A stretch of 64,000 bases of DNA, from positions 16,884 through 80,883 of the IMG/VR virus record IMGVR_UViG_3300037961_005793; one strand, given 5' to 3'. This document shows positions 1 to 64,000 of this stretch, in pieces. Positions within the stretch are counted from its first letter, which is position 1. The number at the start of each line of letters is the position of its first letter. The DNA comes from a virus. Below the pieces are notes generated by a model. It was given only the letters and a program-made list of their open reading frames with translations, ran no database searches and was not told the DNA's origin. A program made the position numbers and the translations under genes.

Positions 1-175
1 TGTAGTCATCTAGTTTGTAACCAAATACTTGAGCTGGGTTACGTGTGATCTGGTTGATCGCAGCGTAAATAACCTCACGCTTTGAAGCGTCGGTCGTCGT
101 GGCGTTGAAAGTTACACCCTGCTGAGCCAGATAACTCTGGATCTGCTCTAGTTCGTTTTGGGTTAACTGCGCCAC
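1..175 (-). CDS. Hypothetical late protein, N-terminal part (cut by window edge)
   Basis: An open frame runs from a GTG at 175 to the left edge and gives 58 codons of normal-looking protein beginning (M)AQLTQNELEQIQSYLAQQG. It follows the HhH gene on the same strand with a 22-nt gap, so it is the next gene of the late transcript. The sequence is hydrophilic and probably helical at first. Its position just downstream of the capsid genes would fit a head-completion or tail protein, but that is only inference. The 3' end is outside the window. Confidence 0.7.
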   Translation of the reverse strand, partial: MAQLTQNELEQIQSYLAQQGVTFNATTTDASKREVIYAAINQITRNPAQVFGYKLDDY

Positions 176-197
176 GGTTTATAAAACATATATGTTT

Positions 198-659
198 TTA
201 TTCTACAAACACATCTCCAGTAGCAAAAACTTCATCCCAATCAATCCGCTTTACGGCTTTAAGTTGATCCAGTTTGGTGAATTTTTCACCTGGAAGACCT
301 TGTTTAAGGTCAATAATTTCTTTTGCAGTTTTAATACCAACGCCTGGAAGCACCTGAGTTAACCCCTCAGCAGTCAAGGTGTTGAGGTTGATCCGGTTGT
401 CAGTAGGGACCTGGGGTTTGACAACGACCTTCTTCTCAGACTTCGGTTGAGAAACTTTTCTGCGTCCACGGCGTGAAAGCCCTTGATTGACGCCCTCGTC
501 ATAACCTTTATCTTCTTCGGGAGGGTCGTTGACTTGATCTTTATGTGCAAAAAACACTTTCCCTGATGTGTCAGAGCGAACCATGTAGTACTCACCGTCG
601 TCATGAATTGACAGGACTGTGATTTTAATACCACTGGGTGTGTAGATTTTGCTGGTCAT
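198..659 (-). CDS. Helix-hairpin-helix (ComEA-like) DNA-binding protein
   Basis: About 153 aa. The C-terminal 60 residues carry a helix-hairpin-helix module: an INLNTLTAEGL lead-in, then LPGVGIKTAKEII, the typical hairpin with a GxG turn. The same arrangement is found in ComEA and other non-specific DNA-binding proteins. The N-terminal part is beta-rich with basic KSEKK and SRRGRRK stretches in the linker. It probably binds DNA without sequence specificity, perhaps during packaging or in the capsid; this is inferred from its place between capsid genes and the left-edge gene. I use ATG at 659; a GTG at 668 is an alternative. No Shine-Dalgarno is seen. Confidence 0.8.
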   Translation of the reverse strand: MTSKIYTPSGIKITVLSIHDDGEYYMVRSDTSGKVFFAHKDQVNDPPEEDKGYDEGVNQGLSRRGRRKVSQPKSEKKVVVKPQVPTDNRINLNTLTAEGLTQVLPGVGIKTAKEIIDLKQGLPGEKFTKLDQLKAVKRIDWDEVFATGDVFVE

Positions 660-726
660 AACAATCACTATACGAGCAGTAGCTTATATCAGGATGCATT
701 AAAATGGTGAGAGATTTTAAACTGTA

Positions 727-1215
727 ATGCCTGTTCAAGAATCTTTTGGATCTAGAACCAGGCGTTTAGCTGGAAAGGCTTTACCAGGGATACTCGATTC
801 CCTTGGACCCGCTGTAGAACTCTTTGCTAACCCAAGAGAACCTGACCCGAATCAAAGAGCTTTGAATTCATTGATCGTTGGCGGAGGTGATTTAGCGACA
901 TCTGTACTTACCGGCGGTCTCGACATTCCCGCTCAATTACTTCAAGCTTCAAGATTTTTATATAACGCAGCCGAACGAGACCCAGACTCAGCTTTGGGAA
1001 GGCTTCAAAGAGGAGCAGAAGTTTTTGATCCAGCTAATTATCTGAGATATGCCTCTCAGGCTATTGGTCAAGGGACATTTGACCCACAAGGTGAAGATGT
1101 TGAATATGCAAAAGAGGCTGTAAAAGATGGAATAAAAGCGTTAAACATGGATACACCAAAATATGTACCCATGGCACCTTCCATCGGGGGTCCGATGTTT
1201 ATGCCTCGTTTTTAA
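727..1215 (+). CDS. Hypothetical protein on the opposite strand to the late operon
   Basis: 162 aa, plus strand, with ATG at 727. The protein is rich in alanine, glycine and proline, with amphipathic helices (GGDLATSVLTGGLDIPAQLL) and a proline/methionine-rich C-terminus (APSIGGPMFMPRF). It resembles small virion or membrane-active proteins in composition but I do not recognise a family. It is a single plus-strand gene within a minus-strand block, overlaps the stop of the converging gene at 1212 by 4 nt, and diverges from the HhH gene, so it must have its own promoter. Confidence 0.75.
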   Translation: MPVQESFGSRTRRLAGKALPGILDSLGPAVELFANPREPDPNQRALNSLIVGGGDLATSVLTGGLDIPAQLLQASRFLYNAAERDPDSALGRLQRGAEVFDPANYLRYASQAIGQGTFDPQGEDVEYAKEAVKDGIKALNMDTPKYVPMAPSIGGPMFMPRF

Positions 1216-1502
1216 TTATCTTCGCCTGAGATACCTGCGTCCCACATGGGTCCGAAGCGTTGCTCTTTAACCTTCTCAAGATTCTCTAAAAATTTCATTC
1301 GCTTCTCCCAAGTGTCTCCTCCTTCAGAACCTTTCTGAGGGTTTATGCATTTGGGGTCGTTAGCCTTATTGCAAACTAAACCGGCTAAGTCTTTCTCGTT
1401 CCCTTTTGCCCCCGTGGCCCAGTAGTGCTGTCCGTTTAACCAACAAGCACCGCACTTTTCACACTCTTTTCTTTCAAGTGAAAGACTTGAAACCTCATCC
1501 AT
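1212..1502 (-). CDS. Small cysteine-rich (putative zinc-binding) protein
   Basis: 96 aa with CEKCGAC near residue 14, then a lone Cys in GLVCN and one in KCINPQKG, a spacing that could coordinate one zinc ion. The C-terminal third is charged and helical. I recall similar small Cys-rich proteins in cyanophages but cannot assign a function. It lies downstream of the capsid-gene terminator at 1577, so it is transcribed by read-through or from its own promoter. Confidence 0.75.
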   Translation of the reverse strand: MDEVSSLSLERKECEKCGACWLNGQHYWATGAKGNEKDLAGLVCNKANDPKCINPQKGSEGGDTWEKRMKFLENLEKVKEQRFGPMWDAGISGEDN

Positions 1503-1576
1503 AGTGTTTAAAACTATGCCTGATGTAGGCTAGAACACCTATAAATATTTAACAGTGCTGATTATTAAATAAACAC

Positions 1577-1606
1577 AAAAAAAGACCCCTCCCGAAGGAG
1601 AGGTCT
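1577..1606 (-). terminator. Rho-independent terminator after the capsid genes
   Basis: Read on the minus strand this is a 10-bp stem (one G-U pair) closed by a UUCG tetraloop and followed directly by seven U. It lies just after the stop of the gene at 1629 and should end or attenuate the capsid transcript. Confidence 0.9.
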
Positions 1607-1628
1607 GTTCTCGTCCGTCCTAAGAGTA

Positions 1629-2507
1629 TCAGGAAGGGGAGGTGCTGGTGTAGGTCGAAGACTCAACCAGACCGTCGGGTTGCAGAGCAACGTCCTGACG
1701 CTCGGGGGGTTCATCGGGGATGATCCAGCAGACTTCGCAGATTGCGAGAGCCTTGTCGTCACCAGACAGCTTGTTGGCTGCAGCGCGGGGATCATAGATA
1801 CCAGAGCCTTGAGCCAGACCGGAACCGGCAACGCCGCCCAGGTCGGTCGTGGTGAACAGCTTCCACTGAGTTTCAGAACCCAGAGCAGCCAGGCTGCTGG
1901 AGTCAATGATGTTGGTGGAAGCAGTGCTGCCGTTAGCGATAGCGCTGTTGGAGCCGGTGAGGGTGACACCGAACTGACCAGAAACGACAGTGCCGTCGTC
2001 TTTCAGACCTTCGCCCACAGCGGGAACGAGGGTCAGCTCAGGGGTGGCGTCAGTACCGGCAACACCGGAGCTAACGAGGTCACCGCCGCTGAGACGCAGG
2101 GATGCGCGATAGACGTAAGCAGTAGCCGGAACCTTGATGCCATCGGTGATGTCAGCCCGGACATCCTTATGGAAGTCGGGAGAAGGAACGATGACGTCAG
2201 CGTTCAGGAAAGGCTGCTCAGCGCTGTTCTGACCAGAGCCATAAGGCTTGGTGTAGTAGCTCATCTGGTTAGACGTGCCCAGAGCCTGGTAGCTCATGTC
2301 CACGTAACCAACGGCCTGTTGTGCGATCCAGCCAGGCTGGAAAACAACACCGACAGGGCCGCCGACGGGCTGGTTGGTCAGATTAGTATCGACGCCATTG
2401 GCGTTTTGATACTGAATCGTCTTTTCTTCGTGCCAGTAACGAAGAACGTTGGTGTAGTTGCCAGGATAGATCTTGGCAACGTGAAGCTGGTTAGAGTTGA
2501 TTGCCAT
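1629..2507 (-). CDS. Virion structural protein downstream of the major capsid gene
   Basis: 292 aa. It starts 14 nt downstream of the capsid gene stop and has a strong ribosome site (AGGAGGTAAC) before ATG 2507, the best in the window, suggesting very high expression. The protein is beta-rich with many Gly, Ser, Thr and Ala; its middle is a long stretch of polar beta strands, and the C-terminal 40 residues are acidic and proline-containing. Position, start signal and terminator fit a head decoration protein or second capsid protein, but no motif proves it. Confidence 0.8.
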   Translation of the reverse strand: MAINSNQLHVAKIYPGNYTNVLRYWHEEKTIQYQNANGVDTNLTNQPVGGPVGVVFQPGWIAQQAVGYVDMSYQALGTSNQMSYYTKPYGSGQNSAEQPFLNADVIVPSPDFHKDVRADITDGIKVPATAYVYRASLRLSGGDLVSSGVAGTDATPELTLVPAVGEGLKDDGTVVSGQFGVTLTGSNSAIANGSTASTNIIDSSSLAALGSETQWKLFTTTDLGGVAGSGLAQGSGIYDPRAAANKLSGDDKALAICEVCWIIPDEPPERQDVALQPDGLVESSTYTSTSPS

Positions 2508-2521
2508 TGTTAGTTACCTCC

Positions 2522-3637
2522 TCAAGCGTCGAAAGAGTAACCAACGGTCACGAAGTCTGCGTTAAGCAGTTCGAAACCTGCATACAGCGACCAGATCATC
2601 TGAATGAAACGACTGAAATCGTCGTTGTTGTTCAGAAGCACCTGAGCGTTGTTGCCACCGATGCCGACGCCGACAGATTGCGGGCCGAAGAAGATACCGA
2701 TCGCAGCGTTGTAATCTGCGGCGGCACCAGCGATGGTAGCGTTTTGAGTCTGGGAAGGCATGTTGGTGGATTCGAAGAATCGCACGCCCTCGAAGACAAA
2801 TCCCGTAGGCATAATAGGCTCACCAGCCACGAAGCTGGCTTGGCCGAAGCCCTGACCCATGTAGATAGCAGCGTTAGGCTGCATAGCTGACATGAGGGGA
2901 TTGATTTGACCGTTACCGGGGTAGCGGGCCACCTCACGGAAGTCACTGTTCTGACGCAAGTGCATCAAGAAAGTGGGGTCACAAACGCAACGATAGAAGC
3001 CGTCCTGGTAGGTCGGGGTGTTGCGCTTACGCAGGGACTTGACCACACGGAGGAGGTCGTCCTTAACGTCAAATTTGGCTTGCTCAGCGTTGGTGTAGGT
3101 CAGAGCGCCGGTAGCCAGGTCGCCAGGGAAGTAGTAACCACCCTGTGAGTCAGAAGCCTGACCCTTGGAAACAGCTTTCAGGAGTTCGTTAATAAACACC
3201 CGATCTCGCCACCTTCTATAGTCGTCCAGCAGGGTCAGGCTGCCGATTGACTGGTGGAAGGTGGTCAGGTTGCCTGTATCGAGCAGCAGACGCTGCGCGG
3301 TGATCAGGGTTTCCCGAGCAATCTTGAAAGTAGAAGGCTGGGTGGGATCGTTCGGGTCTGCAGGTCCGGTGTACTCACGAAGAGTCACCAAAACTTTGTC
3401 TTTGACAATGTTCCGGCTGTTGGCCGTACCGATCGTCTGCTCAGCAGTCCGCTCGCGGGACTCCTTAGAGCCGGGGTTTCCGAAGAACCGGTAACGGTCA
3501 AGCTGAACCGTCTGACCAGGCTGTTTAGAGAAGTCATGGACAACGACGGGCTCAGCCGCCATTTCCACGATGTAAGCCGGGTGAGGCCGATATAACTCGG
3601 CACCGAGAATCTTCGGAAAATCATTATCGATGAACAT
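2522..3637 (-). CDS. Major capsid protein (HK97-like fold)
   Basis: 371 aa, within the usual size range for podovirus capsid proteins without a delta domain. Features seen: an N-terminal arm leading into PGQTVQLDRYRFFG, a motif I know from phage capsid proteins; a long helix rich in Arg/Asp before FINELLKAV (spine-helix position); the pair CDPTFLMHLRQN and FREVARYPG; and a C-terminal beta domain ending in FVTVGYSFD. It lies downstream of portal and scaffold and upstream of a strongly translated structural gene, the order expected for a head module. It should form the icosahedral shell around a scaffold that is later removed. Confidence 0.88.
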   Translation of the reverse strand: MFIDNDFPKILGAELYRPHPAYIVEMAAEPVVVHDFSKQPGQTVQLDRYRFFGNPGSKESRERTAEQTIGTANSRNIVKDKVLVTLREYTGPADPNDPTQPSTFKIARETLITAQRLLLDTGNLTTFHQSIGSLTLLDDYRRWRDRVFINELLKAVSKGQASDSQGGYYFPGDLATGALTYTNAEQAKFDVKDDLLRVVKSLRKRNTPTYQDGFYRCVCDPTFLMHLRQNSDFREVARYPGNGQINPLMSAMQPNAAIYMGQGFGQASFVAGEPIMPTGFVFEGVRFFESTNMPSQTQNATIAGAAADYNAAIGIFFGPQSVGVGIGGNNAQVLLNNNDDFSRFIQMIWSLYAGFELLNADFVTVGYSFDA

Positions 3638-3716
3638 CGATAAGTTCCGTAGAAACTACTTTGTAATCATAAAGGAGATTTGTAAAAGTCAGTATATAAG
3701 TGTTGCGTTTTTAGCG

Positions 3717-4925
3717 TTAAATACCTTTCTGATTCGAGCTATTGACGCTTGAGCTGAATGTTCGAACCATGCCTCGTACACCTTCTCCAAGAACACCATA
3801 AGCAGCACCGTAATTAGGAACGTATGTAGATGCTCTACCTCGGTACATTCCCCTGATTACGTCGTTCATTGTTCCTGGAACATTTGATCTCTCGGCTGAT
3901 GCAAAAGTCTGACAATATACCGGCGGCGCATACTCCCAGCTGGCTCTGCTTTGCCCTGATACGGCGGTGTTGTACAGCATCGGATAACCCCCACGGGGGT
4001 ACGTACCTGCGCCTCCTGTAGATCCGCCATTAAAAGCGTCCTGACCAAAAGGAGTATTAAAGGGGTCGTAACCCTGTGAGGAAGGGTGTGCTCCATTCCA
4101 ATACGTATAAGCTCCGATACTTTTCACTCCAGGAATCGGGCCAAACGCTGTTTGAACTGTCGCGTTCGCAGTGCTAATCATCGCCTGACGGCGATAACCG
4201 TTGTAAACCGTCAGTACACCAGAAGCGTGCTGCTCGTAGTTGTCATAATTAGTCCAATAACCGCTGATCGTCGGAGGAACAGCTCGCCATTCTGTGCTCT
4301 GGTAAATGGGTAAGTTATATGGAGGCGCATTAAACGAATAAACAGCCGATCCACCCATCCCTGAGTGAACAGTGCAATAAGGGTAAACAGCTCCTTGTTG
4401 CCCCTCAGGAACAACGATCTGTAAATACGCGCCTGGGTTACCTTGAACTCCAGAAGTCGTTACTCCGTTTGTAAATTCAACACCACTTGCCCAAATGCCG
4501 TAGTCAGTTTCACTTAAACGAAATGGATGACTGCTTGTGCTTGTATCTGATAAATCGAAAATGTACGTGCTTCCCTGAATCAGAGTAAGACTTTTTTGAG
4601 ACACACCGTCAATAGCAAACTTATTTCCACCGTCGCTTACAACTGTGACTTCTAAAGTTTTTGTTTCTGGGTAAGAAGTAGTTTCGATTCCTAAATCAGC
4701 GGGAAAAGCCTGAGGCGGTCCAGGAGTTACAACACCAAAATTTGCACCTGGTTCAGTCAACGCTACATAAGTCTGTTGTTCTCCGGATGCATAAACATAC
4801 CCACTCGAAGTCAAAACATAAGTGTCGGTAAGATCTAAATCGTTAGAAGTTCTTTGAGGACCGGACTGGATCTGATGGTAAATATTTTTGTCGTAACGCC
4901 AGTTTGTTAAAGCAGCGTAAGTCAT
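3717..4925 (-). CDS. Virion-type protein with an embedded cupredoxin (type-1 copper) domain
   Basis: 402 aa. Residues about 90-200 look like a cupredoxin: a beta strand (LEVTVVSDG), a first ligand histidine in SSHPFRLS, and the loop YPYCTVHSGMGG that carries Cys-x2-His-x2-Met, the spacing of amicyanin and pseudoazurin. All four type-1 copper ligands are therefore present. The rest is rich in Tyr, Gly, Ser and Asn, typical of beta-structured virion surface proteins. It lies between scaffold and major capsid genes on the late strand. It could be a head or tail structural protein using the copper fold for stability, or could really bind copper; only the fold call is well supported. No signal peptide is seen. 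Confidence 0.72.
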   Translation of the reverse strand: MTYAALTNWRYDKNIYHQIQSGPQRTSNDLDLTDTYVLTSSGYVYASGEQQTYVALTEPGANFGVVTPGPPQAFPADLGIETTSYPETKTLEVTVVSDGGNKFAIDGVSQKSLTLIQGSTYIFDLSDTSTSSHPFRLSETDYGIWASGVEFTNGVTTSGVQGNPGAYLQIVVPEGQQGAVYPYCTVHSGMGGSAVYSFNAPPYNLPIYQSTEWRAVPPTISGYWTNYDNYEQHASGVLTVYNGYRRQAMISTANATVQTAFGPIPGVKSIGAYTYWNGAHPSSQGYDPFNTPFGQDAFNGGSTGGAGTYPRGGYPMLYNTAVSGQSRASWEYAPPVYCQTFASAERSNVPGTMNDVIRGMYRGRASTYVPNYGAAYGVLGEGVRGMVRTFSSSVNSSNQKGI

Positions 4926-4986
4926 ACTGTTTAGTCATTTCTTTCACTCTAAATCGGTTTATCATTTATAAAGACAGAGAGGATGA

Positions 4987-5295
4987 ATGCTTGATAAGAT
5001 CCTCGACGTCATTGTGATTGACTGTGACATCGCAGGAGGATCTGTGGCAGGCTCCGTCAGCGAATCCATCGTTCACCCAAAAAAAGGTAAAGACATAGTT
5101 TTTCATTTTGCAAGAGCACTTTGCGTAGGTTGGGCTCTTGCTGTTTTTGTGTCTCCTGCAGTGTCAGAAAGATTCAAGCTAAGCAAATCCGAGTCGGTAG
5201 CAATCGCTTTTATCGGTGGTTACTGCGGTATAAGACTAATGAGCACTGCTGAAAAAGTTCTCCATAAAAAACTCTCTAAAGAAATTAAAGAGTAA
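4987..5295 (+). CDS. Small membrane protein, two predicted transmembrane segments
   Basis: 102 aa. ATG 4987 is preceded by GAGG at good spacing. Two hydrophobic stretches are visible, around residues 42-62 (ARALCVGWALAVFVSPAVS) and 73-92 (VAIAFIGGYCGIRLM), followed by a lysine-rich tail. This resembles small holin-like or phage membrane proteins, but a clearer holin stands next to the endolysin at 55.1 kb, so function is open. It is an isolated plus-strand gene in the late block and overlaps the end of the converging gene at 5285 by 11 nt. Confidence 0.75.
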   Translation: MLDKILDVIVIDCDIAGGSVAGSVSESIVHPKKGKDIVFHFARALCVGWALAVFVSPAVSERFKLSKSESVAIAFIGGYCGIRLMSTAEKVLHKKLSKEIKE

Positions 5296-5449
5296 TATTT
5301 TCATCAAACGACTCTGGTGCTTCCACGAGCTGCTGCTCTTCTACAGGTTCACGCACAGTTGCCCAAGCCGACTGCCTGACATGAGAAGATTTGCGTCGAC
5401 CATCGTGACGACGACCATCTCTACGACGTGGCTCTCTGCGACGGTTCAT
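5285..5449 (-). CDS. Small arginine-rich protein
   Basis: 54 aa encoded on the minus strand from ATG 5449. The first 20 residues are almost all Arg, Asp, His and Gly (MNRRREPRRRDGRR); the second half is acidic. The bipolar charge suggests nucleic-acid binding or packaging with DNA, which is inference. It lies after the scaffold terminator. The frame is clean, but there is no clear ribosome site, so the call is moderate. Confidence 0.5.
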   Translation of the reverse strand: MNRRREPRRRDGRRHDGRRKSSHVRQSAWATVREPVEEQQLVEAPESFDENITL

Positions 5450-5476
5450 AACTAAGGTCTTTTCCTAAGTGTAGGC

Positions 5477-5514
5477 AAAAAAAGACCCTGTCAGATGGCG
5501 TGACTGACAGGGTT
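5477..5514 (-). terminator. Rho-independent terminator after the scaffold gene
   Basis: On the minus strand an 11-nt arm (AACCCTGTCAG) pairs with its complement over a 9-nt loop and is followed by seven U. It sits 25 nt after the stop of the scaffold gene and separates it from the downstream capsid group. Confidence 0.9.
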
Positions 5515-5538
5515 GGTTCTCTTCCTTTTTAAAGGTAA

Positions 5539-6453
5539 TCAGGAAGGTTCCATGAACAGGAGTTTGCTCCGTAAAGCTTCAGGTTGCATCTGGCTCAGGA
5601 CGCGCCAAGCGTTCTCAGGAGAACGGCTCATCACTTCACCAAACTGCTCCCAGGACTGACCATTGGGAACGCCGCCTTGACCAGCTGCGCCTACAGGAGG
5701 AGCAGGCATGTCGTACTGCTGTTGGTAAGCAGCAGCGTTGGGGTCGTACTCCATCTCGTAGTCATCCCCGATATCAACAGGGACCACTTCGGTAAAGTAA
5801 CGATCGGTGTAGTCGGCCAGGTGGTCGGGATCTGTCAGGATCTCTTCCATACTGGCGGCGACGTCGAGCACCGTGTCGGTCTTCTGAGCTTGCTCAACGA
5901 GCATGTCCTCGAGGGCACACGCGTAAGCATTCAAAATTCCAGGGGCCTCGATTCCGAAGTTACGAACGACCTCGGCGCTTGCCTCGCTTAGGCTCTGGTC
6001 CGTAGAATCCTGATAAGAAATCGGGGTCTGTGAGACGCTGGTAGGCGAGGTCTGCTGAACCGGCTGCTGGTAAGCCCAAGGCTGGACCTGCGAAGGCTGA
6101 CTGATCTGTGTTGTAGCCTGCTGTGGTGCCTGGGTCTGATACTGTGCTGCCTGGCTGAGGGATGGTGACTGGGAGGTTAGCACCCGCTCCAGGGAACCCA
6201 TCGCTGCTTCCCAAGGGTTGCTCGGGGAGGAGTTGTACGTTGACGGGTTGTACTGGGGATTGATAGAAGGATCCGAAGCCGGTGCCACCTGGGACGGCGG
6301 TTGGGCTGTAGGAACCGAAGCTACCGCCGGGGTAGCTCCTTGGACCACCCACTGCTGCGGAGAGACGGTTGTCGAGCCCTGGTCGCTGATTACCGCCGGG
6401 GCTGCCGCCGGGGAGACCGGGCTCGGGGTTGAAGCTTGGATCTGCTGGCTCAT
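5539..6453 (-). CDS. Capsid scaffolding protein (probable), overlapping the portal gene
   Basis: 304 aa at most. Residues 1-160 are low-complexity (Gln, Ser, Pro, Thr); residues about 165-230 are helical and acidic (GILNAYACALEDMLVEQ, HLADYTDRYFTEV), and the end is again helical. Low complexity plus acidic helices, and a position between portal and capsid, is typical of phage scaffolding proteins, which guide shell assembly and are lost afterwards. The open frame overlaps the portal 3' end by 494 nt in another frame. A start at Met85 (6201) would still overlap by 242 nt. The conserved-looking part begins only after the portal stop, so the true start is uncertain. Confidence 0.75.
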   Translation of the reverse strand: MSQQIQASTPSPVSPAAAPAVISDQGSTTVSPQQWVVQGATPAVASVPTAQPPSQVAPASDPSINPQYNPSTYNSSPSNPWEAAMGSLERVLTSQSPSLSQAAQYQTQAPQQATTQISQPSQVQPWAYQQPVQQTSPTSVSQTPISYQDSTDQSLSEASAEVVRNFGIEAPGILNAYACALEDMLVEQAQKTDTVLDVAASMEEILTDPDHLADYTDRYFTEVVPVDIGDDYEMEYDPNAAAYQQQYDMPAPPVGAAGQGGVPNGQSWEQFGEVMSRSPENAWRVLSQMQPEALRSKLLFMEPS

Positions 6454-8179
6454 AGCTACCCGAGTAAGTTAGTTCTTCCGCAAGGTGATCGAATGTCCTG
6501 TAAAGGAGCGGAGTGATATTCAGTCTAGGATCAGCCGCTAAAGGTTGATCAGGCGCAAGAGGATGCGGAGACTGCAACATCTGGTTTAATAATACCAGGA
6601 ACTGCTGCATTGACGACTGAACTTGTCCGACCATTCTGAAAGGAAATCCTTTCAACATTTCGGCACGTTCAGACTCATTTTTATCAGGGAAAAGGTATTT
6701 AAGAGCTTCTACACTCTCAACACCCAATTCCTGCATGTTGCGGACGACCATTGACTTTTGTAGGACGTCATAAGCAGTGTCTTCGTAGACATCACCCTGG
6801 TATCTGTAGCTGACATTACGGTCACCATCTTCTGGTAAACCAATAACACCACGAGGCACTTTATTTTCAGTAAGTGCCTTCTTCATCTCTTGATTCAGCT
6901 TGGTTTCGAATCGAATCTGGGCCTTGCGGAACCTTTCAACCGATTCTTCAGTAACTTCTTGAGGTTCTTTAGGTTCTTTTAAGTTAAGAGCCGCGATAAA
7001 TGACTCACGGAAAACTGTTTCTTGGTGATAAAGCATCATCTCCAAGAGAGAACAGAAACCGTAGGTCAAAAAGCTCTTATTCTTCCTTGTAGCAGTCGCT
7101 TGAGCGCGACCCATCAAGCCTTTGATCTCCGTAGCAGTAGCGCCTGCCGAAATAGAGATTTCATCGACTCCGCCGAGCGCTGTACGAATTTCTTCGCGTA
7201 AAAGAAGCGCGTAACGGTTCATATCACCACTGATCGGGTCCGGAGTCATGTAACCGACTCGATCAGAAGGCTCAACGTTGGCAATAATGCGTGGAACACG
7301 CAGACCACCACCCATAGCAGAGCCAAAAGGCTCCGCAACCCGTGTTGAAGGCGTATTTTGACCCGCAAAACCAGACTGAGAGCTGATTGTGGGTCTAAAA
7401 GTGCTTCCAGAGTCCGAAGCTTCGACTAAATCGGAGCGCGGACGGCTTGAAATCAGAGTTGGGTTACCAAAAAACTCAATATTTTTCGAAATATTCTTAA
7501 TCATTTGGTCATGAAGCACAATCTGCTCCATGAAGGGGTCAAAATCACCCTCTCCTTCTGTACCACTGGCGTTGGGCTTGTTTAAAACCTCAACAGCAGG
7601 GACAAATCCAAGTTGATTAGGTCTTTTTCGATCTGCAGTAAGCACTCCACCAGGCTCAAGCTCAAAACTAAGCTCAGTGTCGGACTCGTTTTCAGTAATC
7701 TCATTAGCGGTGATGCTTAGACGAACGTAACGTTTGTTCTGACCGTAAACATCACTGGGTAGACCCAAGTTATTGTTCTTTACCTTGTAATCGTAAAGAA
7801 TAACAACTTCGTCAATTTGACCATTAGCATCGTGATACACACGATATTGTTTCTTGTTGAAGAAATAAATCTGATACTTTAGTTTTGGATCTGGGCGAAA
7901 GTAAAAAAGACCGCACCCATCAATCAAAAAGTTTCTAATAATTGCAGGGAATCTTATATCAAGACGGTTTAACTCAATAACGTCGTGGATAAACTTGGTT
8001 CTGCTTTTATAAGTATCTTGATCACAATAAAAAGACAGACCCTTCTTGATCATCAAGAGGGTCATTTGTTGAAGGTGGCTTAAGACCACCATCGTGGCAG
8101 CTTGATTCGAACGATCTTGAGTTCGAGCGGCCTCAAGAATCTCTTCAAACTGATTACGGACGTCAACAGAGGCTGTCAT
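5960..8179 (-). CDS. Portal (head-tail connector) protein
   Basis: 739 aa. The N-terminal 550 residues have a portal-like pattern: early helices, the FFNKKQYRVYHDANGQID strand region that I associate with portal proteins of cyanophages, then helical stretches rich in charged residues ending near MLQSPHPLAPDQP. It forms the ring through which DNA enters. From about residue 575 to the end the protein becomes Pro/Gly/Ser-rich and finishes with a basic tail (PKRGKRRGRS); this tail lies over the scaffold frame. The gene follows the GT17 gene with a 6-nt gap. Terminase lies upstream and scaffold downstream, the classic order. Confidence 0.87.
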   Translation of the reverse strand: MTASVDVRNQFEEILEAARTQDRSNQAATMVVLSHLQQMTLLMIKKGLSFYCDQDTYKSRTKFIHDVIELNRLDIRFPAIIRNFLIDGCGLFYFRPDPKLKYQIYFFNKKQYRVYHDANGQIDEVVILYDYKVKNNNLGLPSDVYGQNKRYVRLSITANEITENESDTELSFELEPGGVLTADRKRPNQLGFVPAVEVLNKPNASGTEGEGDFDPFMEQIVLHDQMIKNISKNIEFFGNPTLISSRPRSDLVEASDSGSTFRPTISSQSGFAGQNTPSTRVAEPFGSAMGGGLRVPRIIANVEPSDRVGYMTPDPISGDMNRYALLLREEIRTALGGVDEISISAGATATEIKGLMGRAQATATRKNKSFLTYGFCSLLEMMLYHQETVFRESFIAALNLKEPKEPQEVTEESVERFRKAQIRFETKLNQEMKKALTENKVPRGVIGLPEDGDRNVSYRYQGDVYEDTAYDVLQKSMVVRNMQELGVESVEALKYLFPDKNESERAEMLKGFPFRMVGQVQSSMQQFLVLLNQMLQSPHPLAPDQPLAADPRLNITPLLYRTFDHLAEELTYSGSYEPADPSFNPEPGLPGGSPGGNQRPGLDNRLSAAVGGPRSYPGGSFGSYSPTAVPGGTGFGSFYQSPVQPVNVQLLPEQPLGSSDGFPGAGANLPVTIPQPGSTVSDPGTTAGYNTDQSAFAGPALGLPAAGSADLAYQRLTDPDFLSGFYGPEPKRGKRRGRS

Positions 8180-8185
8180 TATTTA

Positions 8186-9007
8186 TTAGACCTCTTGACC
8201 GTCAGGTAAGAGGTAGTTCCGTACTCGCTCTATTCTAAGGGCTGCCTCTGGAAGTTTTGAAACTGGATAAGACGTAATTAAGTGATCCTCACGTCCTAGC
8301 ATGTCTGTGTTACCTTCTTTTGGCACAAAATCATCACATAGTTTCTGAACTTCTGGTTTATCCCAAATGTAATACTCCGCGATATTACGAAGCTTTGTTT
8401 TACGACGATCGCTGTCGCCCATCCAGCTCAAGTGCCAACCTGCATCTCGGTCGCCTACATACCAGTTATTCGTAGTAGCCCTCAACGATGAAAGAGTTCC
8501 AAAATCTCTTAGTTGACCGACAGTCGCCGCAGTGCCGCACCGCCAATCGAACTTTTCTCCTTCAGGCGAGACGAGCTGGCGGTCGGCTCTTCCGTAATGC
8601 ATAGACATAGATAATCTGACAGTCTTATCACAGTGAGTATCAACTGCTTCCTTAATCTCCTTCAGTTTTTCTGGGTTTGCGATCTCATCACAGTCACTAC
8701 ATATGAAATAAGCGTCATCGGGCAACATGAATAAACCCACACTCAGAGCATCTCGCTGTCCTCGCTCTCGTACCCATGGGTCAGGAGCTTCTTCGTAAGA
8801 AGGTAGTTCTACGTGCAGAACTTGAATCTTTTCTTCAGGCAGACCCAGTTCCTTAATGGTTTCTACGCAAGTGAATTCTTTAGGATCACCTCTGTGTGTG
8901 CGGTTTGCGTCTGTAATTAAAAAACCATCTACATGGTCTTTAAGGGTTTCTACGCGAAGCTCAAGAATCTCTCTTTCGTTGAAGTAAGGAAAGCAATCGA
9001 TCAGCAC
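8186..9007 (-). CDS. Glycosyltransferase family 17-like protein
   Basis: 273 aa, the length of a single GT17 domain. Motifs: MLIDCFPYFNEREILELR at the N-terminus, then DGFLITDANRTHRG, and a likely metal/sugar-nucleotide site in ICSDCDEIANP (DxD-type). Family 17 members add N-acetylglucosamine in beta-1,4 linkage in eukaryotes; phage and bacterial members act on unknown acceptors. The gene is inserted directly before portal in the late operon, so it is expressed with virion proteins and might glycosylate them or a host surface glycan. Confidence 0.82.
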   Translation of the reverse strand: MLIDCFPYFNEREILELRVETLKDHVDGFLITDANRTHRGDPKEFTCVETIKELGLPEEKIQVLHVELPSYEEAPDPWVRERGQRDALSVGLFMLPDDAYFICSDCDEIANPEKLKEIKEAVDTHCDKTVRLSMSMHYGRADRQLVSPEGEKFDWRCGTAATVGQLRDFGTLSSLRATTNNWYVGDRDAGWHLSWMGDSDRRKTKLRNIAEYYIWDKPEVQKLCDDFVPKEGNTDMLGREDHLITSYPVSKLPEAALRIERVRNYLLPDGQEV

Positions 9008-9037
9008 TGCGCCAAAGCTTAGTAGCAGTATGTTACC

Positions 9038-9343
9038 TCAATTTTGCTCTGCATCACCCATGGCAAAACGTTTTTTACTTCTTTCAAGAAGTAAGTTTTT
9101 CATATCTTCTGTGTCCTGATCTTCTGGAGGAATGGATTCTGTTTGAAATTGTGCAGCTCCGTCGTTAGTCGAAGGCATTTCCGGAGGTGTGGGACCACCC
9201 ACCTCTTGGTTAAAACTACTTTGTTCGTAAGACTCAAAGTCTTCAGTTACAGGTTGCTCTTGTGCTCTCTGTTTATTTGCAGCACCGACCGCCTGGGCGT
9301 ACCTCTTGGCGAGAATATTACCGAACTCTTGAAAATCGCTCAT
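9038..9343 (-). CDS. Small hydrophilic hypothetical protein
   Basis: 101 aa, rich in Gln, Glu and Ser, with an N-terminal helix (EFGNILAKRYAQAVGAANKQRAQEQ), a disordered proline-rich centre and a basic end. Its start overlaps the stop of the gene at 9343 by one base, showing operon coupling. No family recognised. It could be a scaffold accessory or small virion protein. Confidence 0.65.
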   Translation of the reverse strand: MSDFQEFGNILAKRYAQAVGAANKQRAQEQPVTEDFESYEQSSFNQEVGGPTPPEMPSTNDGAAQFQTESIPPEDQDTEDMKNLLLERSKKRFAMGDAEQN

Positions 9344-9630
9344 TAGTAAAGAACGACAACGCCGTTAACAGATCCGCCACTTAATGTTACGGCACCCCAC
9401 TCCAGCTGCATGTCACCAGCAACATTTTCTACGTGGAGGTACTCGTTAACAGCCATGTCGTTTAAGCGAACATAAAAGTCATCAGTTCCGGGGGTGCTTT
9501 TTGATTCAACAAAAAGTGCCCTACAAGTACCAAAAGTCGTCTCACCGTCAGCAGGCGTCCAAACAAACCCACTACACATCGGCAGTCGAGAAGTCTGTCC
9601 GTATACCGTCCCAAAAGCGCGGATGTCCAT
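9343..9630 (-). CDS. Small beta-rich virion-type protein
   Basis: 95 aa with alternating hydrophobic residues and no long helix; it ends in a strand (VNGVVVLY). Its residues DDFYVRLNDMAVNEYLHVENV are of the kind found in head-fibre or decoration proteins. It is translationally coupled to the gene at 9038. Family unknown to me. Confidence 0.65.
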   Translation of the reverse strand: MDIRAFGTVYGQTSRLPMCSGFVWTPADGETTFGTCRALFVESKSTPGTDDFYVRLNDMAVNEYLHVENVAGDMQLEWGAVTLSGGSVNGVVVLY

Positions 9631-9647
9631 GAAGGATTATTTTTTTA

Positions 9648-9863
9648 TCAGTCTAACGTGCTTATTTCGATAAGTTTACTCAAGTACCACTGAGCTTTTT
9701 TCAGGTCCTCTACTCCGTTCTTGTGTTGAAACCGCCAGAGGTATTTAAAGCAAGAGAGGTGGCAAAAAGACTTGACCCCTTCAACACCTGCTGCTGACAT
9801 CATCGCGTCTATGCACTCGATGTCACCTTGTGAGTAGTGTGCGGGATGGTTTACTGCTTCCAT
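9648..9863 (-). CDS. DUF3310 family protein
   Basis: 71 aa. It opens with NHPAHYSQGDIECIDAM, the signature of DUF3310 (short phage proteins sometimes annotated as nucleotide-kinase-like), followed by CFKYLWRFQHKNGVEDLKKA and a final helix. The function of this family is not established. The start shares one base with the stop of the glycosyltransferase at 9863. Its position among late genes is slightly unusual because DUF3310 genes usually lie with nucleotide-metabolism or early genes. Confidence 0.85.
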   Translation of the reverse strand: MEAVNHPAHYSQGDIECIDAMMSAAGVEGVKSFCHLSCFKYLWRFQHKNGVEDLKKAQWYLSKLIEISTLD

Positions 9864-10735
9864 TACGTCAAAAACATGTTTTCGGTATGAATGGTATCTG
9901 ATCCTTCGTATAAAGCAGGGGAGTATTTAACATCAAGATGTCTAACCAAACCGCACGGGTGAATCTGAACTGAATCACCGCATTTAATTAACGGCACAAC
10001 TCGACGGTGCTCTTGGTTCGGTTTCAAACCCTCAAAAGCTAAACCCATAGAACTTCGGTCAGCGATCGGCCAGTTACGTTTGCCGACCACACGGTGACTC
10101 AGTTGAGGATGACAGCTTTCACTTTTTATATATTTCTCAGCATCTTCCTGGTCGAGAATCATCAAACCTGCGTAAGGGTTGCCTAGAGATGTGAAGCCAA
10201 TAAAGTTCTTGTCGTTTGGCGTCAGTATCGTCCCGCATTCGTAAGGGATATCACCCCACACATCGGGGGTAAGTCCATAAAGGTCCCACTTTTTGTAATT
10301 ATCAAAAGGTATATCTAGATCTCTGTACTCTTCATATCGGCAAAAACCAGGCTCAAGATTTAAAGGTTTGAGCACATCTTTGTAATCACGCCAGTAGACG
10401 AACTGTTTAGAGCCAAAGAGCATATCATTTTCTGAATACATATAAAAGTCATATTTTTTATCTCTTACTGCTTTTACAAAACTGGGTTTGTGAGCCCAAC
10501 AAAGTGCGAAGCCTGCGTAGGACTCATCTGCGACTGTGAAGCTAACCCTGTCGAGGTGAACATGACTTCCAACAATTAAAGAGAATTCGTCAAGATCATA
10601 CGAGTGCTCGTGATCGATGAAAAACTCTACATAAACCCTCAGAGGTAGAGTTTCGTAAGCTCGTAGGGCAGCAAGTGTCTTCTCGATACGAGCAAGGGGG
10701 TTGTGGGCAGTGACGGCTATATAAATAGATTGCAT
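9863..10735 (-). CDS. Putative GT-A type glycosyltransferase
   Basis: 290 aa. The N-terminus (SIYIAVTAHNPLARIEKTLAAL) is like the first beta strand and helix of GT-A glycosyltransferases, and FYMYSENDMLFG at about residue 100 provides a DxD-like acidic cluster. The C-terminal half has conserved-looking HPQLSHRVVGKRNWP and HPCGLVRHLDVKYSPAL. It immediately follows terminase (one-base overlap) and is coupled to DUF3310. The acceptor is unknown. The glycosyltransferase call rests on the N-terminal pattern and acidic motif only. Confidence 0.6.
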   Translation of the reverse strand: MQSIYIAVTAHNPLARIEKTLAALRAYETLPLRVYVEFFIDHEHSYDLDEFSLIVGSHVHLDRVSFTVADESYAGFALCWAHKPSFVKAVRDKKYDFYMYSENDMLFGSKQFVYWRDYKDVLKPLNLEPGFCRYEEYRDLDIPFDNYKKWDLYGLTPDVWGDIPYECGTILTPNDKNFIGFTSLGNPYAGLMILDQEDAEKYIKSESCHPQLSHRVVGKRNWPIADRSSMGLAFEGLKPNQEHRRVVPLIKCGDSVQIHPCGLVRHLDVKYSPALYEGSDTIHTENMFLT

Positions 10736-12255
10736 CAGTACTCGACGTTGTAGTTGCCTCGTCTTTGGAGGTAGTTAATCAGATGCGTGTAAGCATCGAG
10801 CAAGTCATCGTGAGATGTTGCACCGACGTTCACGATCTGATCCATTAAAGCATCGAACTTACGGTATTTATTAAAGGTAACTTTTTTGTTTTCTAAAATT
10901 CCAAGGGTGCCTCTGAACCTGGCGATCTTGTCGCCCCTAAACCCTTTAACTTCGTGGATATTTAAGTTGCTTAACCCTCGCTCAACAAGAAGCACACGTT
11001 TTAAATCCGCCGCAAGTGACGCCTGATATGCAACTGCTTCAACTACAAGTGTGATTGTTGAGTAAGTCGGAAAATACTGATCACCTTGTAGCTCTAGGAT
11101 TCCCCATTCCACAAGCATGTCGCACAGCAAATCGATTTTTTCTAAGTTTCCAATCGACCTGACCTGATGAGAGTCGATAATGAAATATTTATCCTTTAGT
11201 CGTCCTCCTAGAACAAAAGCTGTGTAGTCAGAAGTCTCATTCTTACTAGCTGACAAGTCGATACCGACTGCAAGGGTGTCGAACTCAGTTTCAACTTCGC
11301 CTTTAACAAGAAGATCAGGTGAAAGAACAAGATCAGATGTCATCACCGGCTGTTGCTGATACTGGTAAGCAAACGCAACAGGATCTAATTCTTTTTGACC
11401 CATAAGGTAACTAACAGACCATTGCTCAGGCCAATAACTGACAGGTTCACCTTGTTTGTCGTACGTAAGGGCCTCCTGAGCCACCTGTTTCCAGCCTTTT
11501 TTAGGGATAAACATGGTCTTGTGGATATCCAAAGGATGGAATCTCGTGCCTAGACAAATCGAACGGCCACCCTCAAAAACAATCGGAGCGATAACTGACG
11601 ACCAGTTGTTATTCATCTCTTCCCGTACAGCGGGGTTTTTGATGTCAGAGCTTGATTTAATGGGGTCATCCACGATCACGAGGTGTGCCCTTTTCGAGGT
11701 AATAGATCCTCGAAGACCTGCTGCACGAAGTGTGAATTCTTCATCACCGATCCTGTCGATTCCGGCGTAGTCAAAGTCGATTGACCAACCGATGTCGCTC
11801 TGCATACCTGCTTTGAGCTTTACCTTTGGAAATATTTTTTTAAACGTGGATGAGTCGATGATCTGCTTGATGATTCGACTCTTGGGGATAGCAGTAGCGA
11901 TGTTGTAAGAACAATAGATAATCTGCAGAGGACGTTGTGCAGTTGTGTGCTTACCGATAACCCAAGCTGTAAATAGGTTAAGGACAGTCGATTTAGCCGA
12001 ACCTCGGGGGCTCAGAATATCAAGATTTGGCCCTGCGATATCTATTAGATATTTATTGCTGTCTCCTGTAATCAGTTCCTGATGCCACTCCAGCATATGC
12101 TTCGCTGGAGGTTTATCAAGAAGTGTACAGAATGTCAAAAAGTCATCCTGAGCACGATGAAAAACACTATCTATCGCAGAGTCATTACTATCGATAGCCC
12201 TTTGTGCTCGTGCTTTAAGAGCACGTCGATATGCGTAAGTTTCTCTACTAGGCAT
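10735..12255 (-). CDS. terL: Terminase large subunit (DNA packaging ATPase-nuclease)
   Basis: 506 aa, normal length. ATPase: Walker A in LSPRGSAKSTVLNLF near residue 83, Walker B in AHLVIVDDPIKSS near 195, and the coupling region CLGTRFHPLDIHKTM. Nuclease: RNase H-like start at LAVGIDLSASKNETSDYTAF near residue 325 (first catalytic Asp) and further acids in TLVVEAVAYQAS and SHDDLLDAYTHL. It drives packaging into the portal and cuts concatemers. It diverges from the glycosyltransferase gene at 12301 across a 45-bp gap. Confidence 0.95.
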   Translation of the reverse strand: MPSRETYAYRRALKARAQRAIDSNDSAIDSVFHRAQDDFLTFCTLLDKPPAKHMLEWHQELITGDSNKYLIDIAGPNLDILSPRGSAKSTVLNLFTAWVIGKHTTAQRPLQIIYCSYNIATAIPKSRIIKQIIDSSTFKKIFPKVKLKAGMQSDIGWSIDFDYAGIDRIGDEEFTLRAAGLRGSITSKRAHLVIVDDPIKSSSDIKNPAVREEMNNNWSSVIAPIVFEGGRSICLGTRFHPLDIHKTMFIPKKGWKQVAQEALTYDKQGEPVSYWPEQWSVSYLMGQKELDPVAFAYQYQQQPVMTSDLVLSPDLLVKGEVETEFDTLAVGIDLSASKNETSDYTAFVLGGRLKDKYFIIDSHQVRSIGNLEKIDLLCDMLVEWGILELQGDQYFPTYSTITLVVEAVAYQASLAADLKRVLLVERGLSNLNIHEVKGFRGDKIARFRGTLGILENKKVTFNKYRKFDALMDQIVNVGATSHDDLLDAYTHLINYLQRRGNYNVEY

Positions 12256-12300
12256 TTTCTTAAGACTGCTCGTATACTGTTAGCGAAATTCTAACTCTGT

Positions 12301-13467
12301 ATGGCAAAGATACTCTGGTACGGTGATGCTGTTTCTAATACTGGCTTCGCTCGTGTAACCCATAGCGTTCTGAACCATTTAAAGAAAGATAATGAAGTCG
12401 TGGTGTATGGAATTAACTACCAAGGAGATCCTCACGACTATCCATTCAAAATTTACCCTGCATCAGCCCACAACCCTGGAGATCGCTTCGGGGTGGGACG
12501 CATTCAGCAAATTGTTGAAAAAGAAAAACCTGACTTCTTTATCTGTTTAAACGACATCTGGATCTGTAACCAGATCTGGGAACGCATTCACTTTCTCAAG
12601 GCTCAGTTCGACTTTAAATTTATTGCATACTTCCCTACCGATTCTGAGTGGTATCCGATGCCTATGCTTCGGTACATCAAAGACTGGGATTTTGCGATCA
12701 CCTTTACCATTGAGCAAGCTCAACGCTTGATGGCCCACGGAGTTCAACCCAAGAAAATGGGAGTGGTTCCCCATGGGCTAGACCGTGACAAGTTCTTTGA
12801 GATCGATCAAACCGAAGCTCGCAAACGTCTCGGATTACCTCAAGACAAATTCATTGTCTTCAACGGCAACCGTAATCAGCCACGTAAATGTATCGACCAG
12901 ACAATTAAGGCGTTTGCTGAGTTCTGTGTAGATAAAGAAGATGCTCTTCTCTACCTAAACATGGCTGAGAAAGACCTTGGCTGGCACATTAAAGAACTGC
13001 TTGAAACAGAGCTTCGTAGACGAGGGGTAGACCCGACTCAACGAGTGGCTTTGACTCCAAATATGAATTATCACGCTGCTCCACCAGACGAAGCACTTAA
13101 TCTCATCTACAACGCTTGCGACGTTGGTATTAACACCGCAAACGGTGAAGGCTGGGGTTTAGTTCCTTTCGAACACGCGATGTGTCGTAAAGCGCAAGTA
13201 GTGCCTAACCATACTTCCTGTAAGGACATCTGGAACGGAAGCGCATTACTTATTGATATCGGAGCCTGGGTAAACGACAAAGATCTAAACGTTGAGCGCG
13301 GCATTATCGACTACAAGCATGCCGCAAAACTACTGACAGATCTTTACGAGGACGAAACCTATCGCCAAAAAGTTGCAGACGATTGTTACAGAGTGACCCA
13401 AAACCCCCAGTACCGCTGGGAAGCTGTTGCTGAAGGTTTTGCCAAAGCTATGGAGGTGCTCAAGTGA
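12301..13467 (+). CDS. GT4-like (GT-B fold) glycosyltransferase
   Basis: 388 aa. N-terminal domain begins MAKILWYGDAVSNTGFARVTHSVL; the linker has VPHGLDRDKFFE; the C-terminal domain has FNGNRNQPRKCIDQTIKAFAEF and the donor-site region INTANGEGWGLVPFEHAMC, where E-G-x-G-L-x-x-F-E matches the GT4 pattern. It likely transfers a sugar from a nucleotide donor. It is read opposite to terminase, with a TATACT hexamer at about 12281 as possible -10 element, and overlaps the start of the next gene by 4 nt, forming a two-gene unit. Confidence 0.88.
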   Translation: MAKILWYGDAVSNTGFARVTHSVLNHLKKDNEVVVYGINYQGDPHDYPFKIYPASAHNPGDRFGVGRIQQIVEKEKPDFFICLNDIWICNQIWERIHFLKAQFDFKFIAYFPTDSEWYPMPMLRYIKDWDFAITFTIEQAQRLMAHGVQPKKMGVVPHGLDRDKFFEIDQTEARKRLGLPQDKFIVFNGNRNQPRKCIDQTIKAFAEFCVDKEDALLYLNMAEKDLGWHIKELLETELRRRGVDPTQRVALTPNMNYHAAPPDEALNLIYNACDVGINTANGEGWGLVPFEHAMCRKAQVVPNHTSCKDIWNGSALLIDIGAWVNDKDLNVERGIIDYKHAAKLLTDLYEDETYRQKVADDCYRVTQNPQYRWEAVAEGFAKAMEVLK

Positions 13468-14576
13468 CTCAGCAAGCACGTTACGAGACTATGCTCAGCT
13501 ACGTCGAGCACCCGGTCGACATTCGTTCAGGGTCAGGGTATCCCACGGTTTATCAGCAAGCGTCGGACATCGGAGGTACGTTCACACGTATCAAATACGG
13601 TCTGCCTGATCAATCAGTAGCAAACTTCAGTCCCTGTTTAATTTCTCACAAGGGTCATCGCTTGATCACCTGGAGAAACCAACCAGAGGCTTTCACATTT
13701 AGGCACGACAGCAAATATTTTTACTACAACAACACTCCTACTGAGGTTTATGTTGGTGAGTTGATCGGGGACGAAACAATTATCGGAGCGAAGAAAATTC
13801 GCGAAAATCCTCATCGGCTTAGCTACGAGGATCCACGTCTCTTTATCGCTCCTGACGACAATCTCTACTTGCAGTTCATCACGAGTTCCTACGCAAGCAA
13901 GTACGACTCATCAAAGCACAAAATGGTGAATCAACCAAAAGTGTGTGTAGGGCGTGTGGACGACTTCGGTAAAGTCGTTGACTGTGTTTACCCACCAGCA
14001 GGAGATAACCTTACTGAAGGTAAACCTGAGAAGAACTGGTGTTTTTTCAGCGAAGATCAAAATCTTCGTCTGCTTTATTCGACGATCCCTCTAACGATCA
14101 AAACCCCTGGACAACCCGACAAAACTATCGATTCAAGTAGCCTTAAAAAGGTTACTGGAGAGTATCCAACTTTTAATTCTACATCACCCATCAAAATCGG
14201 CAACGAATGGCTCGTATTTTTTCACTGGAAATATATGGCCTTCGACAGCAAACATCAGATTACATACCTTCTGTACCACTTAGGAGCGTATACGCTTGAC
14301 GAAAACTTTACCAAAATTACTCGTCAATGCACTGAAGCCCTATTTAGCGGTTCTACAAACGACCGTTTGACCTGGTGGACAGACGTTACAGGGCGTCCAA
14401 TCTCTAAACAACCCGCTTGTGTGCTGCCTTTTGGAGGTATTTATAACGAAGAAGACGACGAGATTGAACTAGCTCTTGGGGTCAACGACTCCTTCATGGG
14501 TATCTTCAAGTGCCCCCTCGTCAACATTCTCGCTCTCCTGGAGCCCACGGAAGTAGGCACAAATGAGATCTCTTAG
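13464..14576 (+). CDS. GH130/GH43-like five-bladed beta-propeller protein
   Basis: 370 aa from a GTG overlapping the previous stop (GTGA). The motifs RLSYEDPRLFIAPD and EKNWCFFSED resemble the conserved EDPR and KNW blocks of glycoside hydrolase family 130 and related propellers; later repeats such as SPIKIGNEWLVFFHWKY look like further blades. Family 130 enzymes phosphorolyse or transfer beta-mannosides; related propellers are found beside glycosyltransferases. Here it is coupled to a GT4 gene, so both may build or trim one glycan. Enzymatic activity is not proven by motif alone. Confidence 0.65.
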   Translation: MTQQARYETMLSYVEHPVDIRSGSGYPTVYQQASDIGGTFTRIKYGLPDQSVANFSPCLISHKGHRLITWRNQPEAFTFRHDSKYFYYNNTPTEVYVGELIGDETIIGAKKIRENPHRLSYEDPRLFIAPDDNLYLQFITSSYASKYDSSKHKMVNQPKVCVGRVDDFGKVVDCVYPPAGDNLTEGKPEKNWCFFSEDQNLRLLYSTIPLTIKTPGQPDKTIDSSSLKKVTGEYPTFNSTSPIKIGNEWLVFFHWKYMAFDSKHQITYLLYHLGAYTLDENFTKITRQCTEALFSGSTNDRLTWWTDVTGRPISKQPACVLPFGGIYNEEDDEIELALGVNDSFMGIFKCPLVNILALLEPTEVGTNEIS

Positions 14577-14684
14577 CTCGTTATAGCGTAAGTACCAGTC
14601 AGGTATGAGACCATAGTGGGGTAGACACTCTCTATCCCACTCTGTGTTCTCGATGTAATCGATAATTTCTTGACGACTGCTCAA
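14469..14684 (-). CDS. Small hypothetical protein, coupled to upstream gene
   Basis: 71 aa. It would start at a TTG that overlaps the stop of the gene at 14681 (TTGA). The protein is acidic, with plausible sequence (PHYGLIPDWYLRYNELRDL), and antisense to the last 108 nt of the propeller gene. A convergent overlap of this size is unusual, so the last third may not be under protein-level selection. Confidence 0.5.
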   Translation of the reverse strand: MSSRQEIIDYIENTEWDRECLPHYGLIPDWYLRYNELRDLICAYFRGLQESENVDEGALEDTHEGVVDPKS

Positions 14685-15205
14685 GACTTCTCTTCACGCT
14701 CGATAGTCGACCAAACCACTAACGAGGCGTCCTCTAACAGGGATGCCACGGTTGGGGCGTCTTCGAAACTATTCAGAAGCTCACGTAAACAACGATCCGC
14801 ACCAGCAAGCAAAAGACCGCGACGATCAAGACCGTCAGTGAGCTGTCGTACGGCCTGAATATGTGATCTGAGTTCTTTTTGAAGTACGCTGATTTTCGTC
14901 GCTGCTGTGGCATGGTCGAGCATCCCTGTAAGGGTCATCTGCCTTACGTTATCGATATCGGTTTTCAAGGAATCGATCTCGATTAACAAGACCTTGCGTA
15001 AATCCTGCTTTGGGTACTTCTCTTGAATCCAAGCAGTGATATCTGCAATCGAGCCCTCGTACGAAGGGCGCATGAAACGAGCATACAAATAAGACTCAAT
15101 ATCACTCGTCGCGTTCTTTGCGTAGTGAAGAAAAGAGTCTTTTTGGGTTTTGTCGAGCGACTGCAGCCAGTCAGCCACAGTGGCTTGAACTTCAGTATCG
15201 ATCAT
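14681..15205 (-). CDS. Helical hypothetical protein upstream of terminase region
   Basis: 174 aa, almost wholly alpha-helical and charged, with a coiled-coil-like centre (VLLIEIDSLKTDIDNVRQMT and AATKISVLQKELRSHIQAV). Size, helical content and location in the packaging/virion block are compatible with a small terminase subunit, but I see no clear helix-turn-helix, so this is only a possibility. It overlaps the gene at 15202 by 4 nt. Confidence 0.65.
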   Translation of the reverse strand: MIDTEVQATVADWLQSLDKTQKDSFLHYAKNATSDIESYLYARFMRPSYEGSIADITAWIQEKYPKQDLRKVLLIEIDSLKTDIDNVRQMTLTGMLDHATAATKISVLQKELRSHIQAVRQLTDGLDRRGLLLAGADRCLRELLNSFEDAPTVASLLEDASLVVWSTIEREEKS

Positions 15206-16020
15206 GCAAAGAAGTTGTGACCCGACATTGCCCTAGCCTGAGCATCTCTACGAAGATTAATAGTGGCGGCAGTGTTTCCCCTAATCAAAGCAAGTTTACC
15301 TTTGACGTTTGCTTGGTTACGCGTCAGATCACTAACGGTTTGGGCGTCGTTAAGAGCAAGGGCACCTGCAATACGTTGTGCGCCTGTCGCCAGATTACCT
15401 TCTGTAACTGCCCTGGTGCCCATCGCATAGTTCAAAGCATCAGCATATTTCTGGGCAATGTTGAGCTTGGCTCCTTCTTGTGCAGCTTTAATGCCTAAGT
15501 TGGTGCCTCCGAGAGCTTCGGCTAAACGATTATCTGCATTGAGAGAATCCGAAGCTGCTCTCGAAGCAAACGTTGGATTAAGCATCTCAGATGCCGTCTT
15601 CATCTGGCCGACTTCTGTCGCCAATGAACGACCAGCATCCAACATGCCCATAACTTCTCGCATCTGCCCTTGACGAGCAGCTTGAGAATCCGTGGCAGCA
15701 TCTTTGAGAATGGTCTTTTGACCAGAACTCAAACCTTCAAAATAAGTGCCTAAGGCACCCATGTTTGCACCTTGTTGCTGTGCAAAACGTTGAGCTGCAA
15801 GAGTGAGCGGTACGTTAGCTGCTGCAGCTTGAGCACCATAGAGTGTAAAGTATTCACCAGGAATAGCGGCTTGAGCACCACCTCCTCCTCCACCGCTAGG
15901 AGAACTACCGCCGCCCCCACCGAGACCGCCGCTAAGTGCGCCTACTACAGCTCCGCCAGGGCCACCTGAAAGAAACCCGGTAGCACCACCGAAAAGTGCG
16001 CCAGGAAGATTGAAACCCAT
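15202..16020 (-). CDS. Glycine-rich internal virion / ejection-type protein
   Basis: 272 aa. The first 60 residues are a glycine-zipper-like hydrophobic stretch (GALFGGATGFLSGGPGGAVVG) and a poly-Gly segment; the rest is a long Ala/Gln-rich helix. Such a membrane-active head plus helical body is typical of podovirus internal core or ejection proteins that cross the host envelope, but no family motif is visible. It is tightly packed with similar genes from 15.2 to 18 kb. Confidence 0.65.
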   Translation of the reverse strand: MGFNLPGALFGGATGFLSGGPGGAVVGALSGGLGGGGGSSPSGGGGGGAQAAIPGEYFTLYGAQAAAANVPLTLAAQRFAQQQGANMGALGTYFEGLSSGQKTILKDAATDSQAARQGQMREVMGMLDAGRSLATEVGQMKTASEMLNPTFASRAASDSLNADNRLAEALGGTNLGIKAAQEGAKLNIAQKYADALNYAMGTRAVTEGNLATGAQRIAGALALNDAQTVSDLTRNQANVKGKLALIRGNTAATINLRRDAQARAMSGHNFFA

Positions 16021-16022
16021 GA

Positions 16023-16730
16023 TTAGTTAACCGCTTGACCAGGTTGGAAAGCACGCATCGCAGAGTCAGATGCGACGTTTAATGCACTTAAAACGTTAGC
16101 GTTAGGAGTCGCAGCGAGATAAGCGGTGTTCATCATGGCTGTTGCCATGACGGTGTTGGCGCGAATCTTCTCTTGCTGGATCTTGCGCCACCCGTCGATC
16201 ACATCACGACGAGTCTTCTCCCTCATCTGACCCATCTGGGCCTTTGAAAGAAGATCGGTGGCGTACGCTAATTCCTGTTGCCTACGACGCATTGCGTCGT
16301 CTAGGTATTCAGGAGAAGTAATTCGGTCTTGTCGTTGACCTCTTTGTCGTATTTCTTCTCGAAGAACATCAACTAAACCACCCAACCCATTGGTTGTGGG
16401 TTGCGGCTGATCACCCGGTAATCTTGTTGTCCGTTGTGGTTCAATCTTTGAGGAGCCTGTATAAGGATCTACCGGTAATGTTTGTGCAGGAGCAGGAATT
16501 AACTCACCTTTTTCTAAACGCTCTAGCTTACCGCGTACACTTTCAGCTCCTCCAGGGAGAAAACCGCCAAAAACATTTTTATCTAATTGACCGTAACCAC
16601 GTTCGATAGCCCGCTCAACCCCCTCGGGCAAAAATTTGAAGCCGTAGCGAGTAGGATCGAGCGGGTTATCTCCCATAGCCTCAGCCACGGAAGCAGCAAA
16701 AACTTGAGGGAGTCCTTCGTAAGTTGCCAT
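16023..16730 (-). CDS. Virion-associated hypothetical protein
   Basis: 235 aa, helical with a proline-rich central linker. The last 90 residues form a basic/Gln-rich helix (DDAMRRRQQELAYATDLLSKAQ) and an Ala/Met-rich end. Composition resembles its neighbours, suggesting one set of internal virion proteins. Gap to the next gene is 2 nt. Confidence 0.65.
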   Translation of the reverse strand: MATYEGLPQVFAASVAEAMGDNPLDPTRYGFKFLPEGVERAIERGYGQLDKNVFGGFLPGGAESVRGKLERLEKGELIPAPAQTLPVDPYTGSSKIEPQRTTRLPGDQPQPTTNGLGGLVDVLREEIRQRGQRQDRITSPEYLDDAMRRRQQELAYATDLLSKAQMGQMREKTRRDVIDGWRKIQQEKIRANTVMATAMMNTAYLAATPNANVLSALNVASDSAMRAFQPGQAVN

Positions 16731-16735
16731 AATAT

Positions 16736-17257
16736 TCAGAAACCTCTGCTTAAGTTTGCAAGTGCCTGATTAGATCCTACTGGATCTTGAGCTAAAACTT
16801 TATTAATTGCAGTTTGAAGAGTTCTTTCTCCTTCTTGGCCCAAGTTTCCGAGAGTAGCAATGCCTTGACCGATATTCAGCTGTTCACCTTTAACGCGGGC
16901 GAGGTAGGCTTCTCGACGCGCAGCTTCTTCAAGAGCAGCGTTATTACGCGCAATAGTTGTATCTAAGATCTGGTCAGCATCCAAGTATTCATAATTTGCT
17001 CCCATAGCATTGGCTGCTGCCCGAAGTTTATTTTGTTTTTCAACAAACTGGTATAAACCCAAAACATCAGACTGTGGAATAGTAAACTTACTTGCCGTAC
17101 CTACTTGTGCCGGGGTGGAACGTAAAGCGCCTCCCTGACCAAAAAGCCCTTGGATTAAAGCTGCAGCCAGTGTGCTTCCACCTAAGGAATTTAAAAGACC
17201 AGCTTTAGTTAAGCCAGCAGCAGGAAGAGCAGGAAGGGCAGCAGCAGGACCAGGCAT
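16736..17257 (-). CDS. Virion-associated hypothetical protein with hydrophobic N-terminus
   Basis: 173 aa. Residues 1-45 are Ala/Leu/Gly-rich (PAAALPALPAAGLTKAGLLN and STLAAALIQGLFG), possibly membrane-inserting; the remainder is an amphipathic helical region. Start overlaps the stop of the gene at 17257 by one base. I infer an ejection or internal role from composition and neighbours. Confidence 0.65.
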   Translation of the reverse strand: MPGPAAALPALPAAGLTKAGLLNSLGGSTLAAALIQGLFGQGGALRSTPAQVGTASKFTIPQSDVLGLYQFVEKQNKLRAAANAMGANYEYLDADQILDTTIARNNAALEEAARREAYLARVKGEQLNIGQGIATLGNLGQEGERTLQTAINKVLAQDPVGSNQALANLSRGF

Positions 17258-17493
17258 TAGTTCACTCCAGGTTTGTCGTACTGTGTTCCGCTAAGCGGTT
17301 TCTTTATCGATTTTAAGTCATTTTCACCAGGAAGCATCGGCGCAACTTGGGATTCCCTCTGCTGTCTAGAAGCAATAGCAGCTGTTTGTGGGAAGTTAGA
17401 AGCTAGATAACGACGTAAGAAGTCACCAGCATCCACACCGGGAACGTTGTTTCGAATGTCCCGTTCGCGTAGTTGTTGTTCGCGGTGGTTCAT
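17257..17493 (-). CDS. Small hypothetical protein of the virion cluster
   Basis: 78 aa, starting with a basic helix (NHREQQLRERDIRNN) and ending in a disordered proline-containing tail. It shares one base with each neighbour, so it is part of a translationally coupled chain (14681 to 18264). No family recognised. Confidence 0.6.
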   Translation of the reverse strand: MNHREQQLRERDIRNNVPGVDAGDFLRRYLASNFPQTAAIASRQQRESQVAPMLPGENDLKSIKKPLSGTQYDKPGVN

Positions 17494-17999
17494 CAGCTCA
17501 GTTGTTGATACTGAATAGAGGGAGGAATGTTATTACTCGAAGGAGCATTCAGCATCGAATAGTTATCACCCATGTTGGGCGTGTCGTACTCTGCAGGGCG
17601 TTGAGAAGAAAGTTCGTCCATGTGCCTGTCGCTCTGCTGCTCAAGCATGTCCAGGAACATCAACATCTCATCCATGAGATCGGGACGCTGACAGACTCGT
17701 TCGAGAAGCTCGACGAGAACAGGGTCCATCGAAGGAGGCTCAACCTCTTCAACACGCAGTCGTGCAGCTAATTGGTTGCGACCCATGGGGTCATCAACAT
17801 CTGGGTAAGAATTGATCGACCGTGTGGCTCCGGTATACATGCCACCGGGCTCTCCTTCTAGATTCGGAGCCCGTCCTTGTGCGTACTTACGCAAGACCTC
17901 AGCCACGACGGGGGCTGCAGCAGCTTGCTCGTCCGGAGTAACCGGCGTCGGAAGACCGAGTAAACGAGCCGCAAAAGCGTAATCTTCCCTAGAAAACAC
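17493..17999 (-). CDS. Virion-cluster hypothetical protein, acidic
   Basis: 168 aa. N-terminal helical part (REDYAFAARLLGLPTPVTPDE), a central acidic helix (DPVLVELLERV, LMDEMLMFLDMLEQQ) and a C-terminal tail rich in Asn, Ser and Gln. Unknown family. It overlaps the regulator gene at 17989 by 11 nt, so late expression of the two is linked. Confidence 0.65.
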   Translation of the reverse strand: MFSREDYAFAARLLGLPTPVTPDEQAAAAPVVAEVLRKYAQGRAPNLEGEPGGMYTGATRSINSYPDVDDPMGRNQLAARLRVEEVEPPSMDPVLVELLERVCQRPDLMDEMLMFLDMLEQQSDRHMDELSSQRPAEYDTPNMGDNYSMLNAPSSNNIPPSIQYQQLS

Positions 18000-18264
18000 C
18001 GGAACCTACAGCAACAGATAACCCCATTGTACTCTGTATTGCTAAAACGTCGCCGGGAGAAACATCCAACGTCAAACAGATCTTCTCCAACACATCCGGA
18101 GACGGGATATAACGTTCATCAGTACATATTTTTCTGGTCGTTGTCGGCGAAAGACTTGCCTGTTTACTCAACGCAAAAGAAGAAATATCCTTTTGCAGGA
18201 GTAAGTCTTTGAGGTTATTAATTAAATAACCACTAGCTGTATGTGCGGAGTAAAAAGGCATCAC
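17989..18264 (-). CDS. XRE (Cro/CI) family helix-turn-helix regulator
   Basis: 91 aa. The helix-turn-helix is NLKDLLLQKDISSFALSKQA followed by LSPTTTRKICTDERYIPSPDVLEKICLTLDVSPGDV, the standard XRE layout: Lxxxxxxxxxxxxxxla followed by a recognition helix and a C-terminal dimer-type helix. It binds DNA, probably as a dimer. It sits in the middle of the late cluster between a methyltransferase and virion genes, overlapping both, so it is co-transcribed with late genes rather than standing by an early promoter. Confidence 0.85.
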   Translation of the reverse strand: MMPFYSAHTASGYLINNLKDLLLQKDISSFALSKQASLSPTTTRKICTDERYIPSPDVLEKICLTLDVSPGDVLAIQSTMGLSVAVGSGVF

Positions 18265-18941
18265 CCAAGCTTTAGACCTTCAGAAATGTCAACTAAACCT
18301 GTACCGCTGAAATGACCAAATGAAGTGAGATCAACCTTCGGTGAAGATATAAGTCTCCACAACGGTTGTTCAGTAATCCACTTAATGTCATCCAGGAGCA
18401 GCCAACGTGGTTTAGTGGGAAACTTTAACGTTGAAAGTTTACTCAAAAAAGTTCTCTCAAAGATACCGTCCTTTGGCCCATCACACATAATAAAGTCAGC
18501 CTCAGTAAGAAGCTTTGCTCGTCTTATAAAAACATCATGCTCTTTAAGATCTTCTACTCGTTGAGTGAGTTTTGAAGAAAAGTCTTCTTCAGTGAGGTAT
18601 GTTTGAGTTGGTGAGGTGTATGGAACTACATCGAACGTGGTGACCCGATCCTTTTGATCGGAAAAGTCCAGCATCACCCGAGCAGAAGTTCCGTAGTGTG
18701 TTCCAATGTCGACCATACTGACTGGTCCATTAGAACGATCCAGGTTGAAGATAAGACCAGCAAGAAGCTTATAATGATCACCAGGGAAACAATTAACAAA
18801 AGTTCCGTCACAATCAATATGACACTGAGTAGCGGTCTTAATACTTCTGAGAACATAATCCCATCCTTGAAAAGTTTGGGCAGCCTGGTCGTCATCAACA
18901 GACCAACATTCGCTCGGGATACGGTGACGTACGTTTTTCAT
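18261..18941 (-). CDS. Class I SAM-dependent methyltransferase-like protein
   Basis: 226 aa. Motif I is MVDIGTHYGTSARVML (GxGxG-like glycine loop), the acidic end of strand 2 is in TTFDVVP, and motif IV is in ADFIMCDGPKDG. The ending SFGHFSGTGLVD resembles small-molecule or sugar O-methyltransferases. It overlaps the XRE gene by 4 nt and follows a GT2 gene, so a role in finishing a glycan is the simplest guess. Confidence 0.72.
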   Translation of the reverse strand: MKNVRHRIPSECWSVDDDQAAQTFQGWDYVLRSIKTATQCHIDCDGTFVNCFPGDHYKLLAGLIFNLDRSNGPVSMVDIGTHYGTSARVMLDFSDQKDRVTTFDVVPYTSPTQTYLTEEDFSSKLTQRVEDLKEHDVFIRRAKLLTEADFIMCDGPKDGIFERTFLSKLSTLKFPTKPRWLLLDDIKWITEQPLWRLISSPKVDLTSFGHFSGTGLVDISEGLKLG

Positions 18942-18943
18942 GA

Positions 18944-19714
18944 TCAGAACCCGAGATGCTTGCGGCGGACAAAGCTTAAATCGAATGTCGTGAAACTCGG
19001 TGGCATTTCCTCAAGATTGAATGGTGTTTTATAAGTTTCCCCCTCAACGTGAGACTGCCAGGACTCATTCCACTTCAGATGAAGATATCGCTTGTTCAGC
19101 TCGTGGGCTACGTGAATACCTTGAGCAATCGCTGGTTCGGATCGCCAAGTCTGTGAGCCATCGGAATAATCGTTCTTTTTAGAACCGTGGTAGTAATCAG
19201 CTTCAAGATCAAGTATTCGTTTAACGTCGTCATGGATAAACCTCATGCCGTAGTCCATGTCTTCGCAATAACCGGGATATAGATTTTCATCAAAAAGACC
19301 GTACTTCTGAACCATCCAATCTTTTAACAAGAAAATATCCCAACCACCGCCTGAACCATGGACAATACCGACTTCCTGGTCTTGAGCTTTCTCATTCATT
19401 TCTTTGAGAAAACCTGGCTCAAACCTCACATCGTGGTTTGAAATAACCCAGTAAGGGGCTTTCATAAAACATTTAATAATTAAGTTCCAAGCGCCACTAC
19501 AACCAACATTTGCAGGGAGGTGGCAAATATGTACGTTCTTTACGTGACTATTAGGTATCTCTTTTAGGAGATCGACTTCATGATTAATTTGACCGCGACC
19601 GTTGTTATTAAAAACGACAAAGTTTTCAACTGGATAATCGATACTCATGTACAGACGATGCAGCCAGTAAGGAGTATTAACGATCGCAGTACCTAGAACA
19701 GGAATGCTATTCAT
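18944..19714 (-). CDS. GT2-like glycosyltransferase
   Basis: 256 aa. N-terminal GT-A strand with PVLGTAIVNTPYWLHRLYMSI, NVGCSGAWNLII (conserved N-x-G segment of GT2 enzymes), WVISNHDVRFEPGFLKEM with the acidic metal-binding region, and FDENLYPGYCEDMDYGMR, the ED motif of the catalytic base. Length is that of a single-domain GT2. It likely acts with the methyltransferase 2 nt downstream. Confidence 0.85.
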   Translation of the reverse strand: MNSIPVLGTAIVNTPYWLHRLYMSIDYPVENFVVFNNNGRGQINHEVDLLKEIPNSHVKNVHICHLPANVGCSGAWNLIIKCFMKAPYWVISNHDVRFEPGFLKEMNEKAQDQEVGIVHGSGGGWDIFLLKDWMVQKYGLFDENLYPGYCEDMDYGMRFIHDDVKRILDLEADYYHGSKKNDYSDGSQTWRSEPAIAQGIHVAHELNKRYLHLKWNESWQSHVEGETYKTPFNLEEMPPSFTTFDLSFVRRKHLGF

Positions 19715-19737
19715 GAAGCATCAGCAGTAGCAGCATG

Positions 19738-19926
19738 CTAACACAAATTGAAGTTATCGCCATCTGAATCAATTTGATTCTGAAGATGTCTGTAGAAAGC
19801 ACCTCGCCTCGGTCTGAACTTGCGTGCGGGCTTTTTACTTTGGTTTCTTTTGTATACTTTGACACCTAGTTCATTAATGTAATATTCACCGCCTCTAGCT
19901 CCCTTAATCCACTTTTTCTCTTCCAC
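19738..19926 (-). CDS. Small basic hypothetical protein
   Basis: 62 aa, pI clearly basic: KKWIKGARGGEYYINELGVK at the start, then KPARKFRPRRG. The GARGGEYY segment looks like a small beta-hairpin. Could bind nucleic acid. No family recognised. Confidence 0.6.
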   Translation of the reverse strand: MEEKKWIKGARGGEYYINELGVKVYKRNQSKKPARKFRPRRGAFYRHLQNQIDSDGDNFNLC

Positions 19927-19971
19927 GGAGAAACAAGCAACTTTAAAAATATTAACCTGCGTCAGAGGCGG

Positions 19972-20466
19972 TCAAGACCGCTTCTTAAACAAGTTGCAAT
20001 CTTGTGAGTCAGGAGTCATGTACTCAGGAGTCTCAAAATCACAGCACATCTTCTCTCGATCGTTGTGCATACACATTTGACAAATGAGTGAACTTTTGTC
20101 CACAAGCGTATGAGCTTCTGTCTCAGGCAACTCCACCGTGGTTAGACGGTAATTACAGTTAAGACAGTGTTTCTTGCGACGTCGATGACCTTGCTTGTTA
20201 AGCCTGGTCTCTACAACAGCTAAAAACCTTTCACCGCAGTTAGGACACTTCTCTCTTAGTCCAGCACGAGCCGCCTTTATCCGTTCTGGTTCTGTCTTGC
20301 GTTCGTAAAACTTAGGCGGCGTCTTGCCAGCACATACAGCAGAACAAAAAGTTTTGGTACGTCCTTTCTTTTGATTTGAACGATGTTCTGAAGCTCTGCG
20401 TTTGAATTTGACTCCACAGCAATCGCAAGTCAGTTCAACCCAAGAAGTAGAAGTTCGGAGTGCCAT
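19972..20466 (-). CDS. Zinc-ribbon protein with NrdR-like ribbon
   Basis: 164 aa with three cysteine clusters: CDCCGVKF...FCSAVC (residues about 14-45), CPNCGERFLAVVETR...RRRKKHCLNCNYRLTTVE (about 75-110) and CQMCMHN...CC. The second cluster follows the pattern of the NrdR zinc ribbon (CPxCG, then R-R-R-x-x-C-x-x-C and xxTTVE) but no ATP-cone follows. It probably binds nucleic acid; a regulatory role is inference. The gene lies 12 nt after the tRNA on the same strand and may share its promoter. Confidence 0.75.
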   Translation of the reverse strand: MALRTSTSWVELTCDCCGVKFKRRASEHRSNQKKGRTKTFCSAVCAGKTPPKFYERKTEPERIKAARAGLREKCPNCGERFLAVVETRLNKQGHRRRKKHCLNCNYRLTTVELPETEAHTLVDKSSLICQMCMHNDREKMCCDFETPEYMTPDSQDCNLFKKRS

Positions 20467-20477
20467 AAAAAATGAAA

Positions 20478-20563
20478 TGCCTGAGGCGAGACTTGAACTC
20501 GCATGACCTTTGCAGGTCGAGGGATTTTAAGTCCCTTGTGTCTACCGATTCCACCACTCAGGC
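20478..20563 (-). tRNA. tRNA-Leu (anticodon UAA)
   Basis: On the minus strand a complete 86-nt tRNA is readable: acceptor GCCTGAG/CTCAGGC, D arm with GGTAGAC, anticodon stem GGGAC/ATCCC with loop carrying TAA, a long class II variable arm (GACCTGCAAAGGTC) and T arm GCGAGTTCAAGTCTCGC. The extra arm and length fit tRNA-Leu. No CCA is encoded. No group I intron is present, unlike the cyanobacterial cellular tRNA-Leu(UAA). It could adjust translation of UUA codons in late genes. Confidence 0.95.
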
Positions 20564-20597
20564 TATAGCTGATGTGCCAGCACCGGCTGACGTGCGA

Positions 20598-20625
20598 AAT
20601 ATACCCCAAAAAATCCGTTGCTCAA
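20598..20625 (-). promoter_or_regulatory. Sigma70-type promoter for the tRNA and zinc-ribbon gene
   Basis: On the minus strand TTGAGC (20625-20620) is followed after 16 bases by TATATT (20603-20598), 35 nt upstream of the tRNA 5' end. This would be read by host RNA polymerase. Confidence 0.6.
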
Positions 20626-20667
20626 CCGTTTGTGACTGTTACCATGCTGATGTTTACAAGATGACAA

Positions 20668-21384
20668 GTGACTGCATCCTCTTTCCAAGACCTGATGGGT
20701 CAGCTTAAAGAAAATACCAGCGTTAAAATCGAAACCAAGAGCAAAAAACAACTGAGTGACCGTTATACCTTCACCGAAGGGTGGTACGACGCCCTGCTAA
20801 ACAGTGAACATGTAATACAAAACAACAACACCGACAAAAAAATCGAATTAGATGCTACAAAGAGGCTCCAAATCGTTGAAATCGGCGTTTATGAAGGTGC
20901 TTCGAGCTGTTTTTGGTCGGATTTTTATCTCAATCATCCTGATTCTCGTCTTATTTCTATTGACCCCTTTACAGGTAGCGAAGAACATCTACGTGAGCCC
21001 GAGAAGTACCCCGGATTATCTCAGCTCGAAGTAACTGCGCGGGATAACATCGCCAAATCTGATAACGCAGGCAAAGTTGAGATTATCAAAGGTTACTCAC
21101 ACTTAATTTACCCACATCTACACCACCGTTACGGTGAAGAACCGTGGATCGATATCCTTTATATCGATGGAGCACATGATTCGACTTCAGTTGCTCGTGA
21201 CGTTACTTTATACGTGCCTATGGTTAAGCCTGGCGGGGTGGTCTTTTTCGACGATTACGCGCATCCTGACGTTAAAAGGGCAGTTGATATGTCTCTGAAC
21301 GCTTTCGCTTCGTTTGACATTGCCATGTTCACTGGATGGCAGCTCGTAGGAAAAGTAGCTGACTATAAAAAATCACACGGATGA
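20668..21384 (+). CDS. Class I SAM methyltransferase (Methyltransf_24-like)
   Basis: 238 aa. Motif I: IVEIGVYEGASSCFW; strand 2 acid: ISIDPFTG; motif IV region: DILYIDGAHDSTSVARDV; and VKPGGVVFFDDYAHPDV. This set is typical of the Methyltransf_24/cephalosporin-hydroxylase-like group found in sugar and surface-glycan clusters. The GTG at 20668 gives the full N-terminus. Plus strand in the late block, followed by two tiny membrane-protein genes in the same transcript. Target unknown. Confidence 0.82.
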   Translation: MTASSFQDLMGQLKENTSVKIETKSKKQLSDRYTFTEGWYDALLNSEHVIQNNNTDKKIELDATKRLQIVEIGVYEGASSCFWSDFYLNHPDSRLISIDPFTGSEEHLREPEKYPGLSQLEVTARDNIAKSDNAGKVEIIKGYSHLIYPHLHHRYGEEPWIDILYIDGAHDSTSVARDVTLYVPMVKPGGVVFFDDYAHPDVKRAVDMSLNAFASFDIAMFTGWQLVGKVADYKKSHG

Positions 21385-21476
21385 CACTAAGTGAATTAGG
21401 GACATTAATTCTTTTATTAAGTCCTTTAATGCTCCCTAGCATTCTTCTACTATTTACATTAGTAGCGGGAGGTTAG
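21381..21476 (+). CDS. 31-residue single-pass membrane peptide
   Basis: ATG 21381 overlaps the stop of the methyltransferase (ATGA). The peptide consists almost wholly of one hydrophobic helix (GTLILLLSPLMLPSILLLF) and ends with AGG. Its stop is followed one base later by the next gene's GTG. Coupling on both sides supports translation. Possible small membrane or lysis accessory. Confidence 0.55.
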   Translation: MTLSELGTLILLLSPLMLPSILLLFTLVAGG

Positions 21477-21477
21477 G

Positions 21478-21678
21478 GTGCATCTTTTTGCTCTCTTAGG
21501 TGCGGTTGTAATTATCAACCACACGCCTTCTCACTGGTATATGTCCTGTGCAAGATGGCGAGAGCAAGCATCAAAAATACTCGTTGATCAAAGACTTCCA
21601 GAAGAAGCAAGAGTCAAATTGGTTTTATATCTTCGCGGCAAAGTCAAAGGCAAGTGCGACTTAATTGTCGGTAAATAA
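21478..21678 (+). CDS. Small membrane-anchored protein
   Basis: 66 aa from GTG 21478, with GGGAGG 7 nt upstream as ribosome site. A short N-terminal hydrophobic segment (LFALLGAVVIINH) is followed by a charged helical tail. This type II membrane topology is like small spanin or phage membrane proteins, but no specific family is visible. Confidence 0.6.
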   Translation: MHLFALLGAVVIINHTPSHWYMSCARWREQASKILVDQRLPEEARVKLVLYLRGKVKGKCDLIVGK

Positions 21679-21679
21679 C

Positions 21680-22000
21680 GCTTCAAGGCCGCCGTACACG
21701 AGAGCGGCCCATCCACGGAAACTGACACTGTCTTGTGTTACAGCACATCACAGTGTGGGGGATCCAGTTTCAAACAGATGATACCGCTTCATACTCTTGG
21801 TGCAAGGCTGCGCCCACAGAATATTTTGCACTAGCCAGCCAGGTACGTCGTTTTTTTTTAAAACCCCTTGCACATCCCTTTACCTCTTGCTGCTTGCGCT
21901 CTCCCCGTTTTTATTGCAGCTTGCACTACACAAGTAAATACACCGTAGCCCCTACTGCCACGCTCGTTAAAACTACGACTTAACTTGTAACTTACGAATA
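21680..22000. other. Intergenic region with two stem-loops and a doubtful frame
   Basis: No convincing gene. A stem-loop GGCCGC/GCGGCC (21687-21709) follows the gene before, and a second extended hairpin has ACACTGT/ACAGTGT (21725-21756) with inner TGTG/CACA. A frame from GTG 21735 to 21983 exists; it contains nine T then four A at 21851-21863, a U-UUU-UUA slippery type, and the -1 frame after it would encode a hydrophobic helix ending at a TAA. Coding status is unproven. Confidence 0.4.
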
Positions 22001-22002
22001 AA

Positions 22003-22740
22003 TTAAACGATTAACCCAGCAGCACCTAATGCTCGTGATGCAAATTGATTTGCAATAGCAGGTAAGCCCGCAGCCATCTGCTTAGACACACGGTCTTCTT
22101 CAGTTTCATACCCTTTATCTTCTTCCTCACCATCTACCGCACCGTAACCAAAGGTTTCAAGGTAAGCAGGGTTTTGAGTAGCCTGCATGAAACTTGGCAT
22201 ATCATCTGGCACAACACCAGCGGGACTGCCGTCCTCAATTAAGAATTTCTCATCCCCGAAGTATCGCGTGGCACCTCCCCTGTCCGGATCACCCATGTAG
22301 TAGTCCGCAGGATTGCTAGGATCACCACCAACGAAATCAAAATAAGATCCTCGGAAAGGAGCATAAGTTGCTTCCTCTTCTCGGACTGGGAAAGGAACCG
22401 GAATACCATCATCTGCAGGAATCGGGTCAACACTTACGGGTTGATCTGAATCCTCGTCTTTCAAATAACCACGAAGCTTATCCAAAGCAGCTTCCGTGGC
22501 CCCACCCTGTCTTGAATAGGGTTCAACTTCTTCTGCGTAGTCAATAACATATCGAGCAACATCCGACTTCGAGCCGCCAAGATCCCGACCCTTGTCGAAC
22601 ATCTTACGAACATCTAAACCACTAAAACGATCTGTAGGTGGTTTCTTATCAGAACCTGCACCAAAAGCTGTACGGTCATAGTCCCGCATATACTTTTCAA
22701 ACTTCCGGATATCAAACTTTTCACCAGCTTGACGTGCCAT
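22003..22740 (-). CDS. Late protein sharing a domain with the 42.4-kb protein
   Basis: 245 aa. Residues about 12-95 form a helical domain: YMRDYDRTAFGAGSDKK, TDRFSGLDVRKMF, GGSKSDVARYVIDYA and ALDKLRGYL. The same blocks in the same order appear at the C-terminus of the plus-strand gene at 42.4 kb. The rest is acidic, with Pro/Gly-rich text, then an Ala-rich end (AIANQFASRALGAAGL). It belongs to the late cluster beside other Pro-rich virion-type proteins. Function unknown. Confidence 0.7.
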   Translation of the reverse strand: MARQAGEKFDIRKFEKYMRDYDRTAFGAGSDKKPPTDRFSGLDVRKMFDKGRDLGGSKSDVARYVIDYAEEVEPYSRQGGATEAALDKLRGYLKDEDSDQPVSVDPIPADDGIPVPFPVREEEATYAPFRGSYFDFVGGDPSNPADYYMGDPDRGGATRYFGDEKFLIEDGSPAGVVPDDMPSFMQATQNPAYLETFGYGAVDGEEEDKGYETEEDRVSKQMAAGLPAIANQFASRALGAAGLIV

Positions 22741-22781
22741 ATTTCTACTGAGCAGATATCTTCTACTTTAGCTTAATCACC

Positions 22782-23645
22782 CTAAACAAATCCAGGTAAT
22801 TGCGGACCTGCGTTACGAGGTACAGGTGGTGTCATAGGGACAAAACCACGTTTAATACGTTCATCCATAAAAGGTGAATCAAAATTAGGTGGAGGAGATC
22901 CAAATACACCGCCCGGTCTATAACTACCGCGAATGTAACGAGGCATCTCAGCCATCAAATCACCGTCCATCGAACTAGCGCGTCCACGGTTGTATTTCTG
23001 CCTTTCCAGATCCCGAATAGCTTTTTGAATGTTCGGATCAGTTAAAGGACCGATCTCGCCCTTACGTAAGGAACGGAGAAGCAATTCACCTGTGGGATCC
23101 AACTGCGCCATTTCGTCGTTGTTAAGCGTACCATCATCAGGATTAGCATAACGACCAAACATTTGAGTCTTAGGACCCATCACTTCTTTGTTTTGCTCAA
23201 GGTACTGATACAAGTAATCGCGCTTACCAGTCTCTGGAGTCAAAGGCTGAACTTCAACCTTATCTTCAGGACGGTAAACAGGCTTTCTTATATCAAAGTT
23301 ATCTGTGGGGCGAAACAGTAAATCCTTTAATGCGTCTTGCTTACCACGCGGATCTAACATTTCATAAATACGCATGAAGCTATTTACTTCATCAAGACCT
23401 TTTTTAAATTCATCTAGACCGCGCATTTCCGTTGATACACCCATCGGGTTAGAGCCCGGTGTAATTGATGGACCGCGTGGATCAACTCCGCGTCCATAAC
23501 CACGAGGCTCTGGCTCCACACCGTACGGATTTGGGTCCGGAGTAAATTGACGAGTATCTGGCCCATGAACAGGTCCTCCAAAACGGGGGCGGCTGTAGAT
23601 CTGCCCGTTTCTAAAAATACGTTCACGGGTGTCTTGAATACTCAC
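22782..23645 (-). CDS. Proline/arginine-rich virion-type protein
   Basis: 287 aa with long disordered Pro/Gly/Arg-rich ends (GPDTRQFTPDPNPYG, APRNAGPQL-like C-terminus) around a helical centre (MRGLDEFKKGLDEVNSFMRIYEML). Composition is like the proteins at 22.0 and 24.4 kb, so I group them as one virion set. No motif recognised. Confidence 0.65.
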   Translation of the reverse strand: MSIQDTRERIFRNGQIYSRPRFGGPVHGPDTRQFTPDPNPYGVEPEPRGYGRGVDPRGPSITPGSNPMGVSTEMRGLDEFKKGLDEVNSFMRIYEMLDPRGKQDALKDLLFRPTDNFDIRKPVYRPEDKVEVQPLTPETGKRDYLYQYLEQNKEVMGPKTQMFGRYANPDDGTLNNDEMAQLDPTGELLLRSLRKGEIGPLTDPNIQKAIRDLERQKYNRGRASSMDGDLMAEMPRYIRGSYRPGGVFGSPPPNFDSPFMDERIKRGFVPMTPPVPRNAGPQLPGFV

Positions 23646-23674
23646 AACACTCTGACAAAAACAATAAATTTAGT

Positions 23675-23851
23675 TTAGTCGATACGAAGGTTGCCATCTT
23701 CGTCCCAAGTTAAATGAGCCATTAATTGGTAGTTCACCCGGCACCCGCGTTCATCACAACAAATCAAAGATTTGCATTCACCGTGGTTAACTAGCGGAAA
23801 CAGCTTGGACAGCGGTTCCCACACAGAAGAACCCAAAAGCTTGTCAAGCAC
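23675..23851 (-). CDS. Small cysteine-containing protein
   Basis: 58 aa from a GTG at 23851. It contains HGECKSLICCDERGCRVNY, four cysteines and a histidine in 15 residues that could hold a metal, and ends with LTWDEDGNLRID. The frame ends just before the next late gene. No ribosome site seen; call is based on protein-like sequence. Confidence 0.5.
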   Translation of the reverse strand: MLDKLLGSSVWEPLSKLFPLVNHGECKSLICCDERGCRVNYQLMAHLTWDEDGNLRID

Positions 23852-23899
23852 TGCGTTTTTTGTCGCTGATTTAGTCTATGTGCCCTAGTGTACGCTCGT

Positions 23900-24226
23900 C
23901 TAATCTCTAAACCCTTCGTCATCTACGAACCACTTGCGCTTAGACGTAAACCACTCAGCAATAGAAGTTGGATCTTGCGGGCCAACTAAGTGATCTGTGG
24001 GGTCAGGATCGCCGATATCCATATCATCAAGAAATTGATCTAACCCTCCGGCAGCTTGGTCACCTCTGAGAGCTTCTCTCCTGGCCCTACGAAGCATCGA
24101 ATCGACACTGTGGTTGCTTTTCGCCCATTTTTGTATCCAAATCATGTCTGAAACTTGTACTTCCGCCCCGTTTGCTATTCGATTACAAATATATTCCGCC
24201 TTTTTCCGTACTTCAGTCGAAAGCAT
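23900..24226 (-). CDS. Hypothetical helical protein
   Basis: 108 aa with an N-terminal helix (MLSTEVRKKAEYICNRIANG), a basic central helix (RRARREALRG) and an acidic end. It is preceded on the same strand by a 59-aa gene. Unknown family. Confidence 0.65.
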   Translation of the reverse strand: MLSTEVRKKAEYICNRIANGAEVQVSDMIWIQKWAKSNHSVDSMLRRARREALRGDQAAGGLDQFLDDMDIGDPDPTDHLVGPQDPTSIAEWFTSKRKWFVDDEGFRD

Positions 24227-24261
24227 CCAACTATCCCTTTGTTACCAGTCTAGTTAAGCTT

Positions 24262-24441
24262 TTATTCGTCTAGAAGCAACTCTAAAAGAGCTTTATCTAA
24301 CTCAGTACGCATCGCGACAAGCGAAACTTGCTCCTGCGGATCACCGCCAGGCCACCTTTCTAAGAAATACGCGACAGACTTCCTCAGTAAACGCAGTGAG
24401 GCCACGTCGGCTGAGAACTCAACGCGTGATCTGTCGTCCAT
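24262..24441 (-). CDS. Small hypothetical protein coupled to the 740-aa gene
   Basis: 59 aa. Start ATG overlaps the stop of the large upstream gene (TAATG). Two helices are predicted, RVEFSADVASLRLLRKSVAYF and LDKALLELLLDE, separated by a Pro/Gly loop. Tight coupling supports expression. Function unknown. Confidence 0.6.
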   Translation of the reverse strand: MDDRSRVEFSADVASLRLLRKSVAYFLERWPGGDPQEQVSLVAMRTELDKALLELLLDE

Positions 24442-26663
24442 TAGCGTCCAAAGATGAGTTCACTAAGACCAAACTCACCGCGCCGTGGATTAAACCGTTC
24501 TCCAGCTAAATCAGTCCTGAACTGAATCTCATCCCTGAACTTCTGAAGACCACTCCGAGGCTCAGCAATACCCAGAGTTGGGATGGGTTCTGGCTTTGTA
24601 GGAATCTCGTAAGGTTTATCTGCTAAACCAGTCCTCTGTCGAGTCCCTAAAAATTGACGCAACTTAGGAGCAATGCCTTCACCCGTCTCTTGGCGCACCG
24701 CTTCATCCGCTGCTTCCACAGCTGCAGAACCAATTAAACCTAAACCAACACCAGGAGCCAAAGGAGCAACTGCAGGATTAGCTAAAACTGGTGTTAGTGC
24801 GGCAGAAACAGGTAAACCAGCAACAAAATCCTGTGCCATTTGTTTACCCATTGCTTCAGGTCCCTGCTCATAACCTGCGCGAACAGCTTCAGCACTAGGA
24901 ATCAGATCAGCAACACCAGGCGCAAGAGAAGAAGGTGTGCGTCGAATGTCCTTAGCTAAGTTAGCTAAGTTATCGGGCGTTACACCAGGAACTAAGGTTG
25001 AATAAAATCTTGGCTGAGAACTATAAGGAGCCGCAGGTCTAGAAAAAGCTCCTTGCTCATCGACAAGAACACGACCAACTAACGGACTTTCAGGAGGTTC
25101 CATTTGAAGAGGAACCGCGTTGCCTTCTATATCGATGTATGTAAGCTGATCACCTTGTCTAGAAACAGGACCGTAACCAGCCAAAGTGTATGCCTTCCCT
25201 CTAATAGAAGGAGCAAAAACATTCTTAGCTTCAAACGGTGCAGCTGATCTTAAGTAACTACTTGTCTTTTCATCTAAACCCTGCTCCCTAGCTCTCTCAA
25301 GTAAGTCTGTGTTATCCATCGGATGGTTATAAAGCATCGATCCTGCTCGTCTATCAGCCATCGATGCTTCTTGCACGTAACGCATAATCGGACGCTTCAT
25401 ATTCTCAGGCAAATCTTCTAGGGTCGTATAAGACATCTCCTCCCCAGGAGTTCCAATTTTGAACAACACATCTTGTGCTACATAACCGGGGTTATCTTTC
25501 AAGAACCTAACTACGTTTCTTGATACTGGATAATCCTCAGGTATTGATTCAAGATCTTCGAGACGATTTCGATTAACCCCCCTACCCACGCTGACTTTGT
25601 AGCCGTCTGCGTCGAACTCATCGATTTCATCAATAAACTCTGTGGGAGAATAAAAAGTTCTTTCTGTATCTGTGTAATATTCAGGTCGATTTATTCCTGG
25701 AAACTCTCTTTCAAGCAAGTCCCCAGTTCTAAAATCCATATTCCTCAAAAATTCATCTACGTCCGAAGCCCTCTGTCTGATGTATTTAATGTCATCACTT
25801 TCTTTAGGTGTTGTATACCCACCGCCGCCGATGATTGGTTTTCTTTCCTGAAAAGCAGGTTTTTCGATTAGAGCAATATCAACTCCAAGATCCATCATCT
25901 TCTCACGACCAGCCTGCTGTAACTTGGGGTCTCCTGATGTATACAGCTGCTCTGCTTCCGCTAGTTCTGGGGTGGCATCATAACCATCGTCACCTAAAGA
26001 CTTAATAACACGGCTATAAAGATTTTGACGAGCTGTGGGATCAGAGTATTTTTGTTCTAAATCTGTGTACTGCTTATACTTTTCAAACGACTTAGGGTCA
26101 ATACGCGAAGCTACTTTGCCGAAATTTTCTACAGGCAGACGATAAAACGCATCTAATTCAGGATATTTTTGAAGTAAATTACGAAAGCTTTGAACTCCTT
26201 GTTGAGTTCTTATATTTCTTATTTTCTCATTCGAATCAACAATTTGGCTAGATAAACCAGGAATTATTTCTTGATAAACATCTCCTCCTACAAATTCTGA
26301 GGTGAAAGGCACCCGAGTCTCCTGTGGACGCACCCTTTCTTCGTAATCGATTAAGGGTTGACGCCTGTCTGCACGACGAGCATCTGCTCTGCGTCGACCA
26401 CGGATTTCATTGATAACATCATCACGCCCTTGTTCACCAAGTGCCTCGAACACCTGAGGCAACATAGAACCTCTTATAAAATCTGCCTCATCGAAATATT
26501 GCATAGACGAAGAAGCCTCTGGACTCAGAGGAAACTGCCTTTGCATCTGCTGTGGGCCTTGACGCGGCGAACTCGCCGGACGATACAAACCCTCTGATTG
26601 AGATTCACGACCTCGGTTTAACTCACGATCAAGAAATTTATATCCGTACTCAGGAGCAGGCAC
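24441..26663 (-). CDS. Large virion / ejection-type protein
   Basis: 740 aa, the largest protein of the left late block. Arg/Gln-rich disordered N-terminus; a long helical, charged centre (residues 100-330); a beta-rich part; and a hydrophobic Ala/Val/Pro region at about 625-665 (LPVSAALTPVLANPAVAPLA then GVGLGLIGSAAVEA) that could insert in membrane. I recognise no enzyme motif, such as a transglycosylase. As first gene of this transcript it may be an internal core or ejection protein. Confidence 0.65.
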   Translation of the reverse strand: MPAPEYGYKFLDRELNRGRESQSEGLYRPASSPRQGPQQMQRQFPLSPEASSSMQYFDEADFIRGSMLPQVFEALGEQGRDDVINEIRGRRRADARRADRRQPLIDYEERVRPQETRVPFTSEFVGGDVYQEIIPGLSSQIVDSNEKIRNIRTQQGVQSFRNLLQKYPELDAFYRLPVENFGKVASRIDPKSFEKYKQYTDLEQKYSDPTARQNLYSRVIKSLGDDGYDATPELAEAEQLYTSGDPKLQQAGREKMMDLGVDIALIEKPAFQERKPIIGGGGYTTPKESDDIKYIRQRASDVDEFLRNMDFRTGDLLEREFPGINRPEYYTDTERTFYSPTEFIDEIDEFDADGYKVSVGRGVNRNRLEDLESIPEDYPVSRNVVRFLKDNPGYVAQDVLFKIGTPGEEMSYTTLEDLPENMKRPIMRYVQEASMADRRAGSMLYNHPMDNTDLLERAREQGLDEKTSSYLRSAAPFEAKNVFAPSIRGKAYTLAGYGPVSRQGDQLTYIDIEGNAVPLQMEPPESPLVGRVLVDEQGAFSRPAAPYSSQPRFYSTLVPGVTPDNLANLAKDIRRTPSSLAPGVADLIPSAEAVRAGYEQGPEAMGKQMAQDFVAGLPVSAALTPVLANPAVAPLAPGVGLGLIGSAAVEAADEAVRQETGEGIAPKLRQFLGTRQRTGLADKPYEIPTKPEPIPTLGIAEPRSGLQKFRDEIQFRTDLAGERFNPRRGEFGLSELIFGR

Positions 26664-26724
26664 TTTACTTACCGCACTTTTATCTATTTTAAACCGTATT
26701 TATAAACTACCTGCCTCCACGGGG

Positions 26725-26733
26725 TGCTATATT
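26725..26733 (+). promoter_or_regulatory. Extended -10 promoter element
   Basis: TGC TATATT, an extended -10 sequence about 40 nt upstream of the DUF6717-like start. No good -35 box at 17 bp, which extended -10 promoters do not need. Confidence 0.45.
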
Positions 26734-26773
26734 TGCGGCTTGCACAGCGCACCGTTTTTTCTTGAACAACTCC

Positions 26774-27097
26774 ATGATGATTATCGAGATCTACAGGCAC
26801 CATGGCACATGGGCTTTCACTGATCCCTACAAAGGACTTGAAAACGAACCGTTTGTGGCGGGCATACCGGAAATCATCGACGAATTCATCGAAAAATTCA
26901 GTGACAAGACCCAAGAGACGCACCGAATCACCTTTTCTTCGTCTGATTTCCCTGGTTCACACGGGAAACTAACCAAAACAAACCCCGAACAAGGAGGTGC
27001 TTGGTACAAATACGGCAAAAAAGAAGGTTGGTTGTGTCCGGCCACGCTGCACTACTTCCCAGAACACCCTGAGGAGCTTTTCGTACGGTTTAGCTAG
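26774..27097 (+). CDS. DUF6717-like protein
   Basis: About 107 aa. YRHHGTWAFTDPYKGLENEPFVAGIPEIID at the start (read in two halves), then SSDFPGSHGKL, GAWYKYGKKEGWLCPATLHYFPE: this series matches what I recall of DUF6717, a family of small bacterial proteins of unknown function. I prefer ATG 26774 over the upstream TTG 26762. It stands alone at the boundary of the late block and the RNA region and is followed by a stem-loop. Confidence 0.75.
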   Translation: MMIIEIYRHHGTWAFTDPYKGLENEPFVAGIPEIIDEFIEKFSDKTQETHRITFSSSDFPGSHGKLTKTNPEQGGAWYKYGKKEGWLCPATLHYFPEHPEELFVRFS

Positions 27098-27115
27098 CCT
27101 GATTTTTTTTCAGGC
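27097..27115 (+). terminator. Stem-loop directly after the DUF6717-like gene
   Basis: GCCTGA pairs with TCAGGC over a loop of seven T. The U run is in the loop rather than after the stem, so this is a weak terminator at best; it begins at the last base of the stop codon. Confidence 0.45.
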
Positions 27116-27351
27116 CGCTGTTATTATATTGCTACCCTAGAACTTTTACCCCCAAAATACCTAGAAGATACCCAGACCCTTCTCGCCCACGCCGTCGTAT
27201 ATGTCAAATAAGTAAAAAAAGGCAACATTGCGGGGTGCCGGGGAGGGGGGATAAGTATACCTTATGGATAAATGTAGTAAGGGGTAGTGTGACTTGGTGG
27301 GGGAGTCTCCTCCTATCATTGTTTCAATTGGTGAACCACGGTGGGGTGGTG

Positions 27352-27360
27352 TGATACAAT
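27352..27360 (+). promoter_or_regulatory. Extended -10 promoter ahead of the structured RNA
   Basis: TGA TACAAT, a TGn extended -10 with a near-consensus hexamer. Transcription would begin at about 27366, just before the first stem-loops. Confidence 0.5.
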
Positions 27361-27997
27361 CGCGCACGCGCACGCAGTTCCTCTTAGTTACAAGGAGCGA
27401 ACACAATGTGCCAATCACATCTCCGCACACCATTCTCACCAACGTCACCGGATCCGTGGTCTACTTAATGGTGTCGAAGGGAGAGCGAGGCATGAGACCT
27501 CAGCACCGGAGACAATCTTCGAACTGTCACCAGTTCTTGCCGAGTTCGGCACAATCCCGTAACTTGGTTCACAAGTCAGGCAACTGACCCACAATCCAAC
27601 CAGCTTTGTTCAGTCCTTCGGGACATGTAACTAAGGCAGAACCTCGACAATCGAATCAGGATTAGCTAAGGGCAAAGGAGTTCCTCCTCCCTGGTGTGGC
27701 AATTGCCTCGCTTTAGTTATCTCCTGCTCTTCTTAATAGTTATGTGCCAGGTGTGTAGGGATAGCCTGCACTGCCACACGTCCGGCGTTCCGGTGTGGAG
27801 GGTGAACAGTAATGTTCTGATCGGCGGAATCGTCCGAGCCCAGCAGCACAGTTTTTAGTTACCTTCCCCATACAGGCGTGGTGTCTCTGTACATCAGGCC
27901 CCAGGGGGAAAGCTTCCTATCCTCATTTTGCTTCAGACCATACAATTTAATACTTTTGACATCATTTTGTGCGCTTTATGCGCTCTTTTTTGTTTTT
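27361..27997 (+). ncRNA. Putative large structured non-coding RNA
   Basis: There is no credible protein gene over about 640 nt, but many short perfect helices, several closed by stable tetraloops: an 8-bp helix 27427-27434/27467-27474; TCGAAG/CTTCGA 27474-27479/27517-27522 enclosing GAGG/CCTC; GAACTG-TCAC-CAGTTC (27521-27536); GCCG/CGGC (27539-27550); GTCAG-GCAA-CTGAC with a GNRA loop (27575-27588); GTCC-TTCG-GGAC (27613-27624); CCACA..CCGG-CGTT-CCGG-TGTGG (27774-27798); GAACA-GTAA-TGTTC with a GNRA loop (27804-27817). An extended -10 lies before it and a U-rich terminator after it. Two of the helices share two bases, so they may be alternatives. Size and style are like the ornate phage RNAs GOLLD and ROOL, but I cannot assign a class. 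Confidence 0.65.
27971..27997 (+). terminator. U-rich terminator at the end of the structured RNA
   Basis: A short GCGC/GCGC stem with a 5-nt loop is followed by TCTTTTTTGTTTTT. The stem is only 4 bp, so termination may be partial, leaving read-through into the early genes. Confidence 0.55.
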
Positions 27998-28079
27998 GCT
28001 GGGTAGGGTTGACTTATGTCTAAGGGTTTGCAGTCTTGTAGTACCCATAGATACAGCAGCTCTACCTCAGTTTATGTTG

Positions 28080-28095
28080 TGATCATCCGTGATCA
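28080..28095. promoter_or_regulatory. Twin TGATCA sites ahead of the early operon
   Basis: Two TGATCA palindromes lie 10 bp apart, start to start (28080 and 28090), one helical turn. The second merges with the ATG of the 20-codon leader. Spacing on one DNA face is suitable for a dimeric regulator, but the same hexamer also recurs at gene junctions. Confidence 0.35.
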
Positions 28096-28157
28096 TGACC
28101 TTTTCTGGAGTTTATGAATCCTCCCATGAGCCTTTTCGGTTCATTGAAGGACTCTAA
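28095..28157 (+). CDS. Possible 20-residue leader peptide
   Basis: ATG 28095 (in TGATCATG) opens a 20-codon frame ending TAA 28157. A stem GAAGGA/TCCTTC (28146-28163) covers its stop. The next gene starts 33 nt later. A short frame, a hairpin over its stop and then the first early gene is the arrangement of a translational leader or attenuator. Too short to be sure. Confidence 0.35.
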   Translation: MTFSGVYESSHEPFRFIEGL

Positions 28158-28190
28158 TCCTTCACCAATTGTTCTACGTTCATTCCAAAC

Positions 28191-28526
28191 ATGCGTAAGA
28201 TCGAAACTCTCATGAACAAAGCCCTCATTAACAGCAAGAACTGGAAACTTGCAAACACTGAGGTTACTTTCGACCAAGAATCTGGTCACTCTCGTGTATA
28301 TCTACATGGCAACCACATTGCCACCCTTGGTGAAACCTTCCTCACAATTACAGACGCTGGGTATCAAACAAGGACCACAAAGTCACGACTAAATGCAATC
28401 ATCCGCACATTTTGTTTCGAGGGTGAGAGTATTTATCAGAAACGTGGCGAGTGGTTTGTGAAGAAGCAAACAGTAGATGGTAAAGACTTTGAGAACATTC
28501 CTTTTTACGGTACTTACACTTTCTGA
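28191..28526 (+). CDS. Early hypothetical protein
   Basis: 111 aa, first full gene of the plus-strand early block. Start context is CAAACATG without Shine-Dalgarno. The sequence is compact, alpha/beta, with YQKRGEWFVKKQTVDGKDF near the end. I believe similar proteins occur in cyanophage early regions, function unknown. Confidence 0.75.
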   Translation: MRKIETLMNKALINSKNWKLANTEVTFDQESGHSRVYLHGNHIATLGETFLTITDAGYQTRTTKSRLNAIIRTFCFEGESIYQKRGEWFVKKQTVDGKDFENIPFYGTYTF

Positions 28527-28531
28527 TAATC

Positions 28532-28861
28532 ATGTCATCTCTCACAATCAAGACAAACAATCATCCACGCCAGCTTATGTCTGGTCTCACGCTAGATCTG
28601 CATGTGGGTGAGAAGAAGGCTGTTGAGATTCGTCAGCAGTTTGATTACCTGAACGACGAAGAATTTGAGAACGAAGACTTCATAACTTACAAAGGTTATA
28701 CATATGCTATGTGTGACTTTATGCGAAACAATGATCATCCTGACAGCGAGTTTGCAAAGTGGGATGGGTATCACGCTGACTCTTATTTCAGCGGAGTTCT
28801 TCTCAAATATGTAGAAGATTCTGACTACAACGAAGTTATTCTTGCCACCTATTTTTCTTGA
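28532..28861 (+). CDS. Early hypothetical protein
   Basis: 109 aa, acidic, with VGEKKAVEIRQQFDYLNDEEF and GYTYAMCDFMRN. Separated by 5 nt from the previous stop (TGATAATCATG) and joined to the next gene by TGATCATG. No known motif. Confidence 0.75.
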   Translation: MSSLTIKTNNHPRQLMSGLTLDLHVGEKKAVEIRQQFDYLNDEEFENEDFITYKGYTYAMCDFMRNNDHPDSEFAKWDGYHADSYFSGVLLKYVEDSDYNEVILATYFS

Positions 28862-28863
28862 TC

Positions 28864-29046
28864 ATGGCTTCAACTTACATCACCAAAGCCCAGCGCAAAA
28901 TCTTGATCGACTCTTATATAGAGTGCGCTGACGAGATGGGTCTTGATGACCTGGATGAAACTCAAGCAAGACTTGAGAAGCTAAGCAACACAAAGCTCAT
29001 CGCAGAATGTGTTGCATTTGTGCCTGATTGCATGGAGGAAATTTGA
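28864..29046 (+). CDS. Small acidic early protein
   Basis: 60 aa, helical and acidic (SYIECADEMGLDDLDETQARL). ATG 28864 follows the previous stop by 2 nt in TGATCATG. An upstream in-frame TTG is less likely. Unknown function. Confidence 0.7.
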   Translation: MASTYITKAQRKILIDSYIECADEMGLDDLDETQARLEKLSNTKLIAECVAFVPDCMEEI

Positions 29047-29048
29047 TC

Positions 29049-29198
29049 ATGATTATTGAATTAAACAACGACGAGATCGAACTTCTTTATTACTGTCTGG
29101 AACAACAGGAGTATGAATTCAACTTTGACGAACAAACATTGTGTAATCAAATGATTTGTAAGTTTCAAACTGCTCAAGCAAACTCGACTGAATCATGA
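29049..29198 (+). CDS. Very small early protein
   Basis: 49 aa, beginning MIIELNNDEIELLYYCLEQQ, a helix-rich acidic protein. It starts in TGATCATG after the previous stop and overlaps the next gene by 4 nt (ATGA). Coupling on both sides makes it a real gene in spite of its size. Confidence 0.65.
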   Translation: MIIELNNDEIELLYYCLEQQEYEFNFDEQTLCNQMICKFQTAQANSTES

Positions 29199-29407
29199 AC
29201 ATCCAACTGAACTACGATCAGATTCTGACTGTTACTCTTCCTGATGGTCAGACTGTCGAGATTGACGCTCGATCCCGTGCCGAAACTGACATTTATGTCA
29301 ACAATCCGCATGGTGATTGCTATGAGTCACTAAGCTTTGCAGAGTGGCAAGACGATCAACCTGATCCCTCTCTGTCTGCCACTGAACGTAACCCTAACCT
29401 CCGCTGA
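29195..29407 (+). CDS. Small early protein
   Basis: 70 aa; N-terminal beta strands (LTVTLPDGQTVEIDARS-like) and acidic tail. Overlaps the previous stop, and is joined by TGATCATG to the next gene. No family recognised. Confidence 0.7.
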   Translation: MNIQLNYDQILTVTLPDGQTVEIDARSRAETDIYVNNPHGDCYESLSFAEWQDDQPDPSLSATERNPNLR

Positions 29408-29409
29408 TC

Positions 29410-29694
29410 ATGACTCCTGAACAACGCAACCAGCTGATCAAGGACTACTGCTATGCAGCTGTGATGGATTTATCTGTCAACGAACTGTGCGAATTTGTCG
29501 TTGAGCTGATGATTGATGGCTTTGCTGAAACCTCAGATGCAGATCTGATCAAGCAAGTGAAAGCAAACTATCCCGAAGTTTTCGAGGACAATGATGATGA
29601 CGATGCTGATGTTGGCTCTGTTGTAATTAAATCTAAGCCTGCACCTGTTTCAAAATCTGCACCACCTTGGGCACCTAAAGGATTCAAGAATTGA
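29410..29694 (+). CDS. Small acidic early protein
   Basis: 94 aa; helical N-terminus (TPEQRNQLIKDYCYAAVMDL), centre with EFVVELMIDGFAETSDADLI, an Asp run (EDNDDDDADVG), and a Pro/Lys-rich tail. The short Asp run gives a very acidic patch. Starts in TGATCATG. Confidence 0.72.
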   Translation: MTPEQRNQLIKDYCYAAVMDLSVNELCEFVVELMIDGFAETSDADLIKQVKANYPEVFEDNDDDDADVGSVVIKSKPAPVSKSAPPWAPKGFKN

Positions 29695-29696
29695 CC

Positions 29697-29954
29697 ATGG
29701 ATTTACAACAACGTTACCAAGAGTATTTAAGTGACTTTGATCCCACGCCTCAGTATCTCTACGACGAACCTTATTCGCCGCTTGAGTATGAAGAATGGGT
29801 CGAAGAATCACACCCTGAGATGCTCACACAGTTGACTTATTCGCAACTGAATGATGCACACCATCAAACGTTAGTTGCTGATGCACACACTCCCATGTGG
29901 TGCAGATACTTCTACGCTTACCTGGAATTTATCACGGACAATGATCATGACTGA
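29697..29954 (+). CDS. Small acidic early protein
   Basis: 85 aa, rich in Tyr, Asp, Glu and His (YLSDFDPTPQYLYDEPYSPL). Starts at ATG 29697, 2 nt after the previous stop (TGACCATG). Its last codons overlap the next start. Unknown function. Confidence 0.7.
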   Translation: MDLQQRYQEYLSDFDPTPQYLYDEPYSPLEYEEWVEESHPEMLTQLTYSQLNDAHHQTLVADAHTPMWCRYFYAYLEFITDNDHD

Positions 29955-30171
29955 CAAGAATTCTCCGCTGACTGTGGATGAGATCAGCAAAGCTGCTGAT
30001 GAATTCTTTCCTCTCTTCAATGAGATTCTGACTCGTATGCCAGACGGTTCAAAGATCGAAGACACTCTCAAAGTTATGGAGAATGTCGCTCGTGTTGCAC
30101 AGCGCAATCGTGCTGAGGAACGTGAGAAGTTTGGCTTTAACAAACTGAACGGAGGTAATGCTGATGGCTAA
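29947..30171 (+). CDS. Small helical early protein
   Basis: 74 aa, helical, acidic then basic (KVMENVARVAQRNRAEEREKF). ATG 29947 is within the previous gene's end (overlap 8 nt) and its own end overlaps the next start (ATGGCTAA). Confidence 0.7.
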   Translation: MTDKNSPLTVDEISKAADEFFPLFNEILTRMPDGSKIEDTLKVMENVARVAQRNRAEEREKFGFNKLNGGNADG

Positions 30172-30352
30172 GAGAATCAAACGCATCATTATCACTCGCA
30201 CGATTGTTTACGACCGTGTTGTATTTGATCAGAAGCAAGGTATCACCGACGACGAACAGTTTGTTCGATGGGTGAACGACGTTGCTGATGATGATTTCAA
30301 GTATCCATCTAATTTCACAGAAGACTTTTCACTTCAACAATCAAATGGCTAA
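30164..30352 (+). CDS. Small early protein with basic N-terminus
   Basis: 62 aa. MAKRIKRIIITRTIVYDRVVF forms a basic beta hairpin, followed by an acidic part. Start and stop overlap the neighbours through ATGGCTAA on both sides. Unknown. Confidence 0.68.
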   Translation: MAKRIKRIIITRTIVYDRVVFDQKQGITDDEQFVRWVNDVADDDFKYPSNFTEDFSLQQSNG

Positions 30353-31037
30353 ACCAAACGGCTACGTTCTTCAGCGTGGTTTCTCTCCTATTGACGGGAA
30401 ACCTTTCGTGGTGATCATGACCATGAACAGCAACAATCGCAAGACCGGGAAGATGCTTCAGGTCTGGATTCTTAACGAGAGTGTGAATCCTGTGGAAGCT
30501 ATCGCAACAGGAGCAGACTACACAATCTGCGGAGATTGCCCACACCGCAAGCAATCTGACGGTTCACGCTCTTGTTATGTAAATGTGGGTCAGGCCCCAA
30601 ACAGTATCTGGAAAGCTTACAAACGTGGTAGCTACGGCAACTTGTCCGACCTTGATCTGGCTGACATCAAAGGCAAGCGCATCAGGTGGGGAGCTTACGG
30701 CGATCCATCCATCATCGATCGCTACTTAGTTAAAGCACTCAATAAACATGCTGCTGGTCACACTGGTTACACACATCAGTGGAGACAACCATGGGCACAA
30801 TGGTGCAAAGGTTTGTTTCAAGCATCGTGTGATGGCATGGCTGACTACTTAGATGCAACAGCTCACGGCTGGAAAACATTTGCTGTGATCCCGCAAGGTG
30901 GTGAGGCATACAGTGGTAAACTCTGCCCTGCCACGGCTGACAACAGTCAGGCAACTTGTGCGACATGTAAGCTCTGCGATGGTGCCAAGACTGACATCTT
31001 CGTAGAGGCTCACGGGACTGGCGCTAAGTACGTCTAA
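30345..31037 (+). CDS. Cysteine-rich predicted metal-binding phage protein
   Basis: 230 aa from ATG 30345 (CAAATG context). Cysteines in CGDCPHR, SCYVNVGQAP, GKLCPAT and CATCKLCDG, together with IRWGAYGDPSIIDRYLV and GYTHQWRQPW. The order CGDCP / CYV / RxGxYGDP / GYTHQWR / CxxCKLC is conserved-looking, and I recall similar proteins in many phages and plasmids, without known function. Four to seven Cys suggest a zinc or iron-sulfur site. It is the largest product of the early gene string. Confidence 0.72.
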   Translation: MAKPNGYVLQRGFSPIDGKPFVVIMTMNSNNRKTGKMLQVWILNESVNPVEAIATGADYTICGDCPHRKQSDGSRSCYVNVGQAPNSIWKAYKRGSYGNLSDLDLADIKGKRIRWGAYGDPSIIDRYLVKALNKHAAGHTGYTHQWRQPWAQWCKGLFQASCDGMADYLDATAHGWKTFAVIPQGGEAYSGKLCPATADNSQATCATCKLCDGAKTDIFVEAHGTGAKYV

Positions 31038-31097
31038 CCGTAGATCTCATTACTCTCTTCTCTCTAGTATTAACTTGGTTCAATTATGGGAATGATC

Positions 31098-31280
31098 ATG
31101 GATCTTTCTACAACAGAAGCTAACTTTCTTGCACATGCTGTTGAAGTTTGGTCGGGTGTCCAGCCAGGAGAGAAGGACGGCAAGCTAACCTACATCGACA
31201 CGAAGGACGAGAAGATCTTGCTCACCAGTGACGAGATCGAATCCCTTTACAAACGACTCGAATTCAGGAGCTGCACTTGA
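31098..31280 (+). CDS. Small early protein
   Basis: 60 aa from ATG 31098 (again in TGATCATG); two in-frame upstream ATG (31086, 31092) are possible. Helical, acidic (ILLTSDEIESLYKRLEF). Its stop overlaps the TTG start of the next gene. Confidence 0.65.
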   Translation: MDLSTTEANFLAHAVEVWSGVQPGEKDGKLTYIDTKDEKILLTSDEIESLYKRLEFRSCT

Positions 31281-31489
31281 AACGCAACCACAGAGCTAAG
31301 ACGGTTCTTTATATCCAGAAGCGCAGTTTTAACTCAGCAGGCAGGGTTCAAATTGAAACTGTCGCTGAGTGCAAAACTAACAAGGAGGCCATCAAACTTA
31401 TCAACAAATTCTCCTCTGAGGATCCCAACGCAAAGTATTACACAATGCACCGTCCTTGTGACGCGTACATAAATCAAACCAACACCTAA
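31277..31489 (+). CDS. Small basic early protein
   Basis: 70 aa from TTG 31277 overlapping the previous TGA. Basic (KRNHRAKTVLYIQKRSF), with an alpha/beta pattern ending in SSEDPNAKYYTMHRPCDA. Unknown function. Confidence 0.6.
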   Translation: MKRNHRAKTVLYIQKRSFNSAGRVQIETVAECKTNKEAIKLINKFSSEDPNAKYYTMHRPCDAYINQTNT

Positions 31490-31495
31490 TTTCAA

Positions 31496-31774
31496 ATGGC
31501 TAAAACTTACAAACTTCCGATGTCTCGTGAAGACTGGCAGTGTTACTTAGACACACCGCAAGAAGTTGTTGATCTGATCAACACCAGCTGCCAGCGAGCA
31601 CTCAAAGCATCACAAGATCCGCACACAGGTCTACGCCGTGTTTACATGGTTCTGAATGACTTCGTGGAGTTCGGTCTGCGAGACACAGAGTGTGACCACG
31701 TTGCTGTTGCTGTGGTTAACGCACACTTCAAAGATCAACCTGACGTCAACAGGTATTCAGTTGGTTTCGTTTGA
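31496..31774 (+). CDS. Early hypothetical protein
   Basis: 92 aa; REDWQCYLDTPQEVVDLINTS and VAVAVVNAHFKDQPDV. Start in TTCAAATG, no Shine-Dalgarno. Followed by a strong promoter at 31785, so it may end the first early transcript. Confidence 0.7.
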   Translation: MAKTYKLPMSREDWQCYLDTPQEVVDLINTSCQRALKASQDPHTGLRRVYMVLNDFVEFGLRDTECDHVAVAVVNAHFKDQPDVNRYSVGFV

Positions 31775-31784
31775 ACATCATCAC

Positions 31785-31814
31785 TTGACACCATCTGCAT
31801 TTTGCTTTTATATT
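31785..31814 (+). promoter_or_regulatory. Strong sigma70-type promoter
   Basis: Perfect TTGACA (31785-31790), spacer 18, TATATT (31809-31814). It lies 32 nt upstream of the 38-aa gene and points into the second half of the early region. Recognised by the host primary sigma factor, as expected for early phage genes. Confidence 0.8.
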
Positions 31815-31845
31815 GCCAACGTTGGCACAATCCCATCAAAACAAC

Positions 31846-31962
31846 ATGACCTTACGCTCCTGGCGCATCAGTGAGAACAACTTCGTGACGACTGACATCT
31901 ACAAGTCACCACGCTTGCGTCACACTCTCGCTCGTTTCATTGCACGTTTGCTCCGTATCTAA
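31846..31962 (+). CDS. Very small basic early protein
   Basis: 38 aa: MTLRSWRISENNFVTTDIYK then a basic helix (RHTLARFIARLLRI). First gene behind the promoter at 31785; the next gene starts 2 nt after its stop. A small basic amphipathic helix could target a host protein or membrane; speculative. Confidence 0.6.
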   Translation: MTLRSWRISENNFVTTDIYKSPRLRHTLARFIARLLRI

Positions 31963-31964
31963 TC

Positions 31965-32141
31965 ATGAAACTAACTAAGTACGACATCAACTTGCTCATT
32001 CAGAAACTTGATGATGATCTTGATGAACTGAGGAAAGGTAACTGGTGGTCAGTTGCTGCTGCTCAGGCACAGATCGTTGAGATTCAAAGCAAGTTGTACA
32101 ACCATCTCGTGGAAGTTTTGGAGGAGGATCCAGGCGAATGA
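31965..32141 (+). CDS. Small early coiled-coil protein
   Basis: 58 aa, nearly all helical (INLLIQKLDDDLDELRKG, AAAQAQIVEIQSKLYNHLVEV), ending acidic. Starts after TAATC and overlaps the next gene (ATGA). Unknown function. Confidence 0.65.
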   Translation: MKLTKYDINLLIQKLDDDLDELRKGNWWSVAAAQAQIVEIQSKLYNHLVEVLEEDPGE

Positions 32142-32548
32142 CAACTAAGATCGACGAGAAACTCTCAAATGCAATTCTCACAGGGTGTGATCTCAAGGCC
32201 AGCAAGTACCGAGTGGATCACTTTAAGTTCCCTTGGCTACCTGAGACTGAGATACAATCTCGCATCGACATCTACTTCCAAGACAAACGCATCGTTGAGA
32301 TAACTGACGAACACGTCAGGATGAATCACCAGGGCTTTAACACTCAAGCTTTTGCATCTCGCTTGCGGTGCATTTTCAAAACGGCTTGTGACAATCTCCA
32401 CGACATCCAATATGGAAACGGGAGGATCTATGTTAGAACACCGAGTGATGTAGAAGGTATTCAATACAACTTCTACTTACTTGATCAAGATCCAAACTGG
32501 GTCACAGTCAGACGCCCTTCACACAAAGAATCTAATGTCAACGACTGA
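32138..32548 (+). CDS. Early hypothetical protein
   Basis: 136 aa, alpha/beta with basic patches; ETEIQSRIDIYFQDKRIVEI, AFASRLRCIFKTACDNLHDI, YNFYLLDQDPNWV. Overlaps both neighbours. No family recognised. Confidence 0.7.
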   Translation: MTTKIDEKLSNAILTGCDLKASKYRVDHFKFPWLPETEIQSRIDIYFQDKRIVEITDEHVRMNHQGFNTQAFASRLRCIFKTACDNLHDIQYGNGRIYVRTPSDVEGIQYNFYLLDQDPNWVTVRRPSHKESNVND

Positions 32549-32738
32549 TGAGGTTTACACAGAGGCAATTCTGTTCATGCTCGATAGCATCGCGCCTACC
32601 GAACGCTTGAACATCAAGAATGATCTGAAGCTTAAGCTCGAACGAGCATACGAACTACAGCCTTCAACCCTTGCTGGACTGAAGGCTCTAGAACGTATTC
32701 TTTTGGCGTCAGACTTCTCACGCCAGCTCAGTGGTTAA
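32535..32738 (+). CDS. Small early helical protein
   Basis: 67 aa from ATG 32535 (overlap of 14 nt with the previous gene). Helical (EAILFMLDSIAPTERLNIKN, LKALERILLASDF). Its last 21 nt lie over the end of the converging gene at 32718. Confidence 0.65.
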   Translation: MSTTDEVYTEAILFMLDSIAPTERLNIKNDLKLKLERAYELQPSTLAGLKALERILLASDFSRQLSG

Positions 32739-32885
32739 CTTCACGTAAGGGACACCGCGATAGACGAGAACTTGTTCTTTGACCACAGCGTTCTCCATCA
32801 TCATGCGGTCGAGTTGGTTTTTCACTTCAGCGCGATGGGCACGAGCCTTGTTGCGGTTGAGGTGAAGCAGGAAAGCAGCGTTCAT
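32718..32885 (-). CDS. DUF4278-like small protein, opposite strand
   Basis: 55 aa on the minus strand from ATG 32885: an N-terminal basic helix (NRNKARAHRAEVKNQL) and then VLVYRGVPYVKL, the LxYRGxxY signature of DUF4278, a family found mainly in cyanobacteria and their phages. It is the only minus-strand gene in the tight early string, so it is expressed separately. Function unknown, but the motif supports a cyanobacterial host. Confidence 0.7.
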   Translation of the reverse strand: MNAAFLLHLNRNKARAHRAEVKNQLDRMMMENAVVKEQVLVYRGVPYVKLTTELA

Positions 32886-32957
32886 GACGTTTGCAAACTG
32901 TAGTAATTGCTACTTTAACACTGCACATTCTTCTTTGTAGTTCACTCTGTAACACAA

Positions 32958-33176
32958 ATGAACAACCAAAACCTATCACCATTTTTCACGTTTGGTCTCG
33001 CGGGACTGGCAGGATTTGTCCTTTGCATGGCAACCACGCGGATCATGGTTGAAGTAGCAAACTCGAAAGCTCGACAAGAATGTCGGGTCAACCATCATCG
33101 CAGATACATTTACATGCACACTGTCGTCGGTGACACCTGGCACTGCGTACCTGCTCACTTCTTCCATCAAGAATGA
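32958..33176 (+). CDS. Small membrane protein
   Basis: 72 aa with one transmembrane helix (FFTFGLAGLAGFVLCMATT) near the N-terminus, then a basic, His/Cys-containing outer or inner tail (ARQECRVNHHRRYIYMH). Start CACAAATG. Overlaps the regulator gene by 4 nt. Unknown role. Confidence 0.65.
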   Translation: MNNQNLSPFFTFGLAGLAGFVLCMATTRIMVEVANSKARQECRVNHHRRYIYMHTVVGDTWHCVPAHFFHQE

Positions 33177-33502
33177 TGAAATTGTCTCAACTCATGCGAA
33201 TTGTTGACGAGCACAAACTTACACCGTCTGCGATGCGTTTGTTCTTTCTTGTCTGTGAAGAATATCCTGTGGGTGTTGACCAGTCTCAAGTTGCTAAATA
33301 CCCTCCCACGCTCGGTATGTCTGCATCTTCAATTGGACGACACCTTCGCAAGTTCGAAGAGCTGGGTTGGCTGAAACGGTCTCTCGTAGATAAGAAATCA
33401 TTTCAAATTGATCTAACTCATCGAGGTTTAACTCTGTGGCATCAATTCTCAGACTATAGTGTTCCCGAGATCACCCACGCTCACATAAATGATCCTGCCT
33501 GA
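33173..33502 (+). CDS. Winged helix-turn-helix (MarR/ArsR-like) regulator
   Basis: 109 aa. LTPSAMRLFFLVCEEYPVGV, QVAKYPPTLGMSASSIGRHLRKFEELGWLKR then KKSFQIDLTHRG follows the winged-helix order: helix 1-2, recognition helix (MSASSIGRHLRKFEELG) and wing. Likely an early transcription regulator. Overlaps the dCTP deaminase start by 14 nt, so both are one unit. Confidence 0.78.
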   Translation: MMKLSQLMRIVDEHKLTPSAMRLFFLVCEEYPVGVDQSQVAKYPPTLGMSASSIGRHLRKFEELGWLKRSLVDKKSFQIDLTHRGLTLWHQFSDYSVPEITHAHINDPA

Positions 33503-34007
33503 TTTCGAAATTGCTCGTATGTGTTTGGGCGGATTAGTAACTCCTTTTGACTCGACACTAATCAACCCGGCATCACTCGATGTTCGTCTGGGCGACAAGG
33601 TTTTACTCGAAGTCGAAGATCAAAGAAACTTCAGAGCATTTGATATCTCTATTTACAACCGAGACACACCCTTTTTACTTGATCCAGGAGAGTTTATTTT
33701 GGCTCACACTCTTGAAACTTTTAACGTCCCTGATGACGTAGCGGGTCAGTTTGCACTCAAAAGCTCAGTTGCGAGGAGCGGAATCGAACATTTGATGGCC
33801 GGTTATATAGATCCTGGATTTAACAATAGTGTTCTTACGCTTGAGTTAAAGAACGCAAGAAGAAGTCATCCAGTGTTCTTGTGGCCTGGGATGCGGATTG
33901 GTCAAATCATTTGGCAAAGAATGGCAGCGACACCGACAACAAGTTACCGAGAGTCAGGTAGGTACAACGGAGACAAGTCAGTCACAGCATCAAAAGGACT
34001 TCTATAG
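33489..34007 (+). CDS. dcd: dCTP deaminase (dUTPase superfamily)
   Basis: 172 aa, slightly shorter than typical bacterial enzymes. INPASLDVRLGDKV is the trimer core segment, FALKSSVARSGIEH is the phosphate-binding KSS(x)AR loop, and AGYIDPGFNNSVLTLELKN holds the catalytic glutamate region; WPGMRIGQIIW is the conserved C-terminal strand. It converts dCTP to dUTP (or to dUMP if bifunctional). Together with ThyX at 52 kb it gives a route to dTMP for phage DNA. Confidence 0.93.
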   Translation: MILPDFEIARMCLGGLVTPFDSTLINPASLDVRLGDKVLLEVEDQRNFRAFDISIYNRDTPFLLDPGEFILAHTLETFNVPDDVAGQFALKSSVARSGIEHLMAGYIDPGFNNSVLTLELKNARRSHPVFLWPGMRIGQIIWQRMAATPTTSYRESGRYNGDKSVTASKGLL

Positions 34008-34262
34008 GAGTCTCGTGCGAACGACGGACGGTCTTGAGGTATTTAATAGACCTCAGCTTATTTAACTAACGTAAACAAACGTCAATCGATGGTAAACAAT
34101 CTCTTGTATAGAAAAGTTTTTTTATTAACACTTTTGAGTTTGGTATCTCATCACGGTATCCGTAGTTACATCCTGTAAAATGCTTGACACCAGCTAACTC
34201 CTGGCATACACTGCTCTCAGTGACAAACCAAGTCACTCAAATGTACATCAACAGTCTTTTGT
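34008..34262. other. Intergenic region with promoter
   Basis: No gene seen. It holds a hairpin TGAGGT/ACCTCA (34035-34055) without a U run and the promoter at 34184. The sequence is AT-rich around 34090-34140. Confidence 0.6.
34184..34212 (+). promoter_or_regulatory. Strong sigma70-type promoter
   Basis: Perfect TTGACA (34184-34189), spacer of exactly 17, TACACT (34207-34212), 50 nt upstream of the gene at 34263. It should drive the coiled-coil/RavA/VWA module. Confidence 0.8.
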
Positions 34263-34676
34263 ATGAAACTCTCTGAACTCATCAACCGAGGTCACGACAC
34301 TGCTCTTAAGTGGAGCGAGTGCGACGAAGCATTGGTGGCCGTAAACGAAACTTTCGGTGAGCCCTACGAGTCAGCTCGCAAAGCTCTTCACAACGATCTT
34401 TTGGTTGCCACGTCGCGTGAGATTCCTCTCGATACTTTCAAAGGAGATAACAATCCGCTTCGCTTTGAAGACCTCAAAGTGCTTGTGGTTGTAAAACCTT
34501 CGCTCGTACCCGCACCAGATAAGAAACTCGAAAACATCGACACAAGAATCGAAAGGCTCGAACAAGAGTTGAAACTCGCTCGAACCGAGCGCAAGTCGAT
34601 CATCGAGAAGCTCAAGATCAAAGATCATGAGTTTGTTATCAGTCAAATCAGCACACAATTCCGCCACATCAAATGA
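34263..34676 (+). CDS. Hypothetical protein with C-terminal coiled coil
   Basis: 137 aa. Globular N-terminal part (KWSECDEALVAVNETFGEPY) and a coiled coil at 95-125 (IDTRIERLEQELKLARTERK). First gene of the module and overlapping the next by 4 nt, so it may be a partner of the following proteins. Confidence 0.72.
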   Translation: MKLSELINRGHDTALKWSECDEALVAVNETFGEPYESARKALHNDLLVATSREIPLDTFKGDNNPLRFEDLKVLVVVKPSLVPAPDKKLENIDTRIERLEQELKLARTERKSIIEKLKIKDHEFVISQISTQFRHIK

Positions 34677-35881
34677 ACCAAGATCAAGTTTTCATTCTTC
34701 ACTGCTCGATCAGCGCAAGTGTTCGGCAGAGTGTACAGATTGCTTTCGAAGACTACAAACTTCCTCAGGATGTTGTAGAGACACTTCGGGAAGCTAACTC
34801 AATCTCGATTCGACCCAACCTTTCTCAAGCACTTAAGAAATCACTTGATGAGCTTCGGCTCATGCAAAGATATCTTTACGACCGATGCACTATTCACCAC
34901 GGTGATGTTCACTTTCTCCACGCTGATTATTTCGACGAAGCAAAGCAACGCATCGAAGAAATCAAGGAGCATGCATCAACTTCTAATGCCAAACTTCGTG
35001 AAGCGTGGGCTGAAGAACTAGAGAAGTGGAAACAAACAGTTGATAACTTCTTCTCTCCTTTATTTACAGACGAAGAACAGTTAGCGTTGGTAAGAGAAGC
35101 GTATCTACGCATCTTCCCGACACAGAAAGAATACAGTAATCCTATTTCTGTAAACGTCGTTGGTCCTTACCCAGCTGTTATTGAACGTTGTGATGACCCG
35201 CAAGATGTTCAACAGATTATCGCCAACGAAGCTTCGATAAATACTGAGCAGGTTCTCAAAGCCGCCCGAGAGGGAGCAGTTGATTCGAGTCTGGGTAAAA
35301 TCGCAGAGCTTCTGGACGATTTGGATGCACGCCCTGCAAACAAAGTAGGAGAGCGAGTGCTTAGCGATAACCCTAAGAAGCGGGGTACGTGGCAAATAAT
35401 CGCACAAGAGATATCTCTTGCTGCTAAACACAATCCAATGCTCGTGGACATGGCGAAGCTTTGTGAAGACCTTCTCAAAGTTGGAGAACTTATGCGCGAT
35501 CCGTCGTCTGGTTCAGTCAGAGCTGCTGCGTTTCAACGTTATACAGATGTCAGGCAAGACATCGCAGATGAAGCTAAGAACCTTATGCTCAAGGCTTCGT
35601 CATCTAAGGGTCTTGAACAACTTCAAAAATCCGTTGCTTTGACTGGAACTTACCAGTCACTGATTGGAGACCTCGCTGGTTGTCAGACAGAAGAAGAGTT
35701 AACTCTTCTGAAAGATAAGATTGACACAGAAACATCTATCTACAAACACCGTGCGAAACATCTTTCGAGGCTTCTTCAGAAGGTTGAGGAACGAATGGCT
35801 TTATCTGACGCTATCGCCGACGCTACTGTTTCTCTACAGGAAGCCATCGACGAAAACAAATCGTTCGAGGTAGATTTCTGA
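34673..35881 (+). CDS. Coiled-coil protein of the AAA+/VWA module (DUF3150-like)
   Basis: 402 aa, almost wholly helical, with long coiled coils. LMQRYLYDRCTIHHGDVHFL near residue 65, followed by FDEAKQRIEEIKEHA, recalls DUF3150, a family often placed beside MoxR-type ATPase and VWA genes; this family name is from memory. C-terminal helices (KAKHLSRLLQKVEERMALSD-like) are strongly charged. It probably acts with the ATPase and VWA proteins downstream. A perfect palindrome follows its stop. Confidence 0.68.
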   Translation: MNQDQVFILHCSISASVRQSVQIAFEDYKLPQDVVETLREANSISIRPNLSQALKKSLDELRLMQRYLYDRCTIHHGDVHFLHADYFDEAKQRIEEIKEHASTSNAKLREAWAEELEKWKQTVDNFFSPLFTDEEQLALVREAYLRIFPTQKEYSNPISVNVVGPYPAVIERCDDPQDVQQIIANEASINTEQVLKAAREGAVDSSLGKIAELLDDLDARPANKVGERVLSDNPKKRGTWQIIAQEISLAAKHNPMLVDMAKLCEDLLKVGELMRDPSSGSVRAAAFQRYTDVRQDIADEAKNLMLKASSSKGLEQLQKSVALTGTYQSLIGDLAGCQTEEELTLLKDKIDTETSIYKHRAKHLSRLLQKVEERMALSDAIADATVSLQEAIDENKSFEVDF

Positions 35882-35902
35882 GTCGACTTAGCTAAGTCGA
35901 CT
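35881..35902. promoter_or_regulatory. Perfect 22-bp palindrome between module genes
   Basis: AGTCGACTTAG followed directly by its reverse complement CTAAGTCGACT, beginning at the last base of the stop codon. As RNA it can form a 9-bp stem with a 4-nt loop but no U run follows. It can be an operator for a dimer or a processing/stability element 37 nt before the ATPase start. Confidence 0.6.
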
Positions 35903-35938
35903 AAGCTCACCTGAAACTAATCACCCTTCATCAATCAA

Positions 35939-37144
35939 ATGAACAACACTTTGTTTACCAACTTCCAGAGCTTTCGTGCCTCACTGAACGGATCGTTCCT
36001 TGACAGATCAGATGTTATCGACGGTCTACTGACAAGCCTCATAACTAAACAGAATGCATTTTTGTTTGGTCCGCCAGGAACAGGTAAGTCTGAGCTGGTT
36101 CGTGCAATTACTGGTGGCTTCGACGGATCAAAGTATTTCGGGTATTTGCTGAGCCCAACCACAGATCCATCAGAACTGTATGGTCCTGTCGCTGTCAGCA
36201 AACTTCTCAAAGACGAGTACACCCGCGATGTTTCTGGTTATCTGCCAGATTGCAACGTTGCTTTTCTTGATGAGTTGTTCAGAGGTTCTTCAGCTGTCTT
36301 AAATTCCCTGCTGCAGATCCTGAACGAAAGAACATTTAATAACGGCAAGCAAGCTATCGACACTGAGATACAGTCGATCGTCGCTGCGACTAACTCGTTC
36401 CCAACTGAAGAAGCACTTCAGGCATTTTGTGATCGCTTCTTGTTTCGTCCAACAATTACTGGGTTGAAATCACCTACACATAAACGAACGCTCATGCGTT
36501 GGGCGGTGGCTCAGGACAACGAAAATAGTCGCCCTGAAGTTCAGTCAACTTTGACTTACAAAGATCTGGTTGAGCTTCAGAAACAAGCTGCGAAAACAAC
36601 TGTGCCTGATGCTTTCATCGATCAGTTTGCAGAAATCCTCGACATGTTGGAGTCACGAGGTATCTCAGTGTCTGATCGTCGACGAGTTCAAATTCTTTCT
36701 TTTATGAAAGGTTGGGCTGTCGTTCAGGGTGAGACAGAGGTCCACGCTGCCATGCTTCATCAGACCTTAAAACATATTATTTACACCAACCCTGACGAAA
36801 TTGAAGACATCAATGAGGTCGTTAAACAAGTTGTTCCAACTGCGGAAGAGTTTATGGCTGGTGTTAAAAGAGCAGCTCAAAATACCATGCGTAGATTCGA
36901 ATCGACTAAACAATCGATCAACGACAGAACTGCCAGTGTCGGTGATTTAAACCGAGCAGTCACAGAGTTCGGAGACATGCTTCGCGAGTTAAAGTTACTG
37001 AACCAAAAAGCAGAAGAAGAGTTAGATAACGGCAACCTTAAATTCACCGCAGCTGCACGCCTTAAGTTCACCAAAATTATTCGTGAACTTGACGTCAATA
37101 TCAGCACCATCACCACCACCATCTCACGTTTCAAAAACGATTGA
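35939..37144 (+). CDS. MoxR/RavA-type AAA+ ATPase
   Basis: 401 aa. Walker A LFGPPGTGKSELVRAI (near 44), the family signature PTTDPSELYGPVAV, Walker B VAFLDELFRGSSAVLNSLL (near 107) with LNERTFNNG, sensor 1 AATNSFPTEEALQAFCDRFLFR including the arginine finger. This order matches the RavA branch of MoxR ATPases, ring-forming remodelling enzymes that work with VWA partners. The C-terminal 100 residues are coiled and may form the contact region. The VWA gene follows at once. Confidence 0.9.
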   Translation: MNNTLFTNFQSFRASLNGSFLDRSDVIDGLLTSLITKQNAFLFGPPGTGKSELVRAITGGFDGSKYFGYLLSPTTDPSELYGPVAVSKLLKDEYTRDVSGYLPDCNVAFLDELFRGSSAVLNSLLQILNERTFNNGKQAIDTEIQSIVAATNSFPTEEALQAFCDRFLFRPTITGLKSPTHKRTLMRWAVAQDNENSRPEVQSTLTYKDLVELQKQAAKTTVPDAFIDQFAEILDMLESRGISVSDRRRVQILSFMKGWAVVQGETEVHAAMLHQTLKHIIYTNPDEIEDINEVVKQVVPTAEEFMAGVKRAAQNTMRRFESTKQSINDRTASVGDLNRAVTEFGDMLRELKLLNQKAEEELDNGNLKFTAAARLKFTKIIRELDVNISTITTTISRFKND

Positions 37145-37146
37145 AC

Positions 37147-38682
37147 ATGCAAAACGAAACTATTCGCCTCAACACTGAGCCTCCTCTTGTTCTGAAAGTC
37201 GGGGCCATGACTGATTTTCTTTGGCCCTCTTTTGTTCGTGAGATGAAACCTCGCGTTCAATATCTGGCTGATCGGTTTGACATCAAACGTCTCTCACGTT
37301 TTGGAAAAGAACTGTTCGAGTTCCTCTACATGGGTGGAGACGTTGATCCTGTAGTGAGTCTCGACGCGGTAGAAGAATATTTTCGGGCTAAACAAGATGG
37401 ACAAAGCGTTGAGTACCCACGCGGGTACAAACCTGAAAATGCACTGTGGCATTTGATTCTGGAGGATGTAATGAACAGTCCTGTGTATCACACAATGCAA
37501 CGACACTGCCTTGGTGATCACTTCAACTCAGGTAACAACGCAGTCAATATATTGAATGAGCTTGGTCAAGTAGTAGAAAATATGCTTGGCGAAGACACGG
37601 TTCTTACAGATGCTTTGGCTGAAAAAGGAGAGCAGCTGGAGCAGATTCGCTCTCAGTTCGTTGACGCTATGCAACAGGGTGACAGCAAGTCTGCTGCAGA
37701 GTTGAGAGCAAAAGGCAAGCAAATCGGTGAAGAAATGGAGGAGATTCTCAACGCTCTTCACAAAGGCAAGCAGGCAAGTATCCAGAAGGGTATCGAGAAA
37801 GCTCACGAGGATGCTGTTGACCAGCAAAACGCAATGTCGAAGCTGGCAGGCAATGGTGATGGTTTTGGTCATAAGCTCGACAACATCGATGACAAGATAA
37901 AACTTGCCAAGAAACTTCAAAGCAGCCGATTCTTACAGCTGTTTATCGATCGTCTTGGCGCTTTTAAAGCTGCTTGGACTCAACGCAAAAGGGAAAGAAC
38001 AGTCAAATCTAATTATTCAAATATTGTTGGGGCTGAACTTTCCAACAACATCACTAAAACATTTCCGTCTGAGCTTGCGTTAGCAGCCACGGATGAAGGT
38101 AAGGCTCTTTTCGCCCTGAAGTATGCACAGAAAACAATGCTGTGCAAAGACTTCGAAGCGAAGAGTAAAAATGTCCAGCAAGGTCCTGTCGTTATGTACG
38201 TTGACGTAAGTGGATCTATGCACGGTGATGACGAACTGTGGTCTAAAGCTCTCACTTACTGCGTGGTTGAAGAATGCACTAACAACAATCGTCCAATTTA
38301 CGTGCGTCTTTTCAACAGTACTATTGCAGACTCAATCGATATCAAACCAAATACAAAAGACAGCGACGACCTTTTGAAATTTATTATGAAATGGGGCACA
38401 TCAGGTGGCACTTCTTTCAATCGAGTGATGGTAGACGCTCGACAACTGAAACCAGAGATGACCAAAGCCGACATTCTCATCATTACCGATGGGGAGTGCG
38501 AGGTCGAAGACAGACATGTGCGAGAGTTCAACAAATTTGTGGACTCTCATAAAATCGATGTGCGTGGTTTTTGTATTGGTAAGAAGTCAGAGTCGATGGA
38601 AAAGTTCTGTGATGAAGTCGTTCTTGTAAACACTTCTAACGACACAGAGATGTCTGAGATATTTCAGAAGGCAATCGGATAA
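37147..38682 (+). CDS. VWA-domain protein (ViaA-like partner of the ATPase)
   Basis: 511 aa. N-terminal helical half with a coiled coil (GEQLEQIRSQFVDAMQQGDS to EEILNALHKGKQASI), then a von Willebrand A domain from about residue 345. The metal site is complete: DVSGSM (DxSxS), the Thr in GTSGGTSF, and the Asp in IITDGE. ViaA has the same build and works with RavA. I use ATG 37147; a TTG 6 nt upstream overlaps the ATPase stop. Likely adaptor that links the ATPase to a substrate; which substrate is unknown. Confidence 0.88.
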   Translation: MQNETIRLNTEPPLVLKVGAMTDFLWPSFVREMKPRVQYLADRFDIKRLSRFGKELFEFLYMGGDVDPVVSLDAVEEYFRAKQDGQSVEYPRGYKPENALWHLILEDVMNSPVYHTMQRHCLGDHFNSGNNAVNILNELGQVVENMLGEDTVLTDALAEKGEQLEQIRSQFVDAMQQGDSKSAAELRAKGKQIGEEMEEILNALHKGKQASIQKGIEKAHEDAVDQQNAMSKLAGNGDGFGHKLDNIDDKIKLAKKLQSSRFLQLFIDRLGAFKAAWTQRKRERTVKSNYSNIVGAELSNNITKTFPSELALAATDEGKALFALKYAQKTMLCKDFEAKSKNVQQGPVVMYVDVSGSMHGDDELWSKALTYCVVEECTNNNRPIYVRLFNSTIADSIDIKPNTKDSDDLLKFIMKWGTSGGTSFNRVMVDARQLKPEMTKADILIITDGECEVEDRHVREFNKFVDSHKIDVRGFCIGKKSESMEKFCDEVVLVNTSNDTEMSEIFQKAIG

Positions 38683-38686
38683 AACG

Positions 38687-39130
38687 ATGTATGCTTTAAA
38701 TAGTTCTCACTTTCTAAAAGTGAACAGTCTCACAAAAAATTACCAGTGGATAAACGAGCTTGGTAATAAGTATGGAGACTATGCGTGTGACAGTGAACTA
38801 AAAGGTTGGCTAACAATCTGTTTGCTGAGCGATGAATTTGATGTGATGAGTATGTCCTTCGAGAGTTTCATCGTCACTTATGTTTCATCGTCTGAGTTGT
38901 TTAATGTGATAAACCTTACTACAGAGGACATTACAGATAAGGAGAAGACAGTACTGATTGATAAACACATCATTAAAAATTTCGGAGTGTCTAACCTCAA
39001 GGAGTTACGTAAAAGCACTCTGTGCTCTACATGCGATATATGCACATTAATAGACGATATTGAGAGTGACATACGAGGTTGCTTTGTAGTTGACGGAATG
39101 TTCAAGAACCGTAAGCTGACTGGCAGTTGA
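38687..39130 (+). CDS. Hypothetical protein after the VWA gene
   Basis: 147 aa, helical, acidic, with CSTCDIC near residue 113. Starts 5 nt after the VWA stop, so it belongs to the module transcript. No family recognised. Confidence 0.65.
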   Translation: MYALNSSHFLKVNSLTKNYQWINELGNKYGDYACDSELKGWLTICLLSDEFDVMSMSFESFIVTYVSSSELFNVINLTTEDITDKEKTVLIDKHIIKNFGVSNLKELRKSTLCSTCDICTLIDDIESDIRGCFVVDGMFKNRKLTGS

Positions 39131-39141
39131 ACTTTTTTTCA

Positions 39142-39930
39142 ATGAATGTCCAATTCAATCTGAATGGAATCAGTTTGAAACAATCTGAAGCTGAGACACT
39201 GCTTGCCACAGCAGGTACTCCTTCAATCCAGCTTGACATCGGCAAGTACTTGAGCAAAGGGCAAGTAAGCGTTAAGAAGCTATTCGATCTAAGCATTGAA
39301 AAGCAACGTCCTGAACTCGCTGCTCTTGCGGCCAAGCTTGCGATCCAAGCTCCCGCACATCAGCAAGACTTTCCAGAACCTAAAGCACGTCAGCGCAGAA
39401 AAGGAATTCGACGTCTTCATGAAATTGAGGCTACGGATGCTCCGGCGATCGAGTGTCTTGACTATCTCCTAACTCATAAGAAGCTTGGCTCGATCGGAGC
39501 GGCGATGATTATTGAGGCTGTAGGGAGCGGACGACCAACAACTCTGCGCGACATTGCGGTCATGCAAGTAAACAAAGCGTGGAACAAAGGAATTACTGAG
39601 CACTCCACGATCTTTAGAGGCTTCGAGGACGACGGTAAATCTTTTGTCCCGATTGTGACCCGTGCAGAAAAGGGAGGTACTACTTTTCACGCCTCTCCGT
39701 TGTACAACGCTTTGCGAGAAGGGTTGAAGTACCTAGTGAAGAATGGCCTCGCTGAGGCGACGGCAAAAACGAGCTGGGGCTCTGACGACAAGGAGCTTAC
39801 CGAGAACGAGAAACAGCTTTGTAGAACCGTCTACGAAGTCAACCTCAGCAGCAAAGGAAAGGAGCTTAATGAGATCTGGGGAGACGCTGAGAAGTTTATT
39901 TACTCTTATTGGGAAGAGCGAGTGGTCTGA
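39142..39930 (+). CDS. Hypothetical protein upstream of DNA polymerase
   Basis: 262 aa from ATG 39142 (an in-frame TTG 39127 overlaps the previous stop). Helical middle with a basic patch (EPKARQRRKGIRRLHEIEA) and YNALREGLKYLVKNGLAEAT, which may be a winged-helix segment. It ends with a strong terminator. Its place before PolA suggests a replication or regulatory role; that is inference. Confidence 0.7.
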   Translation: MNVQFNLNGISLKQSEAETLLATAGTPSIQLDIGKYLSKGQVSVKKLFDLSIEKQRPELAALAAKLAIQAPAHQQDFPEPKARQRRKGIRRLHEIEATDAPAIECLDYLLTHKKLGSIGAAMIIEAVGSGRPTTLRDIAVMQVNKAWNKGITEHSTIFRGFEDDGKSFVPIVTRAEKGGTTFHASPLYNALREGLKYLVKNGLAEATAKTSWGSDDKELTENEKQLCRTVYEVNLSSKGKELNEIWGDAEKFIYSYWEERVV

Positions 39931-39950
39931 CAAAAGCGGACTAACATTCA

Positions 39951-39978
39951 GGGGCTGCGACGGAAGCAGCCCTTTTTT
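39951..39978 (+). terminator. Rho-independent terminator before DNA polymerase
   Basis: GGGCTGC pairs with GCAGCCC over a 7-nt loop, then six T. Clear terminator closing the RavA/VWA transcript; only 7 nt before the polymerase start, so polymerase mRNA needs read-through or a promoter upstream of the hairpin. Confidence 0.9.
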
Positions 39979-39984
39979 AATGCC

Positions 39985-41880
39985 ATGCAACTTCGCTACA
40001 TAACCACGCGGGACCAGCTCGAACAAGCCTTCACAGAGTTGTGGACAATCCCCAAGCTTTGCTTAGACACGGAAACTACAGGACTAGACGCAAGAGTTTG
40101 TGACGTTCGTCTTCTTCAACTTTGTACGACCCAGGCAGATGTAGAAGACCGTGTGGTTTATGTTATTGATTTATTCAAATGCAAAGACATCGATGGTTTG
40201 AAAGCGTTGATCGAATCACGCGAAATGATTCTGGGACACAACCTGAACTTTGATCTCCAGTTCTTACTTCAATTAGGTATCGACTTTAAACACAAAATAT
40301 TTGACACATTTATAGCCGAACGTTGTTTAGTAGCTGGTTCCAAAGAAAAGAAAGTGTCTCCGAAAACTGAGAAGGTTTTCTTCGGGGAAATCAGCTGTTC
40401 CCTCAAGGCAGTTGTTGATAGGAGATTGAATTTAGAAATCTCAAAAGAACAACAAGTTTCGGACTGGAGCAAGCTTGACTTAGATATCGAACAGATCGAA
40501 TACGCAGCAAAGGACGTAGATATCCTCCCACAGGTTGCGAAGATTCAATTAGCTGAACTGGCTTCTGAAAACCTAGTTGAGGTCTACAGTTTAGAGAGTA
40601 AGGTCATACGACCAGTGGCGTTAATGTGTCACTATGGTTTTGGTGTAGATGTCAGTAAAGTAAGAGAACTAAAAGCCAAGAAGCAGCAAGAACTTGACAG
40701 AGCGACTAAATTGTTCTGTGAGTCTCTTGATGATCGACTTCCTGATGGATTCAAATTACCGAGACAGGATGACGGATCTATCGCCGTGGGAAAGAACGCT
40801 AAAAAGGAATTTAATCCTGGATCAAATATTCAATGCGTCAAATACTTCAACCAAATCGGCACTGCTTTACCAATTGATGATCGAACAGGAAAACAGACAC
40901 TGTCGCAGGTAGCTCTTTCAGAGTTTGACAGCGAAGATATTACGCTCAATCTCCTCAGAAAGAGAACAAAAATTGAGACAGCCTTAGCTCACGTTGAAAA
41001 AATTCTTGACAACATAAACCCCATATCAGACCGAATGCACAGTGGGTACAACACCTACGGAGCAAACAGCGGAAGATTTACAAGCTCAGGATCTAAAAGA
41101 GTCACTGGCAAAAAGAAAAAAGAAACTTGGGGCATCAACATTCAACAAGTTCCAAGAGATAAAGAATTTAGAGAGTGCTTTGTACCGACGCCTGGTTACA
41201 AATTTATAATCGCTGACTACTCGCAGATCGAATTACGACTGGCAGCAGAGCTTGTAAACATCCCCCAAATGATCAAAGCTTTCAACGAAGGGTTAGATTT
41301 ACACAGTCTTACAGCGAGTCTCATTTACCATGTTGAGATTGACAAAGTTGAAAAGCAGCAACGTCAAATGGGCAAGACTTTGAACTTTGCATTGTTGTAC
41401 GGCATGGGGTTCAGAAAATACAAAACATATAGTGCTCAGTCAGGGAATATAATCACCTTGAGTGAAGCGAAGACTGCTCACGCTGGTTTCCACAGGGCGT
41501 ACCCTCGACTAAGGGAGTGGCACAGAGAACGGAGTGCCATGGTGGATGACGGTTGGACATATGTAAGGACTCCCATCGGTCGCAGAAGGCTGTTGAGTTA
41601 CGACGATGCAACAATGAGTGCGTGTGCAAACACCTTGATACAAGGTGCTGGTGCAGATATTTTAAAGATAGCAATTGCAAATCTAGGTAAGCATGTGAAT
41701 CAAAAGTTTAGACCTATAGCCACAGTTCACGATGAGCTAATCTTCGAGGCACTGGAAGAGAAAGCAGAAGAGTATAAGGTGATACTGGAGACAGAAATGA
41801 AAGAGGCTGCTTTGTCGGTTCTCCGTAAGGTCCCAGTAAAATGCGATGCTAACGTTGCCGAATCCTGGGCCGAAAAGTAA
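39985..41880 (+). CDS. polA: DNA polymerase I family (family A) with 3'-5' exonuclease
   Basis: 631 aa, without a 5'-nuclease domain, as in phages. Exonuclease: LCLDTETTGLD (DxE, near 28), GHNLNFDLQFL, YAAKDVDIL (YxxxD). Polymerase: motif A IIADYSQIELRLAAE (near 410), motif B RQMGKTLNFALLYGMG (near 460), motif C IATVHDELIFEA (near 580). The residue equivalent to E. coli Phe762 is Phe. It replicates the phage genome. The next gene's ATG overlaps its stop (TAATG). Confidence 0.97.
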   Translation: MQLRYITTRDQLEQAFTELWTIPKLCLDTETTGLDARVCDVRLLQLCTTQADVEDRVVYVIDLFKCKDIDGLKALIESREMILGHNLNFDLQFLLQLGIDFKHKIFDTFIAERCLVAGSKEKKVSPKTEKVFFGEISCSLKAVVDRRLNLEISKEQQVSDWSKLDLDIEQIEYAAKDVDILPQVAKIQLAELASENLVEVYSLESKVIRPVALMCHYGFGVDVSKVRELKAKKQQELDRATKLFCESLDDRLPDGFKLPRQDDGSIAVGKNAKKEFNPGSNIQCVKYFNQIGTALPIDDRTGKQTLSQVALSEFDSEDITLNLLRKRTKIETALAHVEKILDNINPISDRMHSGYNTYGANSGRFTSSGSKRVTGKKKKETWGINIQQVPRDKEFRECFVPTPGYKFIIADYSQIELRLAAELVNIPQMIKAFNEGLDLHSLTASLIYHVEIDKVEKQQRQMGKTLNFALLYGMGFRKYKTYSAQSGNIITLSEAKTAHAGFHRAYPRLREWHRERSAMVDDGWTYVRTPIGRRRLLSYDDATMSACANTLIQGAGADILKIAIANLGKHVNQKFRPIATVHDELIFEALEEKAEEYKVILETEMKEAALSVLRKVPVKCDANVAESWAEK

Positions 41881-42398
41881 TGCTGACTGTATGGCTGCCT
41901 GAATCCAAGGGCAAAGAGGTGTTCACCGCTAAAACAGACAGCGGTTATGTGGGTTGCGTACAAACCAACGAGTGTTTCTTGATGACAACCAAATTTTTTG
42001 ACAAACCATTAGAAGCAGCGAATGCTGCACGAAAACTGAAAAAACAAATGAAAGAAAAAGGTTCTTTAACAGCTACAGTACAAGTAAAAACTGTAAAAGA
42101 TAAGACAAAATTAAAATCACATGTAAAGTTAACAGGTCGTTTGTACACCCAGTACGACACAGAAGCTATGCCTTTGCTTAGTTTCCAGGAAATTTGGGTT
42201 CTTACGCATCCGAAAGGATATGTATACGACTGTCTAAATCAAAAAAAGAAACAACTTGTTGCTTTTACATCTGACAGGGAAAAAGCTAAGCGTTTTAAAA
42301 GCCACGAGGAGGCATGTAGGATCATGCGTACGCTCAAAGGAGTAGTTGGTCCAGGGTTTAACCTCACACGTTTTTATATCAAACTAGATAGTGATTAG
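41880..42398 (+). CDS. Hypothetical protein coupled to DNA polymerase
   Basis: 172 aa, lysine-rich, start overlapping the polymerase stop. Two possible halves with similar layout (EVFTAKTDSGYVG and GYVYDCLNQKKKQLVAF; DKPLEAANAARKLKKQMKEK and SDREKAKRFKSHEEACRIMR), each a beta part followed by a basic helix, which could be an internal duplication. Tight coupling suggests a replication-linked role. Confidence 0.7.
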   Translation: MLTVWLPESKGKEVFTAKTDSGYVGCVQTNECFLMTTKFFDKPLEAANAARKLKKQMKEKGSLTATVQVKTVKDKTKLKSHVKLTGRLYTQYDTEAMPLLSFQEIWVLTHPKGYVYDCLNQKKKQLVAFTSDREKAKRFKSHEEACRIMRTLKGVVGPGFNLTRFYIKLDSD

Positions 42399-42403
42399 AA
42401 TTA

Positions 42404-44266
42404 TTGGGTATAAAAAGACAGCTGGGTTTAGGTTCGATGAAATTTGCGCCAGGTACACCTAGATCTGTAGCCGAAGCTGCGTTAATTAGAGCTGGATATC
42501 CTGCGCCAAGAAGACCAGGACCGAAAAGTTTTGTTATGGACACTAGGGGGGTTGACCCTGGTTCTTATGATGCTTTTCCTCGTGCTACCGACTATGCACC
42601 TGGTGTGTCTGCGCCTAAGACGCCTAAGAAGAACAACTATGGCACGGCGATTGATCTGCCTCCAGGTTCGGCAATAACGCAAGTCTTTTTAGACAGTGAT
42701 CGAGATGGTGTTGATGATCGATTTCAAACTGGTCCTGGTATGCCTGATTCGCGTGGTGTAAAACCACCAGGAAAAACTATAATTGACAAAGGTACGAGTA
42801 ACAACCGATCCATGTCTTCCTCATATCGGTCAGTAAAAGATAGTGGGTTTGATCCGGCTGCTTACGGTAATCCCGATATTGGTCTGAAAGATGTCTACGA
42901 ACTGCGGAAACGCGGTTTTAATCGGAAAGAAATTCAAGATTACGTTGATTATAAGAAAAAAGGAGGAATGAATATCGGTGCGAGAGTCCAGGGCGGCTTA
43001 TCGCTGATGGGTACTCAAGGCGATAAGAAAGGATCGATCGCTGACTCCGGGTACAGTTATAAAGATTTTGGTGACGGCAAGGGCGTTGGCTTCCACGACC
43101 TCGTGGAACTCACCGGACGAGGCTACGGAAAACAAGCAATCTCAGATTATATTGAGGGGCAGCGAAAACAAGGCACCACTATCGGCGGAGCAGTTTCCGA
43201 CTTGATGGGTTTGGTGGGACCAGTCGGAGGGAGAGATAAAAAACCTGAAACTCCTGTTACTCCTACCCCGACTCCGACTAAAGTTGTAAACAAGGAAGTC
43301 TCGTCCGGAAATAAAGGACAAGGTGCTGGAAGCACAGTTGATAACAGGATCAACATAAAAGCCGCTCCTGCGATGAAAGCACCTGCTGCAGCCCCAATGG
43401 CAGGCGCAAAGTTTGGCTTAGCTCCCACAGAAGTGGTTGAGCAAACTCGCGGTCGTGGCTATGGGTTGACATATAGCCCTCAACAGAGAGACGCACAGAC
43501 CGTTAAATACGGTGGTGGTCCTCAGAACGTCATCAACTTCAACCCAAATATGGTCCAACAGGCCAACCCCAACATTAACGTTGCGGGTTCTAAGGCTATC
43601 AATAAACCGACCACGACAAATACAAACATTACCGAAAGTGGTAAAGGTGGTATTGACTATGCCCCTGGTGGTAGTGGAGGAAGCGGTGGCGGCGGTGGCG
43701 GTGGAGGAACCGCACCCGGAAGCGGTGGCGGCGGTGGCGGTGGAGGAACCGCACCCGGAAGCGGTGGCGGCGGTAACCAACCTGGCGCTGGTGGCGGTAA
43801 CCAACCTGGCGCTGGTGGCGGTAACCAACCTGGCGGCGGTGGCGGTAACCAACCTGGCGGCGGTGGCGGTAAAAACTACCGAAAGAAGATGAACCGCTAC
43901 ATGCGGACGTTTGACCGTACTGCAGAAGGAGCCGGTTCCAAGAAAGGGACTGATCGTTTCAGTGCTAAAGACATCCGCACGATGTTTAAGGCTGGTCGGA
44001 AAAGGGGTGGCAGCAAAAAGCAAGTCGCAAGAGACGTTCTTGCTTATGCACGTCGCAACCGTAAGAAGACCAAAATGGGTGGTAAGGCCAAGGCTCAGCT
44101 TGACAAGCTGCAGAGGATGCTGGGCGCGAGGAGGAAAGAGGAGAAGAAACGTAAGTCAATGACCGCTAAACAACAGCGGAAATTAGATCGGAAGCAACGC
44201 AAGCGGGCGAAGAAGAAGGTCCGGAAGTACCTGAAGCGTCGTCGCAACAAGCGGAAGAACCGCTGA
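42404..44266 (+). CDS. Glycine-rich, strongly basic multidomain protein
   Basis: 620 aa from TTG 42404 (or 609 from ATG 42437). In order: a calcium-loop-like DSDRDGVDDR near 97; two similar segments (DVYELRKRGFNRKEIQDYVD with GGMNIGARVQG, and DLVELTGRGYGKQAISDYIE with GTTIGGAVSD); a low-complexity linker; a glycine-rich tract of tandem units near 425-490; then the helical domain shared with the 22.0-kb late protein (YMRTFDRTAEGAGS, TDRFSAKDIRTMF, GGSKKQVARDV); and an extremely basic tail of Lys/Arg. It looks like a DNA-binding virion or nucleoid-like protein, yet lies behind polymerase. Confidence 0.7.
   Translation: MGIKRQLGLGSMKFAPGTPRSVAEAALIRAGYPAPRRPGPKSFVMDTRGVDPGSYDAFPRATDYAPGVSAPKTPKKNNYGTAIDLPPGSAITQVFLDSDRDGVDDRFQTGPGMPDSRGVKPPGKTIIDKGTSNNRSMSSSYRSVKDSGFDPAAYGNPDIGLKDVYELRKRGFNRKEIQDYVDYKKKGGMNIGARVQGGLSLMGTQGDKKGSIADSGYSYKDFGDGKGVGFHDLVELTGRGYGKQAISDYIEGQRKQGTTIGGAVSDLMGLVGPVGGRDKKPETPVTPTPTPTKVVNKEVSSGNKGQGAGSTVDNRINIKAAPAMKAPAAAPMAGAKFGLAPTEVVEQTRGRGYGLTYSPQQRDAQTVKYGGGPQNVINFNPNMVQQANPNINVAGSKAINKPTTTNTNITESGKGGIDYAPGGSGGSGGGGGGGGTAPGSGGGGGGGGTAPGSGGGGNQPGAGGGNQPGAGGGNQPGGGGGNQPGGGGGKNYRKKMNRYMRTFDRTAEGAGSKKGTDRFSAKDIRTMFKAGRKRGGSKKQVARDVLAYARRNRKKTKMGGKAKAQLDKLQRMLGARRKEEKKRKSMTAKQQRKLDRKQRKRAKKKVRKYLKRRRNKRKNR
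43680..43870 (+). repeat. Tandem repeats encoding a glycine linker
   Basis: Two copies of a 39-bp unit (GlySer-Gly8-ThrAlaPro type) are followed by four copies of a 24-bp unit encoding GNQPG(A/G)GG. Nearly exact DNA repeats inside the gene at 42404; such tracts change length by slippage and produce a flexible linker. Confidence 0.85.
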
Positions 44267-44281
44267 ACGAGGTAAAAGATT

Positions 44282-44398
44282 ATGAAAAACTTTCTAACTG
44301 AGCTTAAGTTCTGGATTAATCTTTACCGCGTAGTTAAGCGAATGGATGCTGAGGAGAGAGCGAATCTCCTCAGTTTTCCATCAAACGATGTTTACTGA
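44282..44398 (+). CDS. Small helical protein
   Basis: 38 aa: MKNFLTELKFWINLYRVVKR, an amphipathic basic helix, then an acidic part. Preceded by GAGGTAAAAG as a possible ribosome site, and overlapping the next start by 11 nt. Possibly membrane-peripheral. Function unknown. Confidence 0.55.
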   Translation: MKNFLTELKFWINLYRVVKRMDAEERANLLSFPSNDVY

Positions 44399-44963
44399 GA
44401 ACTATCAAGTCTCATTCACTCGTTCAAACAAAACAATAAAGCTTGCTGTCACAGCTCAGGATGTTGCCCACGCGCAGGCGCAAGCTTTAGACATAACCAG
44501 GAGTCTCGAAGCTGACAAGTTCGAGCTGGGTTATGGTGCTTGTAAAAACAGTCAGTTAAGTGACCTATACAAAAAACTAGCGTACAACGACTTTAGTCAC
44601 GACCATTGTTACGAATGGGAGAGTTCTTTAACTAATGGTGTGCCTTCTGTATACGCATTTGGAAGAAGGTATTATGTAAGACCTTTGATACTAGGTTATT
44701 TAGATATTCAAAAAGATCAAATAGTAAAAAACACATGCGGTAATACAAAGTGCATCAACCCATACCATAATCATTACATGCATTTCAAAAACTCAAAACT
44801 TGGTGGCGGGGACATGCAGATCGCCCTAGCATTCCGAAGCCAAGGCGTGTCTGTTCCGCAGATCGCCAAGGTGCTTAAAGTCCACCGCTCAACGATTTAC
44901 AGAGCCCTAAAAAATGAACGTCTTCTTATTGGGGATAAGGGTCACCGACAAGGCGATCCTTGA
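44388..44963 (+). CDS. HNH nuclease-like protein with C-terminal HTH
   Basis: 191 aa from ATG 44388. The zinc/HNH part is CGNTKCINPYHNHYMHF near residue 118-135, the last half of an HNH_3-type fold (Cys-x4-Cys-x-Asn-Pro-x-His); no classical first Asp-His pair is obvious. It is followed by a resolvase-like HTH (VSVPQIAKVLKVHRSTIYRAL). Similar HNH-HTH proteins are free-standing homing endonucleases or regulators. It overlaps the SSB-like gene by 50 nt. Confidence 0.72.
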   Translation: MFTENYQVSFTRSNKTIKLAVTAQDVAHAQAQALDITRSLEADKFELGYGACKNSQLSDLYKKLAYNDFSHDHCYEWESSLTNGVPSVYAFGRRYYVRPLILGYLDIQKDQIVKNTCGNTKCINPYHNHYMHFKNSKLGGGDMQIALAFRSQGVSVPQIAKVLKVHRSTIYRALKNERLLIGDKGHRQGDP

Positions 44964-45561
44964 AGACGGCAAAGCCAACGTCATCGCGGAAGCTCTGCCA
45001 TCTTCAAACAAACGTGTCTCAACTAAAGTCCAACTAATCCAAAAAGCTGACCACTACGTAGGAAAGCTCCTTCAAGACCTTCAAGAAAAGCAGGAAGTTC
45101 TTGCACTGGGTCCTGTAAAACCCACGCCGGATGGTGTGTTGGTAATGCAGCCTATGCTTGTTATCAGCAAAGAAAACTTCTCTGACCTTCTCGCCGTCAA
45201 TGCCTTCATGGCATGCGGAGGTCTTGGACCAAAGTCTCAAGAAAATGAAGTAGGAGAATCGACCGTCACCAATCGCTCGATTGCGTGGCAGATTCCAGGT
45301 GAAACTGAGACGAATTGGTTCAAGCTCACAGCGTGGAACGAACTATCGACTCAGTTAGCCGAACTTCCCAACGGCACGCCAACTATTGCAGTGGGTCGTG
45401 TAAGCACGAGCGAAAAAGAAAACAAGCAGTACCTGAACTACCAAGCTGACCAAATTCTTTATCTACCTAAGGGCACGAAGTCCGCGCCCAAAAAGGCTGC
45501 CGATCCTGAGAAAGGTCAAGTGGCAGCAGCGGCTCTCGGTTCAATCGACTTTAACCTCTGA
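44914..45561 (+). CDS. SSB-like single-stranded DNA-binding protein
   Basis: 215 aa. FLLGIRVTDKAILEDGKANVI and TNWFKLTAWNELSTQLAELPNGTPTIAVGRV fit OB-fold strands, and TEKE-like loops follow; the C-terminus is a flexible Lys/Ala linker ending in SIDFNL, like the short acidic/hydrophobic SSB tail. Placement between replication genes supports it. The N-terminal 50 nt overlap the HNH gene; an internal start is possible. Confidence 0.62.
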   Translation: MNVFLLGIRVTDKAILEDGKANVIAEALPSSNKRVSTKVQLIQKADHYVGKLLQDLQEKQEVLALGPVKPTPDGVLVMQPMLVISKENFSDLLAVNAFMACGGLGPKSQENEVGESTVTNRSIAWQIPGETETNWFKLTAWNELSTQLAELPNGTPTIAVGRVSTSEKENKQYLNYQADQILYLPKGTKSAPKKAADPEKGQVAAAALGSIDFNL

Positions 45562-45563
45562 TC

Positions 45564-46373
45564 ATGGTATTTATCGCAGGCAAGTTTGCGGCAGATGAAA
45601 TTCTCTGCCAAGTCCCTCCGCACACTCTCCGAATCGATCTGCAGCAACGCAGGTGGAAGAGTGATAACGATCCCGATCAAGCGATCACAGACTCGAACGA
45701 CAATGGGATCCCTATCGAGTTTATTCTCCTCGGGTTTACTCCCTTCTACGGAAACCTTGGAATGCGTTCCCACGAGGAGTTCATTCGGATTGCATACATT
45801 GGTGTTTCTCCTTCGCACCGTCTGCTTCCTCCTCGATGTGTTTCAACTAGCGTTATATCCGGTAAGAGTAGTCAAAAGAATTTCATCTCATATTTCCAGA
45901 CGCTTTACAACAACCGTATCAACGTTGCGGAAGTTGTGACTGCGACTAAATTTGTGCAACGTAGCTTCACTCAAACCGACCCTGTGTCGGGAGCTGACGT
46001 CGGTAAGGTCAATTACAATGTCCTAGAGTTTTCTGATCGTCCAGTAAACGGCGACGATGAAGAAAACCTGGTTAAAGACATTGCGACTTGGCTTACCGGA
46101 GACGGAGGAGAGCTGGTTTCAGCTTCACTTCGTAGTCATATCTCCGGTGCGAATCTGGTTGAGCTACCTCTCGGAACAGACCACGAGGAGATTAAAAATG
46201 CTTTTAACGAAGCTCATCCAAAACTGGAGGGTTCTAAGGCGCAAGGTCTTAGCGCTCTTCCTGCTGGAGCGGGCGAACCTAAAGCGGCTCCTCCAGAACC
46301 TAAGTCAGACAAACCTAAGGAATTGACTAAGGAACAAAAGGAGGCGCTCAAAGCAGCCGGTTTAGAAGTATGA
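45564..46373 (+). CDS. Hypothetical replication-region protein
   Basis: 269 aa beginning in TGATCATG right after the SSB-like gene. It has an alpha/beta main part (IEFILLGFTPFYGNLGMRS, RIAYIGVSPSHRLLP) and a Pro/Lys-rich tail ending LTKEQKEALKAAGLEV. It might be a partner of the SSB-like protein or of the primase. It ends in a strong terminator. Confidence 0.7.
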   Translation: MVFIAGKFAADEILCQVPPHTLRIDLQQRRWKSDNDPDQAITDSNDNGIPIEFILLGFTPFYGNLGMRSHEEFIRIAYIGVSPSHRLLPPRCVSTSVISGKSSQKNFISYFQTLYNNRINVAEVVTATKFVQRSFTQTDPVSGADVGKVNYNVLEFSDRPVNGDDEENLVKDIATWLTGDGGELVSASLRSHISGANLVELPLGTDHEEIKNAFNEAHPKLEGSKAQGLSALPAGAGEPKAAPPEPKSDKPKELTKEQKEALKAAGLEV

Positions 46374-46412
46374 TCTGACCGGGCGTCGAGCCTTCTGATG
46401 TTCGGGGTTTTG

Positions 46413-46441
46413 AGACGGGTGTTTGCAGCACCCGTCTTTTT
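46413..46441 (+). terminator. Rho-independent terminator
   Basis: GACGGGTG pairs with CACCCGTC over a 7-nt loop, then TTTTTA. It closes the transcript of the SSB-like and following gene; the converging gene at 46440 ends inside it. Confidence 0.9.
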
Positions 46442-46679
46442 ATTTGCCCAGAAGTTTTGCTATCGACGGAAGGGGATAACCCTCTGAGGCAACGTACCGA
46501 GCAAGCTCTTTAAACAGTTGCTTCTGCACTAAATAATTTGCATGAAGGAGATCTATAATTTCATGTAACTCATCTGCATCTCTCAGCTGTCTCGTTTTAT
46601 TCATAAATTTATGGTGGTAGAACTCTGATTCCACAGCCATATAATCCCTTAAGCGACCGACAAGATCTTCAGATTCCAT
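46440..46679 (-). CDS. Small helical hypothetical protein
   Basis: 79 aa on the minus strand, all helical (NKTRQLRDADELHEIIDLLH, LVQKQLFKELARYVASEG), with a pattern I recall from cyanophage small proteins. Its ATG (46679) and the ATG of the plus-strand gene (46678) overlap in CATG, so transcription start sites must lie within the opposite genes. An internal Met14 start would avoid that. Confidence 0.68.
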   Translation of the reverse strand: MESEDLVGRLRDYMAVESEFYHHKFMNKTRQLRDADELHEIIDLLHANYLVQKQLFKELARYVASEGYPLPSIAKLLGK

Positions 46680-47247
46680 GAGCTTTTATCAGGTCCCTCA
46701 ACAGATTTTAAACCCGGTCCTCGATCTCAGGATCTTAAGTGGAAGAATCGTATTACCAACAGACCTCGATAAGGGTCTTGCAAAGCAACTTACGAGTGCG
46801 GGATTTGACGATCTTGTAAGCGCAGACGAGTACTCCAACCACATTGACAGATCTTGGTGGCAAGGTCTACCACCTTTTGACTGGACAATCGCCATTACAC
46901 AAGGCATGGGTGAATCCATCGATTGGATTCTTGAACCAGGGTACGAGCTTTCGAAAAAGGGTCTTATAGTTCTTGACAGGATTACTTTCTTGGAACCAAC
47001 GAGGAAAAGGTTTAACTTTCTTCAGAAACGACCTTTAAGCAACCTAGTAATTTTAAACCCAAGACCTGAATTCCGTGCGGATCAGAGAAAGTCAAAAGAC
47101 TCTGTGACTTCTGCGTGGTTTGTATACAACAAAGAAAGTTCGGCTTCGAAAGATACAAATATAAACTTCGATGTAAACTGGCAGCGACCGCAACCTTTTT
47201 CTGAAAGTGAAAGGACGCCTACAACTTCTGCTAACGCAGTACATTGA
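46678..47247 (+). CDS. Degenerate Rossmann (DNA methyltransferase-like) protein
   Basis: 189 aa. The middle, DWTIAITQGMGESIDWILEP...GLIVLDRITFLEPTRKRFNFL...LSNLVILNPRPEF, resembles the second half of N6-adenine methyltransferases (strand, the NPPY loop, helix, then a strand with R-x-x-F), but the catalytic NPPY/DPPY is replaced by TQGMG and no SAM-binding glycine motif is seen. So it may be an inactive derivative. The fold assignment is tentative. Confidence 0.5.
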   Translation: MSFYQVPQQILNPVLDLRILSGRIVLPTDLDKGLAKQLTSAGFDDLVSADEYSNHIDRSWWQGLPPFDWTIAITQGMGESIDWILEPGYELSKKGLIVLDRITFLEPTRKRFNFLQKRPLSNLVILNPRPEFRADQRKSKDSVTSAWFVYNKESSASKDTNINFDVNWQRPQPFSESERTPTTSANAVH

Positions 47248-47512
47248 AGAGCAGCAGAAAACTAACAAAGCACTCGAACGAATTGCTGCGCTTCTTATTA
47301 GCAACCAGCTTCTTCAAGAATGCATCGACCACGCTGGTAAACCTCGTGAAGCCGATGTCGTCGCTGAGTTGGTGGCAGATTCTTATTCTGCTGGTCTTTG
47401 TTTACTCAACGAGCTAGAGCAGAGAAACAAAGAATATGACTACCAAAAATCAGAGTTCTTTGTTGACGAAGAAACAGGCGTAAGCAAGAACGACTCACTC
47501 GAATCATTCTGA
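47207..47512 (+). CDS. Small helical protein upstream of the nuclease
   Basis: 101 aa from GTG 47207, overlapping the previous gene by 41 nt, with GAAAGTGAAAGG upstream. Coiled-coil start (LLTQYIEEQQKTNKALERIA) and acidic end. Next gene begins 3 nt after its stop. Confidence 0.62.
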   Translation: MKGRLQLLLTQYIEEQQKTNKALERIAALLISNQLLQECIDHAGKPREADVVAELVADSYSAGLCLLNELEQRNKEYDYQKSEFFVDEETGVSKNDSLESF

Positions 47513-47515
47513 AGC

Positions 47516-48301
47516 ATGTCAGACACTAGGAAAACAATTAACGGGCTACGTCATTACCTGTGTCCTGGTGTACCTGATTATTTACCTTCTGTAACTTCGA
47601 TTCTTAGCGCGACTCAGTCTGCTAAGACTCAACAAAAACTTGCTCACTGGAACATAATGAATCCAGGTGCTGCTGATGAGGCAGCGGAGCGAGGCAGCTT
47701 CATCCACAACAGTGTTGAAAATCACCTTCGAGGACTTCGAGTCGTTCCTCCCGAAAAATATGAGCCTTTTTGGCGAGGAGTTCCGGAGTGCGTAGATAAC
47801 TTGCTAGATGGTGGTCGAGTGCTTTGGTCTGAACGACCTTTTAATCAACCCAGCTGGTCAAAGTATGTTGGCGACGATGGTGTAGGTAGGATTTTTTATT
47901 ACGATCAAAGTAATAAACAAGGTTACGCAGGTTGTTGTGATCTTATTTATATGGACAGTAATGCTGAAATCATTCTCGCGGACTTTAAGACAAGCGCTGG
48001 TCCTTACAGTACGAGGTTCCCTAATAAAAAAACTGAAGTTGACGAAAAGACTAAGAAGGCACTCATCTCAGGAGTATTTAAAGCGAAAAAAACAAGGCTT
48101 CAACTAGCTGCTTATAAACTTGCAGCGGAAACATGCTTAGGAATTAAAATTAACAAGACCCAGATAATCGTAAGCACACCATTAGAACAGTACCAAACTC
48201 AGGTTTTTACATTTGGTGAGACCGAGGTCGCAAAAGACGAAGAGAACTGGCTTGCGTTAGTAGACAAGTACTACACAGAGGTCTTCCCAAAACACTGCTG
48301 A
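47516..48301 (+). CDS. PD-(D/E)XK nuclease (RecB/exonuclease-like)
   Basis: 261 aa. YLPSVTSILSATQSAKTQQKL and AAERGSFIHNSVENHL (with the conserved H) precede GYAGCCDLIYMDSNAEIILADFKTS, where Asp...(E/D)xK gives the catalytic set, and RLQLAAYKLAAE is the QxxxY helix of RecB-type nucleases. Likely phage exonuclease for host DNA breakdown or recombination. Lies just before the primase-helicase. Confidence 0.85.
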   Translation: MSDTRKTINGLRHYLCPGVPDYLPSVTSILSATQSAKTQQKLAHWNIMNPGAADEAAERGSFIHNSVENHLRGLRVVPPEKYEPFWRGVPECVDNLLDGGRVLWSERPFNQPSWSKYVGDDGVGRIFYYDQSNKQGYAGCCDLIYMDSNAEIILADFKTSAGPYSTRFPNKKTEVDEKTKKALISGVFKAKKTRLQLAAYKLAAETCLGIKINKTQIIVSTPLEQYQTQVFTFGETEVAKDEENWLALVDKYYTEVFPKHC

Positions 48302-48380
48302 CAAAGCAGAATTAAAACTAAATTAAATGGGTGCAGGAACGCCCTGGATACGGCAGACTACTGTCACGACAAGCACTCCA

Positions 48381-51152
48381 ATGAATTTCATTTGCTCAAT
48401 CAACTCCAAGGTAGCCTATGCACTAAACAAAAGTACAGGCAAGATTGAAGCAGGTGGTGACTTTAGTGCGTTCAACTCTGGCTGGCAGCAAAAAGACATT
48501 CCAATTGGCGATATAGCCAGTGAAGTTGGTAACTCTCATGGTCTTTGCGCTTGGCATCTTATCGATGGCAAACGAGAGAAGAATAACACCACGCCGCTCC
48601 AGGCTGGTCTTGTCATCATTGATATTGATAACCAAGCAGATCACAAAGACGACAAAGGTAATAAAGTTCAAAAACAAGAACTCACTTGGGAGCAAGCAGA
48701 GCAATTAGAAATTTGTCAAAAATATCTTTCTCTTGCATACAACTCACCCTCAACTTCAGATGGTTGGCCTAGATTTCGTCTCGTATTTGGTTTAGAAAAA
48801 CCAATTACAGATCCTGAGTTTTATCAGTGGTTTGTAAGAGCTATTGCAAAAGATATCCCTGGTTCAGATATCAGAGCCACGCAAGCGGTCAACCTTTTTT
48901 ATGGTGCTAAAAGTCAATCAGAAATTCTCTCAATAACAGATAAATTTATACCCTCTGAAAAGATCACCAAGGCTCATAAACATTTCCTTTCTCTTCCAAA
49001 AGAAAACAAGGGAGATAAAGGTGACGTATCTCAAGCGCTCCGTGATATTAACGTCGCATCCGACACTGGAACCGACCTGACAAGGCTTTTGTCTAAGTCA
49101 GTTCGCGACATGCTTGACGGCGAACCTGTTGATGATAGATCGCTTGCGGTTACACGAGCGATCAAAGAGATCCTCGGTTGGAGGAACTGGCTTCATGAAA
49201 ATAATATCACTGTAAACGTCTCACCATTGACAGTAGCACATGATGTGTTCTATGCTGTCTACCAGTACCCGGCGGAGGTGGACGGAAAATTTTCGCGGAT
49301 CATCGACAGCATCCGTGACGTTGACTCAGTGATGCCTTCGGTCATGATGGCATCAGAACACCGAGAACTGGCTGCTTGGCAACGTCTCAAAAAATGCGAC
49401 AAGCAGACTTTTGAGAAAGTCGCAACCGCAGAAACCAAAGCCAGTCTCACCAAAACAAAACCAAAACCGAAAAACTCGATTCTTAATATCGAAGATTTTT
49501 CAACTGACGTCTCCTCTGCCACAGCGGTAGAAGACTCAACATCAACACCGACATCAAATCAAAAAATGAGTACTCCTCAAACCCCAGCCCAGCTGGTCAA
49601 TCTGGCTAATGCTCAGCAGCAGCAACGTGCGTTCGCAGAAAACGACGTAGCTGAGCTGATCGCCACCAACCAAGGTGACGATTACCTATACGACAGCACA
49701 CACGATAATTTCTACACCTACGACTCTGATCTCGGTACTTGGTATGTGCAGGATGAAATGCACATCAAAAGACGGATCGTCAAAGCTCTCGATACTTTTG
49801 TAGCTGCGGGTGTTCTGCCGAAATACCAGTCCTCGACTGTCAACAGCGTCTATGCGATGCTCCAAGCGAGGATGCTTAAGTCACTCGACGGTGGTCGCAC
49901 CAGTGTTTTCTCGACTGGTAAAAGGTATATTCCCTTTGCCAATGGCGCTCTCAACAGCGACACGTTCGAGTTCGAAGAGGGAAAAAACAAAGATCTCTAT
50001 TTCCGCAGCCGTCTTTTCTACGACTGGAACGAAAACGCAAGCTGCCCAAAGTTTCTCCAATGGATGAAAGATTCTCTTCGTCCTAACCAAGAGAAACTGA
50101 TCCAAGCATTCTGTCGTGCGCTTCTCACTGGCTACACATCTGGAGAACGTTTCCTCCACTTAGTTGGTCCTGGTGGTACGGGTAAATCAACGATGCAGCA
50201 GTTGATGATCGCTCTTGCTGGCTTTGGGAGTACCCACACGTCGAGCCTTGAGCTTATTGAAATGAATAAGTTTGAGACATACAACCTGATCGGCAAACGT
50301 CTTTTGCTTCTCACCGACGAATCAAACTACAACAAGCGTATGGACGTGCTTAAAAAGCTGACGTCTGCGTCAGACACACTTCGTGCTGAGAGAAAATACG
50401 GCAAAGAGATCATCAGTTTTAAACCAGAGTGTCTTGTTTGTATCGCCTCCAACGAACACATCAGTTCTAACGACTCTACGAGTGGTCTTGAACGACGTCG
50501 TCTGACCATCATCATGGATAAAGTCGTCGCTCCAAGCAAAAGGCGTCAACTCCTTGACGTTTATGACGACCGCCTTGAAGGGGAATTTTCTGAAGAGATG
50601 TCTGGCATTGTGAGTTGGGCTCTCGACATGACGTATGAAGAAATGAGAGACACGCTTGCTAACCCTGTTAAGCATGCTCCTTCACTCGCACGTACTAACA
50701 TCGATGCTCTGGTCTTCAATAACCCTTACGTTTCCTGGATGGCTGAGTGCTGTCTTTACGCTCCTAATTATTCCACGCTGATCGGTCGTGGTGCAGCTCG
50801 GCCTAGCACCGACGAGTCTGAGAAAGGTATGTACGTCAAAAACGCTTATTCCGAACTATTTGCAAGCTATGCGAACTACTGTAAAGCCTGTGGTTATAAG
50901 CCCGCTGCGAAACCTCGTTTCGTAGAGAGAACTATGGAGACTTTAAACAACATCCTGAAACTCCCAAACTGCTCTACAACTACTCTTAAGGGTCTCCCGG
51001 CAATCAAAGGTTTACGACTTAAGCCGTATGACTTAAGCTCTGATCGCGCTTCTCACGGACCTGATCGTCTTCCTAACCCTGTGGAGTTCGCTCAGGAACC
51101 TGATTTCGAGAAGTGGGAAACCTCTTTCCAAAAACATGACACCGCTGATTAA
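48381..51152 (+). CDS. Primase-helicase: AEP-type primase region and SF3 helicase
   Basis: 923 aa from ATG 48381 (an upstream in-frame ATG at 48327 is possible). N-terminal: AGLVIIDIDNQADHKDD (near 77) and FRLVFGLEKP look like the metal-binding and basic motifs of RepB/AEP-like primases. Middle: low-complexity linker (SATAVEDSTSTPTSNQ). C-terminal: D5-type region YIPFANGALN, then Walker A VGPGGTGKSTMQQLM (near 594), Walker B KRLLLLTDESNYN (near 640), sensor CIASNEHISSND and GLERRRLTII arginine finger, as in SF3 helicases. It should unwind DNA and make primers, taking the place of a T7-type gp4. Confidence 0.88.
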   Translation: MNFICSINSKVAYALNKSTGKIEAGGDFSAFNSGWQQKDIPIGDIASEVGNSHGLCAWHLIDGKREKNNTTPLQAGLVIIDIDNQADHKDDKGNKVQKQELTWEQAEQLEICQKYLSLAYNSPSTSDGWPRFRLVFGLEKPITDPEFYQWFVRAIAKDIPGSDIRATQAVNLFYGAKSQSEILSITDKFIPSEKITKAHKHFLSLPKENKGDKGDVSQALRDINVASDTGTDLTRLLSKSVRDMLDGEPVDDRSLAVTRAIKEILGWRNWLHENNITVNVSPLTVAHDVFYAVYQYPAEVDGKFSRIIDSIRDVDSVMPSVMMASEHRELAAWQRLKKCDKQTFEKVATAETKASLTKTKPKPKNSILNIEDFSTDVSSATAVEDSTSTPTSNQKMSTPQTPAQLVNLANAQQQQRAFAENDVAELIATNQGDDYLYDSTHDNFYTYDSDLGTWYVQDEMHIKRRIVKALDTFVAAGVLPKYQSSTVNSVYAMLQARMLKSLDGGRTSVFSTGKRYIPFANGALNSDTFEFEEGKNKDLYFRSRLFYDWNENASCPKFLQWMKDSLRPNQEKLIQAFCRALLTGYTSGERFLHLVGPGGTGKSTMQQLMIALAGFGSTHTSSLELIEMNKFETYNLIGKRLLLLTDESNYNKRMDVLKKLTSASDTLRAERKYGKEIISFKPECLVCIASNEHISSNDSTSGLERRRLTIIMDKVVAPSKRRQLLDVYDDRLEGEFSEEMSGIVSWALDMTYEEMRDTLANPVKHAPSLARTNIDALVFNNPYVSWMAECCLYAPNYSTLIGRGAARPSTDESEKGMYVKNAYSELFASYANYCKACGYKPAAKPRFVERTMETLNNILKLPNCSTTTLKGLPAIKGLRLKPYDLSSDRASHGPDRLPNPVEFAQEPDFEKWETSFQKHDTAD

Positions 51153-51720
51153 TTTCTACTCTGCCACGCTCGCTCTTGGAGGCGCAGTCAGTCTTGCTGT
51201 TGGTATTACTTCTCCTAGCTTTGTTGCTGCTCCTCTCACTTTTGTTGGGGGTGGGTTAGCCGGTGCTGCCGTTATCGAAAAACGCCGCTACGAACAAAAA
51301 GAAAATTTGACCACGGCGGGTCGAGTCACTGGTGCTTTTCGAGTTCTATACGAGCGTAACCGTGGTGTAGTTAGCCCTACTGAGTTAGCTATTTACTCAG
51401 ACATTGATATTGAGACCTCTCAAAATTATTTGGTTGCACTCTCCGAAGATACAAACGGTCAAAAGATACAAGATCCGGCTTCTGGTCAGACCATCTTCTC
51501 GTTTCCACATGGTCAGAATGTCTTAGATGAGCTTTCAAAAAACGCTCAAGACTGGGCTCAGTCTCAGGTACAAGCCCAAAGCCAACAGAGCGAGATCCTT
51601 GCAAGGCAGTTGGATGAAGCTAATCAAATGATTCGCGCTGCTCAGATGGCGCAGGTCACAGCTCCTCGCCAGACTGTTAACAGGGTTACCAACGATGATT
51701 TATGGGCTCAGGGGGAATAA
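51136..51720 (+). CDS. Membrane-anchored protein with winged-helix-like domain
   Basis: 194 aa. Two hydrophobic segments at residues 7-50 (SATLALGGAVSLAVGI, FVAAPLTFVGGGLAGAAVI); then GRVTGAFRVLYERNRGVVSP, LAIYSDIDIETSQNYLVALSED and IFSFPHG, consistent with a winged helix; then a Gln-rich coiled coil. So a small cytoplasmic domain is tethered to the membrane. Overlaps the helicase end by 17 nt. Function unknown. Confidence 0.65.
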   Translation: MTPLINFYSATLALGGAVSLAVGITSPSFVAAPLTFVGGGLAGAAVIEKRRYEQKENLTTAGRVTGAFRVLYERNRGVVSPTELAIYSDIDIETSQNYLVALSEDTNGQKIQDPASGQTIFSFPHGQNVLDELSKNAQDWAQSQVQAQSQQSEILARQLDEANQMIRAAQMAQVTAPRQTVNRVTNDDLWAQGE

Positions 51721-51899
51721 AGACTGAAATCGATTTTGTAGACGAAGATATTTATAAAGTAACGGCTGAGATGGATGGCATAAGTGCGTACACTTTTTGT
51801 TCAAGCATGCACCTTGTTGACGATAAAGTAAAACAACTTACTTTATGTATACAAGAACAGGCTCGAAAAGCTTATCTGGAGGGTTTCGACGATGTCTGA
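51702..51899 (+). CDS. Small early protein
   Basis: 65 aa, overlapping both neighbours (19 and 8 nt). Beta start (EIDFVDEDIYKVTAEMDG) and a helix (DDKVKQLTLCIQEQARKAYL). No family recognised. Confidence 0.65.
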   Translation: MGSGGIKTEIDFVDEDIYKVTAEMDGISAYTFCSSMHLVDDKVKQLTLCIQEQARKAYLEGFDDV

Positions 51900-52101
51900 A
51901 GAAAAAACCCCTGACGATCTTGATTTAGATCTCACGCCAGAGGAAGAACAGGAGTTGCTTGACCAGGCACTCGCAAACCTGTGCAAGTTTGTGGAAGAAG
52001 AGACTAGCCTCAGTCTTTGGGAAGAGGGTGAATGGACAGCCATCCCCGGAGAGGACTCTCCTCAGGGTCCTGAGCAGCCTCACGAGCAAGAGCCTGAGTA
52101 A
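51892..52101 (+). CDS. Small, very acidic protein
   Basis: 69 aa with about 23 Asp/Glu and only two Lys (DDLDLDLTPEEEQELLDQAL, CKFVEEETSLSLWEEGEW). Such charge is like DNA-mimic proteins that block DNA-binding host defences, but that is guesswork from composition. Its last 92 nt overlap the converging ThyX gene, and it is the end of the plus-strand block. Confidence 0.6.
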   Translation: MSEEKTPDDLDLDLTPEEEQELLDQALANLCKFVEEETSLSLWEEGEWTAIPGEDSPQGPEQPHEQEPE

Positions 52102-52723
52102 CAATCGGAAGCTCAATCGCAAGAATAGTGCCGATCTGAAAAGCGATGTCTCTATGCTCCTTCTGAGTTTCTTGCGCCCCTCGAAGGCCGACGTAGTGAG
52201 CCCAGGAACGTATCGTGCCGTTCATGTGTAACTTTGTAGGCGTGTACAAAGGACATACATTTCTTGCACATTCCCTTGCCACACCAGCTTCAGTCATTCG
52301 TCTGTACAAGTCCCAGAGCTGAGCATCGATGATGCTTAAGTCTTCCCGAAACCTCGCTTCCAGAGCAGGGTCAATGGGATCGGTGCTCGACTGGCGGTTC
52401 TTCTCAGCCTGCTTACGCATCTCAAACTTCTGAGCTTCGCAGGGGTCAGAACTTATAACTTCCCACGGATTGGCATATCGTTGACTCAGTTCCTGAAATG
52501 TAAACGTTTTGTGCCTAAGTATCTGAGGTGATATTGCCCGTGTAGTTATGATCTCAAATGATGCATTAGCCTGCTCAAAAATAGACCAATGTCCCTTTCT
52601 AATACAAAACTTAAGTAAGCGTTCGTACTCAGGGCGATCAGGTTTAGCAGTAGAAACTCGCGCATGGCGAGCAATGACCTGCTCTGAATCAGGAGTGATC
52701 CAATCAAGCTTTACTGTGTGCAT
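52010..52723 (-). CDS. thyX: Flavin-dependent thymidylate synthase
   Basis: 237 aa, normal length. The ThyX signature is seen as RHKTFTFQELSQRY (usual form RHR-x7-S; third position is Lys here), with the preceding helix RKGHWSIFEQANASFEI and the C-terminal RSWAHYVGLRGAQETQKEH and PIVTQALA segments. It converts dUMP to dTMP using FAD and methylene-tetrahydrofolate, independent of the host ThyA. On the minus strand it ends the right-hand late block and converges on the early block. Confidence 0.95.
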   Translation of the reverse strand: MHTVKLDWITPDSEQVIARHARVSTAKPDRPEYERLLKFCIRKGHWSIFEQANASFEIITTRAISPQILRHKTFTFQELSQRYANPWEVISSDPCEAQKFEMRKQAEKNRQSSTDPIDPALEARFREDLSIIDAQLWDLYRRMTEAGVARECARNVCPLYTPTKLHMNGTIRSWAHYVGLRGAQETQKEHRDIAFQIGTILAIELPIVTQALAREAAQDPEESPLRGWLSIHPLPKD

Positions 52724-52751
52724 AAGCCCAGTTGATCTGGGCTAACTTAGC

Positions 52752-52892
52752 TCAGCTTCTAGGGAAAGTCTGCTGATAACGAAGTCTTGCAGTCAATTCT
52801 GAAGGATTCGATACAGCGCGAGACATATCAGCAGGGTGCATACCCAGCCTCATCCCAGCCATGCGCATGGGTTGCATACCATTAGATTGCAT
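52752..52892 (-). CDS. 46-residue methionine-rich protein
   Basis: From ATG 52892, overlapping the stop of the gene at 52882. Eight Met in the first 24 residues (MQSNGMQPMRMAGMRLGMHP), then a basic end. Possibly a small virion protein, translationally coupled. Low information content, so moderate confidence. Confidence 0.5.
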   Translation of the reverse strand: MQSNGMQPMRMAGMRLGMHPADMSRAVSNPSELTARLRYQQTFPRS

Positions 52893-53397
52893 CACCACCT
52901 CCCACGATTTGTTGTTGTAGGGAAAGGTTGTCAGACATTCGATAGTCCTGGAGAGGCATCTTCGAATCTGCGGTGGTGACGTCGTAGAAGTTCTGTTGAG
53001 GGAGCACAGAAAGTGCAGCGACGTTCAGACGCATAGTCGGATCGAATTTGTTTGCCTCCTCCATTACGTAACGTTCTTTCGGCATGTCCTCTGGACGAAG
53101 AGGCATAGGCATTTCTTTATGGTTGTATCCAGCGGGACCGTTCACGGCGTTTGATTTAACGACATTGCCAATCCCGTACTCCACAGGGCTTACCGGACTA
53201 CGAAGGTAAGAACCGTGATCAACGTTGTATTGAGAAAAAACTCGATTGATATTATCGAGAGTTTGTGTTTGACGCGCCCTGATACTAATGTCATCGTTGA
53301 GATAACTAGCAGGGTTTGCCATCGACATACCGATTGGCTTCAACTGTGCAACAGGACCCAAACCGCCTGGTTGCTGTAAAGGAGAAAAGTTTTCCAT
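52882..53397 (-). CDS. Virion-type hypothetical protein
   Basis: 171 aa, Pro/Gln/Asn-rich and mostly without predicted helices; includes SYLNDDISIRARQTQTLDNI and HKEMPMPLRPEDMPKERYVM. It resembles other proteins of the late set in composition. No family recognised. Confidence 0.65.
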   Translation of the reverse strand: MENFSPLQQPGGLGPVAQLKPIGMSMANPASYLNDDISIRARQTQTLDNINRVFSQYNVDHGSYLRSPVSPVEYGIGNVVKSNAVNGPAGYNHKEMPMPLRPEDMPKERYVMEEANKFDPTMRLNVAALSVLPQQNFYDVTTADSKMPLQDYRMSDNLSLQQQIVGGGDAI

Positions 53398-53406
53398 GAG
53401 TTTATT

Positions 53407-53640
53407 TTAACTACGTTTTGGTTGTTTCTCGCGATTAGTTTTAGCTTTAACTACCCGAAGATTCGAAGAGTTGTTGTTCTCCGGGTTGAAGTCTTTGTGG
53501 TCGACTTCTTTTCCGTCTCCCCTAGATACTCTGCCAGACCTTTCCATATGTCTACGAGCCTTGTTACGCGCTGCTCTACGTTTCTTTTGACGTTCTGTAC
53601 CATGGTAATCATTATATTCCTTTTTGTAATTACGAGCCAC
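53407..53640 (-). CDS. Small HNH-like basic protein
   Basis: 77 aa, very basic. RQKKRRAARNKARRHMERSG is a basic helix; GKEVDHKDFNPENNNSSNLRVV matches the D-H-x(n)-N-P-x-N-N-x(n)-N-L-R core of small HNH proteins of phages. The Cys zinc pairs are absent. It may be a nicking or homing-type nuclease, or a DNA-binding remnant. Confidence 0.7.
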   Translation of the reverse strand: MARNYKKEYNDYHGTERQKKRRAARNKARRHMERSGRVSRGDGKEVDHKDFNPENNNSSNLRVVKAKTNREKQPKRS

Positions 53641-53655
53641 TTTACACCCTTCTTA

Positions 53656-53841
53656 CTATTTCATATTACACGAAAGAAAGAAATCTTTTCGTGCCTGCTC
53701 TCCGCACGCCTTGCAAAACTCAGTCCACAAATCAGTGAAAAGGCCGTTAGTGCGTCCAGATTTTTCATAGAGGTATTCCATGAAAACCGCTTTCTTGTGC
53801 TCAGCTAAAGCGTCCCAACCTTTCAAATAATCAGTATTCAC
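53656..53841 (-). CDS. Small hypothetical protein coupled to the endolysin gene
   Basis: 61 aa, helical, start overlapping the endolysin stop by 4 nt. Sequence has YLYEKSGRTNGLFTDLWTEF and two Cys. Unknown function; likely late-expressed with lysis genes. Confidence 0.65.
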   Translation of the reverse strand: MNTDYLKGWDALAEHKKAVFMEYLYEKSGRTNGLFTDLWTEFCKACGEQARKDFFLSCNMK

Positions 53842-55085
53842 TTTTTAGCCTTGATAAACCAACCCGAACTATACCCTTTTTCGACCATCCAACGAGGTCC
53901 TAAATTCTTTTTTGAATAGAAAAGATACTTTCCATCACCGCTTATGTACCTGCCTGTAACTAAATCAAGATCACCAAACGGATCGTGAACTAAAATTTTC
54001 GACTTGTCGGCTGACAAGCCCACGGCGCAGATCCAATGACCTCCTCCAGTGGGGTTGGTTACTCCTCCGTGGTGCAAAATCCCAAGGGGAACTGGAATAC
54101 CTTTCTCTAAAAGTTCTTCGACCTCGCTCCAGGAACCGTCCTGTCTAAACTCTGTCTCAATTCCATACTGCTCAAGAGCACGCACTTGAACCCACGCTTC
54201 TGTAGTGTCACCGATTTCGAAAACCGTTTGGATATATTCATCGTCGTTACTAATGACGTCGGGTTTTAAACCAGACAAAAGCATCGCGCAAGCAGAACTA
54301 AAACAGGTGCGGTTGGCATCTCGGTAATTATCCCGTTGAGAGTAATAAGGAACTTCTAATTTAATTTCACTATTCTTTTTACGAGTAACAGTTCCCTCAG
54401 GTATATCGTTAATGATTTTCCAGTGAGGGCTGTAAAAATACCAACTTTTACCAGGCTGAGCAGTGAGCCTTACCTCGTAATGAGCAGCATTGGCAAACAT
54501 CGTTATTTGATCCCATTCCCACGCTCCGCCTTTAGGGACAAAAAGTTTTTCTTCGGGGAGAAGATCTGTTGATTGAGAAGGGCGCGTTTTAAGCCACGTA
54601 TCGTTCTTAGCCAATATGGATCGACCGAGCATCGGATGCCTTTCTGGCTTAGTCAAAAATAATTTTTTTTCTTCAGCCCTTCTACGCACAAGTCCTGGGA
54701 GATCTGTACCGTCGCCTCCTTTTGTCCAACGTCCAAACTCATCAGCAACTTCTTTTTTATCTACACCTCCGTTCAGTAAACGAAGAAGCGTAGAGTTTCT
54801 ATATGCGTTGCAGCCTACGTTGTACGTAAAAGAAACTAGAGCATCATATTCATTTTGATTTAGTTTGACTGTCGTGTAGTTACTTACTGCAGACTCATAC
54901 GAAGACACATCTTTTCTAAGCAGCATTTCTGCTTCTTCTTCGGTAATTTTTGAACCCTCCACTACGTCAGGTCCAGTGTGTCCGTAACCGATCGTCCAAA
55001 CACCAGAAGGACAAACGTAAGCACGAAGACGCATACCTTCGAACTTCTTGATTAGCTCAAGACCGGGAGTTGAAAGCCGTGCCAT
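53838..55085 (-). CDS. Two-domain endolysin: GH24 lysozyme plus C39-like peptidase
   Basis: 415 aa. Residues 1-140: GH24 lysozyme, with LIKKFEGMRLRAYVCPSG (catalytic Glu in FEG), VWTIGYGHT, LNQNEYDALVSFTYNVG and GLVRRRAEEKKLF. Residues 150-245: linker with possible SH3-like wall-binding part (KSWYFYSPHWKI). Residues 246-415: C39-like cysteine peptidase, EVPYYSQRD, NRTCFSSACAMLL (nucleophile Cys near 260), GHWICAVGL (His near 349), HDPFG (Asp near 367). It would cut both glycan and peptide in the wall. No signal peptide, so export needs the holin, encoded next upstream on this strand. Confidence 0.88.
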   Translation of the reverse strand: MARLSTPGLELIKKFEGMRLRAYVCPSGVWTIGYGHTGPDVVEGSKITEEEAEMLLRKDVSSYESAVSNYTTVKLNQNEYDALVSFTYNVGCNAYRNSTLLRLLNGGVDKKEVADEFGRWTKGGDGTDLPGLVRRRAEEKKLFLTKPERHPMLGRSILAKNDTWLKTRPSQSTDLLPEEKLFVPKGGAWEWDQITMFANAAHYEVRLTAQPGKSWYFYSPHWKIINDIPEGTVTRKKNSEIKLEVPYYSQRDNYRDANRTCFSSACAMLLSGLKPDVISNDDEYIQTVFEIGDTTEAWVQVRALEQYGIETEFRQDGSWSEVEELLEKGIPVPLGILHHGGVTNPTGGGHWICAVGLSADKSKILVHDPFGDLDLVTGRYISGDGKYLFYSKKNLGPRWMVEKGYSSGWFIKAKK

Positions 55086-55086
55086 T

Positions 55087-55479
55087 TCATCCAGGCATCC
55101 GTTTAATTCTGCCTAGAGTTAAATGAAATATCAACGCAAGTACGGAAGCTGAAACAGCTGTTGCCGCAGCTTCTGCCCACGGAGGACCAAAATGCGTAGG
55201 ATGCGTGAGTAGATCGCTGACGAATGTAAATACACCTGTAAGAAGAAGGTTTTTTAGCAGCGTGACCTTTTTAAAAAAGAGCACACAGAAACAATAGATA
55301 ATAGCTGCTTTATAACCAGTAGTATATGCAACAACTACATGCTTCCATGTAATTGCTGATAAATTACCTTCAACCATGAAGTACATGCACGGAAGCCATG
55401 CCTCCCAAAATTTCTCCAGAAAATTTTTGGGAGTTTTTGCAAGGCGATTATGCAGCTGTATAAGTGACACGGTATTCAC
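55087..55479 (-). CDS. Holin (predicted), multi-pass membrane protein
   Basis: 130 aa. Three to four hydrophobic stretches: around 50-70 (VVVAYTTGYKAAIIYCFCVLF), 74-90 (LLKNLLLTGVFTFVSDLL) and 103-122 (AATAVSASVLALIFHLTL); ends with basic residues. It stands 1 nt from the endolysin gene in the same operon, the usual place for a holin. It overlaps the gene before it by 32 nt. Confidence 0.75.
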   Translation of the reverse strand: MNTVSLIQLHNRLAKTPKNFLEKFWEAWLPCMYFMVEGNLSAITWKHVVVAYTTGYKAAIIYCFCVLFFKKVTLLKNLLLTGVFTFVSDLLTHPTHFGPPWAEAAATAVSASVLALIFHLTLGRIKRMPG

Positions 55480-55849
55480 ATGGGCTACGATCTGTCTTAG
55501 TCACATACAGATAATTAGCGATACTCGCGCCCACACTGAAAGTGAACGACACGTCTGAGCGATTTGAGATCTTAGGAGCGTCCACCTCCCCAAGCACAGA
55601 TCCGTTAACTCCGGACAAGATAAAGACTTTACCAACGCTTTTAGAACCAGCAAAAAGTGTCACTGTGCCAGTTCCAGTAGCACTTGAAGTAACAGTAAAA
55701 ACATCTGCGGTTTCGAAAGAACCGTCTGAAGCGAACTCACGGGTGGCGTCCACTGTTACATTCCCACCGTCCTCGGTACGCAGCTGACCGAATCGGGTGA
55801 TACCTGCGGGAGCAGCACCTAATTCACGGTTGAAAGTAGTTTCTGCCAC
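55448..55849 (-). CDS. Small beta-rich virion-type protein
   Basis: 133 aa, Thr/Val/Ser-rich with alternating strands (ADVFTVTSSATGTGTVTLF, SDVSFTFSVGASIANYLYVT). Resembles head-fibre or tail adhesion modules. Overlaps the holin start; upstream of the lysis genes. No family recognised. Confidence 0.65.
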   Translation of the reverse strand: MAETTFNRELGAAPAGITRFGQLRTEDGGNVTVDATREFASDGSFETADVFTVTSSATGTGTVTLFAGSKSVGKVFILSGVNGSVLGEVDAPKISNRSDVSFTFSVGASIANYLYVTKTDRSPCEYRVTYTAA

Positions 55850-55920
55850 AACTAATTAGATTTATTTAACTCAATAATAGCGCAGCTTATCTATAAAATA
55901 AGTTCAACAAAATTACAACA

Positions 55921-56250
55921 ATGAACTACAACAGATTAAATGCGCTCGTATACGAAGCGATTCAGTTTATTTCAAGGTTTTGGCCGAACATAAAATTCAA
56001 TCCTTGGATCAAATTAGCTCTTGAGAATTGTTTAGATGACTGGGTCGAGTTTAGGACACAAATAACACTGAAAGAGATAGATAACGATATAGAAGAACTG
56101 CACGCAGAGTGGGACAGGGAGGAAGCAGAGCACTTCGAGTACGTTTTTACCGAAGAAGAACCTGACGACTCAGAAGCTCAAAGATTATTAGGTGGACCAA
56201 TGCGACTCAGCGTCCCTTGGAACTCCGATAAGAACGAGCCTTCTTCTTAG
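55921..56250 (+). CDS. Hypothetical acidic protein, opposite strand
   Basis: 109 aa, helical then strongly acidic (DNDIEELHAEWDREEAEHFE, FTEEEPDDSEAQ). A lone plus-strand gene in the minus block. Its last 44 nt overlap the converging small gene at 56207. Confidence 0.65.
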   Translation: MNYNRLNALVYEAIQFISRFWPNIKFNPWIKLALENCLDDWVEFRTQITLKEIDNDIEELHAEWDREEAEHFEYVFTEEEPDDSEAQRLLGGPMRLSVPWNSDKNEPSS

Positions 56251-56338
56251 CTCTTACGCAATTGGGCACGTTTCTTCCGTTCTTTTTCTTGTATCCTTCC
56301 TGTACATAACCTTTCCAACAGGTTCCTCGTTTAGCCAT
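56207..56338 (-). CDS. Small basic protein with VPNC motif
   Basis: 43 aa: MAKRGTCWKGYVQEGYKKKN then GRNVPNCV and a Lys/Arg tail. The order CWKGY, KKKNGR, VPNCV is a pattern I know from small proteins of marine phages. Function unknown; probably virion or nucleic-acid associated because of charge. Confidence 0.65.
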   Translation of the reverse strand: MAKRGTCWKGYVQEGYKKKNGRNVPNCVRAKKKARSYRSSKGR

Positions 56339-56546
56339 TTTTCCTAGATGCTTTGTACGCACGAGCTTTTTTGCCTGCCCGTTTGGCTTTTTCAGTATTC
56401 GCTACGTGAGTATTTACAGGTTTACCTCGCGTAGCTCGCTTCTTTTTTTCGTCGGTTGCACGACGTTCCTCCTTTGACATGGAAGCCCACGCGGACTTAG
56501 GAAGATACCGCTCTGTACGTCCTTTTTCACGCGCTCGGTCAGCCAT
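56331..56546 (-). CDS. Small basic protein (DUF5872 C-terminal-half-like)
   Basis: 71 aa, about one third Lys/Arg. ERYLPKSAWASMSKEERRAT and NTHVANTEKAKRAGKKARAY match the second half of what I recall as DUF5872, seen in marine viruses. It overlaps the next gene downstream by 8 nt. In this genome the other half is a separate gene at 57130. Confidence 0.68.
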   Translation of the reverse strand: MADRAREKGRTERYLPKSAWASMSKEERRATDEKKKRATRGKPVNTHVANTEKAKRAGKKARAYKASRKNG

Positions 56547-57123
56547 TAACTCGCATAGAGTTTTTTAGCATCTCAAGTCTATTCGCTTGGTTTCGATGTG
56601 TCCGTGACGCCTTGTCTAGTTGGCTCACAATATCAGTCAATTCGTTTTCGACTCCTGTCTCATACGCTGGCTCTTGTTGTTGATCTCTAATTGGACCTCC
56701 GTGTAACCACGCATCACAGGTTCGAGCAGCAGCACACTTGAATTTGAATAATTGACAATAACCCAAATCAGCAAGATCTAAAACATCTTGTGGATCTGCT
56801 GCGTTAGTTTCGTTAATTCCTTTTTCTATACAACTCATAACGACGCTTGACTGGTCAAAAGCTGCGCAGTTGCCGCAACGAGCAGTCTTTACAGTTTGGT
56901 CATCTGTACCCCAAAGAGCTGCTTTCTCCTCCCAAAAACCGGGATCAGGAGAGTCTGGATTCAAGGGGCCATATCCAAATTTCTTAATAGTCCAGTCTCT
57001 GTTTTTAATATTTTCCTCTATATCTACTGTCGCTAAAGGACACTTAGGGGATACCTCGGTTACTTTCTTTCCTAAGAGTATTTTTCCTCTAAGGTCTACA
57101 TCTGTATTAGAAGAGTCTTTCAT
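56539..57123 (-). CDS. Cysteine-rich phage protein of unknown function
   Basis: 194 aa. Conserved-looking blocks: GPLNPDSPDPGFWEEKAALW, ARCGNCAAFDQSS, MSCIEKG, GYCQLFKFKCAAARTCDAWL and HGGPI. Seven Cys suggest bound zinc or an iron-sulfur site. I recall this pattern in cyanophage and pelagiphage proteins without known role. Sits in a string of small basic genes. Confidence 0.75.
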   Translation of the reverse strand: MKDSSNTDVDLRGKILLGKKVTEVSPKCPLATVDIEENIKNRDWTIKKFGYGPLNPDSPDPGFWEEKAALWGTDDQTVKTARCGNCAAFDQSSVVMSCIEKGINETNAADPQDVLDLADLGYCQLFKFKCAAARTCDAWLHGGPIRDQQQEPAYETGVENELTDIVSQLDKASRTHRNQANRLEMLKNSMRVNG

Positions 57124-57129
57124 TGTATT

Positions 57130-57360
57130 TTATTTTTTATCTTTTTTCTCGTACTCTTCACGAGTCTGCCAGTCTTCTTTGCTCCATTTTGAGAGTTTAT
57201 TTTTGGAAGACTTCTTGCCTTCGTATTTACCTCCCATATCCTTGTAATATTTTGTCGCAAGCTGCATGGCACGGGCGGAGTGACCGCCCATTTTCTTACG
57301 AGCTTTAGCTTTTGCCCGTGCCCACTTAGCAGGATCTTTTTTCTTGGCTGTTTCAGCCAT
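57130..57360 (-). CDS. Small basic protein (DUF5872 N-terminal-half-like)
   Basis: 76 aa from ATG 57360. KDPAKWARAKAKARKKMGGH, SARAMQLATKYYKDMGGKY and LSKWSKEDWQTREEY match the first half of DUF5872 as I remember it (GxWSARKxQ, WxxEDWQT). Strongly basic. Start overlaps the previous gene (ATGGCTGA). Likely packaged or DNA-bound; unproven. Confidence 0.72.
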   Translation of the reverse strand: MAETAKKKDPAKWARAKAKARKKMGGHSARAMQLATKYYKDMGGKYEGKKSSKNKLSKWSKEDWQTREEYEKKDKK

Positions 57361-57505
57361 AGTATTCCATACCCTCTTCTTCCATACCTTCTCCATCGAG
57401 TTCTTCGATCTTACGGGCGAGAAGATCCCTGCCACGCTCTTGAATCATGGCGTCATCTTCCTCCATCATGGGACCAGGAGCGAAGGAACCGGGATTGTTA
57501 GGCAT
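57353..57505 (-). CDS. Small acidic hypothetical protein
   Basis: 50 aa from ATG 57505 (or one codon earlier, 57508). MPNNPGSFAPGPMMEEDDAM then IQERGRDLLARKIEELDGEG and a Glu/Met-rich end. Overlaps both neighbours, supporting translation as part of the chain. Function unknown. Confidence 0.6.
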   Translation of the reverse strand: MPNNPGSFAPGPMMEEDDAMIQERGRDLLARKIEELDGEGMEEEGMEYYG

Positions 57506-57642
57506 CATGACCGAATGGACTCAAGCTTCTTGTGTATCTTAGCTGCTTTCTTAATCAACTTCTGAGCCTCTTGACGAGTCAAACACTCAGAAGCAAGGAC
57601 ACTGACTTTTGCAAGTTTTTTATGTTGTTTTTCTGGATTCAT
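57505..57642 (-). CDS. Small lysine-rich helical protein
   Basis: 45 aa: MNPEKQHKKLAKVSVLASEC, LTRQEAQKLIKKAAKIHKKL. Start overlaps the stop of the gene before (TGATG) and its stop overlaps the next start. A small basic helix, perhaps DNA-associated. Function unknown. Confidence 0.6.
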   Translation of the reverse strand: MNPEKQHKKLAKVSVLASECLTRQEAQKLIKKAAKIHKKLESIRS

Positions 57643-57902
57643 CAGTCTCTGTCGGAGGTGTTACGTTCATCTTTTCGACCGCGCTCACGCTCGATCTTGT
57701 ATTTTTTAGCACGAGTTTTTGCTCTGGTCTGCTTGGACATTTCACCACGGCGCTTACCTTTCTCGGTAGCTTTATTTGTACCCTCTTTTAAATCACCTGA
57801 TTTCTGGAGTGACTTAGTGGCGATAGCATAAGCTGCGCCTTTCTTCATGTCAGGGTTTTCTTTCATGATGCTTTTTACAGCATCCTCGAGAATGGCGGGC
57901 AT
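57642..57902 (-). CDS. Small basic protein
   Basis: 86 aa. PAILEDAVKSIMKENPDMKK, GAAYAIATKSLQKSGDLKEG, then a Lys/Arg-rich tail (KGKRRGEMSKQTRAKTRAKK). The KSGxLKxG segment is common in small proteins of marine phages. First of the chain of small late genes from 57.9 to 56.2 kb. Confidence 0.68.
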   Translation of the reverse strand: MPAILEDAVKSIMKENPDMKKGAAYAIATKSLQKSGDLKEGTNKATEKGKRRGEMSKQTRAKTRAKKYKIERERGRKDERNTSDRD

Positions 57903-57907
57903 TTTAT

Positions 57908-58123
57908 ATGATCAGCTATATTGATATTGTAACTCGCTCTAAAAGAGTGGACTTTTTATTATCTAACTGGGGTGAAATTGTAAGTATCGCTGGAGCAGTC
58001 CACCTCCTTGCTTTGGCGATCGTAAATTTAACTCCTACACCGAAAGACGACGAAATCTACGGGAAGGTGTACAAAGTCATTGAAAAAGTGGCTGGTATTG
58101 TCACCAAAATTGCTAAGAAGTAA
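57908..58123 (+). CDS. Small single-pass membrane protein
   Basis: 71 aa on the plus strand. One hydrophobic helix (IVSIAGAVHLLALAIVNLTP) followed by TPKDDEIYGKVYKVIEKVAG, a pattern I know from small phage membrane proteins. Divergent from 57902 with a 5-bp gap and ending one base before the converging HNH gene. Could be a second holin-like protein. Confidence 0.7.
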   Translation: MISYIDIVTRSKRVDFLLSNWGEIVSIAGAVHLLALAIVNLTPTPKDDEIYGKVYKVIEKVAGIVTKIAKK

Positions 58124-58513
58124 TCAAGCAGTCTCTGGAAGTAAAAGGGCTTTTGGTTCCATCCAATTAGTCCATACGACAGAGGGAGGATCAGGTTCTG
58201 GTTGCTGGTTAATCCAGCTCAGAATCCTGTCCTCCCTTTCTGGTGTCCAAAAAACTTGACCTCGATACCAAACAAACCAATCAAGGTCGCTTTTTTCAAG
58301 ATTACATGCTCCACAGGCTCCGATTAGGTTCTTTCGGTCCTGTTTACCTCCTCTCGCACGAGGCACTACATGGTCAAGTGTCGTTGGATGGTGCCTCCCG
58401 CAATACGCACACTCGGGCCACTCATCCAAAATACTTCGTCGAAAACGTTTTCTAGCAGACCTCTTCTGTAAACATTGAAGATTGAAGACTAAATCGTTTT
58501 CGAAGTCGACCAT
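58124..58513 (-). CDS. HNH endonuclease
   Basis: 129 aa from ATG 58513 (TTG 58519 also possible). Complete HNH core: CAYCGRHHPTTLDHVVPRARGG then NLIGACGACNLEKSD, with both Cys pairs for zinc and the DH catalytic pair. Basic N-terminus (KRSARKRFRRS). Such enzymes assist packaging by nicking or act as free homing nucleases. Placed between fibre and small late genes. Confidence 0.9.
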   Translation of the reverse strand: MVDFENDLVFNLQCLQKRSARKRFRRSILDEWPECAYCGRHHPTTLDHVVPRARGGKQDRKNLIGACGACNLEKSDLDWFVWYRGQVFWTPEREDRILSWINQQPEPDPPSVVWTNWMEPKALLLPETA

Positions 58514-58559
58514 AGACAATGGTGCGGCTTGATTAAAGTCTAGTTAGTAATTGATAACT

Positions 58560-60998
58560 TTACCGCGCACGGGAAGTTTTAAACGGATGTTCAGCAAAAG
58601 CAGCATAGATAAGCCTTTGACCGCTCGAGTTTGCATCTACGCCTGCTTGTCGAATTTTGAACCCGTTTGAAAGCAGGTCAACGCCAATAGAGAAAGACCC
58701 TTGCGCTGATCCATCGAATTCAGCACCACTTGTATTAGCCCTCAAAATTCCATCAGTTTCATTGTATTCAGGTCTACGGTAGTCAAAAATGTTCCAATTA
58801 CCTGCATAAGTTTCACTCTTTACCATAACCCAGTTTGGTCTAAAACCGGTGTACACAAACGGACCATTGGTTGAACCGTTGCCGGTGAACACACCAAAAT
58901 TGCTAAAACCGTCGACAGGGGCAAAGCAGTAAGCAACATATGTATAACTGCTAGCATTTGTGTCGTTATCAGTTCCAACATTAACTACTGAACTTGTAGG
59001 TGCGGTGTTGTTCCAAAAAGGGCCGGCATCGGTTGAGCTAACTGCGTTTCCAGAATTTAAATATGCGTATAGTTCTGCTGGGGTAGCTCCTCCCACGCTG
59101 TTCGATGCGTGGTAAACAGCCCAGTTTTGGGTATTGCTGCGAGATTTAACGATTACAAATTCTGGAGTTGCACCCAAACCATGGCCGAATGTTGCATTTG
59201 AGCCAGTGCCGGTATAGGTAACAATCGAGCACCCAGCAGACGTATTGACGCGGACATTAGTTGTGATGCTGCCGTCAGTGTTGCTGGCTGTTGACGTTCC
59301 ACAGTCCCACGTCCAACCAACGTAAGTTCGTCCATTTGTGTTAAAATCACCTCCTGATCCTAAACTAAATCCTGTTGCGCTAGTGCTTGTAACACCATTT
59401 GTGTCGGTATAATCTGCACGAGCTTGGTTAGTCTCCTGAACCTCTGAAATACCTCTAACTGTGTCAACTAATTTGCTATCAACAGCGTGACTACGTGTTT
59501 TTGTCCAGATAATATCAGGATTGAAGTTCAAAGACGAAACCGTCTGAGAGCTACCGTTACCGGTCCACAAAGCGACATCAAACGCCGTCAAACCATCGGC
59601 AATCGTTGGGTCCGGAAAATTCGTTGTGCAGAGTGACTTGTAGCCTGTTGGGATAGAAGAGATTGCAAACTGGCGTTGGCCGAAATTCCAGTTGCCAGCT
59701 TGACCCGATCCAGCACTTTCGCCGCCACCAAAAAAGTATGGACCGCTTGTTAATCCTGTGTACGCAGCAGTGCCGCTATTTTGAACAATGCCGTTTTTAT
59801 AGAAATAAATATTTCCACCGTCAGCATCAAACGCTACGCCAATCGTGTCTCCGGCACCGAATGAATCACCGTAGGTAGCGCCAGTCGCATTATTGTACTT
59901 TTTGCCATTATTGTAATAAACGTAGTCGCCAGAACCCTGTCCCAAATAGCCGTTGCTGAGAATTGGATTATTTGTAATGCCTACGTTTGCGTTACTCGTT
60001 GTAAGAGTAAATTCAACGTACCATTTGCCACTTGATACACCTATTGTGCTGACAAAAATTGCATTGTTTGATCCTGAATGAGATACGTCTAAATTACCAT
60101 TCGACAGCGTAATGCTCGAACCTTTTTGCAGCGGATTCAACGTCGCATAGTTGCCGCCGTTATTGCCGGACGCTGCTGTGTAGTTTGTCGGTGTGTCGAT
60201 CAGGCTGTCGTTATCCTCACCTGCTGTAACTGAAATGTTATTAACCGTCCAATTGTTACCGTTGCCGCTGGTATCAGTTCCAAGCGCAGAAGCACTGCTG
60301 TTATCAGAAAAATTTAGATAAAAACCATTTGTTCCGTACGTCAAATTATCTTTGCAGTCCTTAGGGTTCCAGTTGTTGTCGGAGTCATATTCGCCGAACT
60401 CAGTCGGAGCGAGTCCTTGACCGTCAACAAAATGCATTTCTGCTACATAAATATCTCCCGGTATCTGTGGGCTACCTGCTGACTGGTTAGCGGCAATAAA
60501 GTTATGGGTGTCCCCAAATATAAGCGCAGAACCGTCTTGGCCTGGATACGATGCTGTATTAAAGGCAGTAACCTGCGAACCGTTTACGTAAAATTTAATT
60601 CGATCGCTAGATGAGGCTTGCGTAGTGTCAAACGCAAGGACAAAATGATACCAAGCTGATGGATCTCTGAAAACCTGAGTAGTTTCAAAGGTTTGGCCTA
60701 CGTTGTTCCCACAAGAAATCGTATCGTTAGCTTGAAATTCAATATTGCAGAACGTGTAACTGCCGCCAATGCTTCCATATCCAGAAAAAAGTGTATTTCT
60801 AAACCCTACTTTTCCGCGTTTAACCCAAAAGGAAAGAGTGCTTTTGGTTGAAGAAGTTGAGCTGGAGAAAGACTTATAAAGGTTGGCAGTATCATTACTG
60901 TTAAAGCGCAAACTACGGTCTACTTGATAACTGCTTCCTCCCGAAGCAACGTTTGCAGCGCCAACGATTGCGGAAGTTACACCGTTAAGAGCTGACAT
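58560..60998 (-). CDS. Large tail-fibre/adhesin with LamG-like and SPRY-like domains
   Basis: 812 aa. Residues about 30-205: concanavalin/LamG-like sandwich (DRSLRFNSNDTANLYKSFSS, FWVKRGKVGFRNTLFSGYG, DRIKFYVNGSQVT). About 280-470: SPRY-like domain (SGKWYVEFTLTTSNANVGIT, FDADGGNIYFYKNG). About 490-812: repeated fibre module ending NGPFVYTGFRPNWVMVKSE, DLLSNGFKIR, IYAAFAEHPFKTSRAR, which I associate with DUF7483. Such proteins bind host surface glycans. Its C-terminal third is paralogous to the fibre at the right edge. Confidence 0.8.
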   Translation of the reverse strand: MSALNGVTSAIVGAANVASGGSSYQVDRSLRFNSNDTANLYKSFSSSTSSTKSTLSFWVKRGKVGFRNTLFSGYGSIGGSYTFCNIEFQANDTISCGNNVGQTFETTQVFRDPSAWYHFVLAFDTTQASSSDRIKFYVNGSQVTAFNTASYPGQDGSALIFGDTHNFIAANQSAGSPQIPGDIYVAEMHFVDGQGLAPTEFGEYDSDNNWNPKDCKDNLTYGTNGFYLNFSDNSSASALGTDTSGNGNNWTVNNISVTAGEDNDSLIDTPTNYTAASGNNGGNYATLNPLQKGSSITLSNGNLDVSHSGSNNAIFVSTIGVSSGKWYVEFTLTTSNANVGITNNPILSNGYLGQGSGDYVYYNNGKKYNNATGATYGDSFGAGDTIGVAFDADGGNIYFYKNGIVQNSGTAAYTGLTSGPYFFGGGESAGSGQAGNWNFGQRQFAISSIPTGYKSLCTTNFPDPTIADGLTAFDVALWTGNGSSQTVSSLNFNPDIIWTKTRSHAVDSKLVDTVRGISEVQETNQARADYTDTNGVTSTSATGFSLGSGGDFNTNGRTYVGWTWDCGTSTASNTDGSITTNVRVNTSAGCSIVTYTGTGSNATFGHGLGATPEFVIVKSRSNTQNWAVYHASNSVGGATPAELYAYLNSGNAVSSTDAGPFWNNTAPTSSVVNVGTDNDTNASSYTYVAYCFAPVDGFSNFGVFTGNGSTNGPFVYTGFRPNWVMVKSETYAGNWNIFDYRRPEYNETDGILRANTSGAEFDGSAQGSFSIGVDLLSNGFKIRQAGVDANSSGQRLIYAAFAEHPFKTSRAR
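59576..59624. repeat. Long direct repeat, copy 1 (second copy 63952-64000)
   Basis: 49 bp that recur at 63952-64000 with a single mismatch, inside the two paralogous fibre genes. It encodes the start of the shared fibre module (TNFPDPTIADG). Near-identity at DNA level points to a recent duplication or gene conversion. Confidence 0.9.
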
Positions 60999-60999
60999 A

Positions 61000-61788
61000 T
61001 CAAACGTTCAGAACGGACGTTGTAATAATGGTACTCGCATCCTGAACGTAGTACAGAAGCGCATCTTGCCCACTAGCGGCGGTGGTCAAAGTGGGTGCGG
61101 TGCCTCCGGCGAACGCGAAAACGGCGTTATAAGCAAGCGTACGAGATCCCGTACCGTCTTGAAGAATATAAATAGCTCCAGACTGACCGCCACTAGCGTT
61201 TGTAGGAGCACCAAGTGTACCGTTTCCGGTCAGGGTCATATCGAAATTATTTGATGATCCAAAATCGAGGGTAATTGTGCCGCTTTCGAGCCCTTCAGCT
61301 TTAATGTCAGAATAAGACTGAGACTGAACGCGAACGTTCCCCGAAATCGGGCCGCCAGTTTTGTCATATTTACCGCTTACGTCGGTGAGAGCGGCATTAC
61401 CAGAAGCTAAAGCAGTAGAAGCGTCGACTAATGCTGCGTTTCCAGATGCAAGTGCGGTGGCTGCATCAACTAAGGCTGCATTACCAGAAGCGAGTGCGCC
61501 CTCTTCGGCAACCGCAAGAGTTAAAGCTGCGTTACCAGAGGCAAGAGCTTCAGCAGCATCAACAAGAGCCGCGTTTCCTGAAGCAGAAGCTCCAGTTAAA
61601 TCTGCAAGAGCAGCATTACCTGAGGCAAGTGCGGTAATTGCAGTTCCGTCATACCCAAGTTCACCGCCAAGTGTATATAAACCACTTGGATTACTTATTA
61701 GAGTTACACTCGCACCAATAATTCCGTCGCCCGGAGGCAGTTCAGCGAAAGCGCCGCTGACTAAAACAATAGGCTGACGATCTGCCAT
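61000..61788 (-). CDS. Fibre protein with six ASGNAAL repeats
   Basis: 262 aa. N-terminal beta part (PIVLVSGAFAELPPGDGI); residues about 52-140 contain six copies of a 14-17-residue unit with core ASGNAAL followed by (V/A/T)DA; C-terminal beta domain (GTITLDFGSSNNFDMTLTGN, DALLYYVQDASTIIT). Repeats of this kind usually build a trimeric shaft, and the C-terminal domain is like those of tail-fibre connectors. It lies between the 165-aa protein and the large fibre. Confidence 0.75.
   Translation of the reverse strand: MADRQPIVLVSGAFAELPPGDGIIGASVTLISNPSGLYTLGGELGYDGTAITALASGNAALADLTGASASGNAALVDAAEALASGNAALTLAVAEEGALASGNAALVDAATALASGNAALVDASTALASGNAALTDVSGKYDKTGGPISGNVRVQSQSYSDIKAEGLESGTITLDFGSSNNFDMTLTGNGTLGAPTNASGGQSGAIYILQDGTGSRTLAYNAVFAFAGGTAPTLTTAASGQDALLYYVQDASTIITTSVLNV
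61390..61655. repeat. Degenerate tandem DNA repeats of the ASGNAAL shaft
   Basis: Six imperfect copies of a roughly 42-51 bp unit, best seen as repeated GCATTACCAGAAGC and GCGTTTCCAGA type blocks on the plus strand, coding for the shaft on the minus strand. Copy-number change would lengthen or shorten the fibre. Confidence 0.75.
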
Positions 61789-61818
61789 GACGGAATATTT
61801 TAATTACAGTCTAACAAC

Positions 61819-62316
61819 TTAGGTGCTTAAGAAAACAGGACCATCGATCTCTAAGTGAATATCAGACTGAGTAAGAGCCATGCCCACAAGGGTCGAAGCT
61901 TGGAAACCGCCTGAGAAAGAGATACCTGAAGGTTCAGTTAATGTAACTTGTCCAGGAATGTTGGATAAATAGTAATAACGCCCAGGAGTTAAAGTGCTCT
62001 GGTGTGTGATGTTCTGGCTATCGACGGTAGCGACTTCGTCTGTGACAACAGGAACGGTTGCGCCTGCATTTCCAGAAACTGTCGTGATACCCACGGCGTA
62101 CGCTGCGTCAGCAATAGTGCCTGAAGCGGCGGAAGCAGCAAAAATGACCGATCCGCTCACATAAACGACTGAACCAGAGTCGAGGTTTTCGCCGAGTTCA
62201 AAATCGAACGTCGGATTTAACGAAGATGAAATACCAGCGCCGTTAACTAACCAAACCTGAGTGCCTGCTGGCTCATAAGACGTATAACGCCTGTTGAAAA
62301 TGGATCGGTTGGACAC
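61819..62316 (-). CDS. Structural protein of the fibre cluster
   Basis: 165 aa, nearly all beta strand (SGSVVYVSGSVIFAASAASG, ITTVSGNAGATVPVVTDEV, LTPGRYYYLSNIPGQVTL). This looks like a tail-fibre or receptor-binding accessory domain with Pro/Gly turns. Ten nt follow from the previous gene, same operon. No family recognised. Confidence 0.7.
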   Translation of the reverse strand: MSNRSIFNRRYTSYEPAGTQVWLVNGAGISSSLNPTFDFELGENLDSGSVVYVSGSVIFAASAASGTIADAAYAVGITTVSGNAGATVPVVTDEVATVDSQNITHQSTLTPGRYYYLSNIPGQVTLTEPSGISFSGGFQASTLVGMALTQSDIHLEIDGPVFLST

Positions 62317-62326
62317 TGTTTACACC

Positions 62327-62929
62327 TCAGAAACTAATGACGTCGTCACCAAAAGCAGCTGTAATACCAGCAGAAGTGGCATTACTTTCGAAGGTGACGC
62401 CACTGTCAGAGGTTCCTCCATCAACCGGAGGATCTACTTCTTCTTCAGGCGGTTCCACAACAGGTTGATCAGGGTCAGCAGGCCAAAATGAATAGTCACT
62501 TTCAGCTCCGGACACCGTGACAATATAAGCTTCAAACTCAGTTACAGAAGTTGTTGCAGTAAGAGCAGCGATTTTGGTTTGAGCAGCTTCGCGAATGCTC
62601 TGACGCCATTCTGTCCATCCAGCGGGAACTTCAGCACCGGAGTCGGCTTTACGAACAATCATCCAATCACTTGGAGTGAGGATTTTATTTGCTGTTTCGT
62701 TCGTTGTGTTAGTCCACAGTGTTTTTAAACCGTCTAAATCCTTCGGTAACCCAGGACCCCACCAGAAACGTTGGTCATAAGCGGGAACCACGGGGTCGGG
62801 AACTTCCTCAATGCCAATGGCTTCTTTTTCAGCCAGAGTCGTTAAGCGAAGCCAGTTCGCAGGGTAGTTATAACCGGCGTGTGAAAACGGACGGTCATAC
62901 TGCAGTGTTTTTCCGTCGAGAACTAACAC
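62327..62929 (-). CDS. Tail-fibre-associated protein
   Basis: 200 aa. N-terminus MLVLDGKTLQYDRPFSHAGY and YPANWLRLTTLAEKEAIGI, then FWWGPGLPKDLDGLKTLWTN, ILTPSDWMIVRKADSG, WTEWRQSIREAAQTKI, followed by an acidic Pro-rich tail. This order is familiar from cyanophage tail-associated proteins with a C-terminal helical part; the W-x-x-WR-x-x-IR pattern resembles chaperone/assembly domains of tail fibres. Function by context. Confidence 0.72.
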   Translation of the reverse strand: MLVLDGKTLQYDRPFSHAGYNYPANWLRLTTLAEKEAIGIEEVPDPVVPAYDQRFWWGPGLPKDLDGLKTLWTNTTNETANKILTPSDWMIVRKADSGAEVPAGWTEWRQSIREAAQTKIAALTATTSVTEFEAYIVTVSGAESDYSFWPADPDQPVVEPPEEEVDPPVDGGTSDSGVTFESNATSAGITAAFGDDVISF

Positions 62930-62977
62930 GGCGACTTTGATTCTTTTATAAGTTAAGTATAACCGTTAAATTAAATC

Positions 62978-64000
62978 TTATCGAGCGCGGGCGGTTTTGA
63001 AGGGATGCTCAGCAAATGCGGCGTAGATATAACTCGTGCTACTTGCATTCATCTGGCTGTGATCATGTTTTATCTTAAATCCGTTAGAAAGTATATCTGT
63101 CTGATAAGCAATACCAAGCGCATTGCCCTCCGCGTTTGAAGTATTTGCTTCAAGATCTATTTGGCCTCCGTTATATCCATTGCGCTCATCGTCAAGCAGA
63201 ATCCAGCTTTTTGCAGTATCAACTGACTTAATCAGTAAATATGCGGGCCTAAACCCGGTATACACAAACGGGCCATTAGATGAACCGTTTCCGGTGTACG
63301 AACCAAACGCGCTATAGCCTGCGACAGGTGCAAAAGCATATAGGACAATATCGCTATTCCAAGCAGCGGTTGGACCGGGCGGCAAGTAAATTACGGAAGA
63401 CGTAGGAGTTGTAACGTCATTACTTGAAGCAGCATCAGTTGAATTAAGGCTAAGACGGTTCGCTCCTAGTGACGTATGCCATACCACCCATGACGATGCA
63501 GTGTCACGATGCTTCCAAATCCACATAGCTGGGGGGACATTAAGTCCATGACCAACTGAATAATTAGAGCTAGTTTGTGCAGGAGTCGTCGCAGTCACTA
63601 CAGAAAATCCAGCAGACGCATTGGCGCGGACACTTGAAGTGATGCTGCCGTCAGTGTTGCTGGCCGTTGACGTTCCGGCGTCCCAAGTCCAGGCGACAAG
63701 GTTGGCACCGCTTGCATTAAGTCCAACGTCATTTCCTATGCTAAAGCCGTCGGAATTGAATGACGTTAAAAGTTGTGTTTCTGTTGCCTCAGCATTAGTG
63801 TTGTCGGAGATAAGTACCTTATTAGAACCACGGACTACATCGAATAACTTGTGAGTATAAGCATTAACACGGTCTTTGATCCAAACAAAGTCAGGTTGAA
63901 AATCAAGACCCGTAATCGACTGAGCACTACCGGTGCCCGTGTAGGTCACAGCATCAAACGCCGTCGAACCATCGGCAATCGTTGGGTCCGGAAAATTCGT
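62978..64000 (-). CDS. Tail-fibre/adhesin paralogue (5' end outside window)
   Basis: At least 340 aa; the frame is open to the right edge, so the start is missing. Module content matches the C-terminal third of the 812-aa fibre: TNFPDPTIADGSTAFD, FQPDFVWIKDRVNAYTHKLF, NGPFVYTGFRPAYLLIKSVD, DILSNGFKIKHDHSQM and IYAAFAEHPFKTARAR. Probably a second receptor-binding fibre made by duplication. Sequence between the conserved blocks has diverged, as expected for host-recognition surfaces. Confidence 0.8.
   Translation of the reverse strand, partial: TNFPDPTIADGSTAFDAVTYTGTGSAQSITGLDFQPDFVWIKDRVNAYTHKLFDVVRGSNKVLISDNTNAEATETQLLTSFNSDGFSIGNDVGLNASGANLVAWTWDAGTSTASNTDGSITSSVRANASAGFSVVTATTPAQTSSNYSVGHGLNVPPAMWIWKHRDTASSWVVWHTSLGANRLSLNSTDAASSNDVTTPTSSVIYLPPGPTAAWNSDIVLYAFAPVAGYSAFGSYTGNGSSNGPFVYTGFRPAYLLIKSVDTAKSWILLDDERNGYNGGQIDLEANTSNAEGNALGIAYQTDILSNGFKIKHDHSQMNASSTSYIYAAFAEHPFKTARAR

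Follow-up and report, generated by a model that had tools for sequence, protein, structure and literature searches.

The gene at positions 53838..55085 on the minus strand of the window (the whole 64,000-nucleotide stretch of viral DNA analysed here) probably encodes a bicatalytic cyanophage endolysin in which, judging from sequence comparison and predicted structures, a GH24 domain would cut the glycan, a C39_2 domain would cut a peptide amide bond, and release would depend on a holin. The open reading frame has exact boundaries, begins with ATG and occurs as a single copy in the 80,883-base virus record, which also carries genes for a DNA polymerase, a terminase, a primase and a thymidylate synthase. 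The gene, its parts and the gene preceding it are as follows:

53838..55085, minus: whole endolysin gene, 415 aa, arranged GH24 - SH3-like - C39_2 (open reading frame and translation, Pfam, PHROG)
54648..55085, minus: GH24 muramidase domain, residues 1-146 (Pfam, fold match, triad counts)
55038-55040, 55011-55013 and 54993-54995, minus: codons of the GH24 triad residues E16, C25 and T31
54402..54638, minus: SH3-like region between the two catalytic domains, residues about 150-228 (predominantly strands in the model, conserved in relatives)
53841..54374, minus: C39_2 papain-like peptidase domain, residues 238-415 (Pfam, conservation, model, fold match)
54336-54338, 54303-54305, 54036-54038 and 53982-53984, minus: codons of the C39 tetrad residues Q250, C261, H350 and D368
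55087..55479, minus: gene for a 130-aa membrane protein, candidate holin only, with a GTG start, directly upstream of the lysin gene

Both catalytic domains are matched by Pfam far beyond chance, with Phage_lysozyme (PF00959) covering residues 13-139 (E 2.4e-47, 160.8 bits against a cut-off of 22.3) and Peptidase_C39_2 (PF13529) covering residues 243-369 (E 6.4e-10, 40.2 bits against a cut-off of 24); a weaker match to Peptidase_C70 (0.014) overlaps the C39_2 region. The protein also matches the endolysin families phrog_7 and phrog_10051, so that an endolysin's peptidoglycan-degrading domain is represented by GH24, by Pfam and by fold, together with the endolysin PHROGs. An earlier note, made from the sequence alone, had described the gene as an endolysin joining GH24 to a C39-like peptidase, and the open reading frame, both Pfam families and the PHROG families bear this out. 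No Pfam family covers the stretch from about 150 to 228 in the scan of the lysin; the label "SH3-like" is given to it by its predicted shape, and it is probably a wall-binding part. By eye, no signal sequence is seen in the window lysin. When infection ends, the lysin would gain access to the wall through a lesion that a holin, perhaps encoded by the adjoining upstream gene, opens in the membrane. There the GH24 domain would hydrolyse glycan, the SH3-like part would probably bind the wall, and the papain-like C39_2 domain (Cys261-His350-Asp368) would cut an amide bond in the peptide stem or cross-link.

The GH24 triad is Glu16-Cys25-Thr31, with E16 lying within FEGMR. E16 and T31 are each present in 66/66 GH24 rows, and position 25, which we take to be the position of T4 lysozyme Asp20, is C in 40, D in 25 and P in 1. 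These residues and counts fit the GH24 catalytic motif written as E-8aa-D/C-5aa-T (PMC4640515; papers identified by PMC number are cited from excerpts of their text). An AlphaFold2 model of the whole protein (38 rows) has a mean pLDDT of 89.8 and a pTM of 0.47, the latter making the placement of the domains uncertain, and its top fold matches are GH24 muramidases. The N-terminal fold resembles those of the SpmX domain (6h9d), P22 lysozyme (2anv) and R21 (3hde), with TMt of 0.93, 0.89 and 0.75, although all three, unlike the window lysin, lack a C39 domain, and SpmX serves in cell polarity. An open reading frame of 1,025 aa at L054:1373-4447 also ends in a GH24 domain related to that of the window.

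The 50 matches listed for the whole model comprised GH24-type structures and a few unrelated ones; as no C39-type structure was among them, the C39 part was searched with a model of its own (32 rows; pLDDT 91.0, pTM 0.88). This model matches the Bacillus anthracis C39-like peptidase 3erv (Z 15.6), a PCAT leader protease (15.3) and the methanogen-virus lysin PeiR (15.3); staphopain, AvrRpt2 and phytochelatin synthase, which have the same fold, are also among the matches listed. When compared with viral models, the domain is most like those of cyanophage endolysins and lysozymes, a Gordonia endolysin and the Lysin A of a mycobacteriophage ranking lower. In the whole model, C261 opens the central helix (261-273), H350 opens a strand (350-357) and D368 follows the next strand (363-367), which supports the placement of Cys, His and Asp at the expected topological positions of a papain-like fold; the structure prediction that the earlier note had proposed as a check on the C-terminal domain thus returned a confident papain-like model. 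Sequence matches in the PDB to designed TIM barrels (E down to 9.9e-14) cover about 45 residues and are not taken as homology, the top one summing four almost identical designed repeats, each worth 11-14 bits, and the fold search pointing to a papain-like domain. The stretch responsible (window 54087-54218, residues 290-333) is helix-strand, and the likeness is read as misleading and due to chance.

Conservation was assessed with three region profiles built from relatives, open reading frames carrying them being sought in 142 loci; residues were counted on distinct stretches, with identical stretches and C39 stretches shorter than 130 aa dropped. The resulting 88 C39 rows comprise 48 in open reading frames with GH24, 22 in frames lacking both GH24 and SH3 (some of them fused to other glycosidases) and 18 with SH3-C39 only. 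Q250 (in SQRDN), C261 (the first Cys of TCFSSAC), H350 (in GHWICAVGL) and D368 (in HDPFG) are each invariant in the first two groups (48/48 and 22/22, hence 70/70 distinct stretches). Fifteen of the SH3-C39-only rows form the sister clade discussed below, while L082 and L075 have an intact tetrad and in the distant S-CBWM1 protein L074 the position of Q250 falls in a gap. Three additional GH24-bearing contigs (L213-L215), read directly from their sequences, keep all four residues. The second Cys of TCFSSAC, C266, gives way to N, M, I or A in several rows where C261 is retained, which excludes it as the nucleophile and makes C261 the likely one; Gln250 is the probable oxyanion residue. That both domains retain likely catalytic residues, as first noticed from the motifs, therefore holds for E16, C261, H350 and D368; Gln250, the SH3-like stretch at about 150-228 and the Cys at GH24 position 25 come in addition.

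The combination of GH24 and C39 is not peculiar to the phage of the window. A tblastn search with residues 161-415 returned 96 phage records, every one named as a cyanophage (92 Synechococcus, 3 Cyanophage, 1 Microcoleus). Neighbourhoods were inspected in 23 phage records drawn from this search and another, and in 15 of them C39 is fused to or adjoins a wall glycosidase:

GH24-C39: S-CBS2, S-CREM1
C39-GH24: ACG-2014f
Glucosaminidase-C39: S-CBS1, S-CRES2, PSS2
C39-glucosaminidase: S-CBP3
C39-GH19-like: S-N03, S-B68
C39 and GH24 as neighbouring genes: S-PM2, S-CAM7, S-SRM01, DSL-LC02, DSL-LC03
C39 and GH19-like as neighbouring genes: S-CREM2

The GH19 label lies below the Pfam cut-off and is taken from PHROG families named endolysin or chitinase, and the C39 domain of S-CBP3, likewise below the Pfam cut-off, scores 216 bits with the C39 profile built here from relatives. 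DSL-LC07 and S-CBP1 resemble S-CBP3 in layout. No glycosidase adjoining C39 was found by annotation, the GH24 profile or Pfam (the last for two neighbours) in S-SZBM1, S-SRP02, S-CBP2, S-CBWM1 or the Microcoleus phage. Fused and split forms occur as pairs: the stand-alone gene of S-CREM2 shares 67% identity with the GH19-like portions of S-N03 and S-B68, ACG-2014f can be set against S-CAM7 or S-PM2, and the architecture of the window protein is divided over two open reading frames in L082 and L083. In S-CBP4 (L073, NC_025464.1), the C39 lysin region at about 2459-3441 lies in two open reading frames with no annotated gene, and the locus tags skip 0040. At the level of sequence, the repeated pairing with wall glycosidases supports a role in lysis for the C39 part; if this is true, many cyanophage lysins would have the C39 peptidase as their recurring component and the glycosidase as the exchangeable one.

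The kind of lysin is already known, and C39-type lysins have been published from other hosts. Gp054 of Synechococcus phage S-CBS2 (ADF42410.1), annotated as "lysozyme" in GU936714.1 and as "endolysin" in NC_015463.1, carries GH24 and then C39 in one protein with 42% identity over 99% of the window protein, but its middle region is unmatched by the SH3 profile and its position 266 is Met. PeiR (PDB 8z4h, and 8z4n with C90A), for which lytic activity is reported (PMC6189367), has a papain-like C39-type catalytic domain in common with the window protein, whereas their identity is only about 15%, its target is archaeal pseudomurein, and it bears pseudomurein-binding repeats and no lysozyme domain. 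The N5 module of mycobacteriophage LysA (Bxz2 gp11) is a C39-like cysteine peptidase module of an endolysin whose HHpred match, a B. anthracis C39-like peptidase (PMC3314691), carries the same description as 3erv, although the phages and hosts differ. Two gut endolysins join C39_2 to a lysozyme domain (PMC13284279), a table of hot-spring endolysins gives Peptidase_C39_2 with 17, 7 of these "with a hit" (PMC5017753), contigs of Planktothrix phages carry a C39 peptidase gene (PMC10343443), and PaV-LD has an endopeptidase of M23 type and a holin (PMC9096620). In the excerpts cited, a survey of lysin domains describes Peptidase_C39_2 as confined to phages that infect Gram-positive bacteria (PMC8223927), and the paper on the S-SRP02 genome assigns lysis to an amidase and does not name the C39 gene as a lysis gene (PMC8790148). 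Were the cyanophage pattern to hold, it would qualify both that survey and that assignment. No literature on a cyanophage glycosidase-C39 lysin group, or on the clade with an altered tetrad, was found among open-licence PMC texts; specialists might find both the pattern across cyanophages and the sister clade unexpected.

Instead of acting on peptidoglycan, the C39 domain might resemble bacteriocin leader peptidases in cleaving a protein or peptide, or might transfer an acyl group, and be joined to a lysozyme for some other reason. The same fold does serve in leader proteases, staphopain, AvrRpt2 and phytochelatin synthase, but the pairing of C39 with three types of glycosidase, in both orders and also as neighbours, and the presence of a lysin, PeiR, among the top fold matches make this improbable. 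Fusion to an ABC transporter is a feature of C39 bacteriocin peptidases, which are classified as papain-like (PMC10318531), and a PF03412-type comparison finds no such fusion here, only GH24, C39_2 and the weak C70 overlap; bacteriocin-type leader processing was set aside, as the protein has no transporter part. The contrast that the earlier note had drawn with the usual role of C39 as a bacteriocin leader peptidase is fair, yet C39-type lysins were already in print (LysA N5, PMC3314691; PeiR, PMC6189367).

The 130-aa membrane protein has two hydrophobic 19-residue windows and no Pfam or PHROG match. Its gene directly precedes the lysin gene in the window and its nearest relatives, and was found upstream in 21 of 72 GH24-SH3-C39 loci, some of which are the same contig twice; it was not found in 46 of the 72, each of these 46 having at least 700 nt of upstream sequence, and five were too short to tell. 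In L012 and L031, the homologue immediately preceding the lysin appears as two overlapping open reading frames. A general holin role for whichever gene precedes C39 is rejected, since in S-PM2 that gene matches a RusA-like resolvase family and has relatives at the same place in S-N03, S-B68 and S-CREM2.

The position of the membrane gene also bears on whether the protein is instead carried in the virion as a lysin that breaches the wall during entry. Some very large proteins do contain related domains, as in the long GH24-ending frame of L054 and in a 1,123-aa protein of cyanophage S-RIM14 that is named lysozyme and contains a C39-like fold. The window protein, in contrast, has 415 aa and no fused structural part, is grouped by PHROG with endolysins and, like its nearest relatives, is encoded directly after a small membrane gene, so that a virion lysin appears unlikely and an endolysin is preferred.

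The 15 distinct GH24-less SH3-C39 sequences group in a single clade (100/100), whose sister is the lineage of six rows to which the window belongs (97/84). They come from 16 contigs (L033-L045, L047, L048 and L055, the last adding no new C39 sequence), with L200 as a partial seventeenth. GH24 was found in 0/16 of these contigs (0/4 and 0/12), many of which are fragments. The tetrad is altered in all 15 sequences, as Q250H in eight, D368N in four, and C261 to F or Y together with Q250 to K or N in three (L041, L042 and L044); C261 is also lost in the partial L200. We do not claim that all 15 are dead enzymes, four being D368N and eight Q250H; papain itself has Asn at the position equivalent to D368, and activity may survive the change to Asn. 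Within the clade, the 21 usable pairs, which are not independent, have a median dN/dS of 0.063 (range 0.025-0.105), with medians of 0.053 for C39 (27 pairs) and 0.076 for SH3 (20 pairs), and these low values indicate that the genes are not decaying; the GH24-bearing set yields only two usable pairs (0.034 and 0.079).

Two long members of the clade, G001 and G002, show synteny with the window, the terminase matching at 89-90% and the DNA polymerase at 80%. The 130-aa membrane gene of the window has no match in either, though the flanking genes on both sides are kept. Both encode SLT_3/SLT proteins:

L152:14785-15714 (G002): 310 aa, with a hydrophobic start resembling a signal sequence
L157:3353-4207 (G001): 285 aa

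The Pfam scan of G002 covered 86 of 91 kept open reading frames, with 25 of 34 families listed. Among the 16 GH24-less records, an SLT_3 protein is present in three, which are also the longest (74.7, 80.5 and 52.9 kb); it is present in 1 of 44 GH24-bearing records and in none of the 15 of those of at least 50 kb, and the window's record has no SLT_3 match; this distribution suggests, but does not prove, a replacement of the enzyme in the GH24-less phages. Tentatively, and at a little under even chances, the clade may represent a maintained pseudo-endolysin, in which GH24 was deleted, the tetrad changed in three ways and the SH3-C39 remnant kept by purifying selection for a non-hydrolytic task, such as binding the wall or shielding it from other lysins, while the lytic-transglycosylase-like protein may have taken over the cutting of the wall. 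The clade offers a natural test of the role of the C39 domain. Its retention of that domain under purifying selection implies that the fold can be useful without the tetrad, but that the C39 domain of the window is itself a binding module only is very improbable, the tetrad being invariant in all 70 stretches from frames that have GH24 or lack both GH24 and SH3, in contrast to the variable C266 close by. On the minus strand at L048:905-2009, in a GH24-less phage, lie three open reading frames, one an 86-aa hydrophobic match to DUF6450 and two with hydrophobic stretches, which could be another membrane or lysis cassette.

Relatives also occur in cellular genomes, a C39 relative at E 1e-6 or better being present in 26 of 194 genomes from the phylum of the Xenococcus genome, several of them as SH3-like plus C39, with host genes and prophages counted together. 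Single cases were found of GH24-SH3-C39 (Xenococcus, L144/L165), of GH24-C39 (L193) and of adjacent C39 and GH24 genes (L171). The Xenococcus sp. PCC 7305 protein (L144:3497-4816) has the three regions in the order of the window but lies in a cyanobacterial genome, as a host gene or prophage. At L143:596-2931, a contig of a Synechococcaceae MAG, a 91-aa membrane open reading frame with one helix occurs with C39 and GH24, as in L135-L142, in a run that looks like a prophage lysis cassette.
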